Assembly: GCA_016780775.1 (NCBI GenBank)
Contig: JADHLI010000007.1
Span: 46,768-110,767 of the forward strand
Direction of reading: 5' to 3'
Length of the DNA stretch: 64,000 bases
DNA from: Alphaproteobacteria bacterium
GTDB lineage: Bacteria > Pseudomonadota > Alphaproteobacteria > Puniceispirillales > Puniceispirillaceae
Part shown: positions 1 through 64,000 of the stretch, piece after piece
Numbering within the stretch: position 1 is the stretch's first letter
Layout of the letters: each line of letters begins with the position of its first letter
Notes under the pieces: generated by a model
The model's database searches: none
What the model saw: the letters and a program-made list of their open reading frames with translations, nothing else
What the model was told of the DNA's origin: nothing
Program-made: the position numbers and the translations under genes

Positions 1-144
1 GAGCTAATTTTTGACGATAATGGCTTACTTGTCTTGCACCATGACCATTGGGATAGCGCGCATCAGCTGTTATCTGATATCCCAGTAGCTGGATTTTTTA
101 TATCCAAGCTATTAAAGCTGTTTGCCTTGCCAAAACGCCATTAA
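1..144 (+). CDS. NTF2-like (SnoaL-type) protein, C-terminal end only
   Basis: An open frame runs in from the left edge and stops after 47 codons. The visible end, with the HHDHWD motif followed by a hydrophobic, Lys-rich tail, resembles the C-terminus of the small NTF2-like proteins found beside DUF3833, CFA-like and DUF1365 genes in proteobacteria. The start and the NTF2 fold core lie outside the window, so the family call rests on this tail and on context. It faces the DUF3833 gene tail to tail with a 38-bp gap. Its function is unknown. Confidence 0.55.
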   Translation, partial: ELIFDDNGLLVLHHDHWDSAHQLLSDIPVAGFFISKLLKLFALPKRH

Positions 145-182
145 CAATCAAAAAATAGGGCTGGCGTAAATCTAGCTGGGGA

Positions 183-680
183 CTAGCTGGCTTTGGTGAA
201 AGTGATAACAAGCTCGCCCAACAAAAGTCCGAATTTCGATACCTTGGCGCGGTTTAATATCGTGGTATCTGTCTGGCGCACCATAATGTCGTTAAATCTA
301 ACTTTCACGCGCCGGCCAAACATGTTCAAAAAGAAATCATACTGTAACTTGAAAACAGGCCCATCGACACTGCCAAGGGCATGACCATCCACATCGTCGG
401 TATCGGCAACATAGCTGCCGTCGGGGTTTCTAGTAATGGTCCAGACGCGATGTTCTGTCTCGCCATCATCAAATATAAAGGCTTCATGTAATTCTGTTTG
501 ATTATCGTTAGTGCGACAGTTCACCTCAGCAGCAAAGCGGCGCTGCACACTACCAAAGCGGTCGACAAACATGCCTTGTGCAAGAAACTTGCCGCTGAAA
601 AAACGTACCGGATCAAATGTCTCACTGGTTAGCTGAAAATCTGCGGGGATGCCATCAGGGGACATAAATAAAGCTTTCAC
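183..680 (-). CDS. DUF3833 family protein
   Basis: This 165-residue protein matches the DUF3833 type: a conserved FDPVRFFSGKF block near residues 21-32, a GxFVDRFG segment, and a C-terminal half rich in beta strands with FLNMFGRRVKVRF. No lipoprotein cysteine or signal peptide is evident in this copy. The first codon is GTG and an ATG lies five codons further in, so the start is uncertain. It is the last gene of a same-strand series with the CFA-like methyltransferase, DUF1365 and a flavoprotein, which suggests a role in lipid modification. The biochemical activity of the family is not established. Confidence 0.75.
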   Translation of the reverse strand: MKALFMSPDGIPADFQLTSETFDPVRFFSGKFLAQGMFVDRFGSVQRRFAAEVNCRTNDNQTELHEAFIFDDGETEHRVWTITRNPDGSYVADTDDVDGHALGSVDGPVFKLQYDFFLNMFGRRVKVRFNDIMVRQTDTTILNRAKVSKFGLLLGELVITFTKAS

Positions 681-753
681 TAGTTAAATAACACATCTCT
701 TACGTGCTGTTATCTAGCCTAGATCAGGGCATTTCAGCTGGTGAAAACCCTTT

Positions 754-1947
754 TTATTTATGGGAGATCAGCATTTGCTTTACATCGATCATGCCGGCAC
801 GAAACCCGCCCTCACAATAGCATAAATATAGCTCCCACATACGCTTAAATCGCTCATCAAACTTATTCATTGTGCTTAATTCTGGCCAAGTAGATAAGAA
901 TTTTTCCCGCCAATGTGAGAGGGTGCGTGCATAATCAAGGGCAAAACCGTCATGCCTATCTAGCTTAAGGCCAGCATTTTCAAGCGGGTTTTCTAGCATT
1001 TTCATGGATGGCAGCATCCCACCAGGGAAAATATATTTCTGAATAAAATCAGGCTGAGCTTTATACTCATGGAATGCAGCATCATCGATAGTGATAACCT
1101 GCAAAGCGGCTTTGCCACCCTTTTTCAGACATTTAGAAAGCGTGTCGAAATAAATCGGCCAATAGGCTTCGCCAACAGCTTCAAACATTTCAATAGAAAT
1201 AATCTTATCATAAGTTTTATCTAGATCGCGATAGTCACAAATCCGGATATTTGCCTTCTCAGCAAGCCCAGCTTGTTCGATACGTGTTTTTGCGAAATCA
1301 TGTTGGGATGGGCTGATAGTTATGCCATCAATATAGGCGCCTCGCTCTGCGGCAGCATATTCAGCAAAACCGCCCCATCCACAGCCAATTTCCAGCACCT
1401 TATCACCAGGCTGAATGTCAGCAAGTTCTGCCAGACGTTCATATTTCCGATATTGTGCAGCATCCAGCCTATCTTCCCCATCAGCAAAAATCGCCGAAGA
1501 ATAGGTCATAGAATTATCGAGCCATTTTTCATAAAACTGGTTCCCTAAATCGTAATGATAAGTGATATTGCGACGCGAGCCTGTTTTGTTATTACGGTTG
1601 CGCCAATGCAACAGTTTACGGAGTAGAGTTTGCAAACTTCCAAAGGACATATGCTCTTCGAGATAGGCATCATGCAACACGGCTAGCTGGATAAGTGCAG
1701 ACAGATCAGGACTATCCAAATCTCCTGCCATATAGCCTTCACAAAAACCCATTTTTCCGTCTGATAACAGTCGGTTAATAGCCTTTGGTGAAATAATCTT
1801 TAAATACCCATCAGGCCCTGCCTGACGGCCTTTAAAGTGATGTTTTTCTCCGCTTGGCAGGGTTAGCTCGAGCGAGCCAAATTCCAGATGCGATAACAGT
1901 TTTAGAAACGCTTTTTCTTTTAATTTTTGACCAGATAATAACATCAT
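754..1947 (-). CDS. CFA-synthase-like SAM methyltransferase, non-canonical active site
   Basis: This 397-residue protein has the fold of cyclopropane-fatty-acyl-phospholipid synthase, which uses SAM to modify unsaturated acyl chains of membrane phospholipids. The SAM motif VLEIGCGWGG is at residues 184-193. Set against E. coli Cfa, the active-site Cys139 is Ser151 (MTYSSAIF) and His266 is Gln283 (ALQVIT), while Glu256 and Tyr339 are kept. Loss of Cys and His, which with Glu and Tyr bind the bicarbonate base, suggests a C-methyltransferase making methyl- or methylene-branched chains rather than cyclopropanes, as proposed for UfaM/BfaB-type enzymes. It lies 10 bp after the DUF1365 gene in an apparent operon with a flavoprotein. 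The window holds a second, canonical paralogue at 11.7-13.0 kb. Confidence 0.85.
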   Translation of the reverse strand: MMLLSGQKLKEKAFLKLLSHLEFGSLELTLPSGEKHHFKGRQAGPDGYLKIISPKAINRLLSDGKMGFCEGYMAGDLDSPDLSALIQLAVLHDAYLEEHMSFGSLQTLLRKLLHWRNRNNKTGSRRNITYHYDLGNQFYEKWLDNSMTYSSAIFADGEDRLDAAQYRKYERLAELADIQPGDKVLEIGCGWGGFAEYAAAERGAYIDGITISPSQHDFAKTRIEQAGLAEKANIRICDYRDLDKTYDKIISIEMFEAVGEAYWPIYFDTLSKCLKKGGKAALQVITIDDAAFHEYKAQPDFIQKYIFPGGMLPSMKMLENPLENAGLKLDRHDGFALDYARTLSHWREKFLSTWPELSTMNKFDERFKRMWELYLCYCEGGFRAGMIDVKQMLISHK

Positions 1948-1957
1948 TCTTTTGGAC

Positions 1958-2773
1958 TCATCTCTTTGGTTTTAAAGGTGTGGCTAGCGTGGCTGTTTCG
2001 GATGGCGGGGTAGGCCGCTTATAAAATCGACATTTTTTCATGAAGAGTTTAAAGGCTTCGACATGGATGGATAATAGGGGGCGAAGTGGCCAGAACCCTT
2101 GCAGGAACAAAGCTTTGAGAAGGCCGCCTGTCTCTAGGTTTTGTATTTTGCCATGCAGGCGTGCGGTAAGAAGCTGTTGTTTATCGCGCGCATAATTTAC
2201 CAGCACGTTCATATTATCGCCGCGCTGTTTAACCATTAGCCGATAATAGCCATCTAGCGGGAAAAAAGGCGAAACATGCAGCTGTTTATCCACGCGTTGC
2301 AGGGTATTTTCATCCCCCTCACCAATAACACTGATATAAGAATGGGCATCGCCAAAGGTGTTATGTACCTCATAGACATAAAAACAAGGGCGTTTTTTTT
2401 CATCATAACCGAGATAGATAGTTATCGGATTAAATGCAAAGCCTAGAATGCGCGGGAAAGCCAGTAGCTTTAAAGATTCAATTTTTCGCCCTTTCAAATA
2501 GGGGCTAGCCATTTGGCGGATATAATCGGCAAGCGGCATAGGCTGGTTGCTCTTATTGGGGTGGGATTTGTGATTTATGCCAAAATCGCGCTCATGAAAA
2601 GAAAATAGATTAAAGCGATTTACAGAGAAAAATGCGCTGATTTTTCCAGCAACATCCAGCCGATCCAAATCAATTAGCATAGACAGGCCGGGGCGATGCA
2701 GAACATGCGCAGGCGGCCCATAACGTATATGAGTTATCTGTGATATCACAAGATGACATGCTACATCATGCAT
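1958..2773 (-). CDS. DUF1365 family protein
   Basis: A 271-residue member of DUF1365. It has the N-terminal HVLHRPGLSMLIDLDRLD block, the central AFPRILGFAFNPITIY motif and the EVHNTFGDAHSY motif typical of the family. Members are almost always coded beside a CFA-like methyltransferase and an FAD-dependent amine-oxidase-like protein, as here, and are often under singlet-oxygen or light-stress control. The activity is not settled; a role in modifying membrane acyl chains is inferred from that linkage. The gene sits 38 bp downstream of the flavoprotein and 10 bp upstream of the methyltransferase. Confidence 0.85.
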   Translation of the reverse strand: MHDVACHLVISQITHIRYGPPAHVLHRPGLSMLIDLDRLDVAGKISAFFSVNRFNLFSFHERDFGINHKSHPNKSNQPMPLADYIRQMASPYLKGRKIESLKLLAFPRILGFAFNPITIYLGYDEKKRPCFYVYEVHNTFGDAHSYISVIGEGDENTLQRVDKQLHVSPFFPLDGYYRLMVKQRGDNMNVLVNYARDKQQLLTARLHGKIQNLETGGLLKALFLQGFWPLRPLLSIHVEAFKLFMKKCRFYKRPTPPSETATLATPLKPKR

Positions 2774-2811
2774 AATAGCCAGCCCTTTAAATCCCCTAAA
2801 GAAGTGTAATA

Positions 2812-4122
2812 TCAGGCAGGTTTGTTATGCAACTGCTTACTACCATTGAGCGTGATTGGTGCCACAGCGTTAGTCGGGGTTTTCCAAGGCACATCTATAT
2901 GCAGGCTCTTGGCAACCGCTACAGCAGATTTTAGCCCATCTTCATGAAAGCCATAAGCCGTCCATGCCCCACACCAGAACAGTCCATTCTTACCTTGAAT
3001 GTTGGGTAATGTCTTTTGTGCCTGTATCGCTTTACTATCAAAAATTGGGTGCTGATAATCGATTTCATGGTGAATGAGGGCGGCATCTGGGCGCGTCTCA
3101 GGATTTAGAGTAACAAATAATGGATAGCGCTTATCCAAACTCTGCAAGCGGTTCATCCAATAGGTTACAGCCAAAGAATTATCCCTATTTTCTAGATAGT
3201 TCCAAGCTGCCCACGCGCCGCGCCGCTTTGGCATTAATTTAGGGTCAGAGTGCAGAATGACGTGGTTGTCAGAGAAAGAAAAGCTGGAGAGGATATCGCG
3301 TTCTTGGGTACTTGCATCCTCTATCATCGCTAAGCTTTCATCCGCATGCGCAGCCATTATCGCATAATCATACCAAACCTCTCCTTGCCCTTCTATTGTC
3401 AGCACCACGCCGCCTGCCTCGCGCCGGATAGACGTTATCTGGGTATCGAGCTCTATTGCATCGCCTAAATCAGCAACAATTTTTTCAACATAGGCACGCG
3501 ACCCGCCCTTTACGGTGCGCCACATTGGTCTGCCGGTAAAATCCATCAGCCGGTGGTTTTCCATAAATTGCAGAAAGGAGCGAATGGGATAATCTAGCAT
3601 AGTCTCTGCTGGGCATGACCAGATAGCTGCACCCATGGGAAGGAGGTGATCTTCTACAAACGCATCTGATAATTTGCATCTTTTGATAAATCCGCCAAGG
3701 GTTTCACCAGCTGGGCCTTTATCTTTTTCTGCCATTCCAGTGGAATAGAATTTTATTAATCCCGATAGCATTGACCAGAAGCGTGGACGAAGAAGATTGG
3801 CGGGTTGTGCTATTAGCCCGCGTAAGGAGCCTTCATATTCAAAACTCTGCTCACGCATGGATACTGAAAACGACATATCTGTTGGCAGGGTTTCAACCCC
3901 CAAGGTGTCAAATAAACCGATAAGGTTGGGATAATTAGCTTCATTATAGACAATAAAGCCGGTATCTACGGCAATAGAACTATCCTTAAAATGCGCATCA
4001 ACTGTATGCGCATGCCCGCCAATACGCGGTGCTTTTTCATATAATTTTACATGATGTTCGCGACTTGCAAGCCAAGCCGCTCCTAGCCCTGATATACCTG
4101 CGCCAATAACCGCAATACGCAT
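2812..4122 (-). CDS. FAD-dependent oxidoreductase (amine oxidase/desaturase-like, COG2907)
   Basis: This 436-residue flavoprotein opens with an N-terminal Rossmann FAD motif (AVIGAGISGLGAAWL, residues 4-18) followed by an acidic/basic ribose-binding stretch. A second FAD-contact region lies near the C-terminus (NGLFWCGAWTAYGFHEDGL). This is the NAD(P)-binding amine oxidase/phytoene-desaturase-like family that travels with DUF1365 and CFA-like methyltransferases. A role in oxidising or reducing methylated acyl chains is possible by analogy with BfaA and furan fatty acid loci, but this is inference. It is 47 bp downstream of pdeM on the same strand, so it may share transcripts with the repair genes. 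Confidence 0.8.
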   Translation of the reverse strand: MRIAVIGAGISGLGAAWLASREHHVKLYEKAPRIGGHAHTVDAHFKDSSIAVDTGFIVYNEANYPNLIGLFDTLGVETLPTDMSFSVSMREQSFEYEGSLRGLIAQPANLLRPRFWSMLSGLIKFYSTGMAEKDKGPAGETLGGFIKRCKLSDAFVEDHLLPMGAAIWSCPAETMLDYPIRSFLQFMENHRLMDFTGRPMWRTVKGGSRAYVEKIVADLGDAIELDTQITSIRREAGGVVLTIEGQGEVWYDYAIMAAHADESLAMIEDASTQERDILSSFSFSDNHVILHSDPKLMPKRRGAWAAWNYLENRDNSLAVTYWMNRLQSLDKRYPLFVTLNPETRPDAALIHHEIDYQHPIFDSKAIQAQKTLPNIQGKNGLFWCGAWTAYGFHEDGLKSAVAVAKSLHIDVPWKTPTNAVAPITLNGSKQLHNKPA

Positions 4123-4169
4123 TTAACCTGTCCCTTTTTTACACTAACGCACAAAACGTTTAATAATTT

Positions 4170-4871
4170 CTAGTTCTTCAAGAAAACTTTACGATCCACT
4201 GGAAATTTATAGATCTTGCCTGCGTGACAAAAATGCGCAATTTGCCTTTTGCTAAGTAGCTTTTGTATCGCGGGGTCTAGAATGTTTAGCCCCCCTGTAA
4301 AGATACCAAAAGCTGGCATTATCATCCGTGTTTCATCCTGAATAAAACACCTGCCGCTTATCTGCCTTATTTGCAGTGAAACCCGCGCCTTAGGGTGATA
4401 ATGTCCACAAATCAGACCAGAAATACTCGCTTCTTCTGGCCTTATTTGGTGGGTAAAATACAGGCCAGCAGCACTATAATTTGGTACAATTTGGCCCGGC
4501 AAAAATTCAGGCAAGTCTGGGTCATGGTTTCCAGTAATCCAAATAAATGCCCTGTCTTTTGCCAAATTTATAAGCTGTTGCCGATAAATCTCTGGCAGCT
4601 GAAACGCATGCAAGTTTGTATGAAAACTATCTCCTAGAAAAATCACTTCTTTAGCATTTGTACGCGTAATAGCCGCAGATAGTTTTGCGATACCTTCACT
4701 TGTATCGAATCTAGGCAGGGGGGCTGCTTTTGATTGTGCCTTACCCTTTTCTAGGTGCAGATCAGAGACTAAAAGTGTTTTGCATTCAGGAAGGTACAGG
4801 CTTGCATCTGCACCTAATTGCACGCGCACACCGCAAAAATGCGTTTCAATAGCTGGTTTTCCTTCCTTCAT
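4170..4871 (-). CDS. pdeM: Ligase-associated DNA damage response endonuclease PdeM
   Basis: A calcineurin-like metallophosphoesterase carrying all the expected metal motifs: SDLHLEKG, FLGDSFH, TGNHDPD and GHYH. It belongs to the PdeM branch found with a DEXH helicase, an MBL exonuclease and an ATP-dependent ligase, all four of which are in this window. The ORF track starts earlier and overlaps the helicase by 56 bases. I prefer the internal ATG giving 233 residues, which matches family length and leaves a 10-bp gap to the helicase stop; no strong ribosome binding site decides it. The protein is probably a cytoplasmic nuclease in DNA repair. Confidence 0.8.
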   Translation of the reverse strand: MKEGKPAIETHFCGVRVQLGADASLYLPECKTLLVSDLHLEKGKAQSKAAPLPRFDTSEGIAKLSAAITRTNAKEVIFLGDSFHTNLHAFQLPEIYRQQLINLAKDRAFIWITGNHDPDLPEFLPGQIVPNYSAAGLYFTHQIRPEEASISGLICGHYHPKARVSLQIRQISGRCFIQDETRMIMPAFGIFTGGLNILDPAIQKLLSKRQIAHFCHAGKIYKFPVDRKVFLKN

Positions 4872-4881
4872 GCACAGCAAC

Positions 4882-7329
4882 TCATAATAGCTGGCCTTGA
4901 TGGGCTGATGGTAGCTTTTCTTCGCTGCTATAACCAAAGGCTTCTTCTAAAAGAGTGGCCTCCAGATCAGATAACAGCTCATCCACTGCAGAAGCGGTAA
5001 CCGCTTCACGTCCAACCTCTAGCAGCAGGGGAACAGATAGGGGCGATATACGGCTAAGGTTTTTATGCAAAATATTACCCTCAAAGCTAGTTAATAAGTC
5101 AGCTAGCCTGTGAATATCGGTTAGGCCACGTGCGGCATCTTGGCGGGTCGCCTGAAGCAATAGATGACTAGGCTGGTGTGTGCGCAGCACATCATAAATA
5201 AGATCAGAGTTAATCGTCACCTGTTTTTGTGTTTTTTCTTGCCCTGGTGCGCGCTTATCTATCAGGCCGGCAATAATGGCAACTTGCCAGAAACTACGCT
5301 TTAACATCGTAGACTCAGCCATCCATTCCTCTAAATCATCGCCCAAAATATCGCTTGAAAATAGTGCTTCTGGCGTTGTGACGAGATGCCGTGACCAGAT
5401 AGCTATCGCATAGTCTGTTGCTACAAATCCAAGTGGTCCATAGCCTTGGCGTTCCATCCGGCGGCTGAGCAACATACCCAAGGTCTGATGTGCATTCCGG
5501 CCAGCAAAACCATAAGCAGCCATATAGAATTTTTGCCCGCGCTTAAAGGTTTCCACCAGCAACTTATCTGGTGGCGGTAATATTGATTTTTCTGCTTGTA
5601 AGTGCAGCCATTCACGCACCTGTTTTGGCAGATAGTGATGCAAGGCCCGGTCTTGCAAAATTGCGCGCACCCGTGCCGCTAGCCCCGGGCTTAGTGGCAG
5701 ACGTCCGCCAGCATACGCAGGGACCTTTGGCTCTTTTGCTGTACAGGGGCGAACAATCGCTTGCTGGGCGCTGACCCCGACAAATTCTAAAATTCGTCCA
5801 GCAAAGATAAAGCTATCGCCTGCGGTCAGGCTTTGGACGAAATATTCTTCAATATCGCCAAGCGGTGCGCCGCCTTTCATCCGCACCTTCATCGTGGATG
5901 TTTCCACGATTGTGCCAATATTCATGCGCCAACGCGTAGCTACCCGGCGCGAGGTAAGCCGCCAAAACCCATCCACCCCTTTTACCAGTCGCTGAAACTG
6001 GGTGTAATGAGACAGCGCATAACCGCCTGTAGCCACGAAATCCAGAACCTTGTCAAAATCTTCACGCGATAAATGGCGATAAGGTGGGGCCGTGATAATC
6101 TGTGCATAAAGCTTATCCTCATCAAACGGTCCAGCAACTGCGCGCCCAACAATATGCTGGCTTAGCACATCTAGTGCACCGGCATGTTGAGGCATTTCAT
6201 CTAGCCGCTTGGCTTCTACATCTAGGCGGGCTGCCAGTGCTTCTAGAACCTCAAAACGATTGGCAGGAACAATCACTGCATGACTAGGCGCATCAAGCTG
6301 GTGGCCTGCCCGTCCAACCCGTTGGATAAGGCGAGAAGTGCCCTTTGGGGCGCCAATTTGTATAACCAGCTGGATATCTGCCCAATCAATGCCAAGGTCA
6401 AGCGAGGAGGTGGCAACAATCGCATCTAGCTCAGAGCGTGCCATCGCCGCTTCAATACGCCTTCTTTGGCCAACATCTAGTGAGCCGTGATGCAAACCAA
6501 TTTTCAAATTTAGATCATTTTCGCGCCACAGGGCCTGAAACATCATTTCTGCTTGTGCTCTGGTATTCACAAATATCAAGGCAGGACGCTTTTCTTTTAT
6601 CAGCGCATAGATCTCTGCTGCGGCATATAACGCACTATGGCCGGCCCATGGCAGATAGGCTGCCTTGCTATCTAGGATGTTAATCTGAATATCTTTATCA
6701 AGTTGCGGCTGGACAATGGCTACGTTATCGATTTTTGCCGATAGCCAGCATCGCATTTCTTCAGGCTCAGCAATGGTCGCAGATAGTCCGATACTCTGGC
6801 TAGTCGGGGCAATATGGCGCAGGCTAGCTAGTGACAAGGCCAGCAAATCACCACGTTTACTTCCCACTAGCGCGTGAATTTCGTCAATGATTATATAGCG
6901 AAGCTGTCCAAATAGCTTAGCTGCATCAGACCAGCTCAACATCAGCTCAAGTGATTCAGGGGTGGTAAGTAATATATTGGGCGGGGTGGCGCGTTGCCGG
7001 TTGCGTTTAGCTTGCGGGGTGTCACCTGTGCGCGTTTCAATGGTGATATCTAGTCCCATTTCATCAGCAGGGGTCTCTAGATTTCTGGCAATATCTACCG
7101 CTAGTGCCTTTAGAGGAGAGAGATAGAGGGTATGCAAACCTTCTTGCGGATTTTGGCTTAGCTCAATTAGGCTAGGCAGAAACCCAGATAACGTTTTGCC
7201 AGCCCCAGTTGGTGCCACCAGCAATACTGACCGTCCAGCGGCAGATTGCACAAAAATATCTTGCTGGTGGGGATAAGGTTTCCATCCCTTCGCACTAAAC
7301 CAGTCAGCAAATTGTTGCGGCAACCTCAT
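4882..7329 (-). CDS. Ligase-associated DNA damage response DEXH-box helicase (Lhr-like)
   Basis: This 815-residue superfamily 2 helicase has Walker A APTGAGKT (residues 39-46), the DEIH box (IIIDEIHALVGSKRGD), motif III SAT and the motif VI region IQRVGRAGH. The C-terminal half matches Lhr-type proteins with winged-helix and DUF4175-like parts. This form is the partner of PdeM, the MBL exonuclease and ligase in the ligase-associated set, thought to process and seal DNA ends. It is the first gene of the minus-strand run and is divergent from the GST gene across about 158 bp. Confidence 0.88.
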   Translation of the reverse strand: MRLPQQFADWFSAKGWKPYPHQQDIFVQSAAGRSVLLVAPTGAGKTLSGFLPSLIELSQNPQEGLHTLYLSPLKALAVDIARNLETPADEMGLDITIETRTGDTPQAKRNRQRATPPNILLTTPESLELMLSWSDAAKLFGQLRYIIIDEIHALVGSKRGDLLALSLASLRHIAPTSQSIGLSATIAEPEEMRCWLSAKIDNVAIVQPQLDKDIQINILDSKAAYLPWAGHSALYAAAEIYALIKEKRPALIFVNTRAQAEMMFQALWRENDLNLKIGLHHGSLDVGQRRRIEAAMARSELDAIVATSSLDLGIDWADIQLVIQIGAPKGTSRLIQRVGRAGHQLDAPSHAVIVPANRFEVLEALAARLDVEAKRLDEMPQHAGALDVLSQHIVGRAVAGPFDEDKLYAQIITAPPYRHLSREDFDKVLDFVATGGYALSHYTQFQRLVKGVDGFWRLTSRRVATRWRMNIGTIVETSTMKVRMKGGAPLGDIEEYFVQSLTAGDSFIFAGRILEFVGVSAQQAIVRPCTAKEPKVPAYAGGRLPLSPGLAARVRAILQDRALHHYLPKQVREWLHLQAEKSILPPPDKLLVETFKRGQKFYMAAYGFAGRNAHQTLGMLLSRRMERQGYGPLGFVATDYAIAIWSRHLVTTPEALFSSDILGDDLEEWMAESTMLKRSFWQVAIIAGLIDKRAPGQEKTQKQVTINSDLIYDVLRTHQPSHLLLQATRQDAARGLTDIHRLADLLTSFEGNILHKNLSRISPLSVPLLLEVGREAVTASAVDELLSDLEATLLEEAFGYSSEEKLPSAHQGQLL

Positions 7330-7487
7330 CGATAGGCCTATTGTTTGTTGTGGATTAACACTATATCTAAACCAAAGTGCATCAAACCCAAGGTTTTTTT
7401 AAAAAGCTTGTTAGGGTATGCGTATCACCCTCTTCTTGCCCTTAAAACAAGGGTATTATCTGCTACAAGTAATGAAAGCGCCTGACC

Positions 7488-8177
7488 ATGATCGATTTAT
7501 ATTACTGGCCAACACCAAACGGGCATAAAATCACTATCGCGCTTGAAGAGATGGGCTTGGAATATAATGTGAAGCAGGTGAATATTGGCAAAGGTGATCA
7601 GTTTAACCCTGACTTTCTGGCTTTCTCACCCAATAACCGGATGCCTGCAATTATCGACCATGATGGCCCGGATAAAAAGCCGATATCAGTCTTTGAGTCA
7701 GGCGCTATATTGCTTTATTTGGCAGCAAAGACAGGCCTTTTGATGCCAGCGGATAGACGGGGACAAGTACAGGTTCAGGAATGGTTGATGTGGCAAATGG
7801 GCGGATTTGGACCGATGCTAGGCCAAGCACATCATTTTAATTTCTACGCGCCAACGCGCATAGATTACGCCATGAACCGCTATTCTGATGAAGCAAACCG
7901 GCTATATGGCGTTATGGATAAACGTTTAGCTGTAAGTCAGTTTATTGCCGGGGATAGCTATTCGATTGCTGATATTGCGATTTTGCCATGGACACGCAGC
8001 TATAAGCGCCAGAATGTCGATATAGAAGCCTATCCGCATGTCAATGCGTGGCGCAAGAAGTTACTGAGGCGTCCGGCTGTGCAGGCTGGCGGCGCAATTG
8101 GTGCAGATTGGCGCGAAGATTTAAAAGAAATCAGTGCCGAGAATTATGCCAAGCTCTTTGGCACAGAAAAAAAATAG
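7488..8177 (+). CDS. Glutathione S-transferase family protein (YfcG/Ure2-like)
   Basis: A 229-residue GST with an N-terminal thioredoxin-like domain and a helical C-terminal domain. The N-terminus reads YYWPTPNGHK, keeping the Thr and Asn that bind the glutathione thiol in nu-class YfcG enzymes. The glutathione-contact segment FESGAILLYLA is also present. It likely acts as a disulfide-bond oxidoreductase or peroxidase on glutathione conjugates. It is the first gene of the plus-strand run and lies 22 bp before the exonuclease, an unusual companion for the repair set. Confidence 0.88.
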   Translation: MIDLYYWPTPNGHKITIALEEMGLEYNVKQVNIGKGDQFNPDFLAFSPNNRMPAIIDHDGPDKKPISVFESGAILLYLAAKTGLLMPADRRGQVQVQEWLMWQMGGFGPMLGQAHHFNFYAPTRIDYAMNRYSDEANRLYGVMDKRLAVSQFIAGDSYSIADIAILPWTRSYKRQNVDIEAYPHVNAWRKKLLRRPAVQAGGAIGADWREDLKEISAENYAKLFGTEKK

Positions 8178-8199
8178 TAACCCTAGCTATCAGGATACT

Positions 8200-9207
8200 A
8201 TGGATTGGGTAAAAATAGATAAAGCTGGCTTATCCATTCTGCCAGCAGGTGCGCATATCGACCCGCTTGTTAAGGCCGGGATAGCGCTGATTACCCATGG
8301 CCATGCAGACCATGCGCGGCCCGGCCATAGCCAGGTAATCGCAACGCCTGAAACGCTAGCGATTATGGCTGCGCGTTATGGAGATGATTTTACCGCGATT
8401 AAGACCCCGCTTCGCTATGGTGAGAAGATGCAGCTTGGGGATGTGCAGATTAGTATGGCACCATCTGGGCATATTCTAGGTAGCGCGCAAATCATTGTGG
8501 AATATCAGAATACCCGCCTGATTGCCGCTGGTGATTATAAACGTAAGTCTGACCCTACTTGCGCAGCCTTTGAGATTGTTCCTTGCGATATATTTATTAC
8601 CGAAGCCACCTTTGGTCTGCCGGTTTTTCGCCACCCTGACCCAAAAGCTGAAATAGAGCGGCTATTGAAGGTAAAATCTTTGTTTCCAGAGCGCTCTATC
8701 CTCATCGGCGCTTATGCGCTAGGCAAAGCACAACGGGTTATCGCTCTTCTGCGTGCAGCGGGCTATAATGCGCCCATTTATATGCATGGCGCTATGCAGA
8801 ATTTATGTACTCTGTATCAGAAACATGGGGTAGAGCTAGGCGAATTACGTCCCGCCACTTCCACAAGTCGCGGCAAGCCTGCAAAAGAGTTGGAAGGGGC
8901 TATTATTATTGCGCCGCCGTCAGCAATGAATACAGTATGGGCGCGCCGGCTCAGCGACCCTTTAAATGTCTTTGCATCGGGGTGGATGCAGGTTCGTCAA
9001 CGCGCTAAGCAACGCGGTGTAGAATTTCCCCTTATTTTGTCAGACCATGCGGATTGGGATGATTTGCTCGCCACCATCGAAGAGGTTAATCCGGGCGAGG
9101 TTTGGGTAACTCATGGCCGCGAGGATGCGCTTATTCTTGCGTGTAAAGAGCGCGGAATATCTGCGCGGGCGCTATCGCTAATCGGTTATGATGAGGCGGT
9201 GGAATGA
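8200..9207 (+). CDS. Ligase-associated DNA damage response exonuclease (MBL fold)
   Basis: A metallo-beta-lactamase-fold nuclease of 335 residues with the metal motif THGHADHARPGH near the start and a further His in the SGHILGSAQ segment. It is the SNM1/CPSF-related exonuclease of the ligase-associated set. The track start lies inside the GST gene; I place the start at the ATG reading MDWVKIDKAG, just after the GST stop, because the conserved domain begins there. The stop overlaps the ligase start by four bases (ATGA), so the two are translationally coupled. Confidence 0.85.
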   Translation: MDWVKIDKAGLSILPAGAHIDPLVKAGIALITHGHADHARPGHSQVIATPETLAIMAARYGDDFTAIKTPLRYGEKMQLGDVQISMAPSGHILGSAQIIVEYQNTRLIAAGDYKRKSDPTCAAFEIVPCDIFITEATFGLPVFRHPDPKAEIERLLKVKSLFPERSILIGAYALGKAQRVIALLRAAGYNAPIYMHGAMQNLCTLYQKHGVELGELRPATSTSRGKPAKELEGAIIIAPPSAMNTVWARRLSDPLNVFASGWMQVRQRAKQRGVEFPLILSDHADWDDLLATIEEVNPGEVWVTHGREDALILACKERGISARALSLIGYDEAVE

Positions 9208-10808
9208 GACGATTTTCCGAACTTTTAGAGGCGCTGATTTTTTCGCCGCGCCGAACAGTAAAACTGGCTCATCTTTCTGGCTGGTTGCGCACAGCCCCGC
9301 ATCCAGACAGGGGGTGGGGACTTGCCGGGCTGACAGGCGATCTAAGCTTTGCGCATGTCAAAGCAGGGGTGGTGCGCGAGCTTGCGAGTGAGGTGAGCTC
9401 TCCAGAACTTTTTGCCCTTTCTTATGATTTTGTCGGCGACCTAGCAGAAACGGTAGCCCTGTTATGGCCTGCTAGCCTTGAGCAAAATAGCACGCAAGCC
9501 GCAGAAGATTTGCGCCTTTCTGCGATTATTACCAGTTTGCAAGACACGCCGCGTGCCAGTATCAAGCCGTTGCTAGCAGGATATATGGACAGGCTGAATG
9601 TGGCTGAGCGTTGGGCGTTATTAAAACTTGCCACAGGGGGGATGCGCGTGGGGGTGTCTGGGCGATTAGCACGCACAGCTCTTGCGCAGGCATTTGATAA
9701 AGATATTGCCGAAATTGAGGAAATCTGGCCCCTTATTTCTCCGCCCTATGATGATTTGTTTGATTGGTTGGAAGGGCGGGCGGCGCGCCCGCAAGCTGAT
9801 GGCCGCGCTGTCTTTCGCCCGATGATGCTTGCCCATCCTGTTGATGAGGAGAGCATGGGGGAGGGGTTTGTGCCAGCTGACTGGCAAGTAGAATGGAAAT
9901 GGGATGGCGCGCGCATCCAGCTGGTTAGTGCTGAGGATGGTGTGCGGCTATTTTCGCGCACTGGTGATGATATCTCTGCGAGCTTTCCTGAACTGATTAC
10001 CGAAATGTCATGGAAAGGGGTGTTAGACGGGGAAGTGCTGGCAGGCACGCCCGAAGATGTTGGCAGCTTCAATGACTTGCAGCAACGCTTAAACCGCAAG
10101 CGTGTGACCAGCCACATGCAACAGGATTTCCCCGTTTTTATTCGTGCCTATGACATATTATTTGCTGGTGATAACGATTTGCGCAATTTGCCGTTGTCGC
10201 AGCGGCGGCTAAAGCTCGAAGCAGAAATGACAGAAATAGATGCCCCAAAGCTAGATTTATCTGAACACTTGCCGGCAGCTGATTTTGAAAGTTTGCAGGC
10301 GATGAAAGAGCAGGCAGATCCAAGAATTGAAGGCATCATGCTGAAAAAGGCGGATAGCCTATATATTGCTGGCCGCCCAAAAGGATGTTGGTTTAAGCTG
10401 AAACGTGATCCAAAACATGCTGATCTGGTTGTCCTATATGCCCAGCGCGGTCATGGAAAACGCTCGTCATTTTATTCTGATTATACATTTGGGGCATGGC
10501 GCGAAGGTGAAAATGGGGCAGAGTTAGTACCTGTTTGCAAAGCCTATTCAGGTTTTTCAGATGCCGAATTACGCCAGCTTGATAAATTTGTTCGAAGCCA
10601 TACCATTAACAAGTTTGGCCCAGTACGCGAGGTGGAACATAAGCTGGTTGTCGAAATTGCCTTTGACCAGTTGCATAAATCGAAACGGCATAAATCAGGG
10701 ATTGCTATGCGGTTTCCGCGTTTTCATGCTATTCGCTGGGATAAACCTGCCGAGGAGGCAGATAATGTGGCCTATTTGCGAAGCTTTATTCCAGATGAAG
10801 ATACCTAG
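9204..10808 (+). CDS. ATP-dependent DNA ligase, ligase-associated repair type
   Basis: A 534-residue ATP-dependent ligase. The adenylation motif EWKWDGARIQL gives nucleophile Lys232, after an N-terminal DNA-binding domain of about 200 residues. Motifs III (FSRTGDDIS), IV (EGIMLKKAD) and V (WFKLKRD) are visible, followed by an OB-fold domain. The enzyme would seal nicks in repair and is not the main NAD-dependent replicative ligase. It overlaps the exonuclease gene by four bases, and its stop overlaps the convergent DUF2256 stop. Confidence 0.9.
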   Translation: MRRFSELLEALIFSPRRTVKLAHLSGWLRTAPHPDRGWGLAGLTGDLSFAHVKAGVVRELASEVSSPELFALSYDFVGDLAETVALLWPASLEQNSTQAAEDLRLSAIITSLQDTPRASIKPLLAGYMDRLNVAERWALLKLATGGMRVGVSGRLARTALAQAFDKDIAEIEEIWPLISPPYDDLFDWLEGRAARPQADGRAVFRPMMLAHPVDEESMGEGFVPADWQVEWKWDGARIQLVSAEDGVRLFSRTGDDISASFPELITEMSWKGVLDGEVLAGTPEDVGSFNDLQQRLNRKRVTSHMQQDFPVFIRAYDILFAGDNDLRNLPLSQRRLKLEAEMTEIDAPKLDLSEHLPAADFESLQAMKEQADPRIEGIMLKKADSLYIAGRPKGCWFKLKRDPKHADLVVLYAQRGHGKRSSFYSDYTFGAWREGENGAELVPVCKAYSGFSDAELRQLDKFVRSHTINKFGPVREVEHKLVVEIAFDQLHKSKRHKSGIAMRFPRFHAIRWDKPAEEADNVAYLRSFIPDEDT

Positions 10809-10969
10809 TCAGCTTTTTGCCTGCGGCATCGCTCAGAGCAATATTTTACCTGATCCCAATCGCGAGCCCATTTTTTACGCCAGGCAAAAGGTTTATGGCA
10901 GCTAACGCAGATTTTCTCGCCTAAATCGCCTTTACGTACCATTCTTTGATTATCTTTTTTATGCGCCAT
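10805..10969 (-). CDS. DUF2256 family small zinc-ribbon-like protein
   Basis: A 54-residue basic protein too short for the ORF track. It contains CVSCHKPFAWRKKW and a later YCSERCRR, a paired-cysteine arrangement that probably binds zinc and defines DUF2256. Members are often coded beside photolyase/cryptochrome or DNA repair genes; here the partner is the DNA ligase, whose stop codon it overlaps by four bases on the opposite strand. The function is unknown. The call rests on the Cys pattern, which I recognise with good confidence. Confidence 0.8.
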   Translation of the reverse strand: MAHKKDNQRMVRKGDLGEKICVSCHKPFAWRKKWARDWDQVKYCSERCRRQKAD

Positions 10970-11020
10970 CTGTTTTTATCTCTGCACAAGCGAAGGGGAT
11001 AGCCATAGGATTGCGTGCAT

Positions 11021-11200
11021 TTATGAGGGTTCTGTCTCACCCTCATATCGCAGGGTACAACTCCCTGTTAGGGTTTGGACCAGTAACGATTCTTTACATT
11101 TTGTCCAGCTAGGATCTGCCATATCTGACATCTCATTACGCCAGATGAGGGCTATCATCATTGCGGTCAGTAGTATCACTAAAATCCAGCGGGTGTTCAT
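11021..11200 (-). CDS. Small membrane-anchored hypothetical protein (59 aa)
   Basis: An ORF just under the track cut-off. It starts with an N-terminal hydrophobic helix (WILVILLTAMMIALIW) and continues with a short polar tail that has two Cys residues. A plausible ribosome binding site (AGGATAGAG) precedes the ATG. It lies between DUF2256 and ycgN on the same strand, in a 317-bp stretch with no other gene. I do not recognise a family. The positioned Shine-Dalgarno and clean helix-plus-tail layout suggest it is real. Confidence 0.45.
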   Translation of the reverse strand: MNTRWILVILLTAMMIALIWRNEMSDMADPSWTKCKESLLVQTLTGSCTLRYEGETEPS

Positions 11201-11286
11201 GTTGCTCTATCCTTGTTTGCTCTACCCTTATTTGCGCTACAATTGTTTACGCTATCTTTGTTTACCCTACCTTTATTTCATAGGCA

Positions 11287-11751
11287 TTATTCAGTATCCC
11301 AATCCACGATATGGTCAGGCATATCTGCATCGTCAACACTGCCTTCGGGAAAAATCCGTCCAGCGACTGAATGGCCTGCGCGTGCAACGCTATCTGGCGT
11401 TCCTGAAATAAGCGGATGCCAGTCTGCTAGGCCGCGCCCCTCATGCAGACGCCGATATGCACAGCTTTTTGGCATCCAGCTAATTTGACCAAGTGTTTCT
11501 GGTGTTAATACCACACAATCTGGCACATAGGTTTTGCGTTTCTCATAATTTTGGCATTGTGCTGAGGCGCAATCTAGTAATTTACAGCCTATATCGGTGC
11601 TATAGACCTCTTTTGTATCTATATCTTCTAGCTTTAGAACGCAGCATTTTCCGCAACCATCACATAGAGATTCCCATTCAGCTTGGCTCATCTCATCTAA
11701 AGATTTGGTCTCATAAAAAGGGGCGGCTGAATTTGATTTAGGCGCACTCAT
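11287..11751 (-). CDS. YcgN family cysteine cluster protein (UPF0260)
   Basis: A 154-residue protein of the YcgN/YkgJ-like group with the hallmark CDGCGKCC motif, followed by further conserved Cys residues (GCKLLDCASAQCQNY, VPDCVVL, SCAYRRL). These could bind a metal or Fe-S cluster; the cellular role is unknown. Its ATG overlaps the stop of the upstream CFA synthase by four bases, so the two are very probably cotranslated. Confidence 0.88.
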   Translation of the reverse strand: MSAPKSNSAAPFYETKSLDEMSQAEWESLCDGCGKCCVLKLEDIDTKEVYSTDIGCKLLDCASAQCQNYEKRKTYVPDCVVLTPETLGQISWMPKSCAYRRLHEGRGLADWHPLISGTPDSVARAGHSVAGRIFPEGSVDDADMPDHIVDWDTE

Positions 11752-13013
11752 AACAGCTTTAAAACTCTTTTTTCTTCATTAGCGATATAGTCTCTGGTCT
11801 GCGGCACATCTTCATGACGTCTAGCCAGCTGAATCTGGAATACCATGCCATGCGCATATCTGAAATAATTTTCACTACAAATAAGATAAAATCGCCACAT
11901 ACGGATAAAGGCTTCATCATAATGTTCTGGAAGCTGGTTCTTTTGCGCTTCAAAGCGCGCGCGCCAATGGTGCAGGGTTTCAGCGTAATGCAACCGCATT
12001 ATTTCAATATCAGTTACTTTTAGTGTCGTTTTTTCAATGGCCTGCATCATCTGCCGCAAGGTAGGCAGATAGCCACCGGGGAAAATATATCTAATAAGCC
12101 AGGGGCTGGTTGCACAAGGTCGGCCATTGCGGCCAATAGAATGGATAACTGCCACCCCATTATCGGCTAGATGCCGGTCGATAGAAGCCATAAATCTATT
12201 TAGATTCTGCTTGCCTACATGTTCGAGCATGCCAACTGAAATAATACGATCAAAGCGGCGATTTCCCAGTTTGCAGTAGTCACACAATTCCACTGATAGC
12301 TGTTTGTTAAGGCTCTTCTCCTCAATTAATTTTTTAAAATAAGCATATTGATTAGCGGATAAGGTAATACCCGTGATATTTAGAGTATCTGCGCATTTGG
12401 AGAGTGCGGTGGCAAGCCCGCCCCAACCGCAGCCAATATCCAAAACTTTCATGTTTTCTTGCAGATGAAGCTTGGCAGCCAATCTGGCCATTTTCTGTTT
12501 TTGCGCAATGTCTAGCGTATCGTCATTTGACTGAAAATAGGCGCATGAATATTGCCGGTTTTCATCTAAAAATAGATCAAATAGCTGGTCAGTTAAATCA
12601 TAATGATGGGCAACATTCTTGCGTGAGCGCCCGACCGGATTTAAAGATGCAAACCAGCCAATAACCTCCCAGAACTGGCAATAGATACGGCCAATCAGGC
12701 TATGGCGCCAGCTTTGCGTATTCTGGAATAAGAAGGCAACAAAATCTTCAAATGAGCCTTCTGTAATGGTCAACTCGCCGCGCATATAATATTCACCAAA
12801 CAGAGGGTCTGGACGCAATATGAGCGCCCATAAAGCAGCAGGGTGCTGCAGGCTAATCCCTATGCAGACCCCATTACTAGGCTGCTGCCTTTTTCTAATT
12901 TTCCAGACTCTGTTGCGCGGCGTAACCACGATATCTGGTTTGCCGGGAAGCGATATCTTTAGCTGTCCAGATGACAGCATATGCCGAAGAATGAGAATGG
13001 CTAGTCTGACCAT
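11748..13013 (-). CDS. cfa: Cyclopropane-fatty-acyl-phospholipid synthase (canonical active site)
   Basis: This 421-residue CFA synthase transfers the SAM methyl carbon to cis double bonds of phospholipid acyl chains at the inner membrane surface. The SAM motif VLDIGCGWGG is at residues 190-199. The catalytic residues known from E. coli Cfa are all present: Cys157 (RQYSCAYF), Glu264 (LEHVG), His291 (IHSIG) and Tyr343. This contrasts with the paralogue at 0.75-1.95 kb, which has lost the Cys and His. It overlaps ycgN by four bases and is divergent from mnmC. Cyclopropane formation usually protects membranes in stationary phase or under stress. Confidence 0.9.
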   Translation of the reverse strand: MVRLAILILRHMLSSGQLKISLPGKPDIVVTPRNRVWKIRKRQQPSNGVCIGISLQHPAALWALILRPDPLFGEYYMRGELTITEGSFEDFVAFLFQNTQSWRHSLIGRIYCQFWEVIGWFASLNPVGRSRKNVAHHYDLTDQLFDLFLDENRQYSCAYFQSNDDTLDIAQKQKMARLAAKLHLQENMKVLDIGCGWGGLATALSKCADTLNITGITLSANQYAYFKKLIEEKSLNKQLSVELCDYCKLGNRRFDRIISVGMLEHVGKQNLNRFMASIDRHLADNGVAVIHSIGRNGRPCATSPWLIRYIFPGGYLPTLRQMMQAIEKTTLKVTDIEIMRLHYAETLHHWRARFEAQKNQLPEHYDEAFIRMWRFYLICSENYFRYAHGMVFQIQLARRHEDVPQTRDYIANEEKRVLKLL

Positions 13014-13221
13014 ATCGCTATCTCAGTAAAATCCATCAGCCTTACAATAATAAAAGGTTTTTCCCCTTCCAATGGGGTACTTCCTTTTGTTTTTCCAAGA
13101 GATGGGTAAACATGCCATCCCTATGCTTAAGTATAGCGGCATTAATACTTTCAGCCGCATGCGAATTAAACCCAATTTCAGATGCAGACAAATTCCGGCA
13201 ATACTGCTAGAGATAAGCGTC

Positions 13222-15030
13222 ATGGAACAACAGCCTCTGCCGCAATTACCGCCTGCTTCTGTCTCTTTTGATGACGGAATTTTGCGCGCTATTGATGTGG
13301 GGGATGTATATTTCTCCGCGGAAGATGGGCTAGCTGAAAGCCGTTATGTATTTGTTGATGGCAGCGGGGCTTTAAATGCGCTAGCAGATGCCTCTCACCT
13401 CACCATTGCAGAAACTGGATTTGGAACAGGGCTGAACCTGTTGGCTCTGTGCGAGGCGATCGCTGCGTCTAATAGCAGATGTCAAATAGATTATATCAGC
13501 TTTGAAGGGGCGCCGCTGGATGCAAAAGATGCACGTTATGCGCATGATGCCTTTCCTGAATTAGCCAGCCTCTCAGATGATTTGATAGCAAACTGGCCGC
13601 GCCGCTGGCACGGGGTGCATCGTTTTTCCATGCTAGGGGGGCAGGTGCGGGTGCAGCTTCATTATGGGCAGGCACAAGACACTTTGCCCCGCTTATCTTT
13701 TGCGGCTGATTTCTGGTTTTTGGACGGATTTGCCCCAGCAAAAAATCCTGAACTTTGGTCACAACCTGTTTGCCATGAGATAGCTCGGCTGTCCAAAAAA
13801 GGAACAAGGTTGGCAAGTTTTACCGTTGCACGGCAGGCCCGCACCCATCTAAGCGAAGCAGGCTTTCACCTTGAAAAGGCCCCAGGCTTTGGGCGCAAGC
13901 GCGATATGCTAAAAGGTGTTTATGATAAGGGATTTATCCGCACGCAAACTCGTCCAGCTGAACAGGTAGCCATAATTGGCGGCGGAATAGCTGGTGCGGC
14001 GATGGCACATGCGCTGACACAGCTAAATATTCCCCATTTCATCCTTGAGCAGGCAGAAAAGATAGCTACTGCCGCTTCTGGTAATCCGGCAGGATTATTA
14101 GTGCCGTTTTTAAGTGTTGGGGATATGCCGGCCGCGCGGCTATCTATTTCTGCGCTCGCGGACGCACGAAAATTTGCTGAATTGCATCAGCTTATTATCT
14201 CTTCAGGTGTTGTGAGCCTAGATTTTTCAGAACGAAAAGCTTCCCGGCAATCTAAATTAGCCGCACAAGGCTTTCCAGAGGATCTAGCTACCTTTCTTGC
14301 GCCTAAGGATGTTGCCCATAAGATTGGGATCGATATTGGCATGGGCGGGTTATATCATTCTGCTGGCGGGGTGGTCTCGCCGCCTGACTATTGCGCGGCG
14401 CTGATGGCTGATAGCCCTGTTTATACCAATGCTGCGGTGGCTGGGGTAAGCGGTGAAGAGGGGGACTGGCAAATTAGGTGCCATAACGACCAACATTTCA
14501 ACGCAAGCCACATCATTTATTGCGGCGGTGCGGCAACCCCGCAGCTTATAGGTAGCGGCTTTCTGCCAAAAAAGCAGTTTCAAATAACCTCTGGCCAGCT
14601 AAGCTATATGCCGCAGAATACAGCCCTATCCCCGCTTAAAATGGCCATAAATTATTCTGGCTATTTGCTGCCATGCGGGGCAGGGGTGCAAATCGCTGGG
14701 GCAGGCTTTGATCCCGATGAGCGAAGAGAGGTTACCAAAGAAGGTCATCACCAAAATCTCGCGCTGATGCCTGAGGCATTAAAAAGCCTTGCTGCGTCTC
14801 CTGATAGCTATTCAGGGCGGCGTGCGTTGCGCCTTGCTGTAGCGGATAGGCTGCCTGTTGCTGGCGAGATAACAGATACCAGATATATGCTCACTGCTCT
14901 TGGCGCGCGCGGTCTAACCCTTGCTGGGTTGTTGGCACATAGCCTTGCTTGCCGGATAGGTGGCAGGCCTGATTTTTTAGAACAACCGCTGGTAGCCGCA
15001 TTATTGCCAGAACGGCTTAGAGACCTATAG
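13222..15030 (+). CDS. mnmC: Bifunctional tRNA mnm5U34 biosynthesis protein MnmC
   Basis: A two-domain protein. The N-terminal SAM methyltransferase (MnmD; ETGFGTGLNLLAL, then DFWFLDGFAPAKNP) is followed by an FAD oxidoreductase opening with VAIIGGGIAGAAMAHAL. It completes 5-methylaminomethyl-uridine at the tRNA wobble position by removing the carboxymethyl group and then methylating the amine. The track start adds 50 residues unlike the family; I place the start at the ATG reading MEQQPLPQLPP, giving 602 residues. It stands alone, convergent with an SDR gene 18 bp away. Confidence 0.9.
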   Translation: MEQQPLPQLPPASVSFDDGILRAIDVGDVYFSAEDGLAESRYVFVDGSGALNALADASHLTIAETGFGTGLNLLALCEAIAASNSRCQIDYISFEGAPLDAKDARYAHDAFPELASLSDDLIANWPRRWHGVHRFSMLGGQVRVQLHYGQAQDTLPRLSFAADFWFLDGFAPAKNPELWSQPVCHEIARLSKKGTRLASFTVARQARTHLSEAGFHLEKAPGFGRKRDMLKGVYDKGFIRTQTRPAEQVAIIGGGIAGAAMAHALTQLNIPHFILEQAEKIATAASGNPAGLLVPFLSVGDMPAARLSISALADARKFAELHQLIISSGVVSLDFSERKASRQSKLAAQGFPEDLATFLAPKDVAHKIGIDIGMGGLYHSAGGVVSPPDYCAALMADSPVYTNAAVAGVSGEEGDWQIRCHNDQHFNASHIIYCGGAATPQLIGSGFLPKKQFQITSGQLSYMPQNTALSPLKMAINYSGYLLPCGAGVQIAGAGFDPDERREVTKEGHHQNLALMPEALKSLAASPDSYSGRRALRLAVADRLPVAGEITDTRYMLTALGARGLTLAGLLAHSLACRIGGRPDFLEQPLVAALLPERLRDL

Positions 15031-15048
15031 GCCTATATAACAGGGCAG

Positions 15049-15765
15049 TTAAATAAGATCAGCAGCACGGTAGCGCTCACCTTGGCTGGTACATTCGCCA
15101 CTTAGCATCCAAACAAAGGCAGGGGCTATATCCTCGGGCGTTGGCAAGGTATCTGGATTTTCGCCAGGAAAAGCTGCGGCGCGCATCGCCGTTTTCGTAC
15201 CACCCGGATTTAGCATATTAATACGCAGATTAGTTTGCTCGCTTTCAGCTGCCCACACTCTGCCCATCGCTTCCAGCCCAGCTTTAGATACAGCATAACC
15301 GCCCCAGAAGGCATGCGCACCATGGGCGACTGTGCTGGATACCAGAACCGCTCTTCCTGCGTGTGATCGGCGTAAAAGCGGATCAAGGGCGGCAATTTGA
15401 TGCCAGACAGAAACCAGATTAATATCAATAGTGCGTTCAAAAACTTCACTATCAATATGGGGCATTGGCGCCATTTGCCCAAGCTGGCCAGCATTTGCTA
15501 CAAATCCATCTAAGCGTCCCCAACGGTTGCCAATCGCTTGTGCTAATCGCGGCATCGCTTCATGATCGCTCTGGTCAAGTTCAACAATGGTGGCCTGCCC
15601 GCCAGCCTTGCTAATCTCATCGTCAAGTTCTTCAAGACCAGCAACGGTTCGGGCTGTAATAATAAGTTCTGCTCCTGCATCTGCGCATGCAAGCGCAGCT
15701 GCCCTTCCAATACCACGGCTAGCCCCAGTGATTAAAACAACCTTATCAGATAAAATTTGTGACAT
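15049..15765 (-). CDS. SDR family NAD(P)-dependent oxidoreductase
   Basis: A 238-residue classical short-chain dehydrogenase with the nucleotide motif TGASRGIGRA (residues 14-23), NAG at the end of beta4, and the catalytic Ser...YxxxK pattern (VSSTVAHGAHAFWGGYAVSK). The sequence resembles the YciK-like group; the substrate cannot be told. It follows purF by about 46 bp on the same strand, the usual place of such an SDR in alphaproteobacterial cvpA-purF loci, so it is probably the last gene of that transcript. Confidence 0.85.
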   Translation of the reverse strand: MSQILSDKVVLITGASRGIGRAAALACADAGAELIITARTVAGLEELDDEISKAGGQATIVELDQSDHEAMPRLAQAIGNRWGRLDGFVANAGQLGQMAPMPHIDSEVFERTIDINLVSVWHQIAALDPLLRRSHAGRAVLVSSTVAHGAHAFWGGYAVSKAGLEAMGRVWAAESEQTNLRINMLNPGGTKTAMRAAAFPGENPDTLPTPEDIAPAFVWMLSGECTSQGERYRAADLI

Positions 15766-15811
15766 GGCTCAGGGTTTGATCCTTGAAATTTATTGAAAAT
15801 CTTAACCTTAT

Positions 15812-17254
15812 TCAGGCTATCTTATTATAGCTGGTCTCAATAACCGGATACTCACCAGTAAAGCAAGCATCACAAAATTGTGGCAGATCAGGGTTTCTTG
15901 CTTTCTCCCCCATCGCACGATATAGCCCGTCAATGGATATAAAGGCTAGGCTGTCAGCACCAATCTCGGCGCACATTTCCTTTATGGTCAATTTTGCCGC
16001 CATCAATTTATCTTTTTCAGGCGTATCCACACCATAAAAACATGGGTTAGTGGTGGGCGGGCTTGCTATGCGCATATGCACCGATTTTGCACCAGCTTCA
16101 CGCATCATTGTAACGATTTTGCGTGAGGTTGTGCCTCTGACAATCGAATCATCCACCAAGATAATATCCTTGCCAGCAACAATCTCAGAATTGGCGTTAT
16201 GCTTCATCATTACGCCAGAAGTTCGCCCTGCTTCGGTGGGTTGGATAAAGGTGCGCCCAACATAATGGTTGCGAATAATGCCAAGCTCAAAAGGAATACC
16301 AGATTGCTGGGCATAGCCAAGTGCTGCGGGTACGCCCGAATCAGGTACAGGTACAACCAAATCAGCTGCGATATTTGCCTCTTTAGCAAGCTCACCGCCA
16401 ATATCCTTGCGGGCCTGATAAACTGACCGACCTTCAAGGGAGGAATCTGGGCGCGCAAAATAAATATATTCAAAAATACAGAAACGCGAGGGCTTTTTGG
16501 TGCTTATTTTATGGCTTTTTATACCGTCTTTAGAGATGACCACCATTTCGGCAGGCTCAATATCACGGATAAATTTTGCGCCAATAATATCAAGGGCGCA
16601 TGTCTCAGAAGCCAGAATATAGGCATCACCCAGCTTGCCCAAGATAAGCGGACGTATTCCGTTTGGATCGCGCACGCCTATCAGTTGATCATCGACCACA
16701 CTAACCAGCGCATAAGCCCCGGACACTTGTTGCAAGGCTTCGGTTAGCCGGCCAACGGGATCATTCTGGTGTGAGCGGGCAACCAGATGGATAATTACTT
16801 CAGTATCGGTGGTGGATTGGAACAGGCTGCCAGTTTCCACAAGGCTGGTGCGCAAGCGTTCGGCATTAATCAAATTGCCATTATGGGCAATGGCAAAATT
16901 GCCAAAACCCATTTCTGTCAGGAAAGGCTGGATATTGCGTACTTCATTCAAACCAGTGGTCGAATAGCGGTTATGGCCAATGGCAACATGGCCTTTTAAA
17001 TCGTTTAAGGTTTTGGAGCCAGCGCTAAAATTCTCACCAACATGACCTATCCCTTTGAAATAGTTGAACTTTTCGCCATCAAAGCTAACCATGCCAGTGG
17101 CTTCTTGTCCGCGATGTTGCAATGCATGCAATCCAAGTGCGGTAAGCAGATGTGCTTCGCTATTGCCATAGATTCCAAAAACAGCGCATTCTTCTTGCAA
17201 GCTGTCTTGGTTATGCCCGTCACTTTCAGGCAGGTCAGCTAGTCGTTTCATCAT
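15812..17254 (-). CDS. purF: Amidophosphoribosyltransferase PurF
   Basis: First enzyme of de novo purine synthesis: it makes 5-phosphoribosylamine from PRPP and glutamine. The 480-residue protein has a short propeptide ending at Glu22, before catalytic Cys23 (QEECAVFGI). It has the PRPP-binding motif ILVDDSIVRGTTS. Cys residues in SRFCIFEYIYFARP, NPCFYGVD and FCDACFTG match the Fe-S-cluster-containing Bacillus type. Two ATG codons stand in tandem at the start. It follows cvpA, as in many proteobacteria. Confidence 0.96.
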   Translation of the reverse strand: MMKRLADLPESDGHNQDSLQEECAVFGIYGNSEAHLLTALGLHALQHRGQEATGMVSFDGEKFNYFKGIGHVGENFSAGSKTLNDLKGHVAIGHNRYSTTGLNEVRNIQPFLTEMGFGNFAIAHNGNLINAERLRTSLVETGSLFQSTTDTEVIIHLVARSHQNDPVGRLTEALQQVSGAYALVSVVDDQLIGVRDPNGIRPLILGKLGDAYILASETCALDIIGAKFIRDIEPAEMVVISKDGIKSHKISTKKPSRFCIFEYIYFARPDSSLEGRSVYQARKDIGGELAKEANIAADLVVPVPDSGVPAALGYAQQSGIPFELGIIRNHYVGRTFIQPTEAGRTSGVMMKHNANSEIVAGKDIILVDDSIVRGTTSRKIVTMMREAGAKSVHMRIASPPTTNPCFYGVDTPEKDKLMAAKLTIKEMCAEIGADSLAFISIDGLYRAMGEKARNPDLPQFCDACFTGEYPVIETSYNKIA

Positions 17255-17380
17255 CTCATTAAACCGGTATCTGAACGCACATATTCTGGAAGGCTGAAGC
17301 GTAGCATACCCCTCTTGCGGCGTCTATTGCCTGAAGTCTTACAGGATATAAAAACACCTAGTTTTTTATAAGCTGCGTGG

Positions 17381-18031
17381 TTAATTTTTTTCATCTGCAA
17401 GCAGGTCAAGCTTATCGGCTGCATCTTCTGCACCTTCAGTAACCGCATTCCCTATCTCATTGCCTATCTCATTGCCTAGGTCTGGTGTGTCCATATCAAG
17501 GCGAATGGCGTCAAGGCTTTCTGTTATAATGGAAGGCAGCAGGGTGCTATCCTGAACAGAGCTGATAAGGCTACTTATATAAGGTCTGCTCTCGCTGTTT
17601 AAAATGCCGTCCTCTAAATCACTTTCCTCGCCAGCATAAATCACACAGCCGCTATAAAGAATCATGGAGAATAGCACACCGCGTAATATGCCGAACAATA
17701 TACCAAACCAGGTATCAAGCGCGCCTAGCCCAGCACGCTTCAGACCAGGCGATATCAGCGATGCTAGGATGAACCAGATAACAATGCTGCCAGCAAAAGG
17801 TAGCGCCCATGCTAGGATTTCAGTAAGCCCTTCCACTTTAATGAAGGCAGATAGCCATGAGCTGATAGTTGGTGCGGTGGTTACGGCGATAAAAACAGCT
17901 AAGACCCATCCTGCCAGACCTAAAAACTCGCGTGTCATCCCGCGTAACATTGAAAATACTGCTGATATGCCGATGGTAAATAGAACTATATAGTCGAAAT
18001 AGGTTAAGTTGCTAAAATCAAATGCAGGCAT
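17381..18031 (-). CDS. cvpA: CvpA family membrane protein
   Basis: A 216-residue inner-membrane protein with four predicted hydrophobic helices in the first 125 residues, including the conserved RGMTREFLGLAGWVLA segment. The tail is acidic and low in complexity, with a short NEIGNEIGN duplication. CvpA proteins affect colicin V production, purine-linked growth and envelope tolerance by an unknown mechanism. The radA-cvpA-purF order is conserved in Alphaproteobacteria. Confidence 0.9.
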   Translation of the reverse strand: MPAFDFSNLTYFDYIVLFTIGISAVFSMLRGMTREFLGLAGWVLAVFIAVTTAPTISSWLSAFIKVEGLTEILAWALPFAGSIVIWFILASLISPGLKRAGLGALDTWFGILFGILRGVLFSMILYSGCVIYAGEESDLEDGILNSESRPYISSLISSVQDSTLLPSIITESLDAIRLDMDTPDLGNEIGNEIGNAVTEGAEDAADKLDLLADEKN

Positions 18032-18132
18032 TATTTAGCCCTCTCTAGCTGTTAGGCTATCGCATATTGGCAAAGATAAACGCCGTTCCAGAATAGAACA
18101 GATACAGCGAAAAATGCAGCATTTATTACCCA

Positions 18133-19503
18133 TCAATAACGCCCCGATAACAATTCTATGAAATCAGACAGATTATCTGGCTGGGTGGTGGAAATGCCAG
18201 AGGGAGGCATGACTTTTTTGCTAAATTTTGGCATAAAACCTTGCTCAAACCCTAGCTTTGCAGCTTCTTTTAGCCGTGTTTCAGCTTGCGGCACTTGGCG
18301 CAGCTCAGCCGATAAGGCAACCTCGCCAAAAAAGACTGCGCGTGCTGGCAACGGTTTAGCACTAACAGATGATACCAGCGCGGCTGCGACAGCCAAATCG
18401 GCAGCTGGCTCAGCAATGCGCAGGCCGCCCGCAACATTTAAAAAAATGTCCCTGCCTGATAGCGGCACGCCGCAGCGAGCTTCTAGAACTGCGGTCAGCA
18501 TCGCCAGCCGGCCAGAATCCCAGCCCACCACATTGCGGCGCGGACTAGCAAGGGAGGAGGGTGCAACTAGCGCTTCTATTTCTACCAATAAAGGGCGGGT
18601 CCCCTCTAACCCAGCAAAAACAGCTGTTCCAGCTACGTTATGTTGGCGCTCGCCCAGAAATAGCTCAGAGGGGTTAGGTACTTGCTGCAAACCCTGTTCA
18701 GACATCTCAAAGACGCCAATTTCATCTGTTGCGCCAAAACGGTTTTTAACGCCGCGCAAAATGCGGAAATGATGCGACCTATCACCCTCAAAATACAAGA
18801 CACAATCTACCATATGCTCTAGCACGCGAGGCCCAGCAATCGCCCCATCTTTGGTAACATGCCCGACAAATACAATTGCCGCATCACTGGTTTTTGCCGC
18901 CCGGATAAGCTCATGGGCAGCTGCTCGAACTTGCGAGACCGTACCAGGCGCACTTTCAAGGTTCGGTACATACATAGTTTGGATAGAATCGATAACCAGC
19001 AAATCCAGATCCGGTGTAGAACGAACCGTCTCGGCGATATCTACTGCGTTGGTTGCGGTTGCAAGGGTAGCAGTGCTATCCATAACGCCTAGGCGTTGGG
19101 CACGCATGCGCACCTGATCCGCTGACTCCTCGCCCGTAATATAGGCAGCTTTACGTCCAGCAGCGGCAAGTTTACATACTAATTGCAATAACAGAGTTGA
19201 TTTACCAATCCCTGGATCGCCGCCAATTAAGATGGCCGAGCCTGCGACAAGCCCGCCACCAGTAACGCGGTCAAATTCTTCCAAGCCAGTAACCAGACGG
19301 CGTGCAGGGCTGGTTTGTTCACTTTTGGCTAGCAGTACAAGCTCTATGGCACGTCCGCCGGCTTTGCGCTTTTTGCCCGGTGTTGCTTCAACCCGTTCCT
19401 CACTTAGCGTATTCCATTCTCCACATGCATCACACTTACCACTCCATTTAGCAGTAACCGCGCCGCAAGACTGACAATGATATTGCGAGAGAGTGCGCGC
19501 CAT
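18133..19503 (-). CDS. radA: DNA repair protein RadA
   Basis: A 456-residue RecA-like ATPase that helps branch migration of recombination intermediates. It has an N-terminal four-Cys zinc finger (Cys10, 13, 24, 27), Walker A GGDPGIGKST (Lys101), the RadA-specific KNRFG motif, and a Lon-protease-like C-terminal domain. All expected domains are intact. The ATG follows the mlaF stop with no spacer at all, suggesting translational coupling. Confidence 0.95.
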   Translation of the reverse strand: MARTLSQYHCQSCGAVTAKWSGKCDACGEWNTLSEERVEATPGKKRKAGGRAIELVLLAKSEQTSPARRLVTGLEEFDRVTGGGLVAGSAILIGGDPGIGKSTLLLQLVCKLAAAGRKAAYITGEESADQVRMRAQRLGVMDSTATLATATNAVDIAETVRSTPDLDLLVIDSIQTMYVPNLESAPGTVSQVRAAAHELIRAAKTSDAAIVFVGHVTKDGAIAGPRVLEHMVDCVLYFEGDRSHHFRILRGVKNRFGATDEIGVFEMSEQGLQQVPNPSELFLGERQHNVAGTAVFAGLEGTRPLLVEIEALVAPSSLASPRRNVVGWDSGRLAMLTAVLEARCGVPLSGRDIFLNVAGGLRIAEPAADLAVAAALVSSVSAKPLPARAVFFGEVALSAELRQVPQAETRLKEAAKLGFEQGFMPKFSKKVMPPSGISTTQPDNLSDFIELLSGRY

Positions 19504-20319
19504 CTAGGCCTTCGCTTTCTGAGCATTGACAGTTTTTTTAGTGGTTAGCGGACCTTCTGGATGGCCATGCACAAACTGGTCAACTTCTGGGACACCGCTT
19601 GCATGCATTTTTGAAGCTGGGCCACACCAGATTATACGTCCTTCATGGATCATTGCCACCACGTCAGCTATCCGGCGCACAGAGGCCATATCATGAGAGA
19701 TGGTTAACGCAGTTGCCCCCAGACGTTTCACGGCGTCAAGAATAAGATTATCAATAACCCCGCCAGTGATGGGATCAAGCCCAGAGGTTGGCTCATCAAA
19801 CAGCAGAATTTCTGGTTTATCAGCGATAGCACGCCCAAGGGCAACACGCTTTTGCATGCCGCCAGACAATTCTGCTGGAAATTGGTCAATCACATCTGCG
19901 CGCAGGCCAAGTTGTGTCGCAATATGATGGGCTTCTTCACGTGCTGCTTGGCGGGTAACAGCACCTTGTTGAAGGGGGCGGAACATAATATTTTGCCAGA
20001 TAGGCAAGCTGTCAAAAAGCGCCCCAAACTGAAAAGTCATGCCAAATTTCTTTAATGCGGCTTCCCGCTGAGACCTAGTCTGGCCAACCATTTCAACCCC
20101 ATCTACTTTGATAGAGCCAGAGGTAGGCGTTACCAGTCCAAGTAAGCATTTAAGCGTGACAGATTTACCGCAACCAGAAGTGCCGATAATGCATAAAGAC
20201 TGCCCTGCCTCTACGGTCAAGTTAATGCCTTTGAGCACTATCTTGCCATCAAAATGTTTGACTAGATTTTCAATAGTTATTTTCGGGTTGATTTTCGATG
20301 ATGTTTTTTTTGCGTTCAT
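19504..20319 (-). CDS. mlaF: ABC transporter ATP-binding protein, MlaF family
   Basis: A 271-residue ATPase with Walker A GTSGCGKSVTL, signature LSGGMQKRVALGRA and Walker B ILLFDEPTSGLDP. With the MlaE-type permease just upstream (9 bp), it forms the core of a phospholipid or lipid transporter that keeps outer-membrane asymmetry. No MlaD (MCE) gene is next to the pair here. Basic residues extend both ends (NAKKTSSK, TTKKTVNAQK). Confidence 0.92.
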   Translation of the reverse strand: MNAKKTSSKINPKITIENLVKHFDGKIVLKGINLTVEAGQSLCIIGTSGCGKSVTLKCLLGLVTPTSGSIKVDGVEMVGQTRSQREAALKKFGMTFQFGALFDSLPIWQNIMFRPLQQGAVTRQAAREEAHHIATQLGLRADVIDQFPAELSGGMQKRVALGRAIADKPEILLFDEPTSGLDPITGGVIDNLILDAVKRLGATALTISHDMASVRRIADVVAMIHEGRIIWCGPASKMHASGVPEVDQFVHGHPEGPLTTKKTVNAQKAKA

Positions 20320-20328
20320 ACCTAGCCC

Positions 20329-21102
20329 CTACCCGAAAAACAGCGCGGTAACAAGATAGTTGGAAATCAGAATCAGAATAGAAGAAGACACCACCGCATT
20401 GGTTGTGGCATGGCCTACACCCTCAGCCCCGCGGCCGCTATTATAGCCGTGATAACATCCCATAAGTGCAATTAAAAATCCAAATACTGCAGCCTTAATT
20501 AGGCCAAGGGTTACATCTGAAACTTCTAAAAATTCCATAGTACGTGCGAGATAAATACCAGGGTTAAAGCCAAGCTGGTAAACCCCTACAAGATAGCCGC
20601 CCAAAACCCCGATTATATCCCCTATCAGCACCAAAATAGGCAGACAGAGTGTTCCTGCTAAAAGGCGCGGGGCGACCAGATATTGCATGGGCCGTGTGGA
20701 TAGTGTGTCTAGCGCATCAATCTGGTCTGTTACCCGCATTGTGCCAATTTCTGCGGCCATAGACGCGCCAATGCGTCCAGCGACCATTAATCCGGCTAGT
20801 ACAGGGCCAAGTTCGCGCGTAACCGATAGCACCACTACCGTGGCAACGGTATCTTCGGCGGAAAAACGGGCAAAACCAGTATAGCTTTGCAAGGCTAGAA
20901 CCATACCTGAAAAGAGAGTGGTTAGACCCACGACAGGTAGCGAGAAAAACCCAATATCTAGCATTTGCCGCAGTAATTGCTTGCCGTAATAGGGCGGAAA
21001 TATTGTCCAGCGGATAGCAGCGGCGGCAAAAAGGGTCAGCCGGCCAATAGAGGCCAGAAAATTCAAACTTGCTTTGCCGATATTTGCAATAAAATTAAGC
21101 AT
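20329..21102 (-). CDS. mlaE: ABC transporter permease, MlaE family
   Basis: A 257-residue membrane permease with about five hydrophobic helices and the family-typical GLMVAGRIGASMAAEIGTM loop (EQ-loop-like), which couples to the ATPase. It acts in the inner membrane in lipid traffic between membranes. The gene is 24 bp downstream of alr and 9 bp upstream of mlaF, so alr-mlaE-mlaF-radA is a compact run. Confidence 0.92.
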   Translation of the reverse strand: MLNFIANIGKASLNFLASIGRLTLFAAAAIRWTIFPPYYGKQLLRQMLDIGFFSLPVVGLTTLFSGMVLALQSYTGFARFSAEDTVATVVVLSVTRELGPVLAGLMVAGRIGASMAAEIGTMRVTDQIDALDTLSTRPMQYLVAPRLLAGTLCLPILVLIGDIIGVLGGYLVGVYQLGFNPGIYLARTMEFLEVSDVTLGLIKAAVFGFLIALMGCYHGYNSGRGAEGVGHATTNAVVSSSILILISNYLVTALFFG

Positions 21103-21126
21103 CTATAAGTCTTTTATAAAGGGGTG

Positions 21127-22257
21127 TCAGCTTGCGTCTGCCCCATCATATAGACGCGTTAGTCGATCGCCAAGACCTGTTAGTACTTCATAGCTGATTG
21201 TATTTCTATCTGCGGCCATTTCGTGTAATCCGTAATGACTTCCCAATAGGCAGGCTTTGTCTGCGGATTGCAGTTCCGCATCGCTCAGACTAGTGACATC
21301 TGCGATAAGTAAATCCATAGATACCCGTCCAGCTAGCGGCACGATTTTGCCCGCAATTTCCACCTTTGCTATTTTATTGTGCTGCGGTTGATATAATGCC
21401 CGCGCATAGCCGTCTGCATAACCAGTGGCAATGGTGGCAAGGCGGGTAGGCGCATCCGCGGTAAACATGGCACCATAGCCCGCGCATTCCCCTTTTTTAA
21501 GGTTTCGTATCTGAACGATATCTGCATGCCAAGACACAACTGGTTTTAGGTATTTGTTGTCCGTAGCTGGGTCAGGCATAGCTCCATATAGGGCAATGCC
21601 CGGGCGGGTTAAATCAAAATGATATGAAGGGGGCAGAAAAATACCGCCGCTATTACATAAACTCCTCGGAATGCCAGCAAAAGGGGCGGTTAGCTGCTGA
21701 AACTGTTCCAGCTGGAAGGCGTTATAATCATTTTCTGGCTCGTCTGCACAAGCAAGATGGCTCATCACTAAACAAAGCTTCAGCTCTTTTAAGGGGTTGT
21801 TATCGCTTGTTAATAAATAATGACTATCCTGGCCAAATCCAAGCCGGTTCATACCTGTATCAATATGTAAAATAGCAGGCAGGTGCTTACCAGACTGGCG
21901 CTGATAGGCTGTGATAGCCTCTGCCTGTCCGGAATGATTAATAACAGGCGTTAGCCTATGCGCATCATAAAGGGCAAGGTCTTCACCGCGCAGGCCTTCT
22001 AGGACGGCAATAGTCGCGCCATCATAGCCTTTGTTTCTAAAGGCAGCGCGCAGGCTTATCGCCTCATCTATTTGGGCGGTAAAAAATATGGCGCAGCCAG
22101 CTTTATATAAAGCGCTCGATACCGCTTCCATGCCCAGCCCATAACCATCTGCCTTTACCGCAGCGGCCGTCTTTGTTGTCTGGCCAGTCAGGCTATGCAA
22201 AGTGCGGTAATTATCGCTAAGTGCTGATAGGTCAATATGAAGCTGGGATGAGGTCAT
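21127..22257 (-). CDS. alr: Alanine racemase
   Basis: A PLP enzyme of 376 residues that makes D-alanine for peptidoglycan. The N-terminal PLP lysine is Lys35 in AAVKADGYGLG. The catalytic Tyr of the C-terminal domain lies in CAGYGAMFTA, and the R-x-G-I-x-LYG substrate segment is RPGIALYG. It is 45 bp downstream of dnaB on the same strand, matching the usual alphaproteobacterial dnaB-alr order. Confidence 0.95.
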   Translation of the reverse strand: MTSSQLHIDLSALSDNYRTLHSLTGQTTKTAAAVKADGYGLGMEAVSSALYKAGCAIFFTAQIDEAISLRAAFRNKGYDGATIAVLEGLRGEDLALYDAHRLTPVINHSGQAEAITAYQRQSGKHLPAILHIDTGMNRLGFGQDSHYLLTSDNNPLKELKLCLVMSHLACADEPENDYNAFQLEQFQQLTAPFAGIPRSLCNSGGIFLPPSYHFDLTRPGIALYGAMPDPATDNKYLKPVVSWHADIVQIRNLKKGECAGYGAMFTADAPTRLATIATGYADGYARALYQPQHNKIAKVEIAGKIVPLAGRVSMDLLIADVTSLSDAELQSADKACLLGSHYGLHEMAADRNTISYEVLTGLGDRLTRLYDGADAS

Positions 22258-22302
22258 CTTTGTCTTCTGGAAGGGCCTACCGGCTATTAAAGGAAAAGGG
22301 GG

Positions 22303-23805
22303 TTAAAAATTATCTGGCAAACTGTCAGGGCTTGCAAGATCAGAGAATTTAGTCAGCCGGCCTTCAAAGCTTACATTAGCGATACCAACAGGACCATGAC
22401 GTTGTTTTGCGATAATAATTTCAGCCGTACCGTTTGATTTTTCAAGCCGCTCCTGCCAGAGCTGATAGCGTAGATTAAACTTCTCTTCGGTTTCAGTTTC
22501 CTTTTGAACAGGCTCACTTTTATTTAGGTAATATTCTTCACGATAAACAAACATTACCACATCTGCATCTTGCTCAATGGAGCCTGATTCGCGCAAATCT
22601 GCAAGATTAGGGTGCTTATCTTCACGCTGCTCAACCGCACGCGATAATTGCGATAGCGCTAGAACAGGCACATCCAGTTCCTTCGCAATTGCCTTTAGGG
22701 AGCGGCTGATATTAGAAATTTCTTGAACCCTGTTCTCTGGCCGCGAGCCAAGCTGGGCTTGCAGAAGCTGTAGATAATCAATGACGATAAGCCCTAAACC
22801 TGTGGTGCGTTTCAGGCGGCGCGCCCGGCTTGCAAGCTGGCTAACCGAAAGTGCAGGTGTATCATCAATATAAAAAGGCGCTTTTGCTATCTGATCACTA
22901 GCTTCGACTAGTCCCATAAATTCTGCGCTAGATAGGTTGCCCCGCCGGATGGCTTCAGAATCAATTTCAGAGCGTTCAGCCAATATCCGTGTTCCCAGCT
23001 GTTCTGCTGACATCTCGCAAGAGAAAAAGGCCACAGGTACAGGCTCTTCACCAGTGCGGGTGGTGGAAGCCGCATGAAAAGCGATATTGGTTGCTAGTGC
23101 GGTCTTACCCATCGCTGGACGTCCTGCCAGAATAATCAAATCTGATTTTTGCAAACCACCAAGCAAATTGTTCAAACTGGTCAGCCCAGTGCTAACCCCA
23201 GACAAATGTCCGTCATTTTTGGCCGCTAATTCAGCCATGCGCACAGTTTCGCCCAGAATCATCTCAAAGCTTCGCAAACCATTATCAGAGCTATCGGTTT
23301 CAGCGAGCGAAAACAAATATTGCTCAGCTGCCTCAATTTGCGTCATGGCCGGTCTTTCTAAGTCCGGATTTTGCGCATCATGGGTAACTTGATCTGATAT
23401 GCGCACTAATTCGCGCCTAAGATAGGCTTCATGCACCACATCGGCATAGTTTGGCGCATCTGATACCGATATAACCCCATCTACCAAGTCGCCCAGATAG
23501 GCATCAGCGCCCTCATCACCAAAGGCGGTGCTATTCGCAAAAAATGCTTTTAGGGTAACAGGGTTTGCGAGCTGCCCACGCCCGATAAGTCGTGCTGCTG
23601 CCTCATAAATTTGGCCATGCACAGGGTCATGGAAATGTTCTGCTCGAAGCGGGATTTCCAGCCCATCCATTACAGAATTATCCAGAAGCAAGGCGCCTAG
23701 AAAACTTTGCTCTGCCTGAATATTTTGCGGCAAACTACGCGGCTGATGGCTAGCCGTGATACCGGGAAGGGTGGCAATAATGGGATCGGAAGAATTCTCT
23801 GACAT
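22303..23805 (-). CDS. dnaB: Replicative DNA helicase DnaB
   Basis: A 500-residue hexameric helicase that unwinds DNA at the fork. An N-terminal helical domain (PQNIQAEQSFLGALLLDN) is followed by a RecA-like domain with Walker A AGRPAMGKTALA, Walker B LIVIDYLQLL and the ALSQLSRAVEQREDKHP segment. No intein is present; the length is normal. The promoter region carries a perfect DnaA box with a degenerate copy beside it (see separate entry), so expression may follow replication initiation. Confidence 0.97.
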   Translation of the reverse strand: MSENSSDPIIATLPGITASHQPRSLPQNIQAEQSFLGALLLDNSVMDGLEIPLRAEHFHDPVHGQIYEAAARLIGRGQLANPVTLKAFFANSTAFGDEGADAYLGDLVDGVISVSDAPNYADVVHEAYLRRELVRISDQVTHDAQNPDLERPAMTQIEAAEQYLFSLAETDSSDNGLRSFEMILGETVRMAELAAKNDGHLSGVSTGLTSLNNLLGGLQKSDLIILAGRPAMGKTALATNIAFHAASTTRTGEEPVPVAFFSCEMSAEQLGTRILAERSEIDSEAIRRGNLSSAEFMGLVEASDQIAKAPFYIDDTPALSVSQLASRARRLKRTTGLGLIVIDYLQLLQAQLGSRPENRVQEISNISRSLKAIAKELDVPVLALSQLSRAVEQREDKHPNLADLRESGSIEQDADVVMFVYREEYYLNKSEPVQKETETEEKFNLRYQLWQERLEKSNGTAEIIIAKQRHGPVGIANVSFEGRLTKFSDLASPDSLPDNF

Positions 23806-23821
23806 GAAAAATAGTCTACCA

Positions 23822-23849
23822 ATAATATTCGCAAATGCTAGATGTTAAG
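23822..23849 (-). promoter_or_regulatory. Candidate dnaB promoter
   Basis: On the minus strand a -35-like CTTAAC and a -10-like TATTAT are separated by 16 bases, just upstream of the dnaB ATG. The match to consensus is moderate. The DnaA boxes abut its upstream side. Confidence 0.35.
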
Positions 23850-23851
23850 TC

Positions 23852-23869
23852 TGGGGATACTGTGGATAA
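23852..23869 (-). promoter_or_regulatory. Tandem DnaA boxes upstream of dnaB
   Basis: Read on the minus strand, a perfect consensus DnaA box TTATCCACA is followed directly by a degenerate copy GTATCCCCA (seven of nine bases). The pair lies about 50 bases before the dnaB start and next to the candidate -35 box. This suggests DnaA binding at this promoter; that it acts as a regulator is inference. Confidence 0.55.
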
Positions 23870-23873
23870 CTTT

Positions 23874-23908
23874 AAAAAAAAGCCCTATAGATATTTCCAT
23901 AGGGCTTT
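23874..23908 (-). terminator. Rho-independent terminator of the rpsF-rpsR-rplI transcript
   Basis: On the minus strand a perfect 10-bp stem (AAAGCCCTAT / ATAGGGCTTT) with a 10-base loop runs into a T tract of eight. It sits 25 bases beyond the rplI stop. Confidence 0.85.
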
Positions 23909-23932
23909 AAAAAGTTAGGTGCAACAAAGACG

Positions 23933-24559
23933 CTAGCTGGCTGCCTCATCATCACTATCGCCTGCTTCAGCTTCTACAGGGGCTTCCTCAGCAACCTCGG
24001 CGTTAGCTTCTGCTTCTGTTATAGCAGCGTCTGCAACAGCTTCGACGCTTTCTTCTTCAGCGTCATAGTTTGTTACAACGGCTGCACCTGTTTCAGCCTG
24101 TTTTTTGGCTTCTTCAGCAGAGCGCGCAATGTTCACAATAACTTCTACCTGCACTTCTGCGTGCAGGTTTACTTTCACTGGGAACAAGCCAAGCGTTTTG
24201 ATAGCCTTGTCCATAACCACTTGACGCTTATCGATGCTATGCCCAGCTTCGCCAACTGCATCGGCAATGTCTCTTGCAGAAACAGAGCCGAATAGCTGAC
24301 CCATTTCAGAAGCAGCGCGAACCAGAATAACGGACAGCCCTCCCATGCCTTTCATAGCGTCTTCAGCTGAGCTACGAGCTTCTGCGTTCCGGCTTTCGCG
24401 GTCCGCGCGTTCGGCTTCAAACTTTTCCATATTGGCTTTGTTTGCTCTCAGCGCCTTACCAGTTGGCAGAAGATAGTTACGTGCATATCCTGGCTTTACT
24501 TTGACGACATCGCCAAGCTTGCCAAGCTTATCTACACGTTCAAGAAGAATGATTTCCAT
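23933..24559 (-). CDS. rplI: 50S ribosomal protein L9
   Basis: A 208-residue L9. The N-terminal domain is canonical (MEIILLERVDKLGKLGD, then GYARNYLLPTGKA) and binds 23S rRNA; a long helix leads to the C-terminal domain. About 55 extra residues at the end are rich in Ala and Glu, an acidic low-complexity tail often seen in alphaproteobacterial L9. It is last in the rpsF-rpsR-rplI operon, before a strong terminator. Confidence 0.96.
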   Translation of the reverse strand: MEIILLERVDKLGKLGDVVKVKPGYARNYLLPTGKALRANKANMEKFEAERADRESRNAEARSSAEDAMKGMGGLSVILVRAASEMGQLFGSVSARDIADAVGEAGHSIDKRQVVMDKAIKTLGLFPVKVNLHAEVQVEVIVNIARSAEEAKKQAETGAAVVTNYDAEEESVEAVADAAITEAEANAEVAEEAPVEAEAGDSDDEAAS

Positions 24560-24582
24560 GTTTTATGTATCCTTTCCCGCTC

Positions 24583-24837
24583 TTAGCTGATCACATATGG
24601 CATCAGCGCTAAATAACGGGCGCGTTTGATAGCCGTTGACAGCTCACGCTGTTTTTTTGCGGAAACTGCAGAAATACGTGAAGGAACAATTTTTCCGCGC
24701 TCTGAAGTAAAGCGGGTTAGAAGCTTCACATCCTTATAATCAATATGCGGGGCGTTTGGCCCTGAGAACGGGCATGATTTACGACGGCGACCTTGTGGTC
24801 TGCGTACAGCACTGCGTGTAATTTCTAGCTTTGTCAT
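24583..24837 (-). CDS. rpsR: 30S ribosomal protein S18
   Basis: An 84-residue S18 with the typical CPFSG...[12 protein letters not shown] core and the C-terminal [19 protein letters not shown] stretch, which contacts 16S rRNA and S6. It lies between rpsF (3 bp) and rplI (23 bp), the universal order. Confidence 0.96.
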
Positions 24838-24840
24838 CGC

Positions 24841-25296
24841 TTACTCCCCATCTGCTTTTGTTGCTGTTTCTGCTGGTGCTTCGCTCGCAGCTTCTTGAGC
24901 AGGGGCAGGTTTGTTGTCTCTGTCCCCACGGTCGCTGCGGTCGCTACGCTCACCGCGCGGAGACCGTTCGGCCTTTTGTGCCTGCATCATAACAGAAGGG
25001 CCTTCTTCAACTTCATCGATTGAGATATTCATAAAGCGAAGAATATCTTCGTTCAGACCCATGATCCGCTCATATTCTCTTAGCGTGTCATTATCTGCTT
25101 CGATATTCAGCATTACATAATGGCCTTTACGGTTCTTTTTGACCCGATAGGCAAGGGCGCGCAGACCCCAATATTCATGTTTGTGAATCTTGCCTCCACC
25201 GTTTTCGATGATGGCAGAGAAATCTTTTGTAAGCGATTCCACAAGTTGCGTAGAAACGTCTTGGCGTGCGATAAACACGCTTTCATAAAGCCGCAT
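24841..25296 (-). CDS. rpsF: 30S ribosomal protein S6
   Basis: Ribosomal protein S6, partner of S18 on the small subunit. The track start adds 15 residues; the ATG reading MRLYESVFIARQD is chosen because it has a strong AAAAGGAGA ribosome binding site and matches the family, giving 151 residues. The last 50 residues are a charged low-complexity tail with RSDR/GDRD repeats followed by an Ala-Glu stretch. It is the first gene of the ribosomal operon, about 155 bp behind its promoter. Confidence 0.95.
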   Translation of the reverse strand: MRLYESVFIARQDVSTQLVESLTKDFSAIIENGGGKIHKHEYWGLRALAYRVKKNRKGHYVMLNIEADNDTLREYERIMGLNEDILRFMNISIDEVEEGPSVMMQAQKAERSPRGERSDRSDRGDRDNKPAPAQEAASEAPAETATKADGE

Positions 25297-25451
25297 GTAA
25301 GTCTCCTTTTGGCTTATTGTCTGAACGCAGTATTGCCTCAAACGAACCAGCTCTTTTCGGCATTAAGCTGGCAAGGATAATAAAGGTTTAATAAAAACTA
25401 AAATCGAACAACATGCCCGACTAGCCAATAAACCCATTTACGAGAAGCTGG

Positions 25452-25480
25452 GTTATGCCGCAAAAGGCTGTAAAAATCAA
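25452..25480 (-). promoter_or_regulatory. Promoter of rpsF-rpsR-rplI
   Basis: The minus strand shows TTGATT, a 17-base spacer and CATAAC. The same layout is seen before the cox4-like gene in this window. Its -35 box is one arm of a perfect palindrome shared with the fabD promoter. The leader to rpsF would be about 150 bases. Confidence 0.6.
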
Positions 25481-25489
25481 GTCTTGATT
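25475..25489. repeat. Perfect 7-1-7 palindrome at the divergent -35 boxes
   Basis: AATCAAG-T-CTTGATT contains the -35 hexamers of both divergent promoters (rpsF and fabD). Polymerase binding on one side would compete with the other, or a dimeric regulator could sit here. Confidence 0.6.
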
Positions 25490-25513
25490 CGTGCGTACTG
25501 ATAATGCCTATAT
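25484..25513 (+). promoter_or_regulatory. Promoter of fabD
   Basis: The plus strand shows TTGATT, an 18-base spacer and CTATAT. Transcription would start near 25520, which rules out the ORF-track start of fabD and supports the GTG start further on. The -35 is the second arm of the AATCAAG-T-CTTGATT palindrome. Confidence 0.55.
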
Positions 25514-25573
25514 ATGGGCGGTGATACTTCTGATATTACTGCCAAGGGTAATAAATTTAACGGAGGGGTTAAG

Positions 25574-26515
25574 GTGGCAAAAACAGCCTTTTTATTTCCA
25601 GGACAGGGATCGCAAACACCAGGCATGGCAACTGCCTTGGCTAGCGAAAGCCAATCTGCACGCGATATTTTAGCTGAAATTGACGATATATTGGATTTTA
25701 ATCTCTCTGGTTTGATGGCAGAAGGACCAGCAGATGAATTGCAACTTACCCAAAATGCCCAGCCTGCCTTATTTGCAAGCTCACTGGCTACATTGCGGAC
25801 AATTGAGCAGGTAACGGGCAAGCCAATTAATCAGCTATGTGATTTTGTTGCTGGCCACTCTTTAGGGGAATATTCAGCCCTTTGCGCAGCGCAGAGTATA
25901 GAAGTGGCTAGCACGGCATCGCTGCTTCGTTTGCGCGGTGAGGCAATGCAAAAAGCTGTACCTGTGGGAGAGGGCGCAATGGCAGCCCTGCTTGGGGCAG
26001 ATATTCCGCTTGCTGATGCAGTTATAGAAGCTGCGTCATCCACAGGTCTTGTTGAGATTGCCAATGATAATGCGGCTGGCCAAATTGTCGTAAGCGGCGA
26101 GACTAAGGCCGTAGAAGCAGCAATGGAAATTGCCCGGGATAAGGGCTTGCGCCGGGTAATATCGCTGCCAGTAAGCGCGCCTTTTCATTGTGCTATGATG
26201 GCACCTGCTGCAGATGTGATGGCAGAAGCGCTGGGTAGCACAATAATGCGGTCTGCGCAGGTACCCGTGGTATGTAATATTACCGCTTCGACCGAGAGTA
26301 GTGCCGAGCAATTGCGCGCAAACCTAATCGCCCAAGTAACTGGACGTGTGCGCTGGCGCGAAACAATGGAATTTATGGTCGCGAATGGTGTTACCCGCTT
26401 CCTAGAGCTTGGTACAGGCAAAGTTTTGTCTGGGCTTGCTAAGCGTGCGGCACCAGAGGCAGAAATTCTGTCTGTTGATACGCTAGAAGACATCCAAAAG
26501 GCCTTTGATCTATAA
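25574..26515 (+). CDS. fabD: Malonyl CoA-acyl carrier protein transacylase
   Basis: FabD loads malonate onto ACP for fatty acid elongation. GQGSQ is at residues 10-14 and the nucleophile Ser96 is in GHSLGEYSA; the later His lies in SAPFHCAMM. The start is set at a GTG because GGAGG stands seven bases before it and the family begins at this point (AKTAFLFPGQG), giving 313 residues; the track start would lie at the promoter -10. It is first of fabD-fabG-acpP-fabF. Confidence 0.94.
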   Translation: MAKTAFLFPGQGSQTPGMATALASESQSARDILAEIDDILDFNLSGLMAEGPADELQLTQNAQPALFASSLATLRTIEQVTGKPINQLCDFVAGHSLGEYSALCAAQSIEVASTASLLRLRGEAMQKAVPVGEGAMAALLGADIPLADAVIEAASSTGLVEIANDNAAGQIVVSGETKAVEAAMEIARDKGLRRVISLPVSAPFHCAMMAPAADVMAEALGSTIMRSAQVPVVCNITASTESSAEQLRANLIAQVTGRVRWRETMEFMVANGVTRFLELGTGKVLSGLAKRAAPEAEILSVDTLEDIQKAFDL

Positions 26516-26556
26516 AGAACAGCGTGACTGTAAGGCCAACTTAAAAAGGGGAATAT

Positions 26557-27297
26557 ATGATGTTTGATCTAACTGGAAAATCTGCGCTTATTACTGGCGC
26601 AAGCGGCGGTATTGGCAGTGCTATTTCGCGGGCGTTGCACGCGCGGGGCGCGCAAGTGGTGTTGCACGGCACGCGTGCAGAAAAGCTGGAAAGCCTAAAA
26701 GCGGAGTTGGGCAGTGGTGCCCATGTGTTAACAGCCAATTTATCAGACCGGGAAGCTGTTTCCTCGATGGTAGCTAGCGCAACAGAAATGGCAGGTTCAG
26801 TTGATATTCTAGTCAATAATGCCGGTATTACTAAAGATAATTTGTTTATGCGTATGAAAGATGCTGAATGGGATGATGTGCTGGAGGTTAATATGACTGC
26901 GAGTATGCTCCTATGTCGAACCGCTATGCGCGCGATGATGAAAGCGCGTTGGGGCCGGATTATCTCTATCTCTTCTATTGTTGGTGTTACAGGTAACCCT
27001 GGCCAGACAAATTATGCGGCGTCTAAAGCAGGTATGATCGGTTTTAGCAAATCACTGGCAGCAGAGGTGGCAAGCCGCGGTATTACCGTAAATGTAATTG
27101 CCCCCGGCTTTATTGAAACGCCCATGACAGATGCGCTAAGTGATGAGCAAAAAGATAAGCTGCTGGTTAATGTGCCAGCTGGGCGTTTAGGGCAAGGAAA
27201 TGAAATTGCCGCGGCGGCTTTGTATCTAGCCAGTGATGAGGCAGGGTATGTAACTGGGTCAACCTTGCATGTAAATGGCGGAATGGCTATGCTGTAA
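26557..27297 (+). CDS. fabG: 3-oxoacyl-ACP reductase FabG
   Basis: An NADPH-dependent reductase of fatty acid elongation, 246 residues. It has TGASGGIGSA at 13-22, NNAG at 87-90 and the catalytic Ser140, Tyr153 and Lys157. Tandem ATG codons follow an AAAAAGGGG ribosome binding site. It lies 41 bp after fabD and about 180 bp before acpP, which has its own promoter. Confidence 0.95.
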   Translation: MMFDLTGKSALITGASGGIGSAISRALHARGAQVVLHGTRAEKLESLKAELGSGAHVLTANLSDREAVSSMVASATEMAGSVDILVNNAGITKDNLFMRMKDAEWDDVLEVNMTASMLLCRTAMRAMMKARWGRIISISSIVGVTGNPGQTNYAASKAGMIGFSKSLAAEVASRGITVNVIAPGFIETPMTDALSDEQKDKLLVNVPAGRLGQGNEIAAAALYLASDEAGYVTGSTLHVNGGMAML

Positions 27298-27376
27298 TAT
27301 GCTTTGGTTGAATTGCTTGGGGAATTTTTAGTGCCTATTGAAAAACCTTATTACGAGTGTTTTTGAGGTGGTATTT

Positions 27377-27405
27377 TTGACTGGTATTCTGGTGATAACT
27401 ATGAT
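27377..27405 (+). promoter_or_regulatory. Sigma-70-type promoter of acpP
   Basis: TTGACT, a 17-base spacer and TATGAT lie in the fabG-acpP gap, the best promoter match in the window. It allows acpP, needed at very high levels, to be transcribed apart from fabDG. Confidence 0.7.
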
Positions 27406-27432
27406 ATCCCCTGCGAAACTGATGGGCAGAGA

Positions 27433-27447
27433 ACCAGTTTAACTGGT
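27433..27447. repeat. Perfect 7-1-7 inverted repeat in the acpP leader
   Basis: ACCAGTT-T-AACTGGT lies about 27 bases after the acpP -10 box, with a second small palindrome (AGCTTAAGCT) soon after it. It could be an operator downstream of the start point or a 5' mRNA hairpin that stabilises the message. Confidence 0.5.
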
Positions 27448-27475
27448 CTAGCTTAAGCTTTTAAGGAAGATAAAA

Positions 27476-27712
27476 ATGAGTGATATTGCAGATCGCGTAA
27501 AAGGCATCGTTGTTGAACATCTTGGCGTAGACGGTGATAAGGTTGTCGAAGGCGCATCATTTATTGATGATTTAGGCGCTGATAGTCTTGATACGGTTGA
27601 GTTGGTTATGGCGTTTGAAGAAGAATTCGGTTGTGAAATCCCTGATGACGCTGCTGAAAAAATTCTGACAGTTAAAGATGCTGTTGATTTCTTGCAGGAA
27701 AACGCAGCTTAA
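27476..27712 (+). CDS. acpP: Acyl carrier protein
   Basis: A 78-residue acidic carrier protein. Ser37 in [12 protein letters not shown] takes the 4'-phosphopantetheine arm that carries growing acyl chains. An AAGGA site precedes the ATG. The gene has its own promoter, a leader palindrome and a hairpin terminator, so it forms a separate, likely abundant transcript between fabG and fabF. Confidence 0.97.
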
Positions 27713-27724
27713 TTTAAAGCATAT

Positions 27725-27790
27725 AAAACGCCCTGCGCCTGCGGCACCAGTATGGATGACTGATGCAATGCTTTGGCAGAGGGCGTTTTT
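27725..27790 (+). terminator. Terminator after acpP
   Basis: AAAACGCCCT pairs with AGGGCGTTTT, with a T run at the end. The loop is large (about 45 bases) and contains some inner pairing. It would end most acpP transcripts, with read-through into fabF possible. Confidence 0.65.
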
Positions 27791-27823
27791 CTTTAGCAGT
27801 GCTAGAAGCGGAGTGAGGATGAT

Positions 27824-29086
27824 ATGCGGCGTGTTGTGATAACAGGCATGGGTATTGTGTCACCGCTAGGTGCGGGGCTGAAACATAATTGGGACAGCCT
27901 GCTAAATGCGCAAAGCGGTATTGGACGAATAACCGGATTTGAGGTTGACGATCTAGCTTGTCAGATAGCTGGGCAGGTCCCGCAAGATCAGCGCGATGGC
28001 GCGCTGAATATGGATGATTTCATTGAGCCAAAAGAACAGCGCAAGCTAGATCGTTTTATCCAGCTTGGTATTGTTGCTGGTGTAGAAGCGGTGGAAGATT
28101 CCGGCTGGAAGCCAGAGAATATCGATGATCAGGATCGCTCAGGTGTGATGATGGGATCTGGTATTGGCGGCTTGCAGACTATCGTTGAGACAAGCGAGCT
28201 TTTGAATGCGCGCGGTCCGCGCCGGGTTAGCCCGTTCTTTATTCCTTCTGCTTTAATAAATCTAATTTCTGGCCAAATATCTATCCGCTATGGTTATCGC
28301 GGCCCTAATCACGCAGTGGTTACCGCCTGTTCGACAGGGGCGCATGCGGTTGGGGATGCGGCGCGTCTCATCGCTTTTGATGATGCGGATGTAATGCTGG
28401 CAGGCGGGGCAGAAGCAGCGGTTTGCCGTTTAGGTATTGCCGGATTTGCTGCTGCGCGCGCGCTGTCCACTAGCTATAATGAAAGCCCTGAAGTAGCTTC
28501 ACGCCCCTATGATACAGGCCGGGATGGCTTTGTGATGGGTGAGGGCGCCGGTGCATTGGTGCTCGAAGAATATGAACATGCAAAAGCCAGAGGCGCTAAG
28601 ATTTATGGCGAGGTGAAAGGTTATGGGCTATCAGGTGATGCTTATCACATCACTGCCCCTGCTGAAGATGGCAATGGCGGGTACCGGGCGATGGCAGCGG
28701 CCTTGAAACGTGCTAAGCTAGAGGTAGATGAAATAGATTACATAAATGCCCATGGTACTTCCACTCCTTTAGGTGACGTTATAGAGGCCAATGCGGTGCG
28801 CCGGCTTTTGGGCAGCGATAATACCAATATTTCTATGTCCTCTACCAAGAGTGCAACCGGCCATTTGCTGGGGGCGGCTGGCGCGATTGAGGCTATATTC
28901 TCTACTTTAGCGGTGGCGCAGGATGTGGTCCCACCAACGCTGAATTTGCATGATCCTGAGCCAGCTTTAGATGGGCTGGATCTGGTACCACTGAAGGCAA
29001 AGAAGCGTGAAGTACGCAATGCTATGTCAAACTCTTTCGGGTTTGGTGGCACGAACGCGTCTCTCATCATAGGCAAAGTTGACTAG
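27824..29086 (+). CDS. fabF: 3-oxoacyl-ACP synthase II FabF
   Basis: A condensing enzyme of fatty acid elongation, 420 residues, which also sets the share of unsaturated chains. The Cys-His-His triad is present: Cys169 in VTACSTGAH, then NAHGTSTPLGD and KSATGHLLGAAGA. It starts at an ATG behind GTGAGGA. The mltG GTG start overlaps its stop by one base. Confidence 0.96.
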   Translation: MRRVVITGMGIVSPLGAGLKHNWDSLLNAQSGIGRITGFEVDDLACQIAGQVPQDQRDGALNMDDFIEPKEQRKLDRFIQLGIVAGVEAVEDSGWKPENIDDQDRSGVMMGSGIGGLQTIVETSELLNARGPRRVSPFFIPSALINLISGQISIRYGYRGPNHAVVTACSTGAHAVGDAARLIAFDDADVMLAGGAEAAVCRLGIAGFAAARALSTSYNESPEVASRPYDTGRDGFVMGEGAGALVLEEYEHAKARGAKIYGEVKGYGLSGDAYHITAPAEDGNGGYRAMAAALKRAKLEVDEIDYINAHGTSTPLGDVIEANAVRRLLGSDNTNISMSSTKSATGHLLGAAGAIEAIFSTLAVAQDVVPPTLNLHDPEPALDGLDLVPLKAKKREVRNAMSNSFGFGGTNASLIIGKVD

Positions 29087-30111
29087 TGAGTGCGCCGGAA
29101 ACCGCATCTCCAGAAGCTAAACCCTCAAGATTAAAACGCCTTGCCCTTCGGCTGGCTATTTTCACAGCAATGCTGGGGATTGTAGCGGCAATGGCGGGGT
29201 ATTTGTTTGCGGATAGCTTGCGCAGTCAGCAAGGTCCGCACACCACAGCTATACTGATAGATATTGAACGCGGCGATGGGCGTTTTGCCATTAAACATAA
29301 ATTGCAGCAAGCAGGGGTGATATCGCACCCCCTGCATCTGGATATTGTGGCTTGGCTAGAACGCGGCGGATTTCAGCCACGTGCTGGCGAATATAAAATT
29401 CCAGCCGGAGCAAGCCTTGCTCAAATTCTGGAGCTATTAAATAGTGGTAAAACCTACCAGCGGCGAATAACAATAATCGAAGGTTGGCGCAGCTATGATG
29501 TTATGCTGGCTTTGAATGAAGCAGAGGGCCTGAGTTCGGTTATTTTGCGTCCCCCTCCTGAGGGCAGTGTTTTTCCTGATACTTATTACTATACCAAAGG
29601 TATGGATAGGCGTGCGATATTAGCGATTATGCAGGAAAAGATGGAAATAACTCTTGCCCAAATTTGGGCAGAGCGCCGCGCAGAACTGCCTTATAAATCA
29701 CCGCGCGATCTGCTTATAATGGCCTCTATTATTGAAAAGGAAACTGGCCGTGCCAGCGAGCGCGCACTGGTTAGTGGGGTGTTCGTAAATAGGCTTTACA
29801 AGAAAATGCGTCTGCAATCTGACCCTACGGTGGCTTATGGTCTGGTGCGCGAGGCGGCACTGCCCACACAGCTGACAAAAAAAGATTTGAACAATCCGCA
29901 TAGCTGGAATACTTACCGGATGCGGGGGCTTCCACTTGGCCCTATTGCAAATCCAGGAGAAGATGCCTTGCGGGCTGCCGCCAACCCCAAAGAAACCGAC
30001 TATCTGTATTTTGTAGCAGATGGCAAGGGTGGGCATAATTTTGCAAAAACACTGGACGCCCATAACCGGAATGTCCGAACATATAGAAAATTAAAATCAC
30101 AAGATAAATAA
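29086..30111 (+). CDS. mltG: Endolytic murein transglycosylase MltG
   Basis: An inner-membrane lytic transglycosylase, 341 residues, that cuts nascent peptidoglycan strands. A cytoplasmic basic stretch and one helix (residues about 18-42) precede the LysM-like and YceG domains. FPDTYYY, the catalytic Glu in SIIEKETG, LQSDPTVAYG and GLPLGPIANPG are all visible. The start is GTG, sharing a base with the fabF stop. The usual yicC gene does not follow; gmk comes directly after 30 bp. Confidence 0.92.
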   Translation: MSAPETASPEAKPSRLKRLALRLAIFTAMLGIVAAMAGYLFADSLRSQQGPHTTAILIDIERGDGRFAIKHKLQQAGVISHPLHLDIVAWLERGGFQPRAGEYKIPAGASLAQILELLNSGKTYQRRITIIEGWRSYDVMLALNEAEGLSSVILRPPPEGSVFPDTYYYTKGMDRRAILAIMQEKMEITLAQIWAERRAELPYKSPRDLLIMASIIEKETGRASERALVSGVFVNRLYKKMRLQSDPTVAYGLVREAALPTQLTKKDLNNPHSWNTYRMRGLPLGPIANPGEDALRAAANPKETDYLYFVADGKGGHNFAKTLDAHNRNVRTYRKLKSQDK

Positions 30112-30141
30112 AAATGAGCAAACTGAAATGAGCAAATTGAT

Positions 30142-30774
30142 ATGATTAGACGTCGTGGCCTTATGCTCGTGCTGTCCTCACCTTCTGGTGCAGGGAAAAC
30201 TTCGATTGCAAGAGCACTCTTGAAACAGGATAGCCAGCTGACCATGTCAGTATCGGCAACAACCCGCCGCCGCCGCCCAGGAGAAGTTGAAGGAAAAGAC
30301 TATTTCTTCATGGATGAGGCAGCGTTCAAGACTAAAATCAATCAAAGATATTTTTTGGAATATGCAGAAGTGTTTGACCATCACTATGGCACGCCAGCGG
30401 AGGTGGTGGGTAAGACCTTGGAAGGGGGGCACGATGTGCTGTTTGATATTGACTGGCAAGGTACCCAGCAGATCAAAGCGCGGGCCCGTCAAGATTTGGT
30501 TTCTATCTTTGTACTGCCACCTTCGACAGCAGAGTTAGAGCGGCGGCTTTTGACCAGAGCGCAGGATACCGCAGAGGTGGTAGCGCGCCGGATGGCGAAA
30601 GCAGCGGATGAAATGAGCCATTATCCTGAATATGATTATGTCATCATTAATCACGATTTGGCGCAATCTGTTGCGGCGGTTCAAACAATTCTAGATGCAG
30701 AACGCTTGCGAATTGAACGCCAGCAAGGATTGAGTGATTTTGTCAAACAATTGCGGGATGCTAGTAGCAACTAG
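30142..30774 (+). CDS. gmk: Guanylate kinase
   Basis: A 210-residue enzyme that phosphorylates GMP to GDP. It has P-loop SSPSGAGKT (residues 12-20), the GMP-binding region SVSATTRRRRPGEVEGKDY and the YAEVFDHHYGTP motif. It ends the fab-mltG run and is convergent with rsmA. The sequence AGCAACTAG is duplicated across its stop. Confidence 0.96.
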   Translation: MIRRRGLMLVLSSPSGAGKTSIARALLKQDSQLTMSVSATTRRRRPGEVEGKDYFFMDEAAFKTKINQRYFLEYAEVFDHHYGTPAEVVGKTLEGGHDVLFDIDWQGTQQIKARARQDLVSIFVLPPSTAELERRLLTRAQDTAEVVARRMAKAADEMSHYPEYDYVIINHDLAQSVAAVQTILDAERLRIERQQGLSDFVKQLRDASSN

Positions 30775-30780
30775 CAGCAA

Positions 30781-31605
30781 CTAGCGTTCTTTTTGATGCT
30801 CGTGATACAGGCGTGCTAACGCACAAAACCCTTCTATTGGCACTTCTTGCGGGCGGCTAGATGGCTCAAGGCCTGCGGCCTCGATAAAATCTGCCCCGCC
30901 ATAGGCTTTGAACGAAGCGCGCAGCATTTTGCGCCGTTGGCCAAATGCGATAGCGGTTACCGCTTCAAGGTCGGCTGGCTCACAGTCAGCCAGAGGTTTA
31001 GCGCGCGGAATAAGGCGCACCACGGTTGAGGTAATCTTTGGCGGTGGAATAAAGGCCTCAGGCGGAATGTCAAAGATGGCTTCAGCCTCAGCACGCCACT
31101 GGGTAATAATAGACAGACGCCCATAGGCTGCATCGCCCGGATTAGCAATGATCCGCATTGCCACTTCTTTTTGAAACATTAGGATAAAAGAAGCAAATGA
31201 AGGGGCATGCTCTAGCCACTGCAACAGCAAAGTAGTGGCAATGTTATAGGGTAAATTGGCAATGATTTGGCGCGGGGCTGTGCCAAGCTCCCAAACAGGC
31301 TCAGCTAGCGCATCTGCCTCAATGACGCTTAAGTGGCCATCGGCTGCTTTCACAAGATGCTCAAGAAAGCCGATAACCCGCCTGTCTTTTTCTACCGCAA
31401 TAACTTCTTTTGCCCCTTCAAGAAGCAGGGAGCGGGTTAACCCGCCGGGACCGGGACCGATTTCTATCACTGTGTTGGCAAAAGGTGTGCCAGCACGTGC
31501 AATTTTAGAGGTGAGGTTTAAATCAAATAAGAAATTCTGTCCAAGCGATTTGCGTGCTTTCAGATCAGCTGCTTGCACTAAATCGCGCAAAAGCGGCAAT
31601 GCCAT
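30781..31605 (-). CDS. rsmA: 16S rRNA dimethyladenosine transferase RsmA (KsgA)
   Basis: It dimethylates two adjacent adenosines near the 3' end of 16S rRNA. The SAM motif VIEIGPGPGGLT and the NLPYNIAT catalytic motif are present. Three start candidates exist; I chose the ATG reading MALPLLRDLV because AAGAGG lies six bases upstream and family members begin this way, giving 274 residues. It follows pdxA closely. Confidence 0.94.
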   Translation of the reverse strand: MALPLLRDLVQAADLKARKSLGQNFLFDLNLTSKIARAGTPFANTVIEIGPGPGGLTRSLLLEGAKEVIAVEKDRRVIGFLEHLVKAADGHLSVIEADALAEPVWELGTAPRQIIANLPYNIATTLLLQWLEHAPSFASFILMFQKEVAMRIIANPGDAAYGRLSIITQWRAEAEAIFDIPPEAFIPPPKITSTVVRLIPRAKPLADCEPADLEAVTAIAFGQRRKMLRASFKAYGGADFIEAAGLEPSSRPQEVPIEGFCALARLYHEHQKER

Positions 31606-31636
31606 TACAGCCTCTTGGATGTGGCGTATTTTGCTA

Positions 31637-32668
31637 TCAGTTTCCATGTGCGTTAAGAGCCATTTGAAGGGCAAGTTTGATAGCAGCTATCAGGCTGTCA
31701 GGGCGCGCATTCAGCCTTGCGGCTCTATCAAAAGCTGTGCCGTGATCGGGTGAAGTGCGGATGAAATCCAGCCCTAGCGTGACATTTACACTATTGAAAA
31801 AATCAACTGTTTTTACTGGGATCAGGGCTTGGTCATGATACATACATAAAACCGCATCATAACTATTGCGTGCTTCTTTATGGAACAGGCTGTCAGCTGA
31901 ATGGGGACCAGATACCTGAATATCATCTTTAGTAAAAGCAGCTAGGAATGGCGTAAGCTTATCTACCTCAAATCGCCCTAGATAGCCTGCCTCGCCAGCA
32001 TGTGGGTTCAGCCCAGCTACCGCAATATGAGGCTTGGAAAGGCCAAAATAGCGCTTTAACGCATCACCGGAAATCATGAGAGTTTCCGATAAATCTGCGT
32101 CTGTTATGCTGCTTTCAACTTTATTAAGGGGGATATGAACGGTAAGCGGTATTACCCGCAATTCTGAGTTCGCTAGCATCATCACGGGACGTTTATCATG
32201 TCCATCCAAATGCGCAAGAAATTCGGTGTGTCCAGGATATTCAAAGCCTGCTTGATAAAGATAATCTTTAGCAATAGGGTTTGTTACTAATGCTGAAAAC
32301 TGCCCATTTTTTACGCCTGCTACGGCTTGTTCAATTGCGGTGATTATCTGGCCAGCATTCGCCGCATCTGGCCTGCCCAGCTTCGGGGCTGATGGCCATG
32401 GGGTATGTATAACATGGCAGATGGTATGTTGATTGTCTGCAAAGCTTTGTGTTTCATATTCAGCAAAATTAAGCGCGAGCTTGGCATTATGTGCAATTTC
32501 ACGAAGATGGCCAATATCGCCTTGCAGAACCATATTATGGTTGCCAGCTTGCCATGCCCTAAGGCTAATCTCAGGGCCAATGCCAGCTGGATCGCCAGGG
32601 GTTAAAATTAATGGTTTCAGCGCCTGTAAATTGGCAACAGGCTGTTGATGTGTAACAGAATCTGACAC
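31637..32668 (-). CDS. pdxA: 4-hydroxythreonine-4-phosphate dehydrogenase PdxA
   Basis: A pyridoxal phosphate biosynthesis enzyme. The three metal-binding His motifs are visible (YPGHTEF, GLNPHAGE, MYHDQALIP). The track start is a TTG inside surA. A GTG eleven codons on has AGAGG seven to eight bases upstream and gives 343 residues, the normal length, so I use it. The gene lies between surA and rsmA, the usual order. Confidence 0.92.
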   Translation of the reverse strand: MSDSVTHQQPVANLQALKPLILTPGDPAGIGPEISLRAWQAGNHNMVLQGDIGHLREIAHNAKLALNFAEYETQSFADNQHTICHVIHTPWPSAPKLGRPDAANAGQIITAIEQAVAGVKNGQFSALVTNPIAKDYLYQAGFEYPGHTEFLAHLDGHDKRPVMMLANSELRVIPLTVHIPLNKVESSITDADLSETLMISGDALKRYFGLSKPHIAVAGLNPHAGEAGYLGRFEVDKLTPFLAAFTKDDIQVSGPHSADSLFHKEARNSYDAVLCMYHDQALIPVKTVDFFNSVNVTLGLDFIRTSPDHGTAFDRAARLNARPDSLIAAIKLALQMALNAHGN

Positions 32669-32684
32669 AAATTTGCCTCTAATT

Positions 32685-34052
32685 TTAGCTGCGATAATCA
32701 ATCACAGCCTTGCGTTGTAGTCGCAACAGATACCGCCCGCTAATGCTCGTCAGAAGTTTTTCAAACTCTGCCTTCTTCAAGATTTCAATATCCGGCAGCT
32801 TTATCTTAGGCTGGTTGCGTTTGCATACCATAAACACAGTCATCCCCTCCGCAAAGGCAAGAGGAGGGGTTTTATCACCAACTTGAAGAGGAATAATGAT
32901 TTTTTGAAGTTGCGGCGATAAGGAGCCAACCTGCAAATCTCGGAGATAAGGCAAAGCGCCAGAAGCTAGGCGTTCATTTAAACTTGCCATCTCAGCACAT
33001 GTTTTAAGGTCTGCTGTTTGCGCGGCAATCTGCTCACCTGCAGCAATCCTTTCCGCGTTTGAAGCATCAGAAAGCACGGGTAGTATCGCTCTGACAAGTG
33101 TGAGGCTGGCTGCCTTTGGATCAGATAAGCCATATTCACGAAACCCATCTTTTTTCAAAATATATATCCTACCCTCAAACTCTAACGGTCCAATAACCGC
33201 ATCTTGTTTAGCTTCAATCAGGGGCTGGCGTAATGGGGCTGGTAATTGCGAGACAAGCATCCAGTTTACCCTGCCACCCTGCGCTGCTGTCGCTGCCTCT
33301 GAATATTGAGAGGCAATATTCGTAAAGTCTGAGTTTTTCTTTAACGCGCCAACGATCTTTTCTGCGAGTTCCAAAGTCTTTTCTGTTGGACGGTTTGGAT
33401 TGGGTTGAAGCAGAATTTCCCGTAGTTTAATTTGTGGCTCGTTTTGCGCCTTTTCCAGCCGTTCCAATTCTAATTTGGCAAGATTATCTAGATTTTCAAA
33501 TTGCCGTGGAAAGCGAATACGTAAAACATTTCCCCACAAAATATCGGCAACATATTGCTCGGTTACCGTAGCGGTTGAAATACCTCTCTCACTAAGGACT
33601 TGGCTACCGGCTTTACCATCTTTGGTGAAATTATTGTCGATTAATCGGCGCGCTGTACTACTGGCCTCACCTATATATTGGGCAAGTTGTTCCTTAGCAG
33701 CTTGAAATTTAATTTTTTCAACAATTAATTTTTGTAAGGTATCAGCTCTGAAATCAGCTTCACTCATTTCAAGATTGCTCAAAAGCCGCAAAAACTCCAT
33801 TCTGTTTTCAAGATCAAGGCTAGTAATTGGCTCCCCATTCACTAATGCAACAACGGATACACGCTGATTGGCCTCTACTGCTGTTATGGATATAGCGAGG
33901 AAACTTAATGCACTTATAGCGGTTACGCGCAGCTTGGTTCTGTATAGACAAGCCAGCCAGCGTAAAGCGCAAAGTGTTAGCATTGCTAAAATAGGGGGAA
34001 ATGAAAGCAGTCTCATAAGTAGTGACATCCTGAAAATAGCGAGATTATTCAT
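32685..34052 (-). CDS. surA: SurA-like periplasmic peptidyl-prolyl isomerase
   Basis: A chaperone for outer-membrane proteins. After the N-terminal hydrophobic part comes a SurA N domain (VVALVNGEPITSLDLENR) and a PpiC-type parvulin domain (REILLQPN ... YSEAATAAQGGRVNWM). The start is the ATG overlapping the lptG stop; the track TTG lies four codons earlier. The N-terminus has two hydrophobic stretches in a row, one more than a signal peptide needs, exactly where lptD is normally found. The extra part may be a scar of lptD loss. Confidence 0.85.
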   Translation of the reverse strand: MNNLAIFRMSLLMRLLSFPPILAMLTLCALRWLACLYRTKLRVTAISALSFLAISITAVEANQRVSVVALVNGEPITSLDLENRMEFLRLLSNLEMSEADFRADTLQKLIVEKIKFQAAKEQLAQYIGEASSTARRLIDNNFTKDGKAGSQVLSERGISTATVTEQYVADILWGNVLRIRFPRQFENLDNLAKLELERLEKAQNEPQIKLREILLQPNPNRPTEKTLELAEKIVGALKKNSDFTNIASQYSEAATAAQGGRVNWMLVSQLPAPLRQPLIEAKQDAVIGPLEFEGRIYILKKDGFREYGLSDPKAASLTLVRAILPVLSDASNAERIAAGEQIAAQTADLKTCAEMASLNERLASGALPYLRDLQVGSLSPQLQKIIIPLQVGDKTPPLAFAEGMTVFMVCKRNQPKIKLPDIEILKKAEFEKLLTSISGRYLLRLQRKAVIDYRS

Positions 34053-35148
34053 CAGCTCTGGCAAGCAGAAATCCGCTGAGTAAACATACCATGATGGCTG
34101 GACCCCAGCCAGCTAATAGATGTGGCAGTTTTGCCGAACTGCCAAGTAAATAAACAAAATTTGATAAAAAATAAATGCCAAAGCCTGACGCAACCCCAAC
34201 CAAAATAAGGCGTACCTTTGTTTGCCGCGAAAATGAGGTCAAGGTAAAGCTTGCCGCAAGCAAGGCTAAACCTAAAAGTTTTAATGGCGTTGAAAGGAGT
34301 TGATGTAAAAATACTAAATGCTGATTAACAGGCAGGCCTGCCCGTTGTTGAACTTCAATAAAGTTTGGTAGACGATAAATACTGACCGTCTTTGGCGGCA
34401 AGGTGCTTTCAGATAAATCAGAAGGGCGTAGAACTGTTGGCATAATTACATCCCCTAATATGCTGCTATCGCCCGCATTAGTAATCTTTACTGCATCCAC
34501 AATAATCCAGCCATTTTTTGTTAGCTTCATGCTGGCTGCCCGCGTGCGCCATAATAGCTGCCCCTGTTCATTAAGGTGATAGATAATAGGGTCGATAATA
34601 AGGCTGTTTTTAACCTCTAATGAGCCCCCATTGATGATCACATTGTAAGAGGCATCACTATCGCGCACCCATACCCCGTTGGTCAGCACAGAGAGTTCAG
34701 ATTTATCTACTTCCCCAAATATTGATTTCATTACAAAATTATATTGTTTAGCAGAGGCAGAGGCGACTGGATTAATAATGGCAACATGAACACAGCCAAG
34801 TAAAAATACGGTGATCATTACTGGCATCAAAGCTTGCCAAATATTTTGTCCCATCACTCTGGCTACTAAAAATTCATGACTTCGGCTCCACAAATGAAAA
34901 CAAGTGATGGAGCCAAATAATACGCCAAAGGGCAAAGCTTGGTCAAAAATACTGGGAATATTTAACAGACTAACCAAAACCACATAAAGTGCTGATAAAT
35001 CGGGGGCCTTGTTGCTAACACGGCGCAATATTTCAACGATTTCGATAAAGGAAATAAAGGCGACAAGCCCAAATGTGGCTACCAGCACGATTTGCAAATA
35101 ACGGCGTGAGAGATAACTAAATAAGGTCATTGGTAAGGCAAATGACAT
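34045..35148 (-). CDS. lptG: LPS export ABC transporter permease LptG
   Basis: A 367-residue YjgP/YjgQ-family permease with helices at both ends and a periplasmic beta-jellyroll domain in the middle. With LptF and the LptB ATPase it pulls lipopolysaccharide out of the inner membrane. It is one base from lptF and overlaps surA by eight bases. LptF and LptG are told apart by order and length. Confidence 0.92.
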   Translation of the reverse strand: MSFALPMTLFSYLSRRYLQIVLVATFGLVAFISFIEIVEILRRVSNKAPDLSALYVVLVSLLNIPSIFDQALPFGVLFGSITCFHLWSRSHEFLVARVMGQNIWQALMPVMITVFLLGCVHVAIINPVASASAKQYNFVMKSIFGEVDKSELSVLTNGVWVRDSDASYNVIINGGSLEVKNSLIIDPIIYHLNEQGQLLWRTRAASMKLTKNGWIIVDAVKITNAGDSSILGDVIMPTVLRPSDLSESTLPPKTVSIYRLPNFIEVQQRAGLPVNQHLVFLHQLLSTPLKLLGLALLAASFTLTSFSRQTKVRLILVGVASGFGIYFLSNFVYLLGSSAKLPHLLAGWGPAIMVCLLSGFLLARADE

Positions 35149-35149
35149 G

Positions 35150-36337
35150 TTAGCCAGACCTCTCTGGTTTTTGCCGATTTTGCGCGGTCGAGATCACTGC
35201 TAAACGAAGCTCAGTGAGCCAAAAGGGTCGCCACAACATAAATATTCCCAAACCGATAGGCAGCAAAACAGCCAGATACATTAACGGCCACGTAGCAGGC
35301 GAAGATACCGTCACACTACGCGATAAAATAGCTAAGGTTTGAACCAAGATACCTGTAAGTGCTGAAAAAAGAACACGTTGGCCAATTTTTTCACGCGATA
35401 AATGTCCCTGTAGCATAATTGCCGCCGCCATTATGACCATTGCTAATGCCATAAACGGAGAGATAAGGCGATAATGCCCCATCGCCATTCTCTCGCGTGC
35501 AAAGCGAGGATTGGCAGCTGTGCTGGGGTCAAGCAGATTATGTATGCTATCCTCATTCATATCTAGAACCAAACGCTGGGAAGGGCTGGCAGAAGGCTGG
35601 CTAATATCTAGCGAATGGGTCTCGAAGGTCAGCTGGGCATTTGACTGGCCATCTTTGGTAAGTTCGGTTCGCTGACCATTCAAGAGCAAAAATACTGGCT
35701 GGCCATTTATGGAAGAAAAGCGCCCCCGCTCAGAAGTGAAGGTGACGGTAACGTCTGGATTTCTAGAATCTTGGATAAATACGCGCCCCACTTCGTTTTG
35801 ACTGGTCCGCTCACCAACAAATAAAGTAAGATCATCCGCGATATCGATAAAGATATTATCTTGAATCAGAAGCTTTGGAATGGAGCCGCGCACGTCAGCT
35901 TGCACTTCTTTAAATTTCGAAAAGCTGGCAGGAAGAATATAGATACTATTCACATATAAGCAGGTTGTTAAAAGCAGGCCAAAAAATATCGGCACACGGC
36001 CAAATTGCAATGGTGTAAAACCCACTGCCTGCATCACTATCAACTCACGATCAGATAAAAATCGGCTAATTCCCCAGATAACGCCGATAAATGCTGACAT
36101 TGGCATAGCAATGACAAGCCATAAGGGGATAGGAAAAAATGAAAGTAATATAAAATCGCTAAAGGAGCTGTCTTTACTGACAATAAATTCTAGCATCCGC
36201 AAGGCATGATTGAGCCATACCACGCCGATAAGGCCAAGCAGTACAAGCAGGCTGCTCATAAAAAAATGCTTTAGCAAATATAGATTTAAATTCATAAAAA
36301 CGTTGTTCCGTTGCGGCTCTGTTTCAGCCGATGACAC
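35150..36337 (-). CDS. lptF: LPS export ABC transporter permease LptF
   Basis: A 395-residue YjgP/YjgQ-family permease, partner of LptG, with the same helix-jellyroll-helix plan. The first codon is GTG; an ATG fourteen codons on (MNLNLYLLKHFF) is closer to the usual family start, and no ribosome binding site decides. It is the first gene of lptF-lptG-surA-pdxA-rsmA, divergent from pepA across about 280 bp in which I see no gene. Confidence 0.9.
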   Translation of the reverse strand: MSSAETEPQRNNVFMNLNLYLLKHFFMSSLLVLLGLIGVVWLNHALRMLEFIVSKDSSFSDFILLSFFPIPLWLVIAMPMSAFIGVIWGISRFLSDRELIVMQAVGFTPLQFGRVPIFFGLLLTTCLYVNSIYILPASFSKFKEVQADVRGSIPKLLIQDNIFIDIADDLTLFVGERTSQNEVGRVFIQDSRNPDVTVTFTSERGRFSSINGQPVFLLLNGQRTELTKDGQSNAQLTFETHSLDISQPSASPSQRLVLDMNEDSIHNLLDPSTAANPRFARERMAMGHYRLISPFMALAMVIMAAAIMLQGHLSREKIGQRVLFSALTGILVQTLAILSRSVTVSSPATWPLMYLAVLLPIGLGIFMLWRPFWLTELRLAVISTAQNRQKPERSG

Positions 36338-36499
36338 AGGATAATTCTACCCTCTATCACTTTAGTACGACTGCAACTCGTAAGATCTTCTTCTCTTAAC
36401 ATAAATTAAGTGGCTTTTCAAAACACAGATATGTTTTTTAAATGGATGATTGGATGTGCAAAGGCGCGTTGCCGCCGCGATAAAAATTTAGAAATCACT

Positions 36500-36521
36500 G
36501 GATAATGGAGGGTTGTTATCC
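36500..36521. repeat. Inverted repeat between lptF and pepA
   Basis: GGATAA, ten bases and TTATCC form a perfect dyad about 100 bases before pepA. It could be an operator or a leader hairpin. The rest of the gap holds only very short reading frames. Confidence 0.3.
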
Positions 36522-36620
36522 TAAATAAAGGGATGAAAATATTTTTAGCTGCCGACCGCACTTTTATTCAAGGAAATCTGGCAGCCCATAGTTACCCAAA
36601 CGGTTAAGGAATAGATAGAT

Positions 36621-38072
36621 ATGTCGGCAAGACTACGCTTTGAGTTTTCTTCAGGCCCGATAGATGCGGCTAGGTTAGTGTTAATGCACGCAGATACAGG
36701 GTTTTTACATGCCGCTTCGGCCGCCCAAGAAGCCTTTATCGCAAAAGCCTGCGAGGCTGCAGATTTCACTGGAAAATCAGGTAATTTCATGCCGCTTCAC
36801 ACCAATGAAGGTCCGGTATTGGTGGGCGGTATTGGCAGCGGCCTGTTTGCTGGTATGACAGCTGAAAATTGGGGCGGAAAATTATTTGCGCACATGAAAG
36901 TGACGCATTTTAGTCAGTTGCAAGTTGATGCAGCTGTGTTTGCGGATGATGTGCTGATGTCGGTAATGGGCGGGGCGTATGCGGCAAGCTATCATTTCCC
37001 CCATTATTTTACCAAGCAGGAAAAGCCGCCGCTAGAAGCTTCGTTGACTATCACTACCGATCGCAAGGATGATTTGTCTGATGATTGGCTAGCGCGTAAA
37101 CCGCTCTATGATGGGGTGTTTACAGCGCGCGATCTGGTCTTTGAGCCTGCCAATATTCTGTATCCTGTAGAATTCGCCAAGCGCTGTCAGGCGCTAGAAA
37201 ATACTGGCCTCGAAATCGAAGTGCTTGATGAAGCTGCATTAGAGAAGCTAGGCATGGGCGCTTTGTTGGGGGTGGGGCAAGGCTCGGTGCGCGATTCTGC
37301 TGTTGTGATTATGAAATGGATGGGCGGCGGTGATGAAGCGCCGATTGCTCTGGTTGGCAAGGGGGTATGTTTTGATACAGGCGGTATCTCTATAAAGCCT
37401 GCCAAGGGTATGGAAGATATGAAATGGGATATGGGCGGTGCTGCGGGCGTAGCTGGGGCGATGCATGCGCTGGCTGGCCGCAAGGTAAAGCAAAATGTTA
37501 TAGGTATTATCGGGCTGGTTGAAAATATGCCTGATGGAAACGCCCAGCGTCCGGGTGATGTGGTCACTACCCTATCTGGTCAAACAGTTGAAGTTATCAA
37601 TACAGATGCAGAAGGCCGGCTTGTGCTAGCGGATGTGTTAACTTATCTGCAAGACAGGTTTAAGCCACAAGCGATTGTCGATATGGCTACTTTGACAGGC
37701 GCTATTTTGGTTTCGCTTGGCAAGGAACATGCCGGTCTATTCTCTAATGATGACACTCTTTCAGAAGCGGTAATGCAAGCAGGGCGCGAGGTTGAGGAGA
37801 CAAGCTGGCGCATGCCGATGGGCAAGGCCTATGATAATATGCTGAAGTCCCATATTGCGGATATGAAAAATATTGGCGGACCCTATGGCGGGTCTATTAC
37901 CGCAGCCTGTTTCCTGGAGCGTTTTATCGAAAATAATACCCCTTGGGTGCATCTAGATATTGCTGGTAAGGCATGGTCAGATAAAGACCGGCCAACCGTT
38001 CCAAAAGGGGGAACGGGCTATGGCGTTCGCTTGCTGAACCAGCTGGTAGATAACTGGCAAAATCCAGAATAA
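36621..38072 (+). CDS. pepA: Leucyl aminopeptidase (M17 family)
   Basis: A 483-residue cytoplasmic di-metal aminopeptidase. The M17 signature NTDAEGRLVLADVLTY and the metal/catalytic region GKGVCFDTGGISIKP are intact, as is the N-terminal macro-like domain. In some bacteria PepA also binds DNA. It leads a pepA-holC-ndk run, a common alphaproteobacterial order. Confidence 0.94.
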   Translation: MSARLRFEFSSGPIDAARLVLMHADTGFLHAASAAQEAFIAKACEAADFTGKSGNFMPLHTNEGPVLVGGIGSGLFAGMTAENWGGKLFAHMKVTHFSQLQVDAAVFADDVLMSVMGGAYAASYHFPHYFTKQEKPPLEASLTITTDRKDDLSDDWLARKPLYDGVFTARDLVFEPANILYPVEFAKRCQALENTGLEIEVLDEAALEKLGMGALLGVGQGSVRDSAVVIMKWMGGGDEAPIALVGKGVCFDTGGISIKPAKGMEDMKWDMGGAAGVAGAMHALAGRKVKQNVIGIIGLVENMPDGNAQRPGDVVTTLSGQTVEVINTDAEGRLVLADVLTYLQDRFKPQAIVDMATLTGAILVSLGKEHAGLFSNDDTLSEAVMQAGREVEETSWRMPMGKAYDNMLKSHIADMKNIGGPYGGSITAACFLERFIENNTPWVHLDIAGKAWSDKDRPTVPKGGTGYGVRLLNQLVDNWQNPE

Positions 38073-38112
38073 AAAACCCAAAATAAAAAAGGGAATAATT
38101 GCAAAATTAGCA

Positions 38113-38580
38113 ATGCAAGATAAAGCGCCCATACAAATTGATTTCTACCACCTAAAGTCTGATGACATTGCCACACCACTGGCAATGCTAAGCGATAAGG
38201 TGGTGGCATCTGGTCAACAAATGCTGATCTTAGCAAGAGAGGCTCATTTTGATGCAATTAGCACCGCATTATGGACACAAAAGCCCGAAAGTTTTCTTGC
38301 CCATAACCTAGATGATGGGGATGGGGCTGAGCATGCCCCGGTTTGGGTGTCTTCCCGCCCTGACCAAAACCAGATTACAGCCGAGTTTATCGCACTAACT
38401 TCTGGCATGGTGCCCCCTGATTTAGGCAAGTTTAAACGCGTTTTCAATTTGTTTGATGGCAGCGATGAGCAGGCAGTGCATGTTGCCCGGCAATGCTGGA
38501 AAGACTGGTCCGCACGCGAAGATTTACAATGTCGCTATTTTGCCCAAGATGAAAATGGGAACTGGTCGCAGCGGCAATAA
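38113..38580 (+). CDS. holC: DNA polymerase III subunit chi
   Basis: A 155-residue HolC, which links the clamp loader to SSB. It has the N-terminal IDFYHLKSDDIATPLAMLSDKV, the central ALWTQKPESFLAHNLDDG and a C-terminal FNLFDGSDEQAVHVARQCWK block. It is 40 bp downstream of pepA. Confidence 0.92.
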   Translation: MQDKAPIQIDFYHLKSDDIATPLAMLSDKVVASGQQMLILAREAHFDAISTALWTQKPESFLAHNLDDGDGAEHAPVWVSSRPDQNQITAEFIALTSGMVPPDLGKFKRVFNLFDGSDEQAVHVARQCWKDWSAREDLQCRYFAQDENGNWSQRQ

Positions 38581-38750
38581 AGGGATGGCGATGCTCGTGC
38601 TAGCCGCGCATCCACATAAATATCCAGCAGATTACTGCTTTTTTATGCATTCAGGCCTTTTTGTTAGCAGCGAGGTTTGTTATAAGGCGCGCAGATGAGT
38701 TTTTGTCGCAGGCACCGCCTGCATCTCTAAAATATGTAAGGATTATCTTA

Positions 38751-39173
38751 ATGGCTACTCAACGTACCTTTTCTATCATCAAACCAGATGCAACACGGCG
38801 CAACCTAACTGGCGCAATCAATGCTAAAATCGAAGAAGCAGGCCTGCGCATCGTTGGACAAAAGCGTATTCATATGACAAAGGCGCAAGCCGAAGCTTTT
38901 TATGCCGTCCATGCTGAGCGTCCTTTTTACAATGATTTGGTCAGCTTTATGATTTCTGGCCCAGTTGTAGTTCAGGTTCTAGAAGGTGAAAACGCGGTTG
39001 CTGCTTACCGTCAAGTGATGGGCGCAACTAACCCTGCAGACGCTGATGAAGGCACTATTCGCAAAGCTTTTGCTGAATCTATCGAAGCAAACTCTGTACA
39101 TGGCTCAGACAGTGATGAAAATGCCGCAATCGAAATCAATCATTTCTTCACAGAAGATGAGATTGTCGGTTAA
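38751..39173 (+). CDS. ndk: Nucleoside diphosphate kinase
   Basis: A 140-residue enzyme that transfers gamma-phosphate between nucleotides. It begins [17 protein letters not shown]; the phospho-His lies in [12 protein letters not shown]. The track start is 30 codons too early: the ATG used here has AAGGA at normal spacing and gives standard length. A strong terminator follows. Confidence 0.97.
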
Positions 39174-39211
39174 GGCTTGCCTAGAATAGACATAAAACCA
39201 GAAAAGACATT

Positions 39212-39249
39212 AAAAAGGGCATTTTGCTGAACTGCAGAATGCCCTTTTT
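39212..39249 (+). terminator. Rho-independent terminator after ndk
   Basis: AAAAAGGGCATT pairs with AATGCCCTTTTT around a small inner TGC/GCA pairing and a short loop. Because A and T runs flank both sides, it could also end the convergent cox4-like transcript. Confidence 0.88.
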
Positions 39250-39281
39250 CTTATCCTAAATATAAAATTTTCTAAAGTATT

Positions 39282-39413
39282 TTAAACTAGAAAATAAGCC
39301 ATCAGCGCTAATGTGATCACAATCGCGATAACTGTATATTTGGAAAAATTCATGAAGCCTTCGTAAAAGGCTAGATTAGCTTTTGCGTGCTTATCAAATT
39401 TATCTGTGTTCAT
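39282..39413 (-). CDS. aa3-type cytochrome c oxidase subunit IV-like small protein
   Basis: A 43-residue protein missed by the ORF track. A short soluble start with FYEGFMNFSKYT runs into one transmembrane helix (VIAIVITLALMAYFLV). This is the plan of the bacterial aa3-type oxidase subunit IV, a one-helix accessory of the terminal oxidase in Alphaproteobacteria. It has its own promoter about 45 bases upstream and stands alone, away from other cox genes. Confidence 0.7.
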   Translation of the reverse strand: MNTDKFDKHAKANLAFYEGFMNFSKYTVIAIVITLALMAYFLV

Positions 39414-39456
39414 TCCCGTCAATGCCCCCGAATATTTGAGAATTCATTTACCCGTA

Positions 39457-39485
39457 TTTATGCCTGTTCATGGCATCTAAATCAA
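39457..39485 (-). promoter_or_regulatory. Promoter of the cox4-like gene
   Basis: The minus strand shows TTGATT, 17 bases and CATAAA, nearly the same as the rpsF promoter. This supports the small gene being expressed. Confidence 0.55.
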
Positions 39486-39516
39486 GAGTGTGGCAAATAA
39501 TTTACCTGCTAGCCAT

Positions 39517-40191
39517 CTACCCAAAAATAAGGGTGGTGTCTTCTGACAAGCTAAGCGCATTAGCAACTGAAATATCCTGCCAGCACACCTGTCCTGCATC
39601 AAGCGTAACAGCGCCGCTTGCGAGTGAGCCTATCACCATTGGATACAGGATATGTTCAAGCACTAGCACGCGCGCAGACAGGCTTTCTTGTGTATCTGCG
39701 CTCCGCACTGGCAGGCGCATTTGCGCAATCACTGCACCATCATCTAGGACGGGTGTAACCAAATGTACTGAGACACCATGAAATTTCTGGCTATCTGCTA
39801 GTGCGCGCTCATGGGTGTGCAGCCCCTTATAGTCGGGTAATAAAGAGGGGTGAATATTGATTATTTTTCCCTCAAAGCGGGCGATAAAGTCGGCTGAGAG
39901 CACCGACATATAGCCAGCAAGGCAAATCCAGTTTGCTCCGCTTGCCTCAATTGCTTCTGCCAGCGCGCGCTCATGATCTTGTTTGCTGGTGTAGCTTTTG
40001 CGGTCAATCAGGGCGGTGGAAAGACCTGCATCGCTAGCTATAGAAAGCCCATCTGCTGGTTTATTTGCAGCAACAAGGCAAATTTGATAACTTGCATTTG
40101 GCGTTTCCGCATGGTTTGCGAGAGCCTGCATATTACTGCCGCGCCCGGATATAAGAACAGCGATTTTAAGCTGGCTATTTGCCCTGCTCAT
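39517..40191 (-). CDS. purN: Phosphoribosylglycinamide formyltransferase PurN
   Basis: The third step of purine synthesis, using 10-formyl-THF. GRGSNMQAL binds the substrate phosphate, and the catalytic Asn-His-Asp set lies in INIHPSLLPDYKG and VTPVLDDGAV. It has 224 residues. Its ATG overlaps the purM stop by four bases. Confidence 0.96.
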   Translation of the reverse strand: MSRANSQLKIAVLISGRGSNMQALANHAETPNASYQICLVAANKPADGLSIASDAGLSTALIDRKSYTSKQDHERALAEAIEASGANWICLAGYMSVLSADFIARFEGKIINIHPSLLPDYKGLHTHERALADSQKFHGVSVHLVTPVLDDGAVIAQMRLPVRSADTQESLSARVLVLEHILYPMVIGSLASGAVTLDAGQVCWQDISVANALSLSEDTTLIFG

Positions 40192-41264
40192 GAAAAGGCC
40201 TGTGTGAACTTATCAAGATGAATAGCATCTTCTGTCCGCGCGCTAATCTCGCCAACAAGCCAGCAAGGCTCGCCTGTTGCATCAATAGCAGCTAGCACCT
40301 TTTCAGAATCTTTTGCTGGTGTGGTGATAAGCAAGCCTATGCCGCAATTAAAGGTGCGTGCCAGCTCAAAATCAGACAAAGCGGCTTCCTGCTTCAACCA
40401 TTTGAACAGGGCAGGGGCAGGGCGGGCTGTCATATCTAGACGCATCGCCAAATTATCGCCATAGACACGCGGCGGGTTTTCAATAAGCCCGCCTCCGGTA
40501 ATATGCGATACAGAGGTAACCCTACCAGCCGCCAATGCTGCTTTGACGGCATCTGTATAAATACGTGTTGGCGCGAGCAATGCTTCGGCAAGCGAGACAG
40601 AAGGGGCAAAAGGGGCAGGGGCCATAAGCTTAAGATCATCGCGCTCTATCAGCTTACGCACGAGAGAAAAACCATTAGCATGTACCCCAGAAGAGGCAAG
40701 AGCAATAACTTTATCACCCTCGGATACCTGGTCTTTTCGTAGCAAGGTGCCGCGCTCAGCCGCACCCACACAAAAACCAGCTAGGTCATAACTGCCCGCA
40801 GGATAGATGCCCGGCATTTCCGCTGTCTCTCCGCCGATAAGCGCACATCTGGCTTCCACACAGCCATCTGCAATCCCCTCGATGATTTCTGCTGCTACTT
40901 TTGGCGCAAGATGGCCGGTGGCAAAATAATCTAGGAAAAATAATGGCATCGCGCCTTGGGCTAGAATATCGTTGGCGCACATAGCCACTAGATCAATGCC
41001 TAGCCCGTGATGCATATTAGCTTGCTGGGCAAGCTCAAGCTTGGTGCCAACCCCGTCTGTCGCTGCCACCAAAATCGGGTCTTTAAAGCCAGCTGCCTTT
41101 AGATCGAACAGGCCACCAAAACCACCCAGATCGGGGTTTGCCCCTGCACGCATAGTTTTTTTAGCGAAAGGTTTAATCGTTGAAACCAGCGCATCACCTG
41201 CATCAATATCTACCCCTGCATCCCGATAGGTTAATGGGGATTTGGGGCTATCTTTTTTTTCCAT
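40188..41264 (-). CDS. purM: Phosphoribosylformylglycinamidine cyclo-ligase PurM
   Basis: A 358-residue AIR synthetase, the fifth step of purine synthesis. It has the N-terminal YRDAGVDIDAGDALV and GFGGLFDL segments, the DGVGTKLELA motif, and GGETAEMPGIY. It is translationally coupled to purN and divergent from the DUF2066 gene. Confidence 0.96.
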   Translation of the reverse strand: MEKKDSPKSPLTYRDAGVDIDAGDALVSTIKPFAKKTMRAGANPDLGGFGGLFDLKAAGFKDPILVAATDGVGTKLELAQQANMHHGLGIDLVAMCANDILAQGAMPLFFLDYFATGHLAPKVAAEIIEGIADGCVEARCALIGGETAEMPGIYPAGSYDLAGFCVGAAERGTLLRKDQVSEGDKVIALASSGVHANGFSLVRKLIERDDLKLMAPAPFAPSVSLAEALLAPTRIYTDAVKAALAAGRVTSVSHITGGGLIENPPRVYGDNLAMRLDMTARPAPALFKWLKQEAALSDFELARTFNCGIGLLITTPAKDSEKVLAAIDATGEPCWLVGEISARTEDAIHLDKFTQAFS

Positions 41265-41325
41265 TTTCTGCCACTTTCAACAGCTATATCATCGGCTGGA
41301 CGATAGACTTAAAATTACTTATGGA

Positions 41326-42456
41326 ATGAATACATTGCATCGTTGGGTTTGTCATATCACAATAATGCTGCTGTGTTTAGCCTTTAACGGGGCTGTGCAG
41401 GCACAAGATAATTGTAGTGCTGATGTATACGCGGTTACCAATATTCATCTTGATGAAAATGCTACCACTGGAACGCTGGCAAGAGAGCAGGCGATAAAAG
41501 CTGCTACGGATAAAGCCTATCAGAAAATTCTGCGCCGTATCCTTGTTCCTAATCAAGAAGGTGCAGCGGCGATGACCGCATTAAATGCGGCTAATTTTGT
41601 AGATTTTATTCATATTGATAACGAAAATGCACTTGCCCAGCGTTATATCGCGGATATAGATATCTGTTTTGATGCAGCGCGTATGCGTGCAGCGCTCATC
41701 GAAAATAACCTGGAATGGGCAGAGCTTATCACCGCGCCAATTTTGCTATTACCGATTTGGCAGGATCCGTCCGGTGTGAGGGTATGGACGCGCAATGTTT
41801 TATGGCTGGATAGCTGGCGCACGCTGGAAATGCAAAGCGACAGTCTTGTGCGCACTGCCTTTCTTGAGCCTGATTTTGTTCTGGAGCGTCAATTAAAAGG
41901 CAGTCTGTTTTTAAATGGAGATATCCAAACGCTTCAGAAAGCAGCAGAGGCTGCTGGGGCGGTACAAATTGTACTTCTTTATGCAGGCTTGGACTATAGC
42001 GCGACACAGCCTGCTTTGCGGATGCAGGCTACTCTATTTAACCAAGATGGCACAAAATTAGCCACAATCGCAGAAACGCAATTGGCTATGGATGGGCAAA
42101 CCAGCATGCAAATTGTTTTTGAGGAATTTCAGCTGCAGGTGATTGATGCGCTGGAGACAGGCTGGCGGCAGGCTAATTTATATGTTGTTGGTGGGCGTGA
42201 TGATGTTTTTGTTGAGGTAAGCGCAGTTTCGCCAGCTAGCTGGTATCGCGTTCAGGAAATTTTGGCAGAGCTGCCTGTGGTTACAGCTGTTTCAGTGCAT
42301 AGCCTGACAGCTGAAAGCGGGATTTTAAAACTGCAGATTTCAGGACCTGTTGAAGCTTTGCAGATGGCTGTCCTTGCCTCTGGCTACCGTCTTGATGCTA
42401 GCGATAACGCTTATCAGCTGCGAATTAATCCTAGTCAACGCAATTCTGGCCAATAG
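41326..42456 (+). CDS. DUF2066 domain-containing exported protein
   Basis: A 376-residue protein with a signal peptide (hydrophobic core ITIMLLCLAFNGAVQA, likely cut after AQA). The mature part matches DUF2066: an early AREQAIKAATDKAYQKILRRI helix and later paired ferredoxin-like regions. I use the second ATG, since the track start lies inside purM and would bury the signal. The function is unknown; it is usually coded next to hdaA, as here (12 bp). Confidence 0.8.
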   Translation: MNTLHRWVCHITIMLLCLAFNGAVQAQDNCSADVYAVTNIHLDENATTGTLAREQAIKAATDKAYQKILRRILVPNQEGAAAMTALNAANFVDFIHIDNENALAQRYIADIDICFDAARMRAALIENNLEWAELITAPILLLPIWQDPSGVRVWTRNVLWLDSWRTLEMQSDSLVRTAFLEPDFVLERQLKGSLFLNGDIQTLQKAAEAAGAVQIVLLYAGLDYSATQPALRMQATLFNQDGTKLATIAETQLAMDGQTSMQIVFEEFQLQVIDALETGWRQANLYVVGGRDDVFVEVSAVSPASWYRVQEILAELPVVTAVSVHSLTAESGILKLQISGPVEALQMAVLASGYRLDASDNAYQLRINPSQRNSGQ

Positions 42457-42468
42457 CGATATTGCCTC

Positions 42469-43167
42469 ATGCGCCAAATTCCCCTAACCCTTCCGCTTGC
42501 CCCTTCTTATAAAGAAGATGATTTCATCATTGGTTCAGCTAATGAACGCGCGATGAAATGGCTTTCTTTATGGCCAGACTGGCCACTGCCTTATCGCGTA
42601 TTAAATATCTTTGGCGCGTCGGGGTGCGGTAAGACCCATATATCGCATGTGTTTGAAGCGTTCTCTAGTGCGCGGCGTCTAATCGAACTAAAAGATATCA
42701 AGGTGATTGTTGATTCTGCTGATACGCATTTTGTTTTAGATAATTTTAGCCTTGATGCAGATTACGATCCGGAAGCGGTGTTTCACTTCTTTAACCATAT
42801 CGCTTCTATTGACGGCACTGCTTTGCTACTGAGCCGGCAAAGTGCCGCGAAAATGGATTGTGCGCTAGATGATTTACGATCTAGGCTCCGTGCGGTTACT
42901 TGTCAGGAAATTAGCGCGCCAGATGATGTTTTACTAGTGCAGGTGCTACAAAATATGTTTGCTGATAGGCAATGTAGTGTTCCTGATAATGTTATCAGCT
43001 ATATGATAACGCAGATGCCCCGCAATTTTACCTCTGCCTATCAATTAGTGGCTGCGATTGACATGGCGGCGTTAGCGGCAAAAAAACCTATCACGCTTGG
43101 TATTGTCAAACAGGTGATGATGCCAGATAACAATGCATTAGAATTTAATTTTAAGCACGGGAAATAG
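42469..43167 (+). CDS. hdaA: DnaA-related regulatory protein HdaA/Hda
   Basis: A 232-residue DnaA AAA+ homologue with no DNA-binding domain. It opens with QIPLTLPLAPSYKEDDFIIGSANE; QIPL resembles the clamp-binding motif of Hda. Walker A is GASGCGKTH. With the beta clamp it turns DnaA-ATP into DnaA-ADP after initiation. The usual next gene, ppk, is missing and an SDR takes its place. Confidence 0.9.
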   Translation: MRQIPLTLPLAPSYKEDDFIIGSANERAMKWLSLWPDWPLPYRVLNIFGASGCGKTHISHVFEAFSSARRLIELKDIKVIVDSADTHFVLDNFSLDADYDPEAVFHFFNHIASIDGTALLLSRQSAAKMDCALDDLRSRLRAVTCQEISAPDDVLLVQVLQNMFADRQCSVPDNVISYMITQMPRNFTSAYQLVAAIDMAALAAKKPITLGIVKQVMMPDNNALEFNFKHGK

Positions 43168-43179
43168 GAGATTTAACAG

Positions 43180-43959
43180 ATGCTTGATTTTGGTCTGCAG
43201 GGAAAGACGGCGATAGTTTGTGCATCCTCAAAAGGACTTGGTTTTGGCTGTGCACGCGCCTTATCCAAGGTTGGGGTCAATCTGGTCATGTGTGCTAGGG
43301 GCGAAGAGCAACTTGTCGCTTCTGCTGACCAAATTCGCGAAGAGACAGGTGTGGATGTGAAAACGATTGCTTGTGATATCACGAGCGAGGCCGGACGTGC
43401 AGAAGTGCTTGCTGCAGCAGGTCATGTTGATATTCTGGTCAATAATGCTGGTGGCCCGCCTCCAGGTGATTTTCGTGATTGGACGCGCGAAGATTGGATC
43501 AAGGCGCTAGATGCAAATATGCTCACCGCTATCGAGCTGATAAAAGCTGTTATTGACCCAATGATCGATAACAAATTTGGCCGAATTGTAAATATCACCT
43601 CAGGGTCAGTTAAATCGCCAATTGCCCGTTTGGGCCTATCAAATGGTGCGCGCTCTGGGCTGACTGGTTTTGTGGGCGGCCTTGCCCGTCAGGTAGCACA
43701 GCATAATGTGACGATTAACGGGTTGTTGCCTGGCCAGTATAATACGGCGCGTATCGAATCTCTCATTGATGAAGCGGTGCGGGAAAGCAACAAATCCCGC
43801 GAAGAGGTGCGCGCAGATTTAGAAAGTAAAAATCCATGTGGCCGGCTAGGTGAAATTGATGAATTTGGCTTTGCTTGCGCCTATATTTGCTCAGCTTCAT
43901 CTGGCTATCTTGTAGGCCAGAATATTTTGATAGATGGTGGTGCGTTTAACGCTAACTAA
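43180..43959 (+). CDS. SDR family oxidoreductase
   Basis: A 259-residue short-chain dehydrogenase with ASSKGLGFGCA as the nucleotide loop and NNAGGPPPG after beta4. The catalytic region is NITSGSVKSPIARLGLSNGARSG: the usual Tyr-x3-Lys is replaced by Leu-Ser-Asn-Gly-Ala-Arg. This variant is common in a FabG-like subgroup labelled 3-oxoacyl-ACP reductase, so the activity is uncertain. It sits 12 bp after hdaA where ppk would be expected. Confidence 0.8.
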   Translation: MLDFGLQGKTAIVCASSKGLGFGCARALSKVGVNLVMCARGEEQLVASADQIREETGVDVKTIACDITSEAGRAEVLAAAGHVDILVNNAGGPPPGDFRDWTREDWIKALDANMLTAIELIKAVIDPMIDNKFGRIVNITSGSVKSPIARLGLSNGARSGLTGFVGGLARQVAQHNVTINGLLPGQYNTARIESLIDEAVRESNKSREEVRADLESKNPCGRLGEIDEFGFACAYICSASSGYLVGQNILIDGGAFNAN

Positions 43960-43983
43960 AATTTCTGAACATTTAGAATTTTC

Positions 43984-44023
43984 TGCTCTTCTTTGTTTAT
44001 TCAAGGGAGAGCAGTTTTGTTTT
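43984..44023 (+). terminator. Possible terminator of the hdaA-SDR transcript
   Basis: TGCTCT and AGAGCA form a short stem around 18 bases, followed by GTTTTGTTTT. It overlaps the 3' end of the convergent rnd gene. The stem is short, so this is tentative. Confidence 0.35.
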
Positions 44024-45157
44024 GCCCTTTTGCACAGTCATTGCAAGCTTTCCTGCTTTCATGGCAAGAGCCGCATCGCCAAAAATTTTGCGCCGCCACC
44101 CCTTCAACGCTGGAATATCTGCCTCGTCTGAAAAGGCAAGCTTTTCTAGTTCTTCTGCACTCGCAATTAGGCGCGGGGCTACATTATGGCTTTCGGTAAC
44201 ATGCTTTAACAATACCCTAAGCATTTCGATAACTGCCACGGGGGGACGTTCGCGTTGCGGCGGTCTCTCACGCATCGGCCAGTCTGTTTCTGGCATTGCA
44301 TTAGCTTTTTTCAAAACATCTATGACGGGTGGCCCAAATTTGCCTGTCTCGCCGCCTGGAAAGCCCCTGATTTTCTTTAAATCTGCTAATGATTTTGGAT
44401 TGCTGCCAGCTAAGTCAATAAGCGTATCATCCCGCAACACACGTCCGCGTGGCACATCGCGCTTTTGGGCTTCTTGCTCGCGCCAGCTTGCAAGCTGAGC
44501 CAGCCGATTTACCTGTGCAGGCTTGCTATTACGTGCCTTTATTCTTTTATAGGCGCTATCAGGGTCTGTCTGATAGAGTTGTATATCCCCAACACTAGCC
44601 AATTCACTTCGAACCCATTCATCGCGCCCATTGGCCGTTAAATCGGCACGAATCCGGGGGTAAATGTCAGCCAGATGAATAACATCATCTAGCGCATAAT
44701 GAATTTGTCTATCCGATAGAGGGCGTTGGCTCCAATTCGTGAAACGTGAGGATTTATCAATTTGCAGATGTTTATAATGCTGTACCAATTTATCATAGCC
44801 AACCTGATCACCGAGACCACAAACCATTGCAGCGATTTGCGTATCATAAACGGGGGCTGGAACGCTGCCGGTTAAATGGACGAATATTTCAAGATCCTGT
44901 CGACCAGCATGAAACACCTTTGTTATCGCAGCATTACCAAGCAAATCAAAAAGTGGCGAGAGGTCTAGCCCATCTGCCAGCGGGTCCACACAAAAAGCAT
45001 GTTTGCCTGCACATAACTGAACCAGGCATAATTGCGGATAATAGGTACTTTCACGCATAAACTCTGTATCAATGGCAACGAATTCTGCCGTGTTTAGCGC
45101 GGCTATAGCCTCTTTTAACGCAGAGGAGGTGGTGATCAGTTTATCTACAGATGTCAT
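43997..45157 (-). CDS. rnd: Ribonuclease D
   Basis: A 386-residue 3'-5' exonuclease of the DEDDy type for tRNA maturation. The exonuclease motifs are VAIDTEFMRES (Asp30, Glu32), the KVFHAGRQDLEIF block and HYALDDVIHLADIY with Tyr/Asp. An HRDC domain follows in the C-terminal half. It is convergent with the SDR gene. Confidence 0.94.
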   Translation of the reverse strand: MTSVDKLITTSSALKEAIAALNTAEFVAIDTEFMRESTYYPQLCLVQLCAGKHAFCVDPLADGLDLSPLFDLLGNAAITKVFHAGRQDLEIFVHLTGSVPAPVYDTQIAAMVCGLGDQVGYDKLVQHYKHLQIDKSSRFTNWSQRPLSDRQIHYALDDVIHLADIYPRIRADLTANGRDEWVRSELASVGDIQLYQTDPDSAYKRIKARNSKPAQVNRLAQLASWREQEAQKRDVPRGRVLRDDTLIDLAGSNPKSLADLKKIRGFPGGETGKFGPPVIDVLKKANAMPETDWPMRERPPQRERPPVAVIEMLRVLLKHVTESHNVAPRLIASAEELEKLAFSDEADIPALKGWRRKIFGDAALAMKAGKLAMTVQKGKTKLLSLE

Positions 45158-45391
45158 CTAAAAACTATCAATCGGTTCCATTTGGCCAATTATATTTGAC
45201 CTGTTAAAATCGCCTGCGTCAAAAATAGATGCTTTTGATTAGGTGTAACCATCATAAAATAGGGTACACGCCGTCCTAAAGGCTTGGCGATAGAAGAAAA
45301 CCATCTATTTTATTGTATTATATAGTGCGAATTCATAATAATGGGCATTAAGGATAAGCCGTATCGTAAAAAACAGGAAAAAGCTGAAAAG

Positions 45392-46204
45392 ATGCGAGAG
45401 AATATGAGCAAACAATTTGGGCTAACGGTCTGCGCTGGCTTGTTAGGGTTTAGTCTAGAGGCAGGGGCAATTGAATTGGTTGCGCATGAAGCGACTTATG
45501 AGATGGGTCTTTTATCATCTGGTAACGATGCCAAAATGACTAATATTGTTGGCAAAACCAACTTTTTAATGCGTAAAGATTGCGAAGGGTGGATTTCATC
45601 TGAGGATTATTTGCTTGAATTTGCCTATGACACAGGCGATAGCGCGCTCCTAGCTTCACATTTTGAATCATGGGAAGGACAATCAGGCAATCTCTATTCT
45701 TTTGAGGTGGACGAACGCTCTACCTATGAAGAAGAAAAGCAGTTTAATGGTTATGCCAGCATCCCGCCAGTAACAGACAAGCCAGTGGCTTATTTTTCGA
45801 TGCAACCAAATGTGGCTCTTAGCCTGCCTGAACAGGTTTATTTTCCAATTGCCCATACAAAAGCTTTGCTAGAACGTGCAGAGAAGGGCGAGAAACTCTT
45901 TTCAGCCAATATCTTTTTTGGAGCTGAGCCAGACAGGGCCATTAAGCGCACTAGTACGGTTATTGGCACACGCCAAGAAGTCAAAAATAAAGACATTTTA
46001 GGCACGCTTGCCAATAACAGCTACTACCCAGTTAATATTGCATATTTTGACCCTAGCAGTGTGGCAGCAGTGCCAGAATATGAAATCACCTTTCATTTAC
46101 AGCCGAATGGCGTAGTCGCTTATTATGAGGTGGATTACGGGGATTTTGCTATTGACGCTAAGCTAACAGAAGTGAAGCCGCTTAGTCGGCCTGAATGCTC
46201 TTAA
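45392..46204 (+). CDS. eipB: EipB-like cell envelope protein (DUF1849)
   Basis: A periplasmic beta-spiral protein of the EipB family, needed for envelope integrity in Brucella. A signal peptide is visible (hydrophobic FGLTVCAGLLGFSL, cut near AGA), and the mature part starts IELVAHEATYEM. The two Cys known to form a disulfide in EipB are present (RKDCEGW and the final PEC). Start choice is unclear among three ATG codons; the middle one is used and gives 270 residues. It stands alone, convergent with the ROK gene. Confidence 0.85.
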   Translation: MRENMSKQFGLTVCAGLLGFSLEAGAIELVAHEATYEMGLLSSGNDAKMTNIVGKTNFLMRKDCEGWISSEDYLLEFAYDTGDSALLASHFESWEGQSGNLYSFEVDERSTYEEEKQFNGYASIPPVTDKPVAYFSMQPNVALSLPEQVYFPIAHTKALLERAEKGEKLFSANIFFGAEPDRAIKRTSTVIGTRQEVKNKDILGTLANNSYYPVNIAYFDPSSVAAVPEYEITFHLQPNGVVAYYEVDYGDFAIDAKLTEVKPLSRPECS

Positions 46205-46223
46205 AAAAGGGATTTTCTGCGTT

Positions 46224-47135
46224 TTAAACAGCTTCGATATTTTCAAGGCTGGCTGCGCCAAGCAGGCATAATCGGCGCATCTCTTCTGGTGTATTGGCAA
46301 ACCCTACCAGCCTTGTTGCGTTTGCCCCGCCCCGCACATAGCCGGGCCATTTTCGCGGTATATTAATAAAAAGACGGCTCGGCTGGCTCATGCGTCCACT
46401 CAGTACAATAACTTCCGGGTCCATTAAATTAATAACCATAGCCAGTCCACGTGCTAGCCTATCCTCAAATACCTGTATCGCAGATTCGGCAACAATGTCG
46501 CCTTGCTCAGCTTGGGCAAAAACTGTTTCAGCTGGCACTTCTCGCTCGCTTAATAAAAGATATTCTCGTGATAGGGCCGCGCGGCTAACAAACAGGCCAA
46601 GACAGCCAGAGCGCCCACACGCACAGTCCCTATCTTCAAGCTCAAACTCTACCGGCCAAGGCAGACAGATATGCCCCCAATTCCCCGCTAGCCCATTTGC
46701 GCCCGTAACAAGCGTTTGATTTACTAGCTGACCTGCGCATACCTCATCATCTAGGTACAAACTAAAGATATTTGTAGCGCTCTTAAATTCCGGCAGTTGG
46801 TTTGCAGATTTCGCCAATATATGGGCATGGCTTGCTATAAATACTTCCCGGTTTAGCGAGGCTTGCAGATCAGCTTTTAAGTTTTGATCGTTGATCAGTG
46901 CTATTGAAGGGCAATAAAGGCGTTCTGTTTTCGGGCTGTAATCCCCAGACAGGCTAACGCCAACAAATTTCACGCGCCCAGATGGGTCTGCCCCTTTTAA
47001 AATATCATATAAGCTGGTTAGAAGCGCTGAATACGTATCGGGAAGAGCAAGACTATGCTCAAACGCAAAATCGCCATCATCAGATATGACGGCGATATCA
47101 CAAGTAGACCCGATGAACCTTAAAGCACATCTCAT
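46224..47135 (-). CDS. Divergent ROK family protein, probably not an active sugar kinase
   Basis: A 303-residue protein recognisable as ROK by its GANGLAGNWGH segment and Cys-rich zinc site (His155, CACGRSGC). Key residues are missing. The N-terminal phosphate motif D-x-GGTK reads FIGSTCD. The NDAN motif with the catalytic Asp reads SHAH (102-105). The sugar-binding Glu before GH is Asn152. The GTGxGGG phosphate loop is also gone. It may be a sensor or scaffold that lost kinase activity. There is no DNA-binding domain. Confidence 0.7.
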   Translation of the reverse strand: MRCALRFIGSTCDIAVISDDGDFAFEHSLALPDTYSALLTSLYDILKGADPSGRVKFVGVSLSGDYSPKTERLYCPSIALINDQNLKADLQASLNREVFIASHAHILAKSANQLPEFKSATNIFSLYLDDEVCAGQLVNQTLVTGANGLAGNWGHICLPWPVEFELEDRDCACGRSGCLGLFVSRAALSREYLLLSEREVPAETVFAQAEQGDIVAESAIQVFEDRLARGLAMVINLMDPEVIVLSGRMSQPSRLFINIPRKWPGYVRGGANATRLVGFANTPEEMRRLCLLGAASLENIEAV

Positions 47136-47174
47136 TCTATAAAGCCATGAAGGCGCAGCGCAGGGGCGCGAGCC

Positions 47175-47342
47175 TTACTTGATTTTGGCTTCACGAAATA
47201 GCACATGCTTGCGCGCTTTCGGATCATATTTCTTTAGCTCAAGCTTTTCAGGCTTCGTGCGTGGGTTTTTCTTGGTCACATAATAAAAGCCGGTATCAGC
47301 GGTGCTAACAAGCTTAATCTGTAGGGTTGCTGGCTTTGCCAT
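47175..47342 (-). CDS. rpmG: 50S ribosomal protein L33
   Basis: A 55-residue L33 with the family core [25 protein letters not shown]. It lacks the zinc-binding Cys pairs, like most proteobacterial L33. The ATG reading [11 protein letters not shown] is used rather than the earlier track start; GGAG stands upstream. A strong promoter lies just before it. Confidence 0.95.
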
Positions 47343-47373
47343 TGCAAGGCTCCAAAACAAAAATTAGTCTAAA

Positions 47374-47404
47374 AAACGTCCACGCTATATGCGGGAATAT
47401 AGCG
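47374..47404 (-). terminator. Hairpin with T run between rnr and rpmG
   Basis: CGCTATAT and ATATAGCG form a perfect 8-bp stem with a 6-base loop. On the minus strand a TTTTTT run follows after about five bases, so it could end rnr transcripts. It overlaps the rpmG promoter and could instead be an operator. Confidence 0.45.
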
Positions 47405-47414
47405 CCAATGTCAA
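47386..47414 (-). promoter_or_regulatory. Promoter of rpmG
   Basis: The minus strand shows TTGACA, a 17-base spacer and CATATA, between rnr and rpmG. It is one of the two clearest promoters in the window. A perfect hairpin sequence covers its -10 box and part of the spacer. Confidence 0.65.
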
Positions 47415-47430
47415 GTATTACAGCACAAAA

Positions 47431-49656
47431 TTAGCGACGACGCCTACCTTTGCCTGATTTTCCAGAAAAGGGGCGTTTTTTATGTTTTTTGCGGCTGGCG
47501 GATGGTGACCCCTGGCTGCCACCAGAATGCCAGCGTAAATTAATATCCCCGCTGACCACACTTGCCCCTGTTAGACGGCAAGTTATCGTCTCTCCCACAC
47601 TAAATCGCCAGCCTGAATACATCCCTGTTAAAGAAACCTGCTTATCATCTAGCTCATAAAAATCATCTGGTAGGGTGGTGCGCGAGACAAATCCCTCGGC
47701 AATACCACCTGCGATAACCGCAAATAGCCCAGCATGTGTGACCCCTGTTATGGTAACGTCCATTAAACTGTCTAGCTGGGTCTCCATTAGGCTGGCTGAC
47801 AAACGGGCGATAGTGCGCCTTTCTGCCTTAGCGGCTGTCTGCTCACTCTCTGAGATATGGCGGCAAATCTCTTCTGCGGCTTCACGCTCTAATGTAACCG
47901 GCTCATCCCCTAGCTTGCAGGCGACAATAAGGCGCCGGTGGACCAGCAGGTCTGCATAGCGGCGAATAGGCGAGGTAAAATGTGCATAACGTGTCAAGCC
48001 AAGCCCATAATGGCCTGCATTATCAAGGCTATAGATTGCCCGCGCCTGACACCGCAGAATTGCATCATTAACAGCCTCTTGACTGCTCGTGCCTGCTGCT
48101 GCCTCTATAACCTGATTAAAGCGGTGTGGGGTGATAACCTGGCCTTTGGCAAAAAGAATATCCAGCGCCTCTGCCAGTTCACGTAAATGATCCATCTTTT
48201 CTGGATCTGGCTGGTCGTGGATACGGAAAACGCAAAGATGCCTGCCGGCTTCCAACGTTTCAGCGGCGCAAATATTGGCCAGAATCATCATCTCTTCGAT
48301 CAGCTGATTGGCAGGAAGCTGGCGCCGCAAACTTACCTCTGCTGGCCTTCCATCCTCATCCATGATGATGCGCTTCTCAGCAAGGTCGAGATTGAGTGCG
48401 CCGCGCTTATCCCGTGCTTTTTTCAAGATAGAAAAGACGACTATCAGATGATGAAGCGTGCCGGCGGGCAGATTTAAATCCCCTTCATCCTGCAGCCCAT
48501 CAATAACCTGCTGAACTTGTGTGTAGGTTAGCCTTGCTGTTGAGCGCATAAGCCCACGCAAAAATTTATGGCTTATTTTCTTGCCCTTCGCATCAATAAA
48601 AATTTCCACCGCAAGGCACGCTCTATCTTCTTTGGGGCGCAGCGAGCATAGGCCGTTTGATAAGGCTTCTGGAAGCATGGGAATGACCGTGCCAGGCAGA
48701 TAAACCGAATTGCCGCGCCGGCGTGCTTCGGTGTCCAATGCGCTATTCTCGCCCACATAATAAGCCACATCCGCAATAGCAATAATCAGCCGCCATCCAC
48801 CATCTGCCGCTGGTTCAGCAAAAACAGCGTCATCAAAATCTTTGGCATCTTCCCCGTCAATAGTGACCAGCGGGATATTACGGATATCGTCTCGCTCATC
48901 GCTGTCTGGCAGGCTAGCGGCCTGTGCGTGCTCTAGCATCTCATCGCTAAAATAATGCGGTAAATCAAACTCAGCGATAGCAAGAGCGGTAAGGGTGTCT
49001 GGCTCTCCAACGGGACCTAAAATACGCAAGATACGCGCCGCAGGTTGGCCACGGCGGTTTTTAATAAGCTCAGCTTCAACGAGAAAATCTTCTTCTATTT
49101 CCTGCTCTGATGTTAGCAGGGGCAGGGGTCTGCGACCGCCCTTATCAGCAGGCTCTAGCATCCATTCACCTTGCTGTTCTTTAAACCGTCCCTTTGGCTG
49201 TGTGGAACGGAAAACACGCCCAAAGCTACGCGTTTTCTGGGAAGGCAAGATACGCATAATACTGCCACGCAGCCCGTCAGCTCCAGCCTTTACACGCGCA
49301 AGACAGCGGCTACCGCGTTTTAGCGCACGCCTGTTTTTATTATCAGGCAGTATTTCAATAATCGGCTGCCCTTCGCCTGTCTGGCCAGCAATCACAGCAA
49401 ATCCGGTGCCGTCCCTGTCAATTTTAGTTATTTCAATGAGTACAATTTCTGGTAGGTCTGATGCATCATCTGCAGCGGAAAACTGGCTAGTTTCCTCAGT
49501 TGCAATAGCGTGCAGGCGCGCGCGCAAGGCTGGCCGTGCTCCAGCGGAAAGGCTGAAATATCGGGCTATATCGCGCAGTTTAGGCGGTTTTTCACAGCCA
49601 TCAATATAGGCCTTTATTGCTGCATCATCTGGCAGCTTATCCTCAGGTTTTGACAA
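47431..49656 (-). CDS. rnr: Ribonuclease R
   Basis: A 741-residue 3'-5' exoribonuclease that degrades structured RNA. N-terminal cold-shock-type domains lead to the RNB domain with the catalytic Asp cluster VTIDGEDAKDFDDAVF, and then an S1 domain. The tail is strongly basic (KKHKKRPFSGKSGKGRRRR). The start is a TTG with AGGA seven bases upstream and no early ATG, a rare start codon. It follows topA on the same strand. Confidence 0.94.
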   Translation of the reverse strand: MSKPEDKLPDDAAIKAYIDGCEKPPKLRDIARYFSLSAGARPALRARLHAIATEETSQFSAADDASDLPEIVLIEITKIDRDGTGFAVIAGQTGEGQPIIEILPDNKNRRALKRGSRCLARVKAGADGLRGSIMRILPSQKTRSFGRVFRSTQPKGRFKEQQGEWMLEPADKGGRRPLPLLTSEQEIEEDFLVEAELIKNRRGQPAARILRILGPVGEPDTLTALAIAEFDLPHYFSDEMLEHAQAASLPDSDERDDIRNIPLVTIDGEDAKDFDDAVFAEPAADGGWRLIIAIADVAYYVGENSALDTEARRRGNSVYLPGTVIPMLPEALSNGLCSLRPKEDRACLAVEIFIDAKGKKISHKFLRGLMRSTARLTYTQVQQVIDGLQDEGDLNLPAGTLHHLIVVFSILKKARDKRGALNLDLAEKRIIMDEDGRPAEVSLRRQLPANQLIEEMMILANICAAETLEAGRHLCVFRIHDQPDPEKMDHLRELAEALDILFAKGQVITPHRFNQVIEAAAGTSSQEAVNDAILRCQARAIYSLDNAGHYGLGLTRYAHFTSPIRRYADLLVHRRLIVACKLGDEPVTLEREAAEEICRHISESEQTAAKAERRTIARLSASLMETQLDSLMDVTITGVTHAGLFAVIAGGIAEGFVSRTTLPDDFYELDDKQVSLTGMYSGWRFSVGETITCRLTGASVVSGDINLRWHSGGSQGSPSASRKKHKKRPFSGKSGKGRRRR

Positions 49657-49713
49657 AAATTTATCCTAAAGCTTACAACAAAAATTTATTTAGCTAACAT
49701 TTTAAAAGATCAG

Positions 49714-52326
49714 CTAGCTAGCCGACGCCTTTTTAGCGGCTGCTTTTTTCTTTGCCCCGGCCTTAGTAGCCGTTTTCTTAGTAGCCGTTTTTTTGGCTTT
49801 TGCACCTTTAGCTGCGCCCTTTTTAGCGGCTTTTTTAGGAGCAGCAGCTTTTGCAGCCAGAATAGGGAGTGCATCTTCCAGCGTTACATCTTCAATATTC
49901 AGGGACTTGCCAAGCGGGGCGCGCAACTTGTTATGCTCAAAATAAGGGCCAAAACGACCTGCTTTAACATGCACTTCGCCGCCATCTGGATGCTGGCCAA
50001 GAACGCGACCAGATTTTTTTGCAGCTTCGGCTAGTAGAGCAACGGCGCGGTTAATCCCCACGCTTAGCACATCATCACCCTCTTTCAGGCTCGTAAATTT
50101 ACCCTGATATTTAAGGTATGGACCATAGCGTCCAAGCCCTGCTTGGATCATATCGCCTGTTTCTGGATGGGCGCCAACATCACGCGGCAGAGATAACAGC
50201 CCAAGCGCATAGTCAAGCTCAACAGAAGCAATAGCCGTGCCTTTCGGCAAAGAAGCGCGTTTTGGCTTTTTCTCTTCAGCATCTCCAAGCTGGACATAAA
50301 AACCATAAGGGCCTTTGCGTAATAATACCGGCAGATTGGCTACATTATCCATGCCAAGCATTTTATCGCCATCTAGCTCTTGCCCATCATCATCATTATC
50401 TGCAACAGAGGTAATTTGCTTTGTGTAACGGCATTCAGGGTAGTTGTCACAGCCAAGGAAGGGGCCAAACTTGCCGAGTTTAAGTTCCAGTCTGCCTGCA
50501 CCGCATTTGGTACAATTCCGGGCAATCTGACCATTTTCATCAGGCATGAAAAATAGCTGTTCTAGCTCATTATCAAGCTTTTCCATCACCTCTGGTACAG
50601 ATAAGTTCATCGCTTCATCTGTTGAGCTCGCAAAATGGGTCCAGAATTGGCGGAGTAATAGCCGCCAATCTAGCTTGCCATCTGATACTTCATCTAGCTG
50701 GTTTTCGAGCGAGGCGGTGAAATCATATTCCACATAGCGACTAAAGAAATTCGCAAGAAAGGTAGAAACAATGCGTCCACGATGTTCTGGAATAAACCGC
50801 TTATTATCTTTAACGACATAGCCACGCTTTTCAATAACTTGCATGATGCTGGCATAGGTAGATGGCCGGCCAATTCCCAGCTCTTCCATCTTTTTTACCA
50901 AACTTGCATCTGTATAACGCGGTGGCGGCTGGGTGAAATGCTGTTCTGGTTGTACGTCTTGAACTCGCAACTCTTGCCCTTGGGCTAGCGCAGGTAATAA
51001 GCCTTCGCTATCTTCACTATCCTTTTGTGCATCATCAAACCCTTCACGGTAGACTTTCAAAAAGCCTGGAAAGACAATGACAGAGCCAGAGGCGCGCATG
51101 ATTATCTGGTCTTTTTTGGCGGAAATATCTGCACCCGTCTGGTCTAGCTCTGCATCAGCCATCTGGCTAGCTAATGTGCGCTTCCAGATCAAATCATATA
51201 AACGAAATTGATCATGGTCCAAAAAACGGCGCATATCTTCTGGTGGGCGGTTAGCACCGGTTGGGCGAATAGCTTCATGAGCTTCTTGTGCGTTTGCGGC
51301 CTTTGATTTGTAAAAGCGCGGCTTTTCGGGAACAAATTGCTCGCCATAGGTCGCCCCAATAGCGCTGCGCAGATGTCCCATAGCTTCCATACTCATCTGC
51401 ACACCATCGGTTCGCATATAGGTTATAAGACCTGTTGTCTCACTGCCAATATTCACGCCCTCATACAACTTTTGGGCTATTTGCATGGTACGGCTGGCTG
51501 AAAAACCAAGCTTTCGCGAAGCTTCTTGCTGCAAGGTTGATGTGGTGAAAGGCGGGGCAGGGCGGCGGCGTACGCGCTTTGTTTCAATAGTGGATACAGC
51601 CCAGTCTGCTGCTCTGATACGCGCAGCTGTCTGTGTGGCTATCGCTTCGCCAGTCAGGCTCATCTTGTTTAGCTTATCACCATCCAAATGGGTGATGCGC
51701 GCCGTAAAGCTTTCGTCTTTTTTTGTCTGGAAAAGTGTGTCAACAGACCAATATTCCTTTGCGGTAAAGGCTTCAATTTCTGCCTCACGCTCACAAATAA
51801 GGCGTAAAGCAACGGACTGTACCCGCCCCGCAGAGCGCGAACCTGGCAATTTACGCCACAAAACCGGCGAAATGCCAAAGCCAATAAGATGGTCTAGTGC
51901 GCGGCGTGCCAAATAGGCATCTACTAGATCAATATCTAATTCGCGAGGCTCATCAATGGCCTTCAGGATTGCACTTTTAGTTATCTCATTAAACACCACA
52001 CGCTCTACCGGGATGGTGCTGGCTTTGCGATGGTCTTTTAATAACTCACAGACGTGCCAGCTAATGGCTTCGCCTTCACGGTCAGGGTCAGTGGCTAAGA
52101 TGAGTTTATCTGCATCTCTCAAGGCAGTGGTGATATCCTTCATCCGCTTGCTACCTTGATCTGACATTTGCCAGCTCATCTCGAAATTATTATCGGTTTG
52201 TACAGACCCGTCTTTGGAAGGCAAATCACGAACATGACCATATGAAGCGAGGACTTTATAGCCACTGCCAAGATACTGATTGATGGTTTTGGCTTTTGCC
52301 GGTGATTCGACAACAACAACTTTCAT
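49714..52326 (-). CDS. topA: DNA topoisomerase I
   Basis: A type IA topoisomerase that relaxes negative supercoils. It begins MKVVVVESPAKAKTI (Toprim); the Toprim acidic motif is TDPDREGEAI and the catalytic Tyr is in GLITYMRTDG. One four-Cys zinc finger (CTKCG ... CDNYPEC) and Topo_C repeats follow, then a Lys-Ala-rich tail of about 45 residues. The ATG 17 codons after the track start is used; it gives 870 residues. Confidence 0.96.
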   Translation of the reverse strand: MKVVVVESPAKAKTINQYLGSGYKVLASYGHVRDLPSKDGSVQTDNNFEMSWQMSDQGSKRMKDITTALRDADKLILATDPDREGEAISWHVCELLKDHRKASTIPVERVVFNEITKSAILKAIDEPRELDIDLVDAYLARRALDHLIGFGISPVLWRKLPGSRSAGRVQSVALRLICEREAEIEAFTAKEYWSVDTLFQTKKDESFTARITHLDGDKLNKMSLTGEAIATQTAARIRAADWAVSTIETKRVRRRPAPPFTTSTLQQEASRKLGFSASRTMQIAQKLYEGVNIGSETTGLITYMRTDGVQMSMEAMGHLRSAIGATYGEQFVPEKPRFYKSKAANAQEAHEAIRPTGANRPPEDMRRFLDHDQFRLYDLIWKRTLASQMADAELDQTGADISAKKDQIIMRASGSVIVFPGFLKVYREGFDDAQKDSEDSEGLLPALAQGQELRVQDVQPEQHFTQPPPRYTDASLVKKMEELGIGRPSTYASIMQVIEKRGYVVKDNKRFIPEHRGRIVSTFLANFFSRYVEYDFTASLENQLDEVSDGKLDWRLLLRQFWTHFASSTDEAMNLSVPEVMEKLDNELEQLFFMPDENGQIARNCTKCGAGRLELKLGKFGPFLGCDNYPECRYTKQITSVADNDDDGQELDGDKMLGMDNVANLPVLLRKGPYGFYVQLGDAEEKKPKRASLPKGTAIASVELDYALGLLSLPRDVGAHPETGDMIQAGLGRYGPYLKYQGKFTSLKEGDDVLSVGINRAVALLAEAAKKSGRVLGQHPDGGEVHVKAGRFGPYFEHNKLRAPLGKSLNIEDVTLEDALPILAAKAAAPKKAAKKGAAKGAKAKKTATKKTATKAGAKKKAAAKKASAS

Positions 52327-52389
52327 ACCGCTTGATGCCCTTTTATAAACTATCTGCCGGTTGCAATCTTTATTCAATTATTTCAGATG

Positions 52390-53496
52390 CTAATCTTTAG
52401 GAATTAGGCGCGAGACACGACTTCCAGAATGTCGTTGAATTTGGCCTGCCAACTCTAATTCTAGCAAAAAAGATTGCACAATATCAGCAGAGACATGACA
52501 CCAGCGGCACAATTCGTCAACTGCAATCGTATCATGTGCAATATTTTCGAGCAATTTTTTATGCATCTCCACCCGCTCTTTTTCCGAAACTTCCACTACC
52601 TCAAGGCTGGGAATTTGATAAGGTTCAGGCGGCGGTGCCTCCATTCTGTCTGCTTGGGAGAGTACATTTAATACATCATCAACATCTTGCACTAACGTTG
52701 CGCCATCGCGGATAAGCCCGTTCGTACCTTGCGAGCGCGGATCAAGTGGTGAGCCGGGCAGGGCCATCACCTCTATGCCTCTATCTGCGGCCTCTCTTGC
52801 TGTGATTAGTGAGCCAGAACGCAACGCAGCTTCTATGACCAGTACAGCTTTCGATAATGAGGCTATGATGCGATTACGCGAGGGAAACAGCCGCGGCGAA
52901 GGCTTGGTACCATAGCGCATTTCTGTTATCAGCAAGCCTTGCTCGGCAATCGATCTATATAAACCGGCATTCTCAGACGGATAAATCTCATCAATCCCAT
53001 TTGCCAGAACCGCAACTGTTCCGCTCGTCAGGGCGCCATGATGGGCAGCCGCATCTATCCCGCGTGCCAATCCAGAGGTAATAACAAAACCCTGCTGGCC
53101 AATCTCTGTGGCCAGTTTCTGGGCAAGATGGGTAGCATTAATAGACGCATTGCGCGCGCCAACAATTGCGCAACCAGCCCGGTGTAGCAGGCCTATATGC
53201 CCCTTTGCGGTCAGTATAAAAGGGGCATCATCAAAAGGTAGCAGAGAAGCTGGATATTGCTCTTGGCCGTGACAGATAAGTTCTGCACCGCTTTTACGAA
53301 TTTGGCTGAGCTCTTTTTCGGCAACATCTTTTGAACATAATTTAAGCGCTCGGCCGCCTCGCGCAGATAATTCAGGTATCGCCTGTAACGCTGCTTTGGG
53401 CGTTTTGTATCGCCGAAGTAAGAGCTGACAGGTAACGGGGCCAATATGGCTGGTGCGAATAAGGCGCAATCTGTCGATAAGGTCTTTGTCATCCAT
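52390..53496 (-). CDS. dprA: DNA-processing protein DprA
   Basis: A 368-residue DprA/Smf that loads RecA on incoming single-stranded DNA. It has an N-terminal SAM-like domain, a Rossmann fold (VGARNASI, SGLARGIDAAAHHGAL, VAVLANGIDEIYPSEN) and a C-terminal winged helix. The ATG reading MDDKDLIDRLRLIRT is chosen. It is 63 bp upstream of topA, the usual pairing. Confidence 0.93.
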   Translation of the reverse strand: MDDKDLIDRLRLIRTSHIGPVTCQLLLRRYKTPKAALQAIPELSARGGRALKLCSKDVAEKELSQIRKSGAELICHGQEQYPASLLPFDDAPFILTAKGHIGLLHRAGCAIVGARNASINATHLAQKLATEIGQQGFVITSGLARGIDAAAHHGALTSGTVAVLANGIDEIYPSENAGLYRSIAEQGLLITEMRYGTKPSPRLFPSRNRIIASLSKAVLVIEAALRSGSLITAREAADRGIEVMALPGSPLDPRSQGTNGLIRDGATLVQDVDDVLNVLSQADRMEAPPPEPYQIPSLEVVEVSEKERVEMHKKLLENIAHDTIAVDELCRWCHVSADIVQSFLLELELAGQIQRHSGSRVSRLIPKD

Positions 53497-53572
53497 GCGT
53501 GTTAGCATAAACAAAGAGGCTTAAATTTTAGTAAACAAAAACAACTTAACCTAACATCGCCTGCAATAAGGG

Positions 53573-54208
53573 CTAGCCGTCCTTTTTGCCAAAGGAAATT
53601 CGTGTTTCCTGACCGGTAACAAGGCGGCGGATATTCGCATGGTGGCGGGCAATCGATAATGCAGATATAACAAGGATAACGCCAATCTGGATATCACTCA
53701 GGCTTGCATAGAAATAGCCAAACCCAGCAGCACAGAAAAAGCTGATAAGTGCGGCAAGTGAGGATATCCGGAACAGGGCGGCAACCACCAGCCAGCAGGC
53801 TATCATCATCAAGCCTGTCAGAAAATTTATCGCACATATCGTTGCTATCGCACTTGCTACACCCTTGCCGCCTTTAAAACGCAGCCAAACCGGAAAACAA
53901 TGCCCGGCAACTGCCGCAAATCCTGCAATAGCCCCGATATCTTTGCCAGCCAAATCTTCGCTGGCCAAAGCTGCAATTATTAGCACCGCTATTCCGCCTT
54001 TGCCGCCATCTAGCAGCAAGGTTGCCAATGCTAATTCTGGTCGGCCCGTACGCAGCACGTTGGTAGCCCCAATATTGCCAGATCCTATTGTGCGGATATC
54101 CATATTAGTGAATAGCCGTGTCAGGATAAGGCCAAAGGGTAGGGAGCCTAGTCCATAGCCAACCGCAACAGCTAGAATATAAAGTGTAGAAGAGGGGAGA
54201 TCACTCAT
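53573..54208 (-). CDS. plsY: Glycerol-3-phosphate acyltransferase PlsY
   Basis: A 211-residue multi-helix membrane enzyme that acylates glycerol-3-phosphate with acyl-phosphate, the first step of phospholipid synthesis. Its three conserved cytoplasmic motifs are GSLPFGLILTR, the GSGNIGATNVLRTG block, and GHCFPVWLRFKGGKGVA. Its ATG overlaps the pyrC stop by four bases; the track start lies too far upstream. Confidence 0.94.
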   Translation of the reverse strand: MSDLPSSTLYILAVAVGYGLGSLPFGLILTRLFTNMDIRTIGSGNIGATNVLRTGRPELALATLLLDGGKGGIAVLIIAALASEDLAGKDIGAIAGFAAVAGHCFPVWLRFKGGKGVASAIATICAINFLTGLMMIACWLVVAALFRISSLAALISFFCAAGFGYFYASLSDIQIGVILVISALSIARHHANIRRLVTGQETRISFGKKDG

Positions 54209-55497
54209 TGGTCTAGCGCAACAGGAGCGCCAGCTATCCATAATCCAGTAACTTTGCCTTCAGCAGGCTGGCCTTCAAATGGTGTGATACGGGATAAGGA
54301 CTTAAAAGCGCGCCCTTCGATAATCCAGCTCATATTTGGGTTAATACGCACAAGATCGGCTGGCATGCCTACTTTCAGACTGCCTGCATCTATCTTTAGG
54401 ATTTGCGCAGGATTACGGCTTATCAGCTCAAAAGCGCGGGAAAGAGACAATGTGCCGGTACGCACAAGCCGTAAGGTCATGCATAAAAGCACCTCAATTC
54501 CAGATGCGCCCGTACTTGCTTGGGTAAAGGGCTGCATTTTCATATCTGGATTTACGGGCACATGATCAGAGGCAATCGCATCTATCGTCCCGTCTTGCAG
54601 CCCTTCAAGCAGGGCCTGGCGGTCCGCTTCGGTGCGTAAGGGCGGGTTCAGCTTGCACGCCGCATCATAGCCAGAAACGGCTAGCTCATTCAGCATAAAA
54701 TAAGGAGGAGCGGTATCAGCAGTGATGCGCACCCCTTCTGCTTTGGCTTTGCGGATAGCGGCAACTGCGCCTGCAGTTGAAATATGGGCTGCGTGATAAT
54801 GCACGCCAGTTAGTTTAGCCAACTCAATATCGCGTTGCAGGATAATTGTCTCTGCTGCGGCAGGCTGGCCTAGCATGCCAAGACGCGTTGATGTCTCGCC
54901 TTCGTTCATATCCCCATCTTCTGTCAGGTTTTTATCCTCACAATGATGGATAACTGGCAGGTCTAGCATGCTGGCATAAGTCATAATCCGGCGCATAGTC
55001 TGGGCGTTCTGGACAGATAAAGTGCCGCTGGCAAAGGCGCGTGCGCCTGCGCCTGCCATCATGCCTAGCTCTGCCATCTGGTCATCTTCCAGCTCTTTGG
55101 TTATCGCACCATAGCAATGTAAGGAGGGGCCATCGATGCGGCTTGCACGCAAATGCAGGCTATCTATCATGGCGGCTGTATCTATGACTGGCTCGGTTGA
55201 GGGCAGTATAGCAAATGAGGTTATACCGCCATGTGCAGCAGCGTCTTTCAGGCTGCTTAAGGTCTCTAGATGTTCGGCGCCTGGATCGCCAGACTTAACC
55301 CGCATATCAACAAGGCCAGGTGCCAAAATATCGCCCCTGCAATCAATAAGCTCAGAATCTTTAGCCTCAGAAGCAACCTTATCATCTGTGCCGATAGCAG
55401 TGATATTGCCGCCTTCTGTTACTAGCCAGCCTTTGCCATCTATACCTTGTTCAGGACAAATCAGATGCGCATTTGTAAACAGCAATTTAGGGCTCAT
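54205..55497 (-). CDS. pyrC: Dihydroorotase-like protein (pyrC family), probably non-catalytic
   Basis: A 430-residue amidohydrolase of the dihydroorotase 'multifunctional complex' type. The metal motif HxHxR is lost: residues 64-72 read DMRVKSGDP, with Arg66 and Lys68 in place of the two His. MPNT reads LPST. Later metal residues remain (HHCED, HAAHIS, ASDH). Such proteins (PyrC'/PyrX) are inactive partners that hold aspartate carbamoyltransferase in an active complex. It overlaps pyrB by four bases, which fits. A true dihydroorotase should lie elsewhere. Confidence 0.85.
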
Positions 55498-56468
55498 GCT
55501 GCCTCCGACTTTTTGTGTGCTAATCCCTCAAGGCAGGCCATACGCGCTGCAACCCCCATTTCCACTTGCGTGTAAATCAGGCTTTTTTCTGCATCATCTG
55601 CAATCACAGAATCTATCTCAACCCCTCTATTCATTGGGCCGGGATGCATCACCAGCGCATTGGGGGCGGCACGCATCAGCTTGTCAGTGTTTAAACCAAA
55701 CAAGTTGAAATATTCATGCTGACTAGGGATTTCACGCCCCTGCATTCGTTCTGTCTGCAAGCGCAGCATCATGACGATATCCGCGCCTTCTATCCCGGCC
55801 TCTAGGTCTGTGTGAACTGGAACACCGAATTGGTCTATGCCGGCAGGCAGCAAGGTAGATGGACTTACAAAATGTACATCCGCGCCAAGCGCACCGAGTA
55901 GATATAAATTAGAACGCGCAACGCGGCTATTCGCGACATCCCCGCAAATCGCAATTTTTAGACCGGCTATTTGCCCGCATCTACGCTGGATAGTCAGCGC
56001 ATCAAGCAATGCTTGTGTGGGGTGTTCGTGCCGACCGTCGCCGGCGTTAATAACACTCGCATCAACATGCTTGCTAAGCAGTAGCGGTGTCCCAGCATGG
56101 CGGTGGCGAACAACCAAAATATCGGGATGCATGGCGTTTAGCGTCACCGCGGTATCTATCAGCGTTTCTCCTTTTTTTACCGAAGAGCCGGAAACAGAAA
56201 GGTTCAATACAGATGCCCCTAGATGTTTGGCGGCGACCTCAAAAGAGACGCGGGTGCGCGTAGAATTCTCAAAAAACAGATTAACAATGGAGATGCCGCG
56301 CAAAATATCGGCTATGCTATCATCCTTAACCTTGCCCGTTATTACATCGGCAAAATAGCTGGAACGGGAAATTAGGCTTTGAATCTCAGGAACAGCTAAC
56401 CCTTCAATCCCCAAAAGATGGCGACCAGAAAGCTGTGCGGCAGGCGCGTTTGCGAGGGTGCTATTCAT
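55494..56468 (-). CDS. pyrB: Aspartate carbamoyltransferase catalytic subunit
   Basis: A 324-residue enzyme that makes carbamoyl-aspartate in pyrimidine synthesis. The carbamoyl-phosphate site is [13 protein letters not shown] and the second motif is [10 protein letters not shown]. No pyrI is seen. The gene is translationally coupled to the dihydroorotase-like gene, so the two products probably form a complex. Confidence 0.96.
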
Positions 56469-56559
56469 TCTGAGATGTCTTTTAGCGAAAATTGGTTTTG
56501 CCGTCTAGCCAGAAGCGTTATTTTCACCAAAAATCTATTCAGCGCGGCGGCTGTAACGG

Positions 56560-57027
56560 TTAATTATTTGCCGGCAGACTATCTAATGCGGATTGCAAAA
56601 TCCAAGCGGCCGCTAGCGCATCACGGCGTAAATGGCGTTTCTGGCGGGTTAGATCAGCTGCTATCATCTCTTGCTCCACCGCTTTTGTAGATAGCCTTTC
56701 ATCTTGAAAGCATATAGCTATATCAGTTAAGCGCAGAAAAGCATGCGCAAAATCACGAACAGAATCACAGGACGGGCCTTGTGAGCCATCCATATTAATT
56801 GGCCAGCCAAGAACCAATCCGCCAATATTATTCTCAGAAATTGTCTGGGCTAGTTCTTGCGCATCTGGGGTAAATTTTTTGCGCCAAAGCACCCGCAACG
56901 GGGTTGCAACGCGCAAATCTGGGTCACTAATGGCCAGACCAATAGTTTTCTTGCCAATATCAAGGCCTAATAGCCTTTGGCCTGATGACAATTGGTCTAT
57001 CGTTTGGTAAAGCTTGCAGACAGGCAT
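56560..57027 (-). CDS. ruvX: Holliday junction resolvase-like RuvX (YqgF)
   Basis: A 155-residue RNase H-fold nuclease acting in pre-16S rRNA processing or junction cutting. The first acidic residue is in LGLDIGKKTIGLAISD; GLVLGWPINMDGSQGP and FQDERLSTKAVE follow. The track start is a GTG two codons before the ATG I use. It is divergent from gatC across about 70 bp. Confidence 0.92.
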   Translation of the reverse strand: MPVCKLYQTIDQLSSGQRLLGLDIGKKTIGLAISDPDLRVATPLRVLWRKKFTPDAQELAQTISENNIGGLVLGWPINMDGSQGPSCDSVRDFAHAFLRLTDIAICFQDERLSTKAVEQEMIAADLTRQKRHLRRDALAAAWILQSALDSLPANN

Positions 57028-57097
57028 ACTCACTGCTAATTAGCTGGTGGTGAACATCATGGAAAAAATTATTTGCATCTCATGAAAGTCTTATAAC

Positions 57098-57385
57098 ATG
57101 TCTGTTGATAAAGATACCGTTAAAAAAATTGCCCGGCTGGCGCGCCTTGATGTGCCAGAAGAGCGGCAGGAACAAATCGCTGGTGAGCTGAGAGCTATTC
57201 TGTCTTGGATTGAAGAGCTGGGCGAGGTGGATACTGCAAATGTCGAGCCTTTGGCAAGTGTTACCGGCCACAGCCTGCCGTTACGTGCTGACAAGGTTAC
57301 AGATGGCAATAAGGTTGACGATATACTAGCAAATGCCCCAGAGCAGGCTAGCGGATTTTTTGTTGTGCCAAAGGTAGTTGAATAA
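57098..57385 (+). CDS. gatC: Asp-tRNA(Asn)/Glu-tRNA(Gln) amidotransferase subunit C
   Basis: A 95-residue GatC with the typical start [19 protein letters not shown] and the C-terminal [10 protein letters not shown] block. It wraps around GatA and GatB. Its stop overlaps the gatA ATG by one base. The GatCAB pathway makes Gln-tRNA (and perhaps Asn-tRNA) by amidation. Confidence 0.96.
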
Positions 57386-58869
57386 TGGATAGTTACTTAG
57401 AGTTAACCGCAACACAAGCGCGTGCTGCCCTGCAGAATAAAGAAATTTCCGCAACCGAACTGACAAACGCTTATCTTACAGCGGCTACCGCTACCGAAGC
57501 CTTGAATAATTATGTTTGTATGACGGCTGAAAAAGCGCTGGAAATGGCAGCGGCGAGTGACAAGCGTATTGCCGATGGCACAGCAGGTCCGTTAGAAGGC
57601 TTGCCTGTTGGGGTGAAGGATTTGTTCTGCACCAAAGGCGTTGCGACCACTGCTTGCTCAGCTATCCTAAAGGGCTTTGTTCCGGAATATGAAAGTAGTG
57701 TTACCAGCCAGCTTTGGTCAGATGGCGCGGTGATGCTAGGCAAGCTCAATTGTGATGAATTTGCAATGGGATCTGCTAATGAAACCTCTGTTTTTGGAGC
57801 AGCGGTCAACCCGTGGAGTGCGCAAGGCGGCGCTGATTTAGCAGCTGGGGGCTCATCAGGTGGGTCTGCGTCCGCGGTGGCGGCTGGTTCTGCTTTGCTC
57901 GCAACTGGAACCGATACAGGCGGGTCTATCCGCCAGCCAGCAGCTTTTTGCGGTGTTGTGGGCATGAAGCCTACCTATGGCCGGTGTTCACGGTGGGGAA
58001 TTGTAGCCTTTGCCTCTTCGCTTGATCAAGCTGGACCCTTTACCCGTGATGTGGCGGATTCAGCGCTGATGTTTGCCTCTATGGCTGGGCATGATGCAAA
58101 GGATTCTACCTCTGCGGATGCAAGCTTGCCTGATTTGCAAGCTGCACTTCACGCAAGTGTTAAGGGTATGAAAATTGGCATTCCGGCAGAATATGTCATG
58201 GATAGTATGGATGAAGCGATAACCAAGCTTTGGCAACAAGGCCAAGACTGGTTGGTTGAAGCCGGTGCAGAGCTCGTGCCTATATCGCTGCCACATACCC
58301 GCTATGCGCTACCAGCCTATTATATTATTGCCCCAGCTGAAGCCTCCTCTAATCTGGCTCGCTATGATGGGGTGCGTTATGGCGCGCGTATCGAAGCGGG
58401 GCATTCGCTGGATGATATGTATGAAGCAACCAGAGCAGCAGGCTTCGGTGATGAGGTTCAACGCCGAATAATGATAGGTACCTATGCGCTGTCTGCAGGG
58501 TATTATGATGCCTATTATTTGAAGGCTCAGCAGGTGCGCCGACTTATCAAGGATGATTTTGATAAAGCCTTTGAAGGGGTGGATGCGATTTTAACGCCGG
58601 CAACACCAACCGCAGCCTTTCCATTGGGGGTTAAACAAGACGACCCTATCACCATGTATTTAAATGATGTGTTTACCGTGCCGGCTAATCTGGCAGGTAT
58701 TCCGGGAATTTCGGTGCCAGCTGGATTTAGTGATTGCGGCTTGCCATTAGGCTTACAGGTGCTGTCTGGTGCGTTCCGTGAAGACACGTTATACACGGTG
58801 GCCGCATGCCTTGAAAAACAGGCAGGCTTTTCAGGGCAGCCGCCGCGCCATGCAGCGATGATGAACTAA
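57385..58869 (+). CDS. gatA: Asp-tRNA(Asn)/Glu-tRNA(Gln) amidotransferase subunit A
   Basis: A 494-residue amidase that releases ammonia from glutamine. The Ser-cisSer-Lys triad is visible: Lys78 in PVGVKDLF, the [14 protein letters not shown] loop, and [16 protein letters not shown]. It is coupled to gatC and followed by gatB after 38 bp. Confidence 0.97.
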
Positions 58870-58907
58870 TAGCGTCAAAGTGAGTTGGAAGAGAAGAGAA
58901 CAAAAAA

Positions 58908-60359
58908 ATGTCTAATTTAGTATCTGGACAAACAGGCGATTGGGAAGTGGTTATCGGCATGGAAGTGCATGCCCAAGTAACCTCGCAAGCAAAGCTATTT
59001 TCAGGCTCTTCAACTACCTTTGGTGCGGGGCCTAATGAAAATGTATCACTCGTGGATGCAGCAATGCCAGGGATGCTGCCTGTCATTAATGAAGCGTGTG
59101 TGCGTCAAGCCGTGAAAACAGGTTTAGGGCTAAAAGCAGACATTAATCTCTATAGTGTTTTTGACCGGAAAAACTATTTTTATGCGGATTTGCCGCAAGG
59201 ATATCAGATAAGCCAGTTTAAACATCCTATTGTGGGTGAGGGGGTGTTGACTATCGAGCTAGCCGATGGCAGTGCCCATGATATCGGCATTGAGCGTATT
59301 CATTTAGAGCAGGATGCTGGAAAATCCCTGCATGATCAGCATCCATCAAAAAGCTATATAGATTTGAACCGCTCTGGTGTGGCGCTAATGGAGATTGTCT
59401 CGCGTCCAGACCTGCGCTCTGCTGAGCAAGCAGGCGCGTATATCAAAAAGTTGCGTTCTATACTGCGTTATTTAGGCACGTGTGATGGCAATATGGAAGA
59501 AGGCTCGTTGCGCGCTGATGTGAATGTGTCTGTGCGCCGCCCGGGCGACGAACTTGGCACGCGCACAGAAACCAAAAACTTAAACTCTGTGCGTTTTATC
59601 ATGCAGGCGATTGATTATGAGGTGGAGCGCCAGATAGAAGTGATAGAAGCAGGCGGTACTATCGATCAGGAAACCCGCCTGTTTGATACCAGCACAGGTG
59701 CTACGCGCCAGATGCGTAGCAAAGAAGATGCCCATGATTACCGCTATTTTCCAGACCCTGATTTATTGCCATTGCAACTAACTGCGGCATTTGTTGACGA
59801 GATTAAAGCTGAATTGCCAGAACTGCCGGATGATATCAAAACTCGGATGGTCTCAGAATATGGGCTGTCTTCTTATGATGCGTCCGTGCTGACCGAAGAG
59901 CGTGAGACGGCCAGTTTCTATGAAGAGGCGAGCAAAGGCCGGGATAGAAAACTGGTGGCTAACTGGATGACTTCAGAGCTGTTTGGTGCGCTAAATAAGG
60001 CAGGTAAAACGCTAGCAAATAGCCCGGTTAGCCCAGATGCATTAGGCGCGCTTGTTGACCTGATTTCAGATGGCACAATTTCTGGACGGATTGCCAAGGA
60101 TGTGTTTGCTGAGATGTTTGAAACTGGAAGTCCGGCAGCAGATATCATTGAAGAAAAGGGGCTAAAGCAGGTTTCAGATAGCCGCGCTATTGAGGGGCTG
60201 ATTGAACAGGTGATGGCTGAAAATCAAGATAAGGTTGATGAATATCGCAGTGGTAAGGATAAGTTATTTGGCTTTTTTGTTGGCCAAACAATGAAGCTAT
60301 CAGGCGGTCAAGCGAACCCTGCGATGGTAAATCAATTACTAAAAGAAAAGCTGAAATAG
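58908..60359 (+). CDS. gatB: Asp-tRNA(Asn)/Glu-tRNA(Gln) amidotransferase subunit B
   Basis: A 483-residue kinase-like subunit that activates mischarged tRNA. It has [13 protein letters not shown], the [12 protein letters not shown] segment, [14 protein letters not shown] and a C-terminal YqeY-like tail. It completes gatCAB and is convergent with a LysR gene. Confidence 0.97.
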
Positions 60360-60385
60360 CAGGTAAAGCGCATTTGAACGGCACC

Positions 60386-61336
60386 CTATTTTGAGGCACG
60401 CATAGCTGCTTTTTTGTTCTCTTCTGTAACCGCATCCCAATAGGGTATATCGCCATAGAGCTGTTGCAAAAAGGCAAGAAATGCCTCAATTTTTGGCAGG
60501 CGGTGATTTTTCTGGCGCCAAACCGCATGGATAGGGGTGCGCTCATCCACGAGTGTTTCCAATAAAGGTAGAAGCGCACCAGAGGTAATATGCCGCCCAA
60601 CAATATAGGTTGGCAGCATCGCTAGCCCCCCATCATTTAGAATACAGCGGAGAATGGCATCACCGCTATCTAGACGCAGATAGCCGCGCGCTTTAAAGGT
60701 ACTGATATTTTGCTTGGCATCTTTGAAATGCCACTCATTGCTATCCAGCCCATTTTCCACGGTGACTAATTTATGCGCAGCAAGGTCTGAAACTAATTTA
60801 GGGCTGCCAAAACGGGTTAGATAGTGCGGCGATGCGACCAGTTGGCGCCGATTGCCAGCCAGAATCTGTATCGCATGCCCTTCATGGACTCTGGTTTCTG
60901 ATATACGGATATCCAAATCCACCTGCGGCAAAAGCTGGCCGCTATCATTATTGGCGCTAATCAGGTTCAGATTTACATCTGGATGTAGTTGCGAGAAAGC
61001 GGGCAAATGCGGGGCAATATGGCGATGGGTAAAGCCAGGTGGCGCGCTGATATTTAACGGCCCTTTCAAGCGCCCTGTTTCCTTGACCAAGGTGGTTTCA
61101 ATATCATCTATTTCATCCAGAATAGAGCGGCATTTGGATAAATATAGCTCCCCCATTTCGGTCAGGCGGGCAGTGCGGGTAGTGCGCTCTATCAGCTGCA
61201 CGCCCAATTCTGTCTCTAATGCGCTGAGATGTTTGGATACCACCGAAGGGGCCATGCCTAGCCGCTCCCCTGCCTTTTTAAAAGACCGCATGGTGGCGAT
61301 CTGGGTAAATACGCGCATCCCTGTTAGCTTATCCAT
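60386..61336 (-). CDS. LysR family transcriptional regulator
   Basis: A 316-residue LysR-type regulator. A winged helix-turn-helix fills the first 60 residues (MRVFTQIATMRSFKKAGERLGMAPSVVSKHLSALE), followed by a substrate-binding domain typical of the DsdC/AaeR-like branch. The target is unknown; no divergent gene lies next to it except the tRNA. A set of short repeats lies directly upstream of its start. Confidence 0.92.
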   Translation of the reverse strand: MDKLTGMRVFTQIATMRSFKKAGERLGMAPSVVSKHLSALETELGVQLIERTTRTARLTEMGELYLSKCRSILDEIDDIETTLVKETGRLKGPLNISAPPGFTHRHIAPHLPAFSQLHPDVNLNLISANNDSGQLLPQVDLDIRISETRVHEGHAIQILAGNRRQLVASPHYLTRFGSPKLVSDLAAHKLVTVENGLDSNEWHFKDAKQNISTFKARGYLRLDSGDAILRCILNDGGLAMLPTYIVGRHITSGALLPLLETLVDERTPIHAVWRQKNHRLPKIEAFLAFLQQLYGDIPYWDAVTEENKKAAMRASK

Positions 61337-61347
61337 CGCTACTCTTC

Positions 61348-61418
61348 TTTTAGATGTTCTGGTTTCTTTTTAAATGTTCTGGTTTTTTAGATGACTGGTT
61401 TTTTAGATAACTGGTATT
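61348..61418. repeat. Four imperfect direct repeats upstream of the LysR gene
   Basis: Four copies of a unit like TTTTAGATG(TT)CTGGTTT follow one another at intervals of 20, 17 and 16 bases, directly upstream of the LysR start codon. The two nearest the gene carry TGTTCTGG, the two distal ones (G/A)ACTGGT. They may be binding sites for autoregulation or a slippage-prone repeat in the leader. Confidence 0.6.
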
Positions 61419-61547
61419 CCTCAGAATATAACAGCCAAAATGGGGGCTGGCTATCTGCTTTCCCGGCCGGCGCGGGCGGTTTGCAAGGCCGCCATAGCTA
61501 AACAGATAAAAAAATGCGTGAAAATGGCTATCAAGTCTTTTTCAAAA

Positions 61548-61576
61548 TTGACAGATTGGCCGCACAGGATTAGGAA
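61548..61576 (+). promoter_or_regulatory. Candidate promoter of tRNA-Ser
   Basis: TTGACA is followed after 17 bases by TAGGAA, about 47 bases before the tRNA. The -35 is perfect; the -10 is weak. Confidence 0.4.
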
Positions 61577-61623
61577 GAAGGGGCATACGCCGTGGGGAGC
61601 AATCCCATTTAGCCCTTTATTGC

Positions 61624-61715
61624 GGAGGGGTGGCCGAGTGGCTGAAGGCGGCGGTTTGCTAAATCGTTGAAGGAGGTAACTCCTTCCGGGGGTTCGAATC
61701 CCTTCCCCTCCGCCA
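61624..61715 (+). tRNA. tRNA-Ser (anticodon GCT)
   Basis: A 92-base class II tRNA with the CCA end encoded. The acceptor stem is GGAGGGG/CCCCTCC, the anticodon loop TTGCTAA sits on a 5-bp stem, the long variable arm is GAAGGAGGTAACTCCTTC, and the T arm has GGTTCGAATCC. It reads AGC/AGT codons. A truncated integrase starts about 140 bases downstream, so the 3' end is a likely island attachment site. Confidence 0.97.
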
Positions 61716-61804
61716 CATTCTTCAAAAAAAATTTCCTTTTATTATCTTTTATTCTCTATAAGCTCCTGTTTTATGGGGTAAAATGGGAATAAAAGTGATG
61801 GACG

Positions 61805-61820
61805 TGTCCGTTGCTGTCCG
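61805..61820 (+). repeat. TGTCCG direct repeats, possible integrase arm sites
   Basis: Two TGTCCG copies start 10 bases apart, one helical turn, between the tRNA and the integrase remnant. Short repeats of this kind near integrase genes often serve as arm-type binding sites. Confidence 0.35.
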
Positions 61821-61854
61821 ATAGAATCTAATCATAATTGTGGGGTGAACTAGA

Positions 61855-62019
61855 ATGGGTTCACATAAATTGCATAGATTAACAGCTCTCTCTGTAAAGA
61901 AAATTAATACGCCAGGTAAATATGGTGATGGCCATGGGTTTTATCTGTTTGTTGATTCATCTGGCGCAAAACGTTGGGAGCAAAATCAGAATTATATTTT
62001 GTCATTTATAATCCTTTAA
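61855..62019 (+). pseudogene. Truncated tyrosine integrase (N-terminal arm-binding domain only)
   Basis: A 54-codon frame starts MGSHKLHRLTALSVKKI and includes GKYGDGHGFYLFVDSSGAKRW, the hallmark of the N-terminal DUF4102-type domain of P4-like integrases. Similarity ends after KRWEQ; the frame then stops, and no catalytic Arg-His-Tyr domain follows. It reads away from tRNA-Ser, the standard place for such genes. It is best seen as the remnant of an element. The 409-bp gap from tRNA to the next gene holds nothing else I can name. Confidence 0.75.
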
Positions 62020-62124
62020 AAGCTAAAGTCTGGCAGCAAGTTGCCAGCCAACTTTGCAGCGCGGCTTTTCCCCAGTAATTTTTAATACCCGTTGAGTGCC
62101 CTTTTGGGTGTATCTGCTATAGCA

Positions 62125-63336
62125 TCAATTGTCGGGGTCTAGGTCGAGCAGAAACCGTTTCAGCACCTCTACTGCTCGTGCCATATCCTCTTCCTCCACC
62201 ATCTCATCAGGGTGGTGGCTTATGCCTTCGCGGCAACGCACGAACAGCATCCCAACTGAACACAAATCAGCCATTGCCGAGGCATCGTGGAAAGCGCCTG
62301 ATGACAGCTCTATGGTTTCGGGCTGAACCTGCCGGCTTGCCTCTGCCAGCTTTTCACGAAAGACGGCATCGCATGGCGTGACCGCCTGACTATAGGTTTT
62401 GGTGATAACAATTTCAGTGCCATGCTCGGCTGCGATAGCTACCATTGCTGTGGTGATATCCTCCCCCAGCTGGTCTCGACTTGCATCGTTATCAAAGCGG
62501 ATATCGAGGGTCATATCGACCTGCCCTGGGATCACATTGACGGCGTTGGGGAAAACGCCCAGCTGGCCAACCGTGGCCTTGCCACCGTTGCTTTCCGTGG
62601 CCAAGCGGTTGACCGCCAGCACCATTTCAGAAGCTGCCACCAGCGCGTCTTTGCGCTTTTCCATGGGGATGGTGCCGGCATGATTGGCCACGCCAGTGAT
62701 GCTGATTGTGAAGCGGTCAACCCCGGCAATTGAGGTAACAATCCCCACGGGCATGTTCATGTCCTCAAGGATCGGCCCCTGTTCGATGTGGACTTCGACA
62801 AACCCGAGTATACGGCTGTTACGCCGATCGAGCTGAGGGATGTTGTCAGGTTTGAGACCGAAACTCTGCATCGCCTGCCTAAGGGAGATGCCATCGGCAT
62901 CATGATAGGAAAGCACATCCATATCAAAACTGCCCGCAATAGCGCGGGAGCCGATCAGCGTGGTTGGGAAGCGAACGCCTTCTTCATCGGGAAAAGCCAA
63001 TACCTCAACCGCAAAGGGCAGTTCTATATCTTTCAAATCCGTTAATGCAAGGATAGGCAGGATGATCCCCATAGCCCCGTCAAATCGGCCGCCATTGCGA
63101 ACGCTGTCCTGATGCGATCCCATCAGCAGGGTCGGCGCACCCTCAGGCCCTTGCCGGCGTCCAACGAGGGTTCCTGCATCATCCAGCGATACGTGCAGCC
63201 CAGCTTTTTCCATCAGGGCGGTTATCATTGCGTTGGCCTGGCGATGCTGGTCAGTAAAGGGAAGTCTTGTCACGCCTGAACCCGGCTGTGAGCATTTGGC
63301 CAGAGAAGCCATTATGGTGGATATAGATGCGGTCAT
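62125..63336 (-). CDS. Zn-dependent amidohydrolase (N-carbamoyl-amino acid hydrolase/allantoate amidohydrolase family)
   Basis: A 403-residue M20-family enzyme. Metal ligands are visible in GSHQDSVRNGGRFDGAMG, PDEEGVRF, VEVHIEQGP and ISHHPDE; the dimerisation domain has GVANHAGTIPM. It would cleave N-carbamoyl amino acids or ureides; the substrate is unclear. The track start is TTG; an ATG eight codons on, behind GGGGAG, is preferred. The gene looks richer in G+C than its neighbours and lies beyond the tRNA-Ser integrase remnant, so it may be acquired DNA. Confidence 0.88.
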   Translation of the reverse strand: MTASISTIMASLAKCSQPGSGVTRLPFTDQHRQANAMITALMEKAGLHVSLDDAGTLVGRRQGPEGAPTLLMGSHQDSVRNGGRFDGAMGIILPILALTDLKDIELPFAVEVLAFPDEEGVRFPTTLIGSRAIAGSFDMDVLSYHDADGISLRQAMQSFGLKPDNIPQLDRRNSRILGFVEVHIEQGPILEDMNMPVGIVTSIAGVDRFTISITGVANHAGTIPMEKRKDALVAASEMVLAVNRLATESNGGKATVGQLGVFPNAVNVIPGQVDMTLDIRFDNDASRDQLGEDITTAMVAIAAEHGTEIVITKTYSQAVTPCDAVFREKLAEASRQVQPETIELSSGAFHDASAMADLCSVGMLFVRCREGISHHPDEMVEEEDMARAVEVLKRFLLDLDPDN

Positions 63337-63452
63337 GGCTGGCGGCTCCCCAAAACTCAAATAGTCATTACTATGCTCCTAACTATATCAAACAATTTTC
63401 AGATAGCAAAATAAGCTAAATCTACATTACTTGGCTATTCCATAACCAGCTA

Positions 63453-63482
63453 TTGAACTTTGTACGATTATATGAATATAGT
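63453..63482 (+). promoter_or_regulatory. Candidate promoter of the ABC substrate-binding gene
   Basis: TTGAAC, 18 bases and TATAGT lie in the AT-rich divergent gap, about 85 bases before the ATG. Confidence 0.35.
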
Positions 63483-63566
63483 TATCGCTAGCGGTTCTAA
63501 TAATTTAGAAATCAATAATAGAAATCTAATATTCAATACATTAAAAATGACCCCATGGAGGAATTA

Positions 63567-64000
63567 ATGGCGTTGAGAAGATCAATAATTAAGGCATTGG
63601 GAGTTGCTGCAGTCTTGACGCAGCTCCCAACATTCACAGCTTCTGCTGCAGAAACAATCAAGGTTGGCATCCTGCTCCCGCTCAGTGGTTCGGTTGCCCC
63701 TATTGGTGTCAACAATCGCCGTGGCCATGAGCTGGCTGTTGAAGAGATAAATGCAAATGGCGGAATCAAAGCGCTTGGCGGTGCCATGCTCGAGATGGTT
63801 GATGGTGATACCCAGGGCAAGCCTGAAATCGGTATTACTGAATTGCAAAAACTGGAACGTAAGGGCGTTGTTGCCATTATGGGTGCGTATCAGTCCGGAG
63901 TTACTTTCCCGGTAACGCAGGTTTCCGAAAAGCTCCAGGTTCCCTTCATTGACCCGGTTGCCATTGCGGATTCAATTACCAGCCGTGGTTTTAAGTACCT
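63567..64000 (+). CDS. Branched-chain amino acid-type ABC transporter substrate-binding protein, N-terminal part
   Basis: An open frame runs off the right edge and so is missing from the ORF track. GGAGG stands six bases before the ATG. A signal peptide (basic RRS, then a hydrophobic core, cut near ASAA) precedes a LivJ-type type 1 binding fold (VGILLPLSGSVAPIG, GHELAVEEINANGG, GVVAIMGAYQSGVTFPVT). It would bind an amino acid or related solute in the periplasm. It is divergent from the amidohydrolase, which suggests uptake and breakdown of the same compound. Confidence 0.88.
   Translation, partial: MALRRSIIKALGVAAVLTQLPTFTASAAETIKVGILLPLSGSVAPIGVNNRRGHELAVEEINANGGIKALGGAMLEMVDGDTQGKPEIGITELQKLERKGVVAIMGAYQSGVTFPVTQVSEKLQVPFIDPVAIADSITSRGFKY

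Follow-up and report, generated by a model that had tools for sequence, protein, structure and literature searches.

The furan fatty acid pathway has been assigned to three proteins: the CFA-like methylase UfaM, the NAD/FAD-binding desaturase UfaD, and the DUF1365 protein UfaO (PMC7380195). Their genes adjoin one another as ufaD-ufaO-ufaM in R. palustris (RPA2571-2570-2569), and together they are enough for the formation of 9M5-FuFA in R. sphaeroides. The enzymes of these relatives have been shown to methylate cis-vaccenoyl chains while the double bond migrates, to desaturate the product, and to form the furan in an O2-dependent step (PMC7380195).

The window analyzed here, a stretch of 64,000 nucleotides from a member of the Puniceispirillaceae, holds homologues of UfaD, UfaO, and UfaM in the same order as RPA2571-2570-2569. 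The pathway is already known, and the locus is a further member of the ufa system; it can be predicted with high confidence to be a furan fatty acid operon. What is added here is a residue signature that separates UfaM from Cfa, the presence of the operon across the family, and the probable misannotation of 'cfa' genes. The signature was not found in the few UfaM papers searched, and an earlier mention is possible, for instance where UfaM activity was first described (reference 18 of PMC7380195).

Gene content and order of the locus

The host genome comprises 2.2 Mb in 44 contigs and probably belongs to a marine bacterium. Four intact open reading frames on one strand follow one another as FAD protein, DUF1365 protein, CFA-like protein, and DUF3833 protein, with intergenic gaps of 38, 10, and 73 bases (Table 1). 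The CFA-like protein belongs to the Pfam family CMAS (1e-86), and no NCBIfam model scored above its cutoff for UfaM, UfaO, or UfaD. Just left of the window, on the forward strand, an SDR gene lies alongside the SnoaL/NTF2-like gene.

Table 1. Genes of the ufa locus and its surroundings, with the codons of the methylase residues discussed in the text (window coordinates)
Feature	Position	Strand	Basis or remark
ufaD homologue: predicted FAD-dependent acyl desaturase (Amino_oxidase / NAD_binding_8)	2812..4122	-	Pfam; R. palustris match; PMC7380195
ufaO homologue (DUF1365): predicted O2-dependent furan-forming enzyme	1958..2773	-	Pfam 1e-57; R. palustris match
ufaM homologue: predicted SAM-dependent cis-vaccenoyl 11-methyltransferase, not cyclopropane synthase	754..1947	-	Clade, synteny, residues
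DUF3833 gene, operon gene 4	183..680	-	Pfam 7e-46; just beyond the range given in the initial annotation
SnoaL/NTF2-like gene, 3' end; stop at window base 144	1..144	+	
Ordinary CFA synthase paralogue, Cys/Glu/His/Tyr; outside the furan pathway	11748..13013	-	Residues, tree
Ser151 codon (Cys139 of E. coli Cfa)	1495..1497	-	Alignment
Glu253 codon (Gly236 of E. coli Cfa); 84/84 in UfaM clade	1189..1191	-	Alignment
Glu256 codon (Glu239 of E. coli Cfa), kept	1180..1182	-	Alignment
Ala257 codon (His240 of E. coli Cfa); 83/84 in UfaM clade	1177..1179	-	Alignment
Gln283 codon (His266 of E. coli Cfa); 84/84 in UfaM clade	1099..1101	-	Alignment
Tyr339 codon (Tyr317 of E. coli Cfa), kept	931..933	-	Alignment

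When the flavoprotein and the DUF1365 protein were compared with UfaD and UfaO, as the initial annotation had proposed, they matched the R. palustris genes in the ufaD and ufaO positions at about 400 and about 130 bits, respectively. That annotation had likened the locus to either the ufa or the bfa system; gene content, order, clade, and residues bear out the former likeness and not the latter. An operon that pairs a CFA-like methylase with an FAD enzyme would also suit the bfa/tms pathway, which yields 10-methyl (tuberculostearic) fatty acids through methylation and NADPH-dependent reduction, and the published tms operon consists of a cfa homologue and an FAD oxidase gene, with methylases chosen for their conserved Cfa bicarbonate site (PMC7791843). 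In the window, however, a DUF1365 gene stands between the methylase and FAD genes, the methylase is without that conserved site, and the FAD protein matches the gene in the place of ufaD, all of which makes a 10-methyl pathway improbable in the extreme.

The named R. palustris and Cereibacter genomes were gathered with R. palustris form II RuBisCO as the probe, and the reference genomes are those of R. palustris XCP and 2.1.18 and of Cereibacter johrii, a sister of R. sphaeroides, whereas the published experiments used strains CGA009 and 2.4.1. Both R. palustris genomes have the order D-O-M and a UfaM with S/E/A/Q/Y at the positions of Cys139, Glu239, His240, His266, and Tyr317. Gene order, protein families, UfaM residues, and clade are alike in RPA2571-2569 and the window, at identities of about 46% for UfaM and 34% for UfaO; the window differs in having DUF3833 as a fourth gene and SnoaL and SDR genes alongside, and in that no FufM was found in its genome.

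C. johrii has a single UfaM-type CMAS protein, unlinked and also S/E/A/Q/Y; its ufaD and ufaO stand apart in a ufaD-ufaO-MFS-DUF3833-SDR operon that adjoins rpoE-chrR, an arrangement also known from R. sphaeroides. With the R. sphaeroides genes RSP1091-1087 and unlinked ufaM (RSP2144), the window genome has UfaD, UfaO, DUF3833, SDR, and a genomic rpoE-chrR pair in common, but its ufaM lies inside the operon, its rpoE-chrR pair is on another contig, and its operon has no MFS gene. The C. johrii arrangement also bears on the DUF3833 protein, which the initial annotation had drawn into the pathway chemistry. As the gene at the RSP1088 position in C. johrii encodes DUF3833, and deletion of RSP1088 left the fatty acid profile of R. 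sphaeroides unchanged (PMC7380195), the DUF3833 protein probably stands outside the furan chemistry and is probably not needed for synthesis.

A cluster in Salinivibrio with the order MerR-phrB-NTF2-SDR-ufaD-ufaO-ufaM-DUF2878-hyp-DUF3833, and a similar one on a Klebsiella plasmid, resemble the window locus in their NTF2/SnoaL, SDR, D, O, M, and DUF3833 genes. Because the same genes recur in these clusters, the SnoaL/NTF2-like and SDR genes belong to a wider ufa cluster, although in the window they lie on the opposite strand and no photolyase, MerR, or DUF2878 gene was found beside the operon.

Within the family, a methylase match is present in 40 of 41 genomes, and every one of the 30 UfaM loci examined has an adjacent DUF1365 gene and the residue signature, with DUF3833 there too in 26. 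Among 120 genomes, DUF1365 and a UfaM-type protein occur together in 35, the UfaM type only in 4, and DUF1365 only in none (Fisher p 4e-26, relatedness not corrected). DUF1365 is never without a UfaM-type methylase in this set, which fits a UfaO that needs the UfaM product. Neither UfaM nor DUF1365 was found in the R. capsulatus, Rhodoblastus, and Magnetovibrio genomes searched, and a scan of viral contigs with the DUF1365 alignment found no relatives.

Residues and tree position of the methylase

Residues were mapped by aligning the protein to synthases of solved structure, E. coli Cfa (6bqc) among them. The alignment agrees with the initial annotation that the window protein has Ser151 for Cys and Gln283 for His while keeping Glu and Tyr, and that the second CFA protein has all four Cfa residues (C/E/H/Y). 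Two more altered positions, Ala257 and Glu253, were absent from that annotation. The window UfaM and E. coli Cfa therefore have the CMAS family, the SAM site, Glu239, and Tyr317 in common, whereas Cys139, His266, His240, and Gly236 are Ser, Gln, Ala, and Glu in the window protein, which falls in a different clade. The earlier description of a protein without catalytic Cys and His holds for the replacements; 'catalytic' overstates the role of Cys139, since the side-chain ligands of bicarbonate in E. coli Cfa are given as Glu239, His266, and Tyr317 (PMC11387697). This Glu/His/Tyr set is incomplete in the window UfaM, where Gln283 takes the place of His. As the methylase of a same-genus genome (94% identical) is also S/E/Q/Y, and the same four residues recur in 30/30 UfaM loci examined in the family, the Ser and Gln are neither chance nor a sequencing slip.

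The wider survey drew on 385 alphaproteobacteria, 120 proteobacteria, the named genomes, and plasmid records, from which 156 different CMAS proteins were aligned. In all 66 that adjoin a DUF1365 gene, the His266 position is occupied by Gln, with 50 Ser, 14 Ala, 1 Gly, and 1 Cys at the Cys139 position. Together with 18 others, these proteins make up one UfaM clade (n = 84), which has 68 Ser, 14 Ala, 1 Gly, and 1 Cys at the latter position and is marked by Glu253, Ala257, and Gln283 at the frequencies given in Table 1; Cys/His proteins have Gly (59/63), His (61/63), and His (63/63) at the same three sites. Where no DUF1365 gene is nearby, the protein is Cys/His, Ser/His (mostly FufM-like), or of the Gln type and within the UfaM clade; in the last case, DUF1365 lies elsewhere or has been lost. 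The change from His to Gln is a reliable mark of UfaM and the change of Cys a weaker one, given a Gln found throughout the clade and a Cys position that is mixed. Outside the clade, the His266 position is His in all proteins but one, L243 (S/E/H/Q/F), which is a separate case, as its other His is retained and its Tyr is replaced by Phe. Since its Gln arose separately, Gln alone is not proof of UfaM, and Ala257 and Glu253 should agree.

The tree was built without the three trait columns (139, 240, 266). All Gln-type rows but L243 lie on one side of a branch with an SH-aLRT of 99, in a clade that spans Alpha- to Gammaproteobacteria and Actinomycetota. The window protein stands with its own family (SH-aLRT 100), nested in a 38-row set (96) that holds the R. 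palustris and C. johrii UfaM proteins, and stands apart from the Cys/His proteins, E. coli Cfa included; the second CFA protein of the window does group with Cys/His proteins, a R. palustris paralogue among them. Placement among proven cyclopropane synthases had been named at the outset as the result that would count against a methylase of another kind, and the tree went the other way. Both CMAS proteins of the window were also considered as FufM, an identity rejected on residues and tree.

It could be argued that the window gene encodes an ordinary cyclopropane synthase with drifted Cys and His, as its relatives are annotated cfa in published work, its Pfam family is the same, its SAM site is kept, and cyclopropane acyl chains make up 0.66% in the SAR116 isolate IMCC1322 (PMC11813361). 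Yet the clade in which these replacements are fixed takes in Alphaproteobacteria, Gammaproteobacteria, and Actinomycetota and is tied to DUF1365, the replacements recur in close relatives of proven UfaM, and cyclopropanes can be explained by the other, Cys/His-type synthase that the genome encodes. We consider drift in a ring-forming enzyme highly improbable.

Proposed reaction and end product

By orthology with the proteins studied experimentally in R. sphaeroides and R. palustris, UfaM would methylate the cis-vaccenoyl chains of membrane phospholipid at C11, with SAM as the methyl donor; the double bond would shift to C12 (11Me-12t-18:1) with no closure of a cyclopropane ring. The FAD enzyme UfaD would introduce a second double bond to give 11Me-10t,12t-18:2, and UfaO would add one O atom from O2 and close the furan ring to give 9M5-FuFA. 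A monomethyl furan is the expected end product, since the second methylase, FufM, was not found in the host genome: only two CMAS proteins score above 36 bits, neither of the FufM type, and the next CMAS match after the two CFA genes reaches 35 bits, against more than 120 bits for FufM-like proteins elsewhere.

The same chemistry might instead act on another chain or lead to a different oxygenated end product. The modest identity of the window UfaO to its R. palustris relative allows for a changed product or chain length, its identity to relatives outside the family is just 26-35%, and some genomes keep UfaM without DUF1365, so that end products can differ between lineages. The UfaM marks, the gene order, and the UfaO invariants (H15, R17, E135, N138, H144, Y146, and K163) are nevertheless all kept, and we regard such a side branch as unlikely and the route to 9M5-FuFA as the preferred prediction. 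Among these invariants, H15, E135, and H144 might form a metal site in UfaO.

The altered residues may also be placed into a mechanistic context. The protonated ring in Cfa loses its proton to a bicarbonate ion that Glu239, His266, and Tyr317 hold in place (PMC11387697), and this makes it plausible that the UfaM residues remove or shift the Cfa base. Replacement of His266 by Gln, His240 by Ala, and Gly236 by Glu would weaken or abolish bicarbonate binding, and the proton would then come from the neighboring carbon of the chain rather than from the newly added methyl group. For FCMT-1, a nematode relative, an isotope study found that one chain deuterium is lost on methyl transfer (PMC10876521), which agrees with a proton leaving the chain. 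The Gly236, His240, and His266 positions change together in the UfaM clade, and we infer that these residues may be the cause of methyl branching instead of ring closure. It can tentatively be proposed, as something quite possible but short of probable, that Glu253, Ala257, and Gln283, with Ser or Ala at position 151, form a switch from cyclopropane synthase to a bicarbonate-independent methyl-branching enzyme that takes its proton from the neighboring chain carbon.

Related 'cfa' genes and a possible role in light stress

Two published examples suggest that UfaM genes have been read as cfa. V. cholerae VC1122 is up-regulated by blue light and was interpreted as a cyclopropane synthase (PMC5241685); as its Vibrionaceae relative Salinivibrio has a UfaM-type gene inside a photolyase-ufa cluster, VC1122 is probably UfaM. 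Puniceispirillum marinum (SAR116) has two 'cfa' genes, SAR116_0580 and SAR116_0655, and cyclopropane and unsaturated fractions, but no furan or 11-methyl values, were reported for the SAR116 isolate (PMC11813361). In the single-contig genome G213 of this family, a gene of the UfaM type lies at around 615 kb and a second, more distant CFA-like gene at around 697 kb. If G213 is Ca. Puniceispirillum marinum IMCC1322, this pair would make SAR116_0580 and SAR116_0655 one ufaM and one true cfa, and one of the two is probably ufaM.

A physiological role may be suggested by the rest of the genome. The ufa pathway of R. sphaeroides is under RpoE-ChrR control. Full RpoE activation there needs RSP1090 and RSP1091 (PMC3818230). 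From the rpoE-chrR pair and the rhodopsin found in the host genome, we infer that the operon may serve in defense against singlet oxygen made by light, as in R. sphaeroides; no RpoE promoter was recognized by eye before ufaD.

Furan fatty acids scavenge reactive oxygen, and their marine bacterial producers are poorly known. The signature described here names a few residues on which the choice between ring closure and methyl branching can be tested, and a sequence rule for UfaM versus Cfa corrects annotations. If the proposed switch is true, genes annotated as 'cfa' could be assigned from their sequence alone either to ring formation or to the supply of furan precursors.

Plasmid-borne and probable dimethyl-furan gene sets

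Full ufaD-ufaO-ufaM sets lie on plasmids of the distantly related bacteria Rhodococcus (locus L265), Klebsiella pneumoniae (L269), and Legionella lytica (L270), and the furan fatty acid pathway may therefore be mobile. The FufM-like proteins of loci L137, L235, and L258-L263 form a deep clade of their own in the tree, with Ser or Cys at the Cys position and the His retained. As the FufM-like gene adjoins ufaD-ufaO-ufaM and a DUF1295 gene in L235 and L259, a dimethyl-furan cluster is likely there.

Methylases lacking full DUF1365 partners

A UfaM-type methylase is kept while full DUF1365 is absent in genomes G437, G455, G037, and G145, and G495 has the methylase with only a DUF1365 fragment; the 11-methyl alkene may be the end product in all of these. 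The CMAS protein of locus L243 is placed outside the UfaM clade by the tree, with its bicarbonate His-to-Gln and Tyr-to-Phe replacements both acquired independently of that clade, and no DUF1365 gene adjoins it in the L243 neighborhood.

Operon neighbors and the ChrR-like regulator

DUF3833 accompanies ufa genes in both Alpha- and Gammaproteobacteria, although the fatty acid profile of R. sphaeroides is unaffected by RSP1088 deletion (PMC7380195). A cupin DMSP lyase gene lies about 4.4 kb left of the ufa operon.

Coordinates of the features discussed
Feature	Location	Strand	Remarks
ChrR-like anti-sigma factor gene	L276:1474-2133 (own genome, C14)		adjoins rpoE; family copies L278-L298
CMAS protein	L243:2037-3491		S/E/H/Q/F at the Cys139, Glu239, His240, His266, and Tyr317 positions of E. 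coli Cfa
DUF3833 gene	window 183-680	-	
Cupin DMSP lyase gene	L006:11955-12572	-	PF16867, 6e-27

In all family copies of the ChrR-like protein with a complete N-terminus, the N-terminal zinc ligands (the first His and both Cys) are gone and the cupin ligands are retained. As the zinc-Cys site of ChrR is the proposed singlet oxygen sensor and its ligands are lost here, singlet oxygen sensing by the ChrR-like protein of this family must, judging from sequence, differ.
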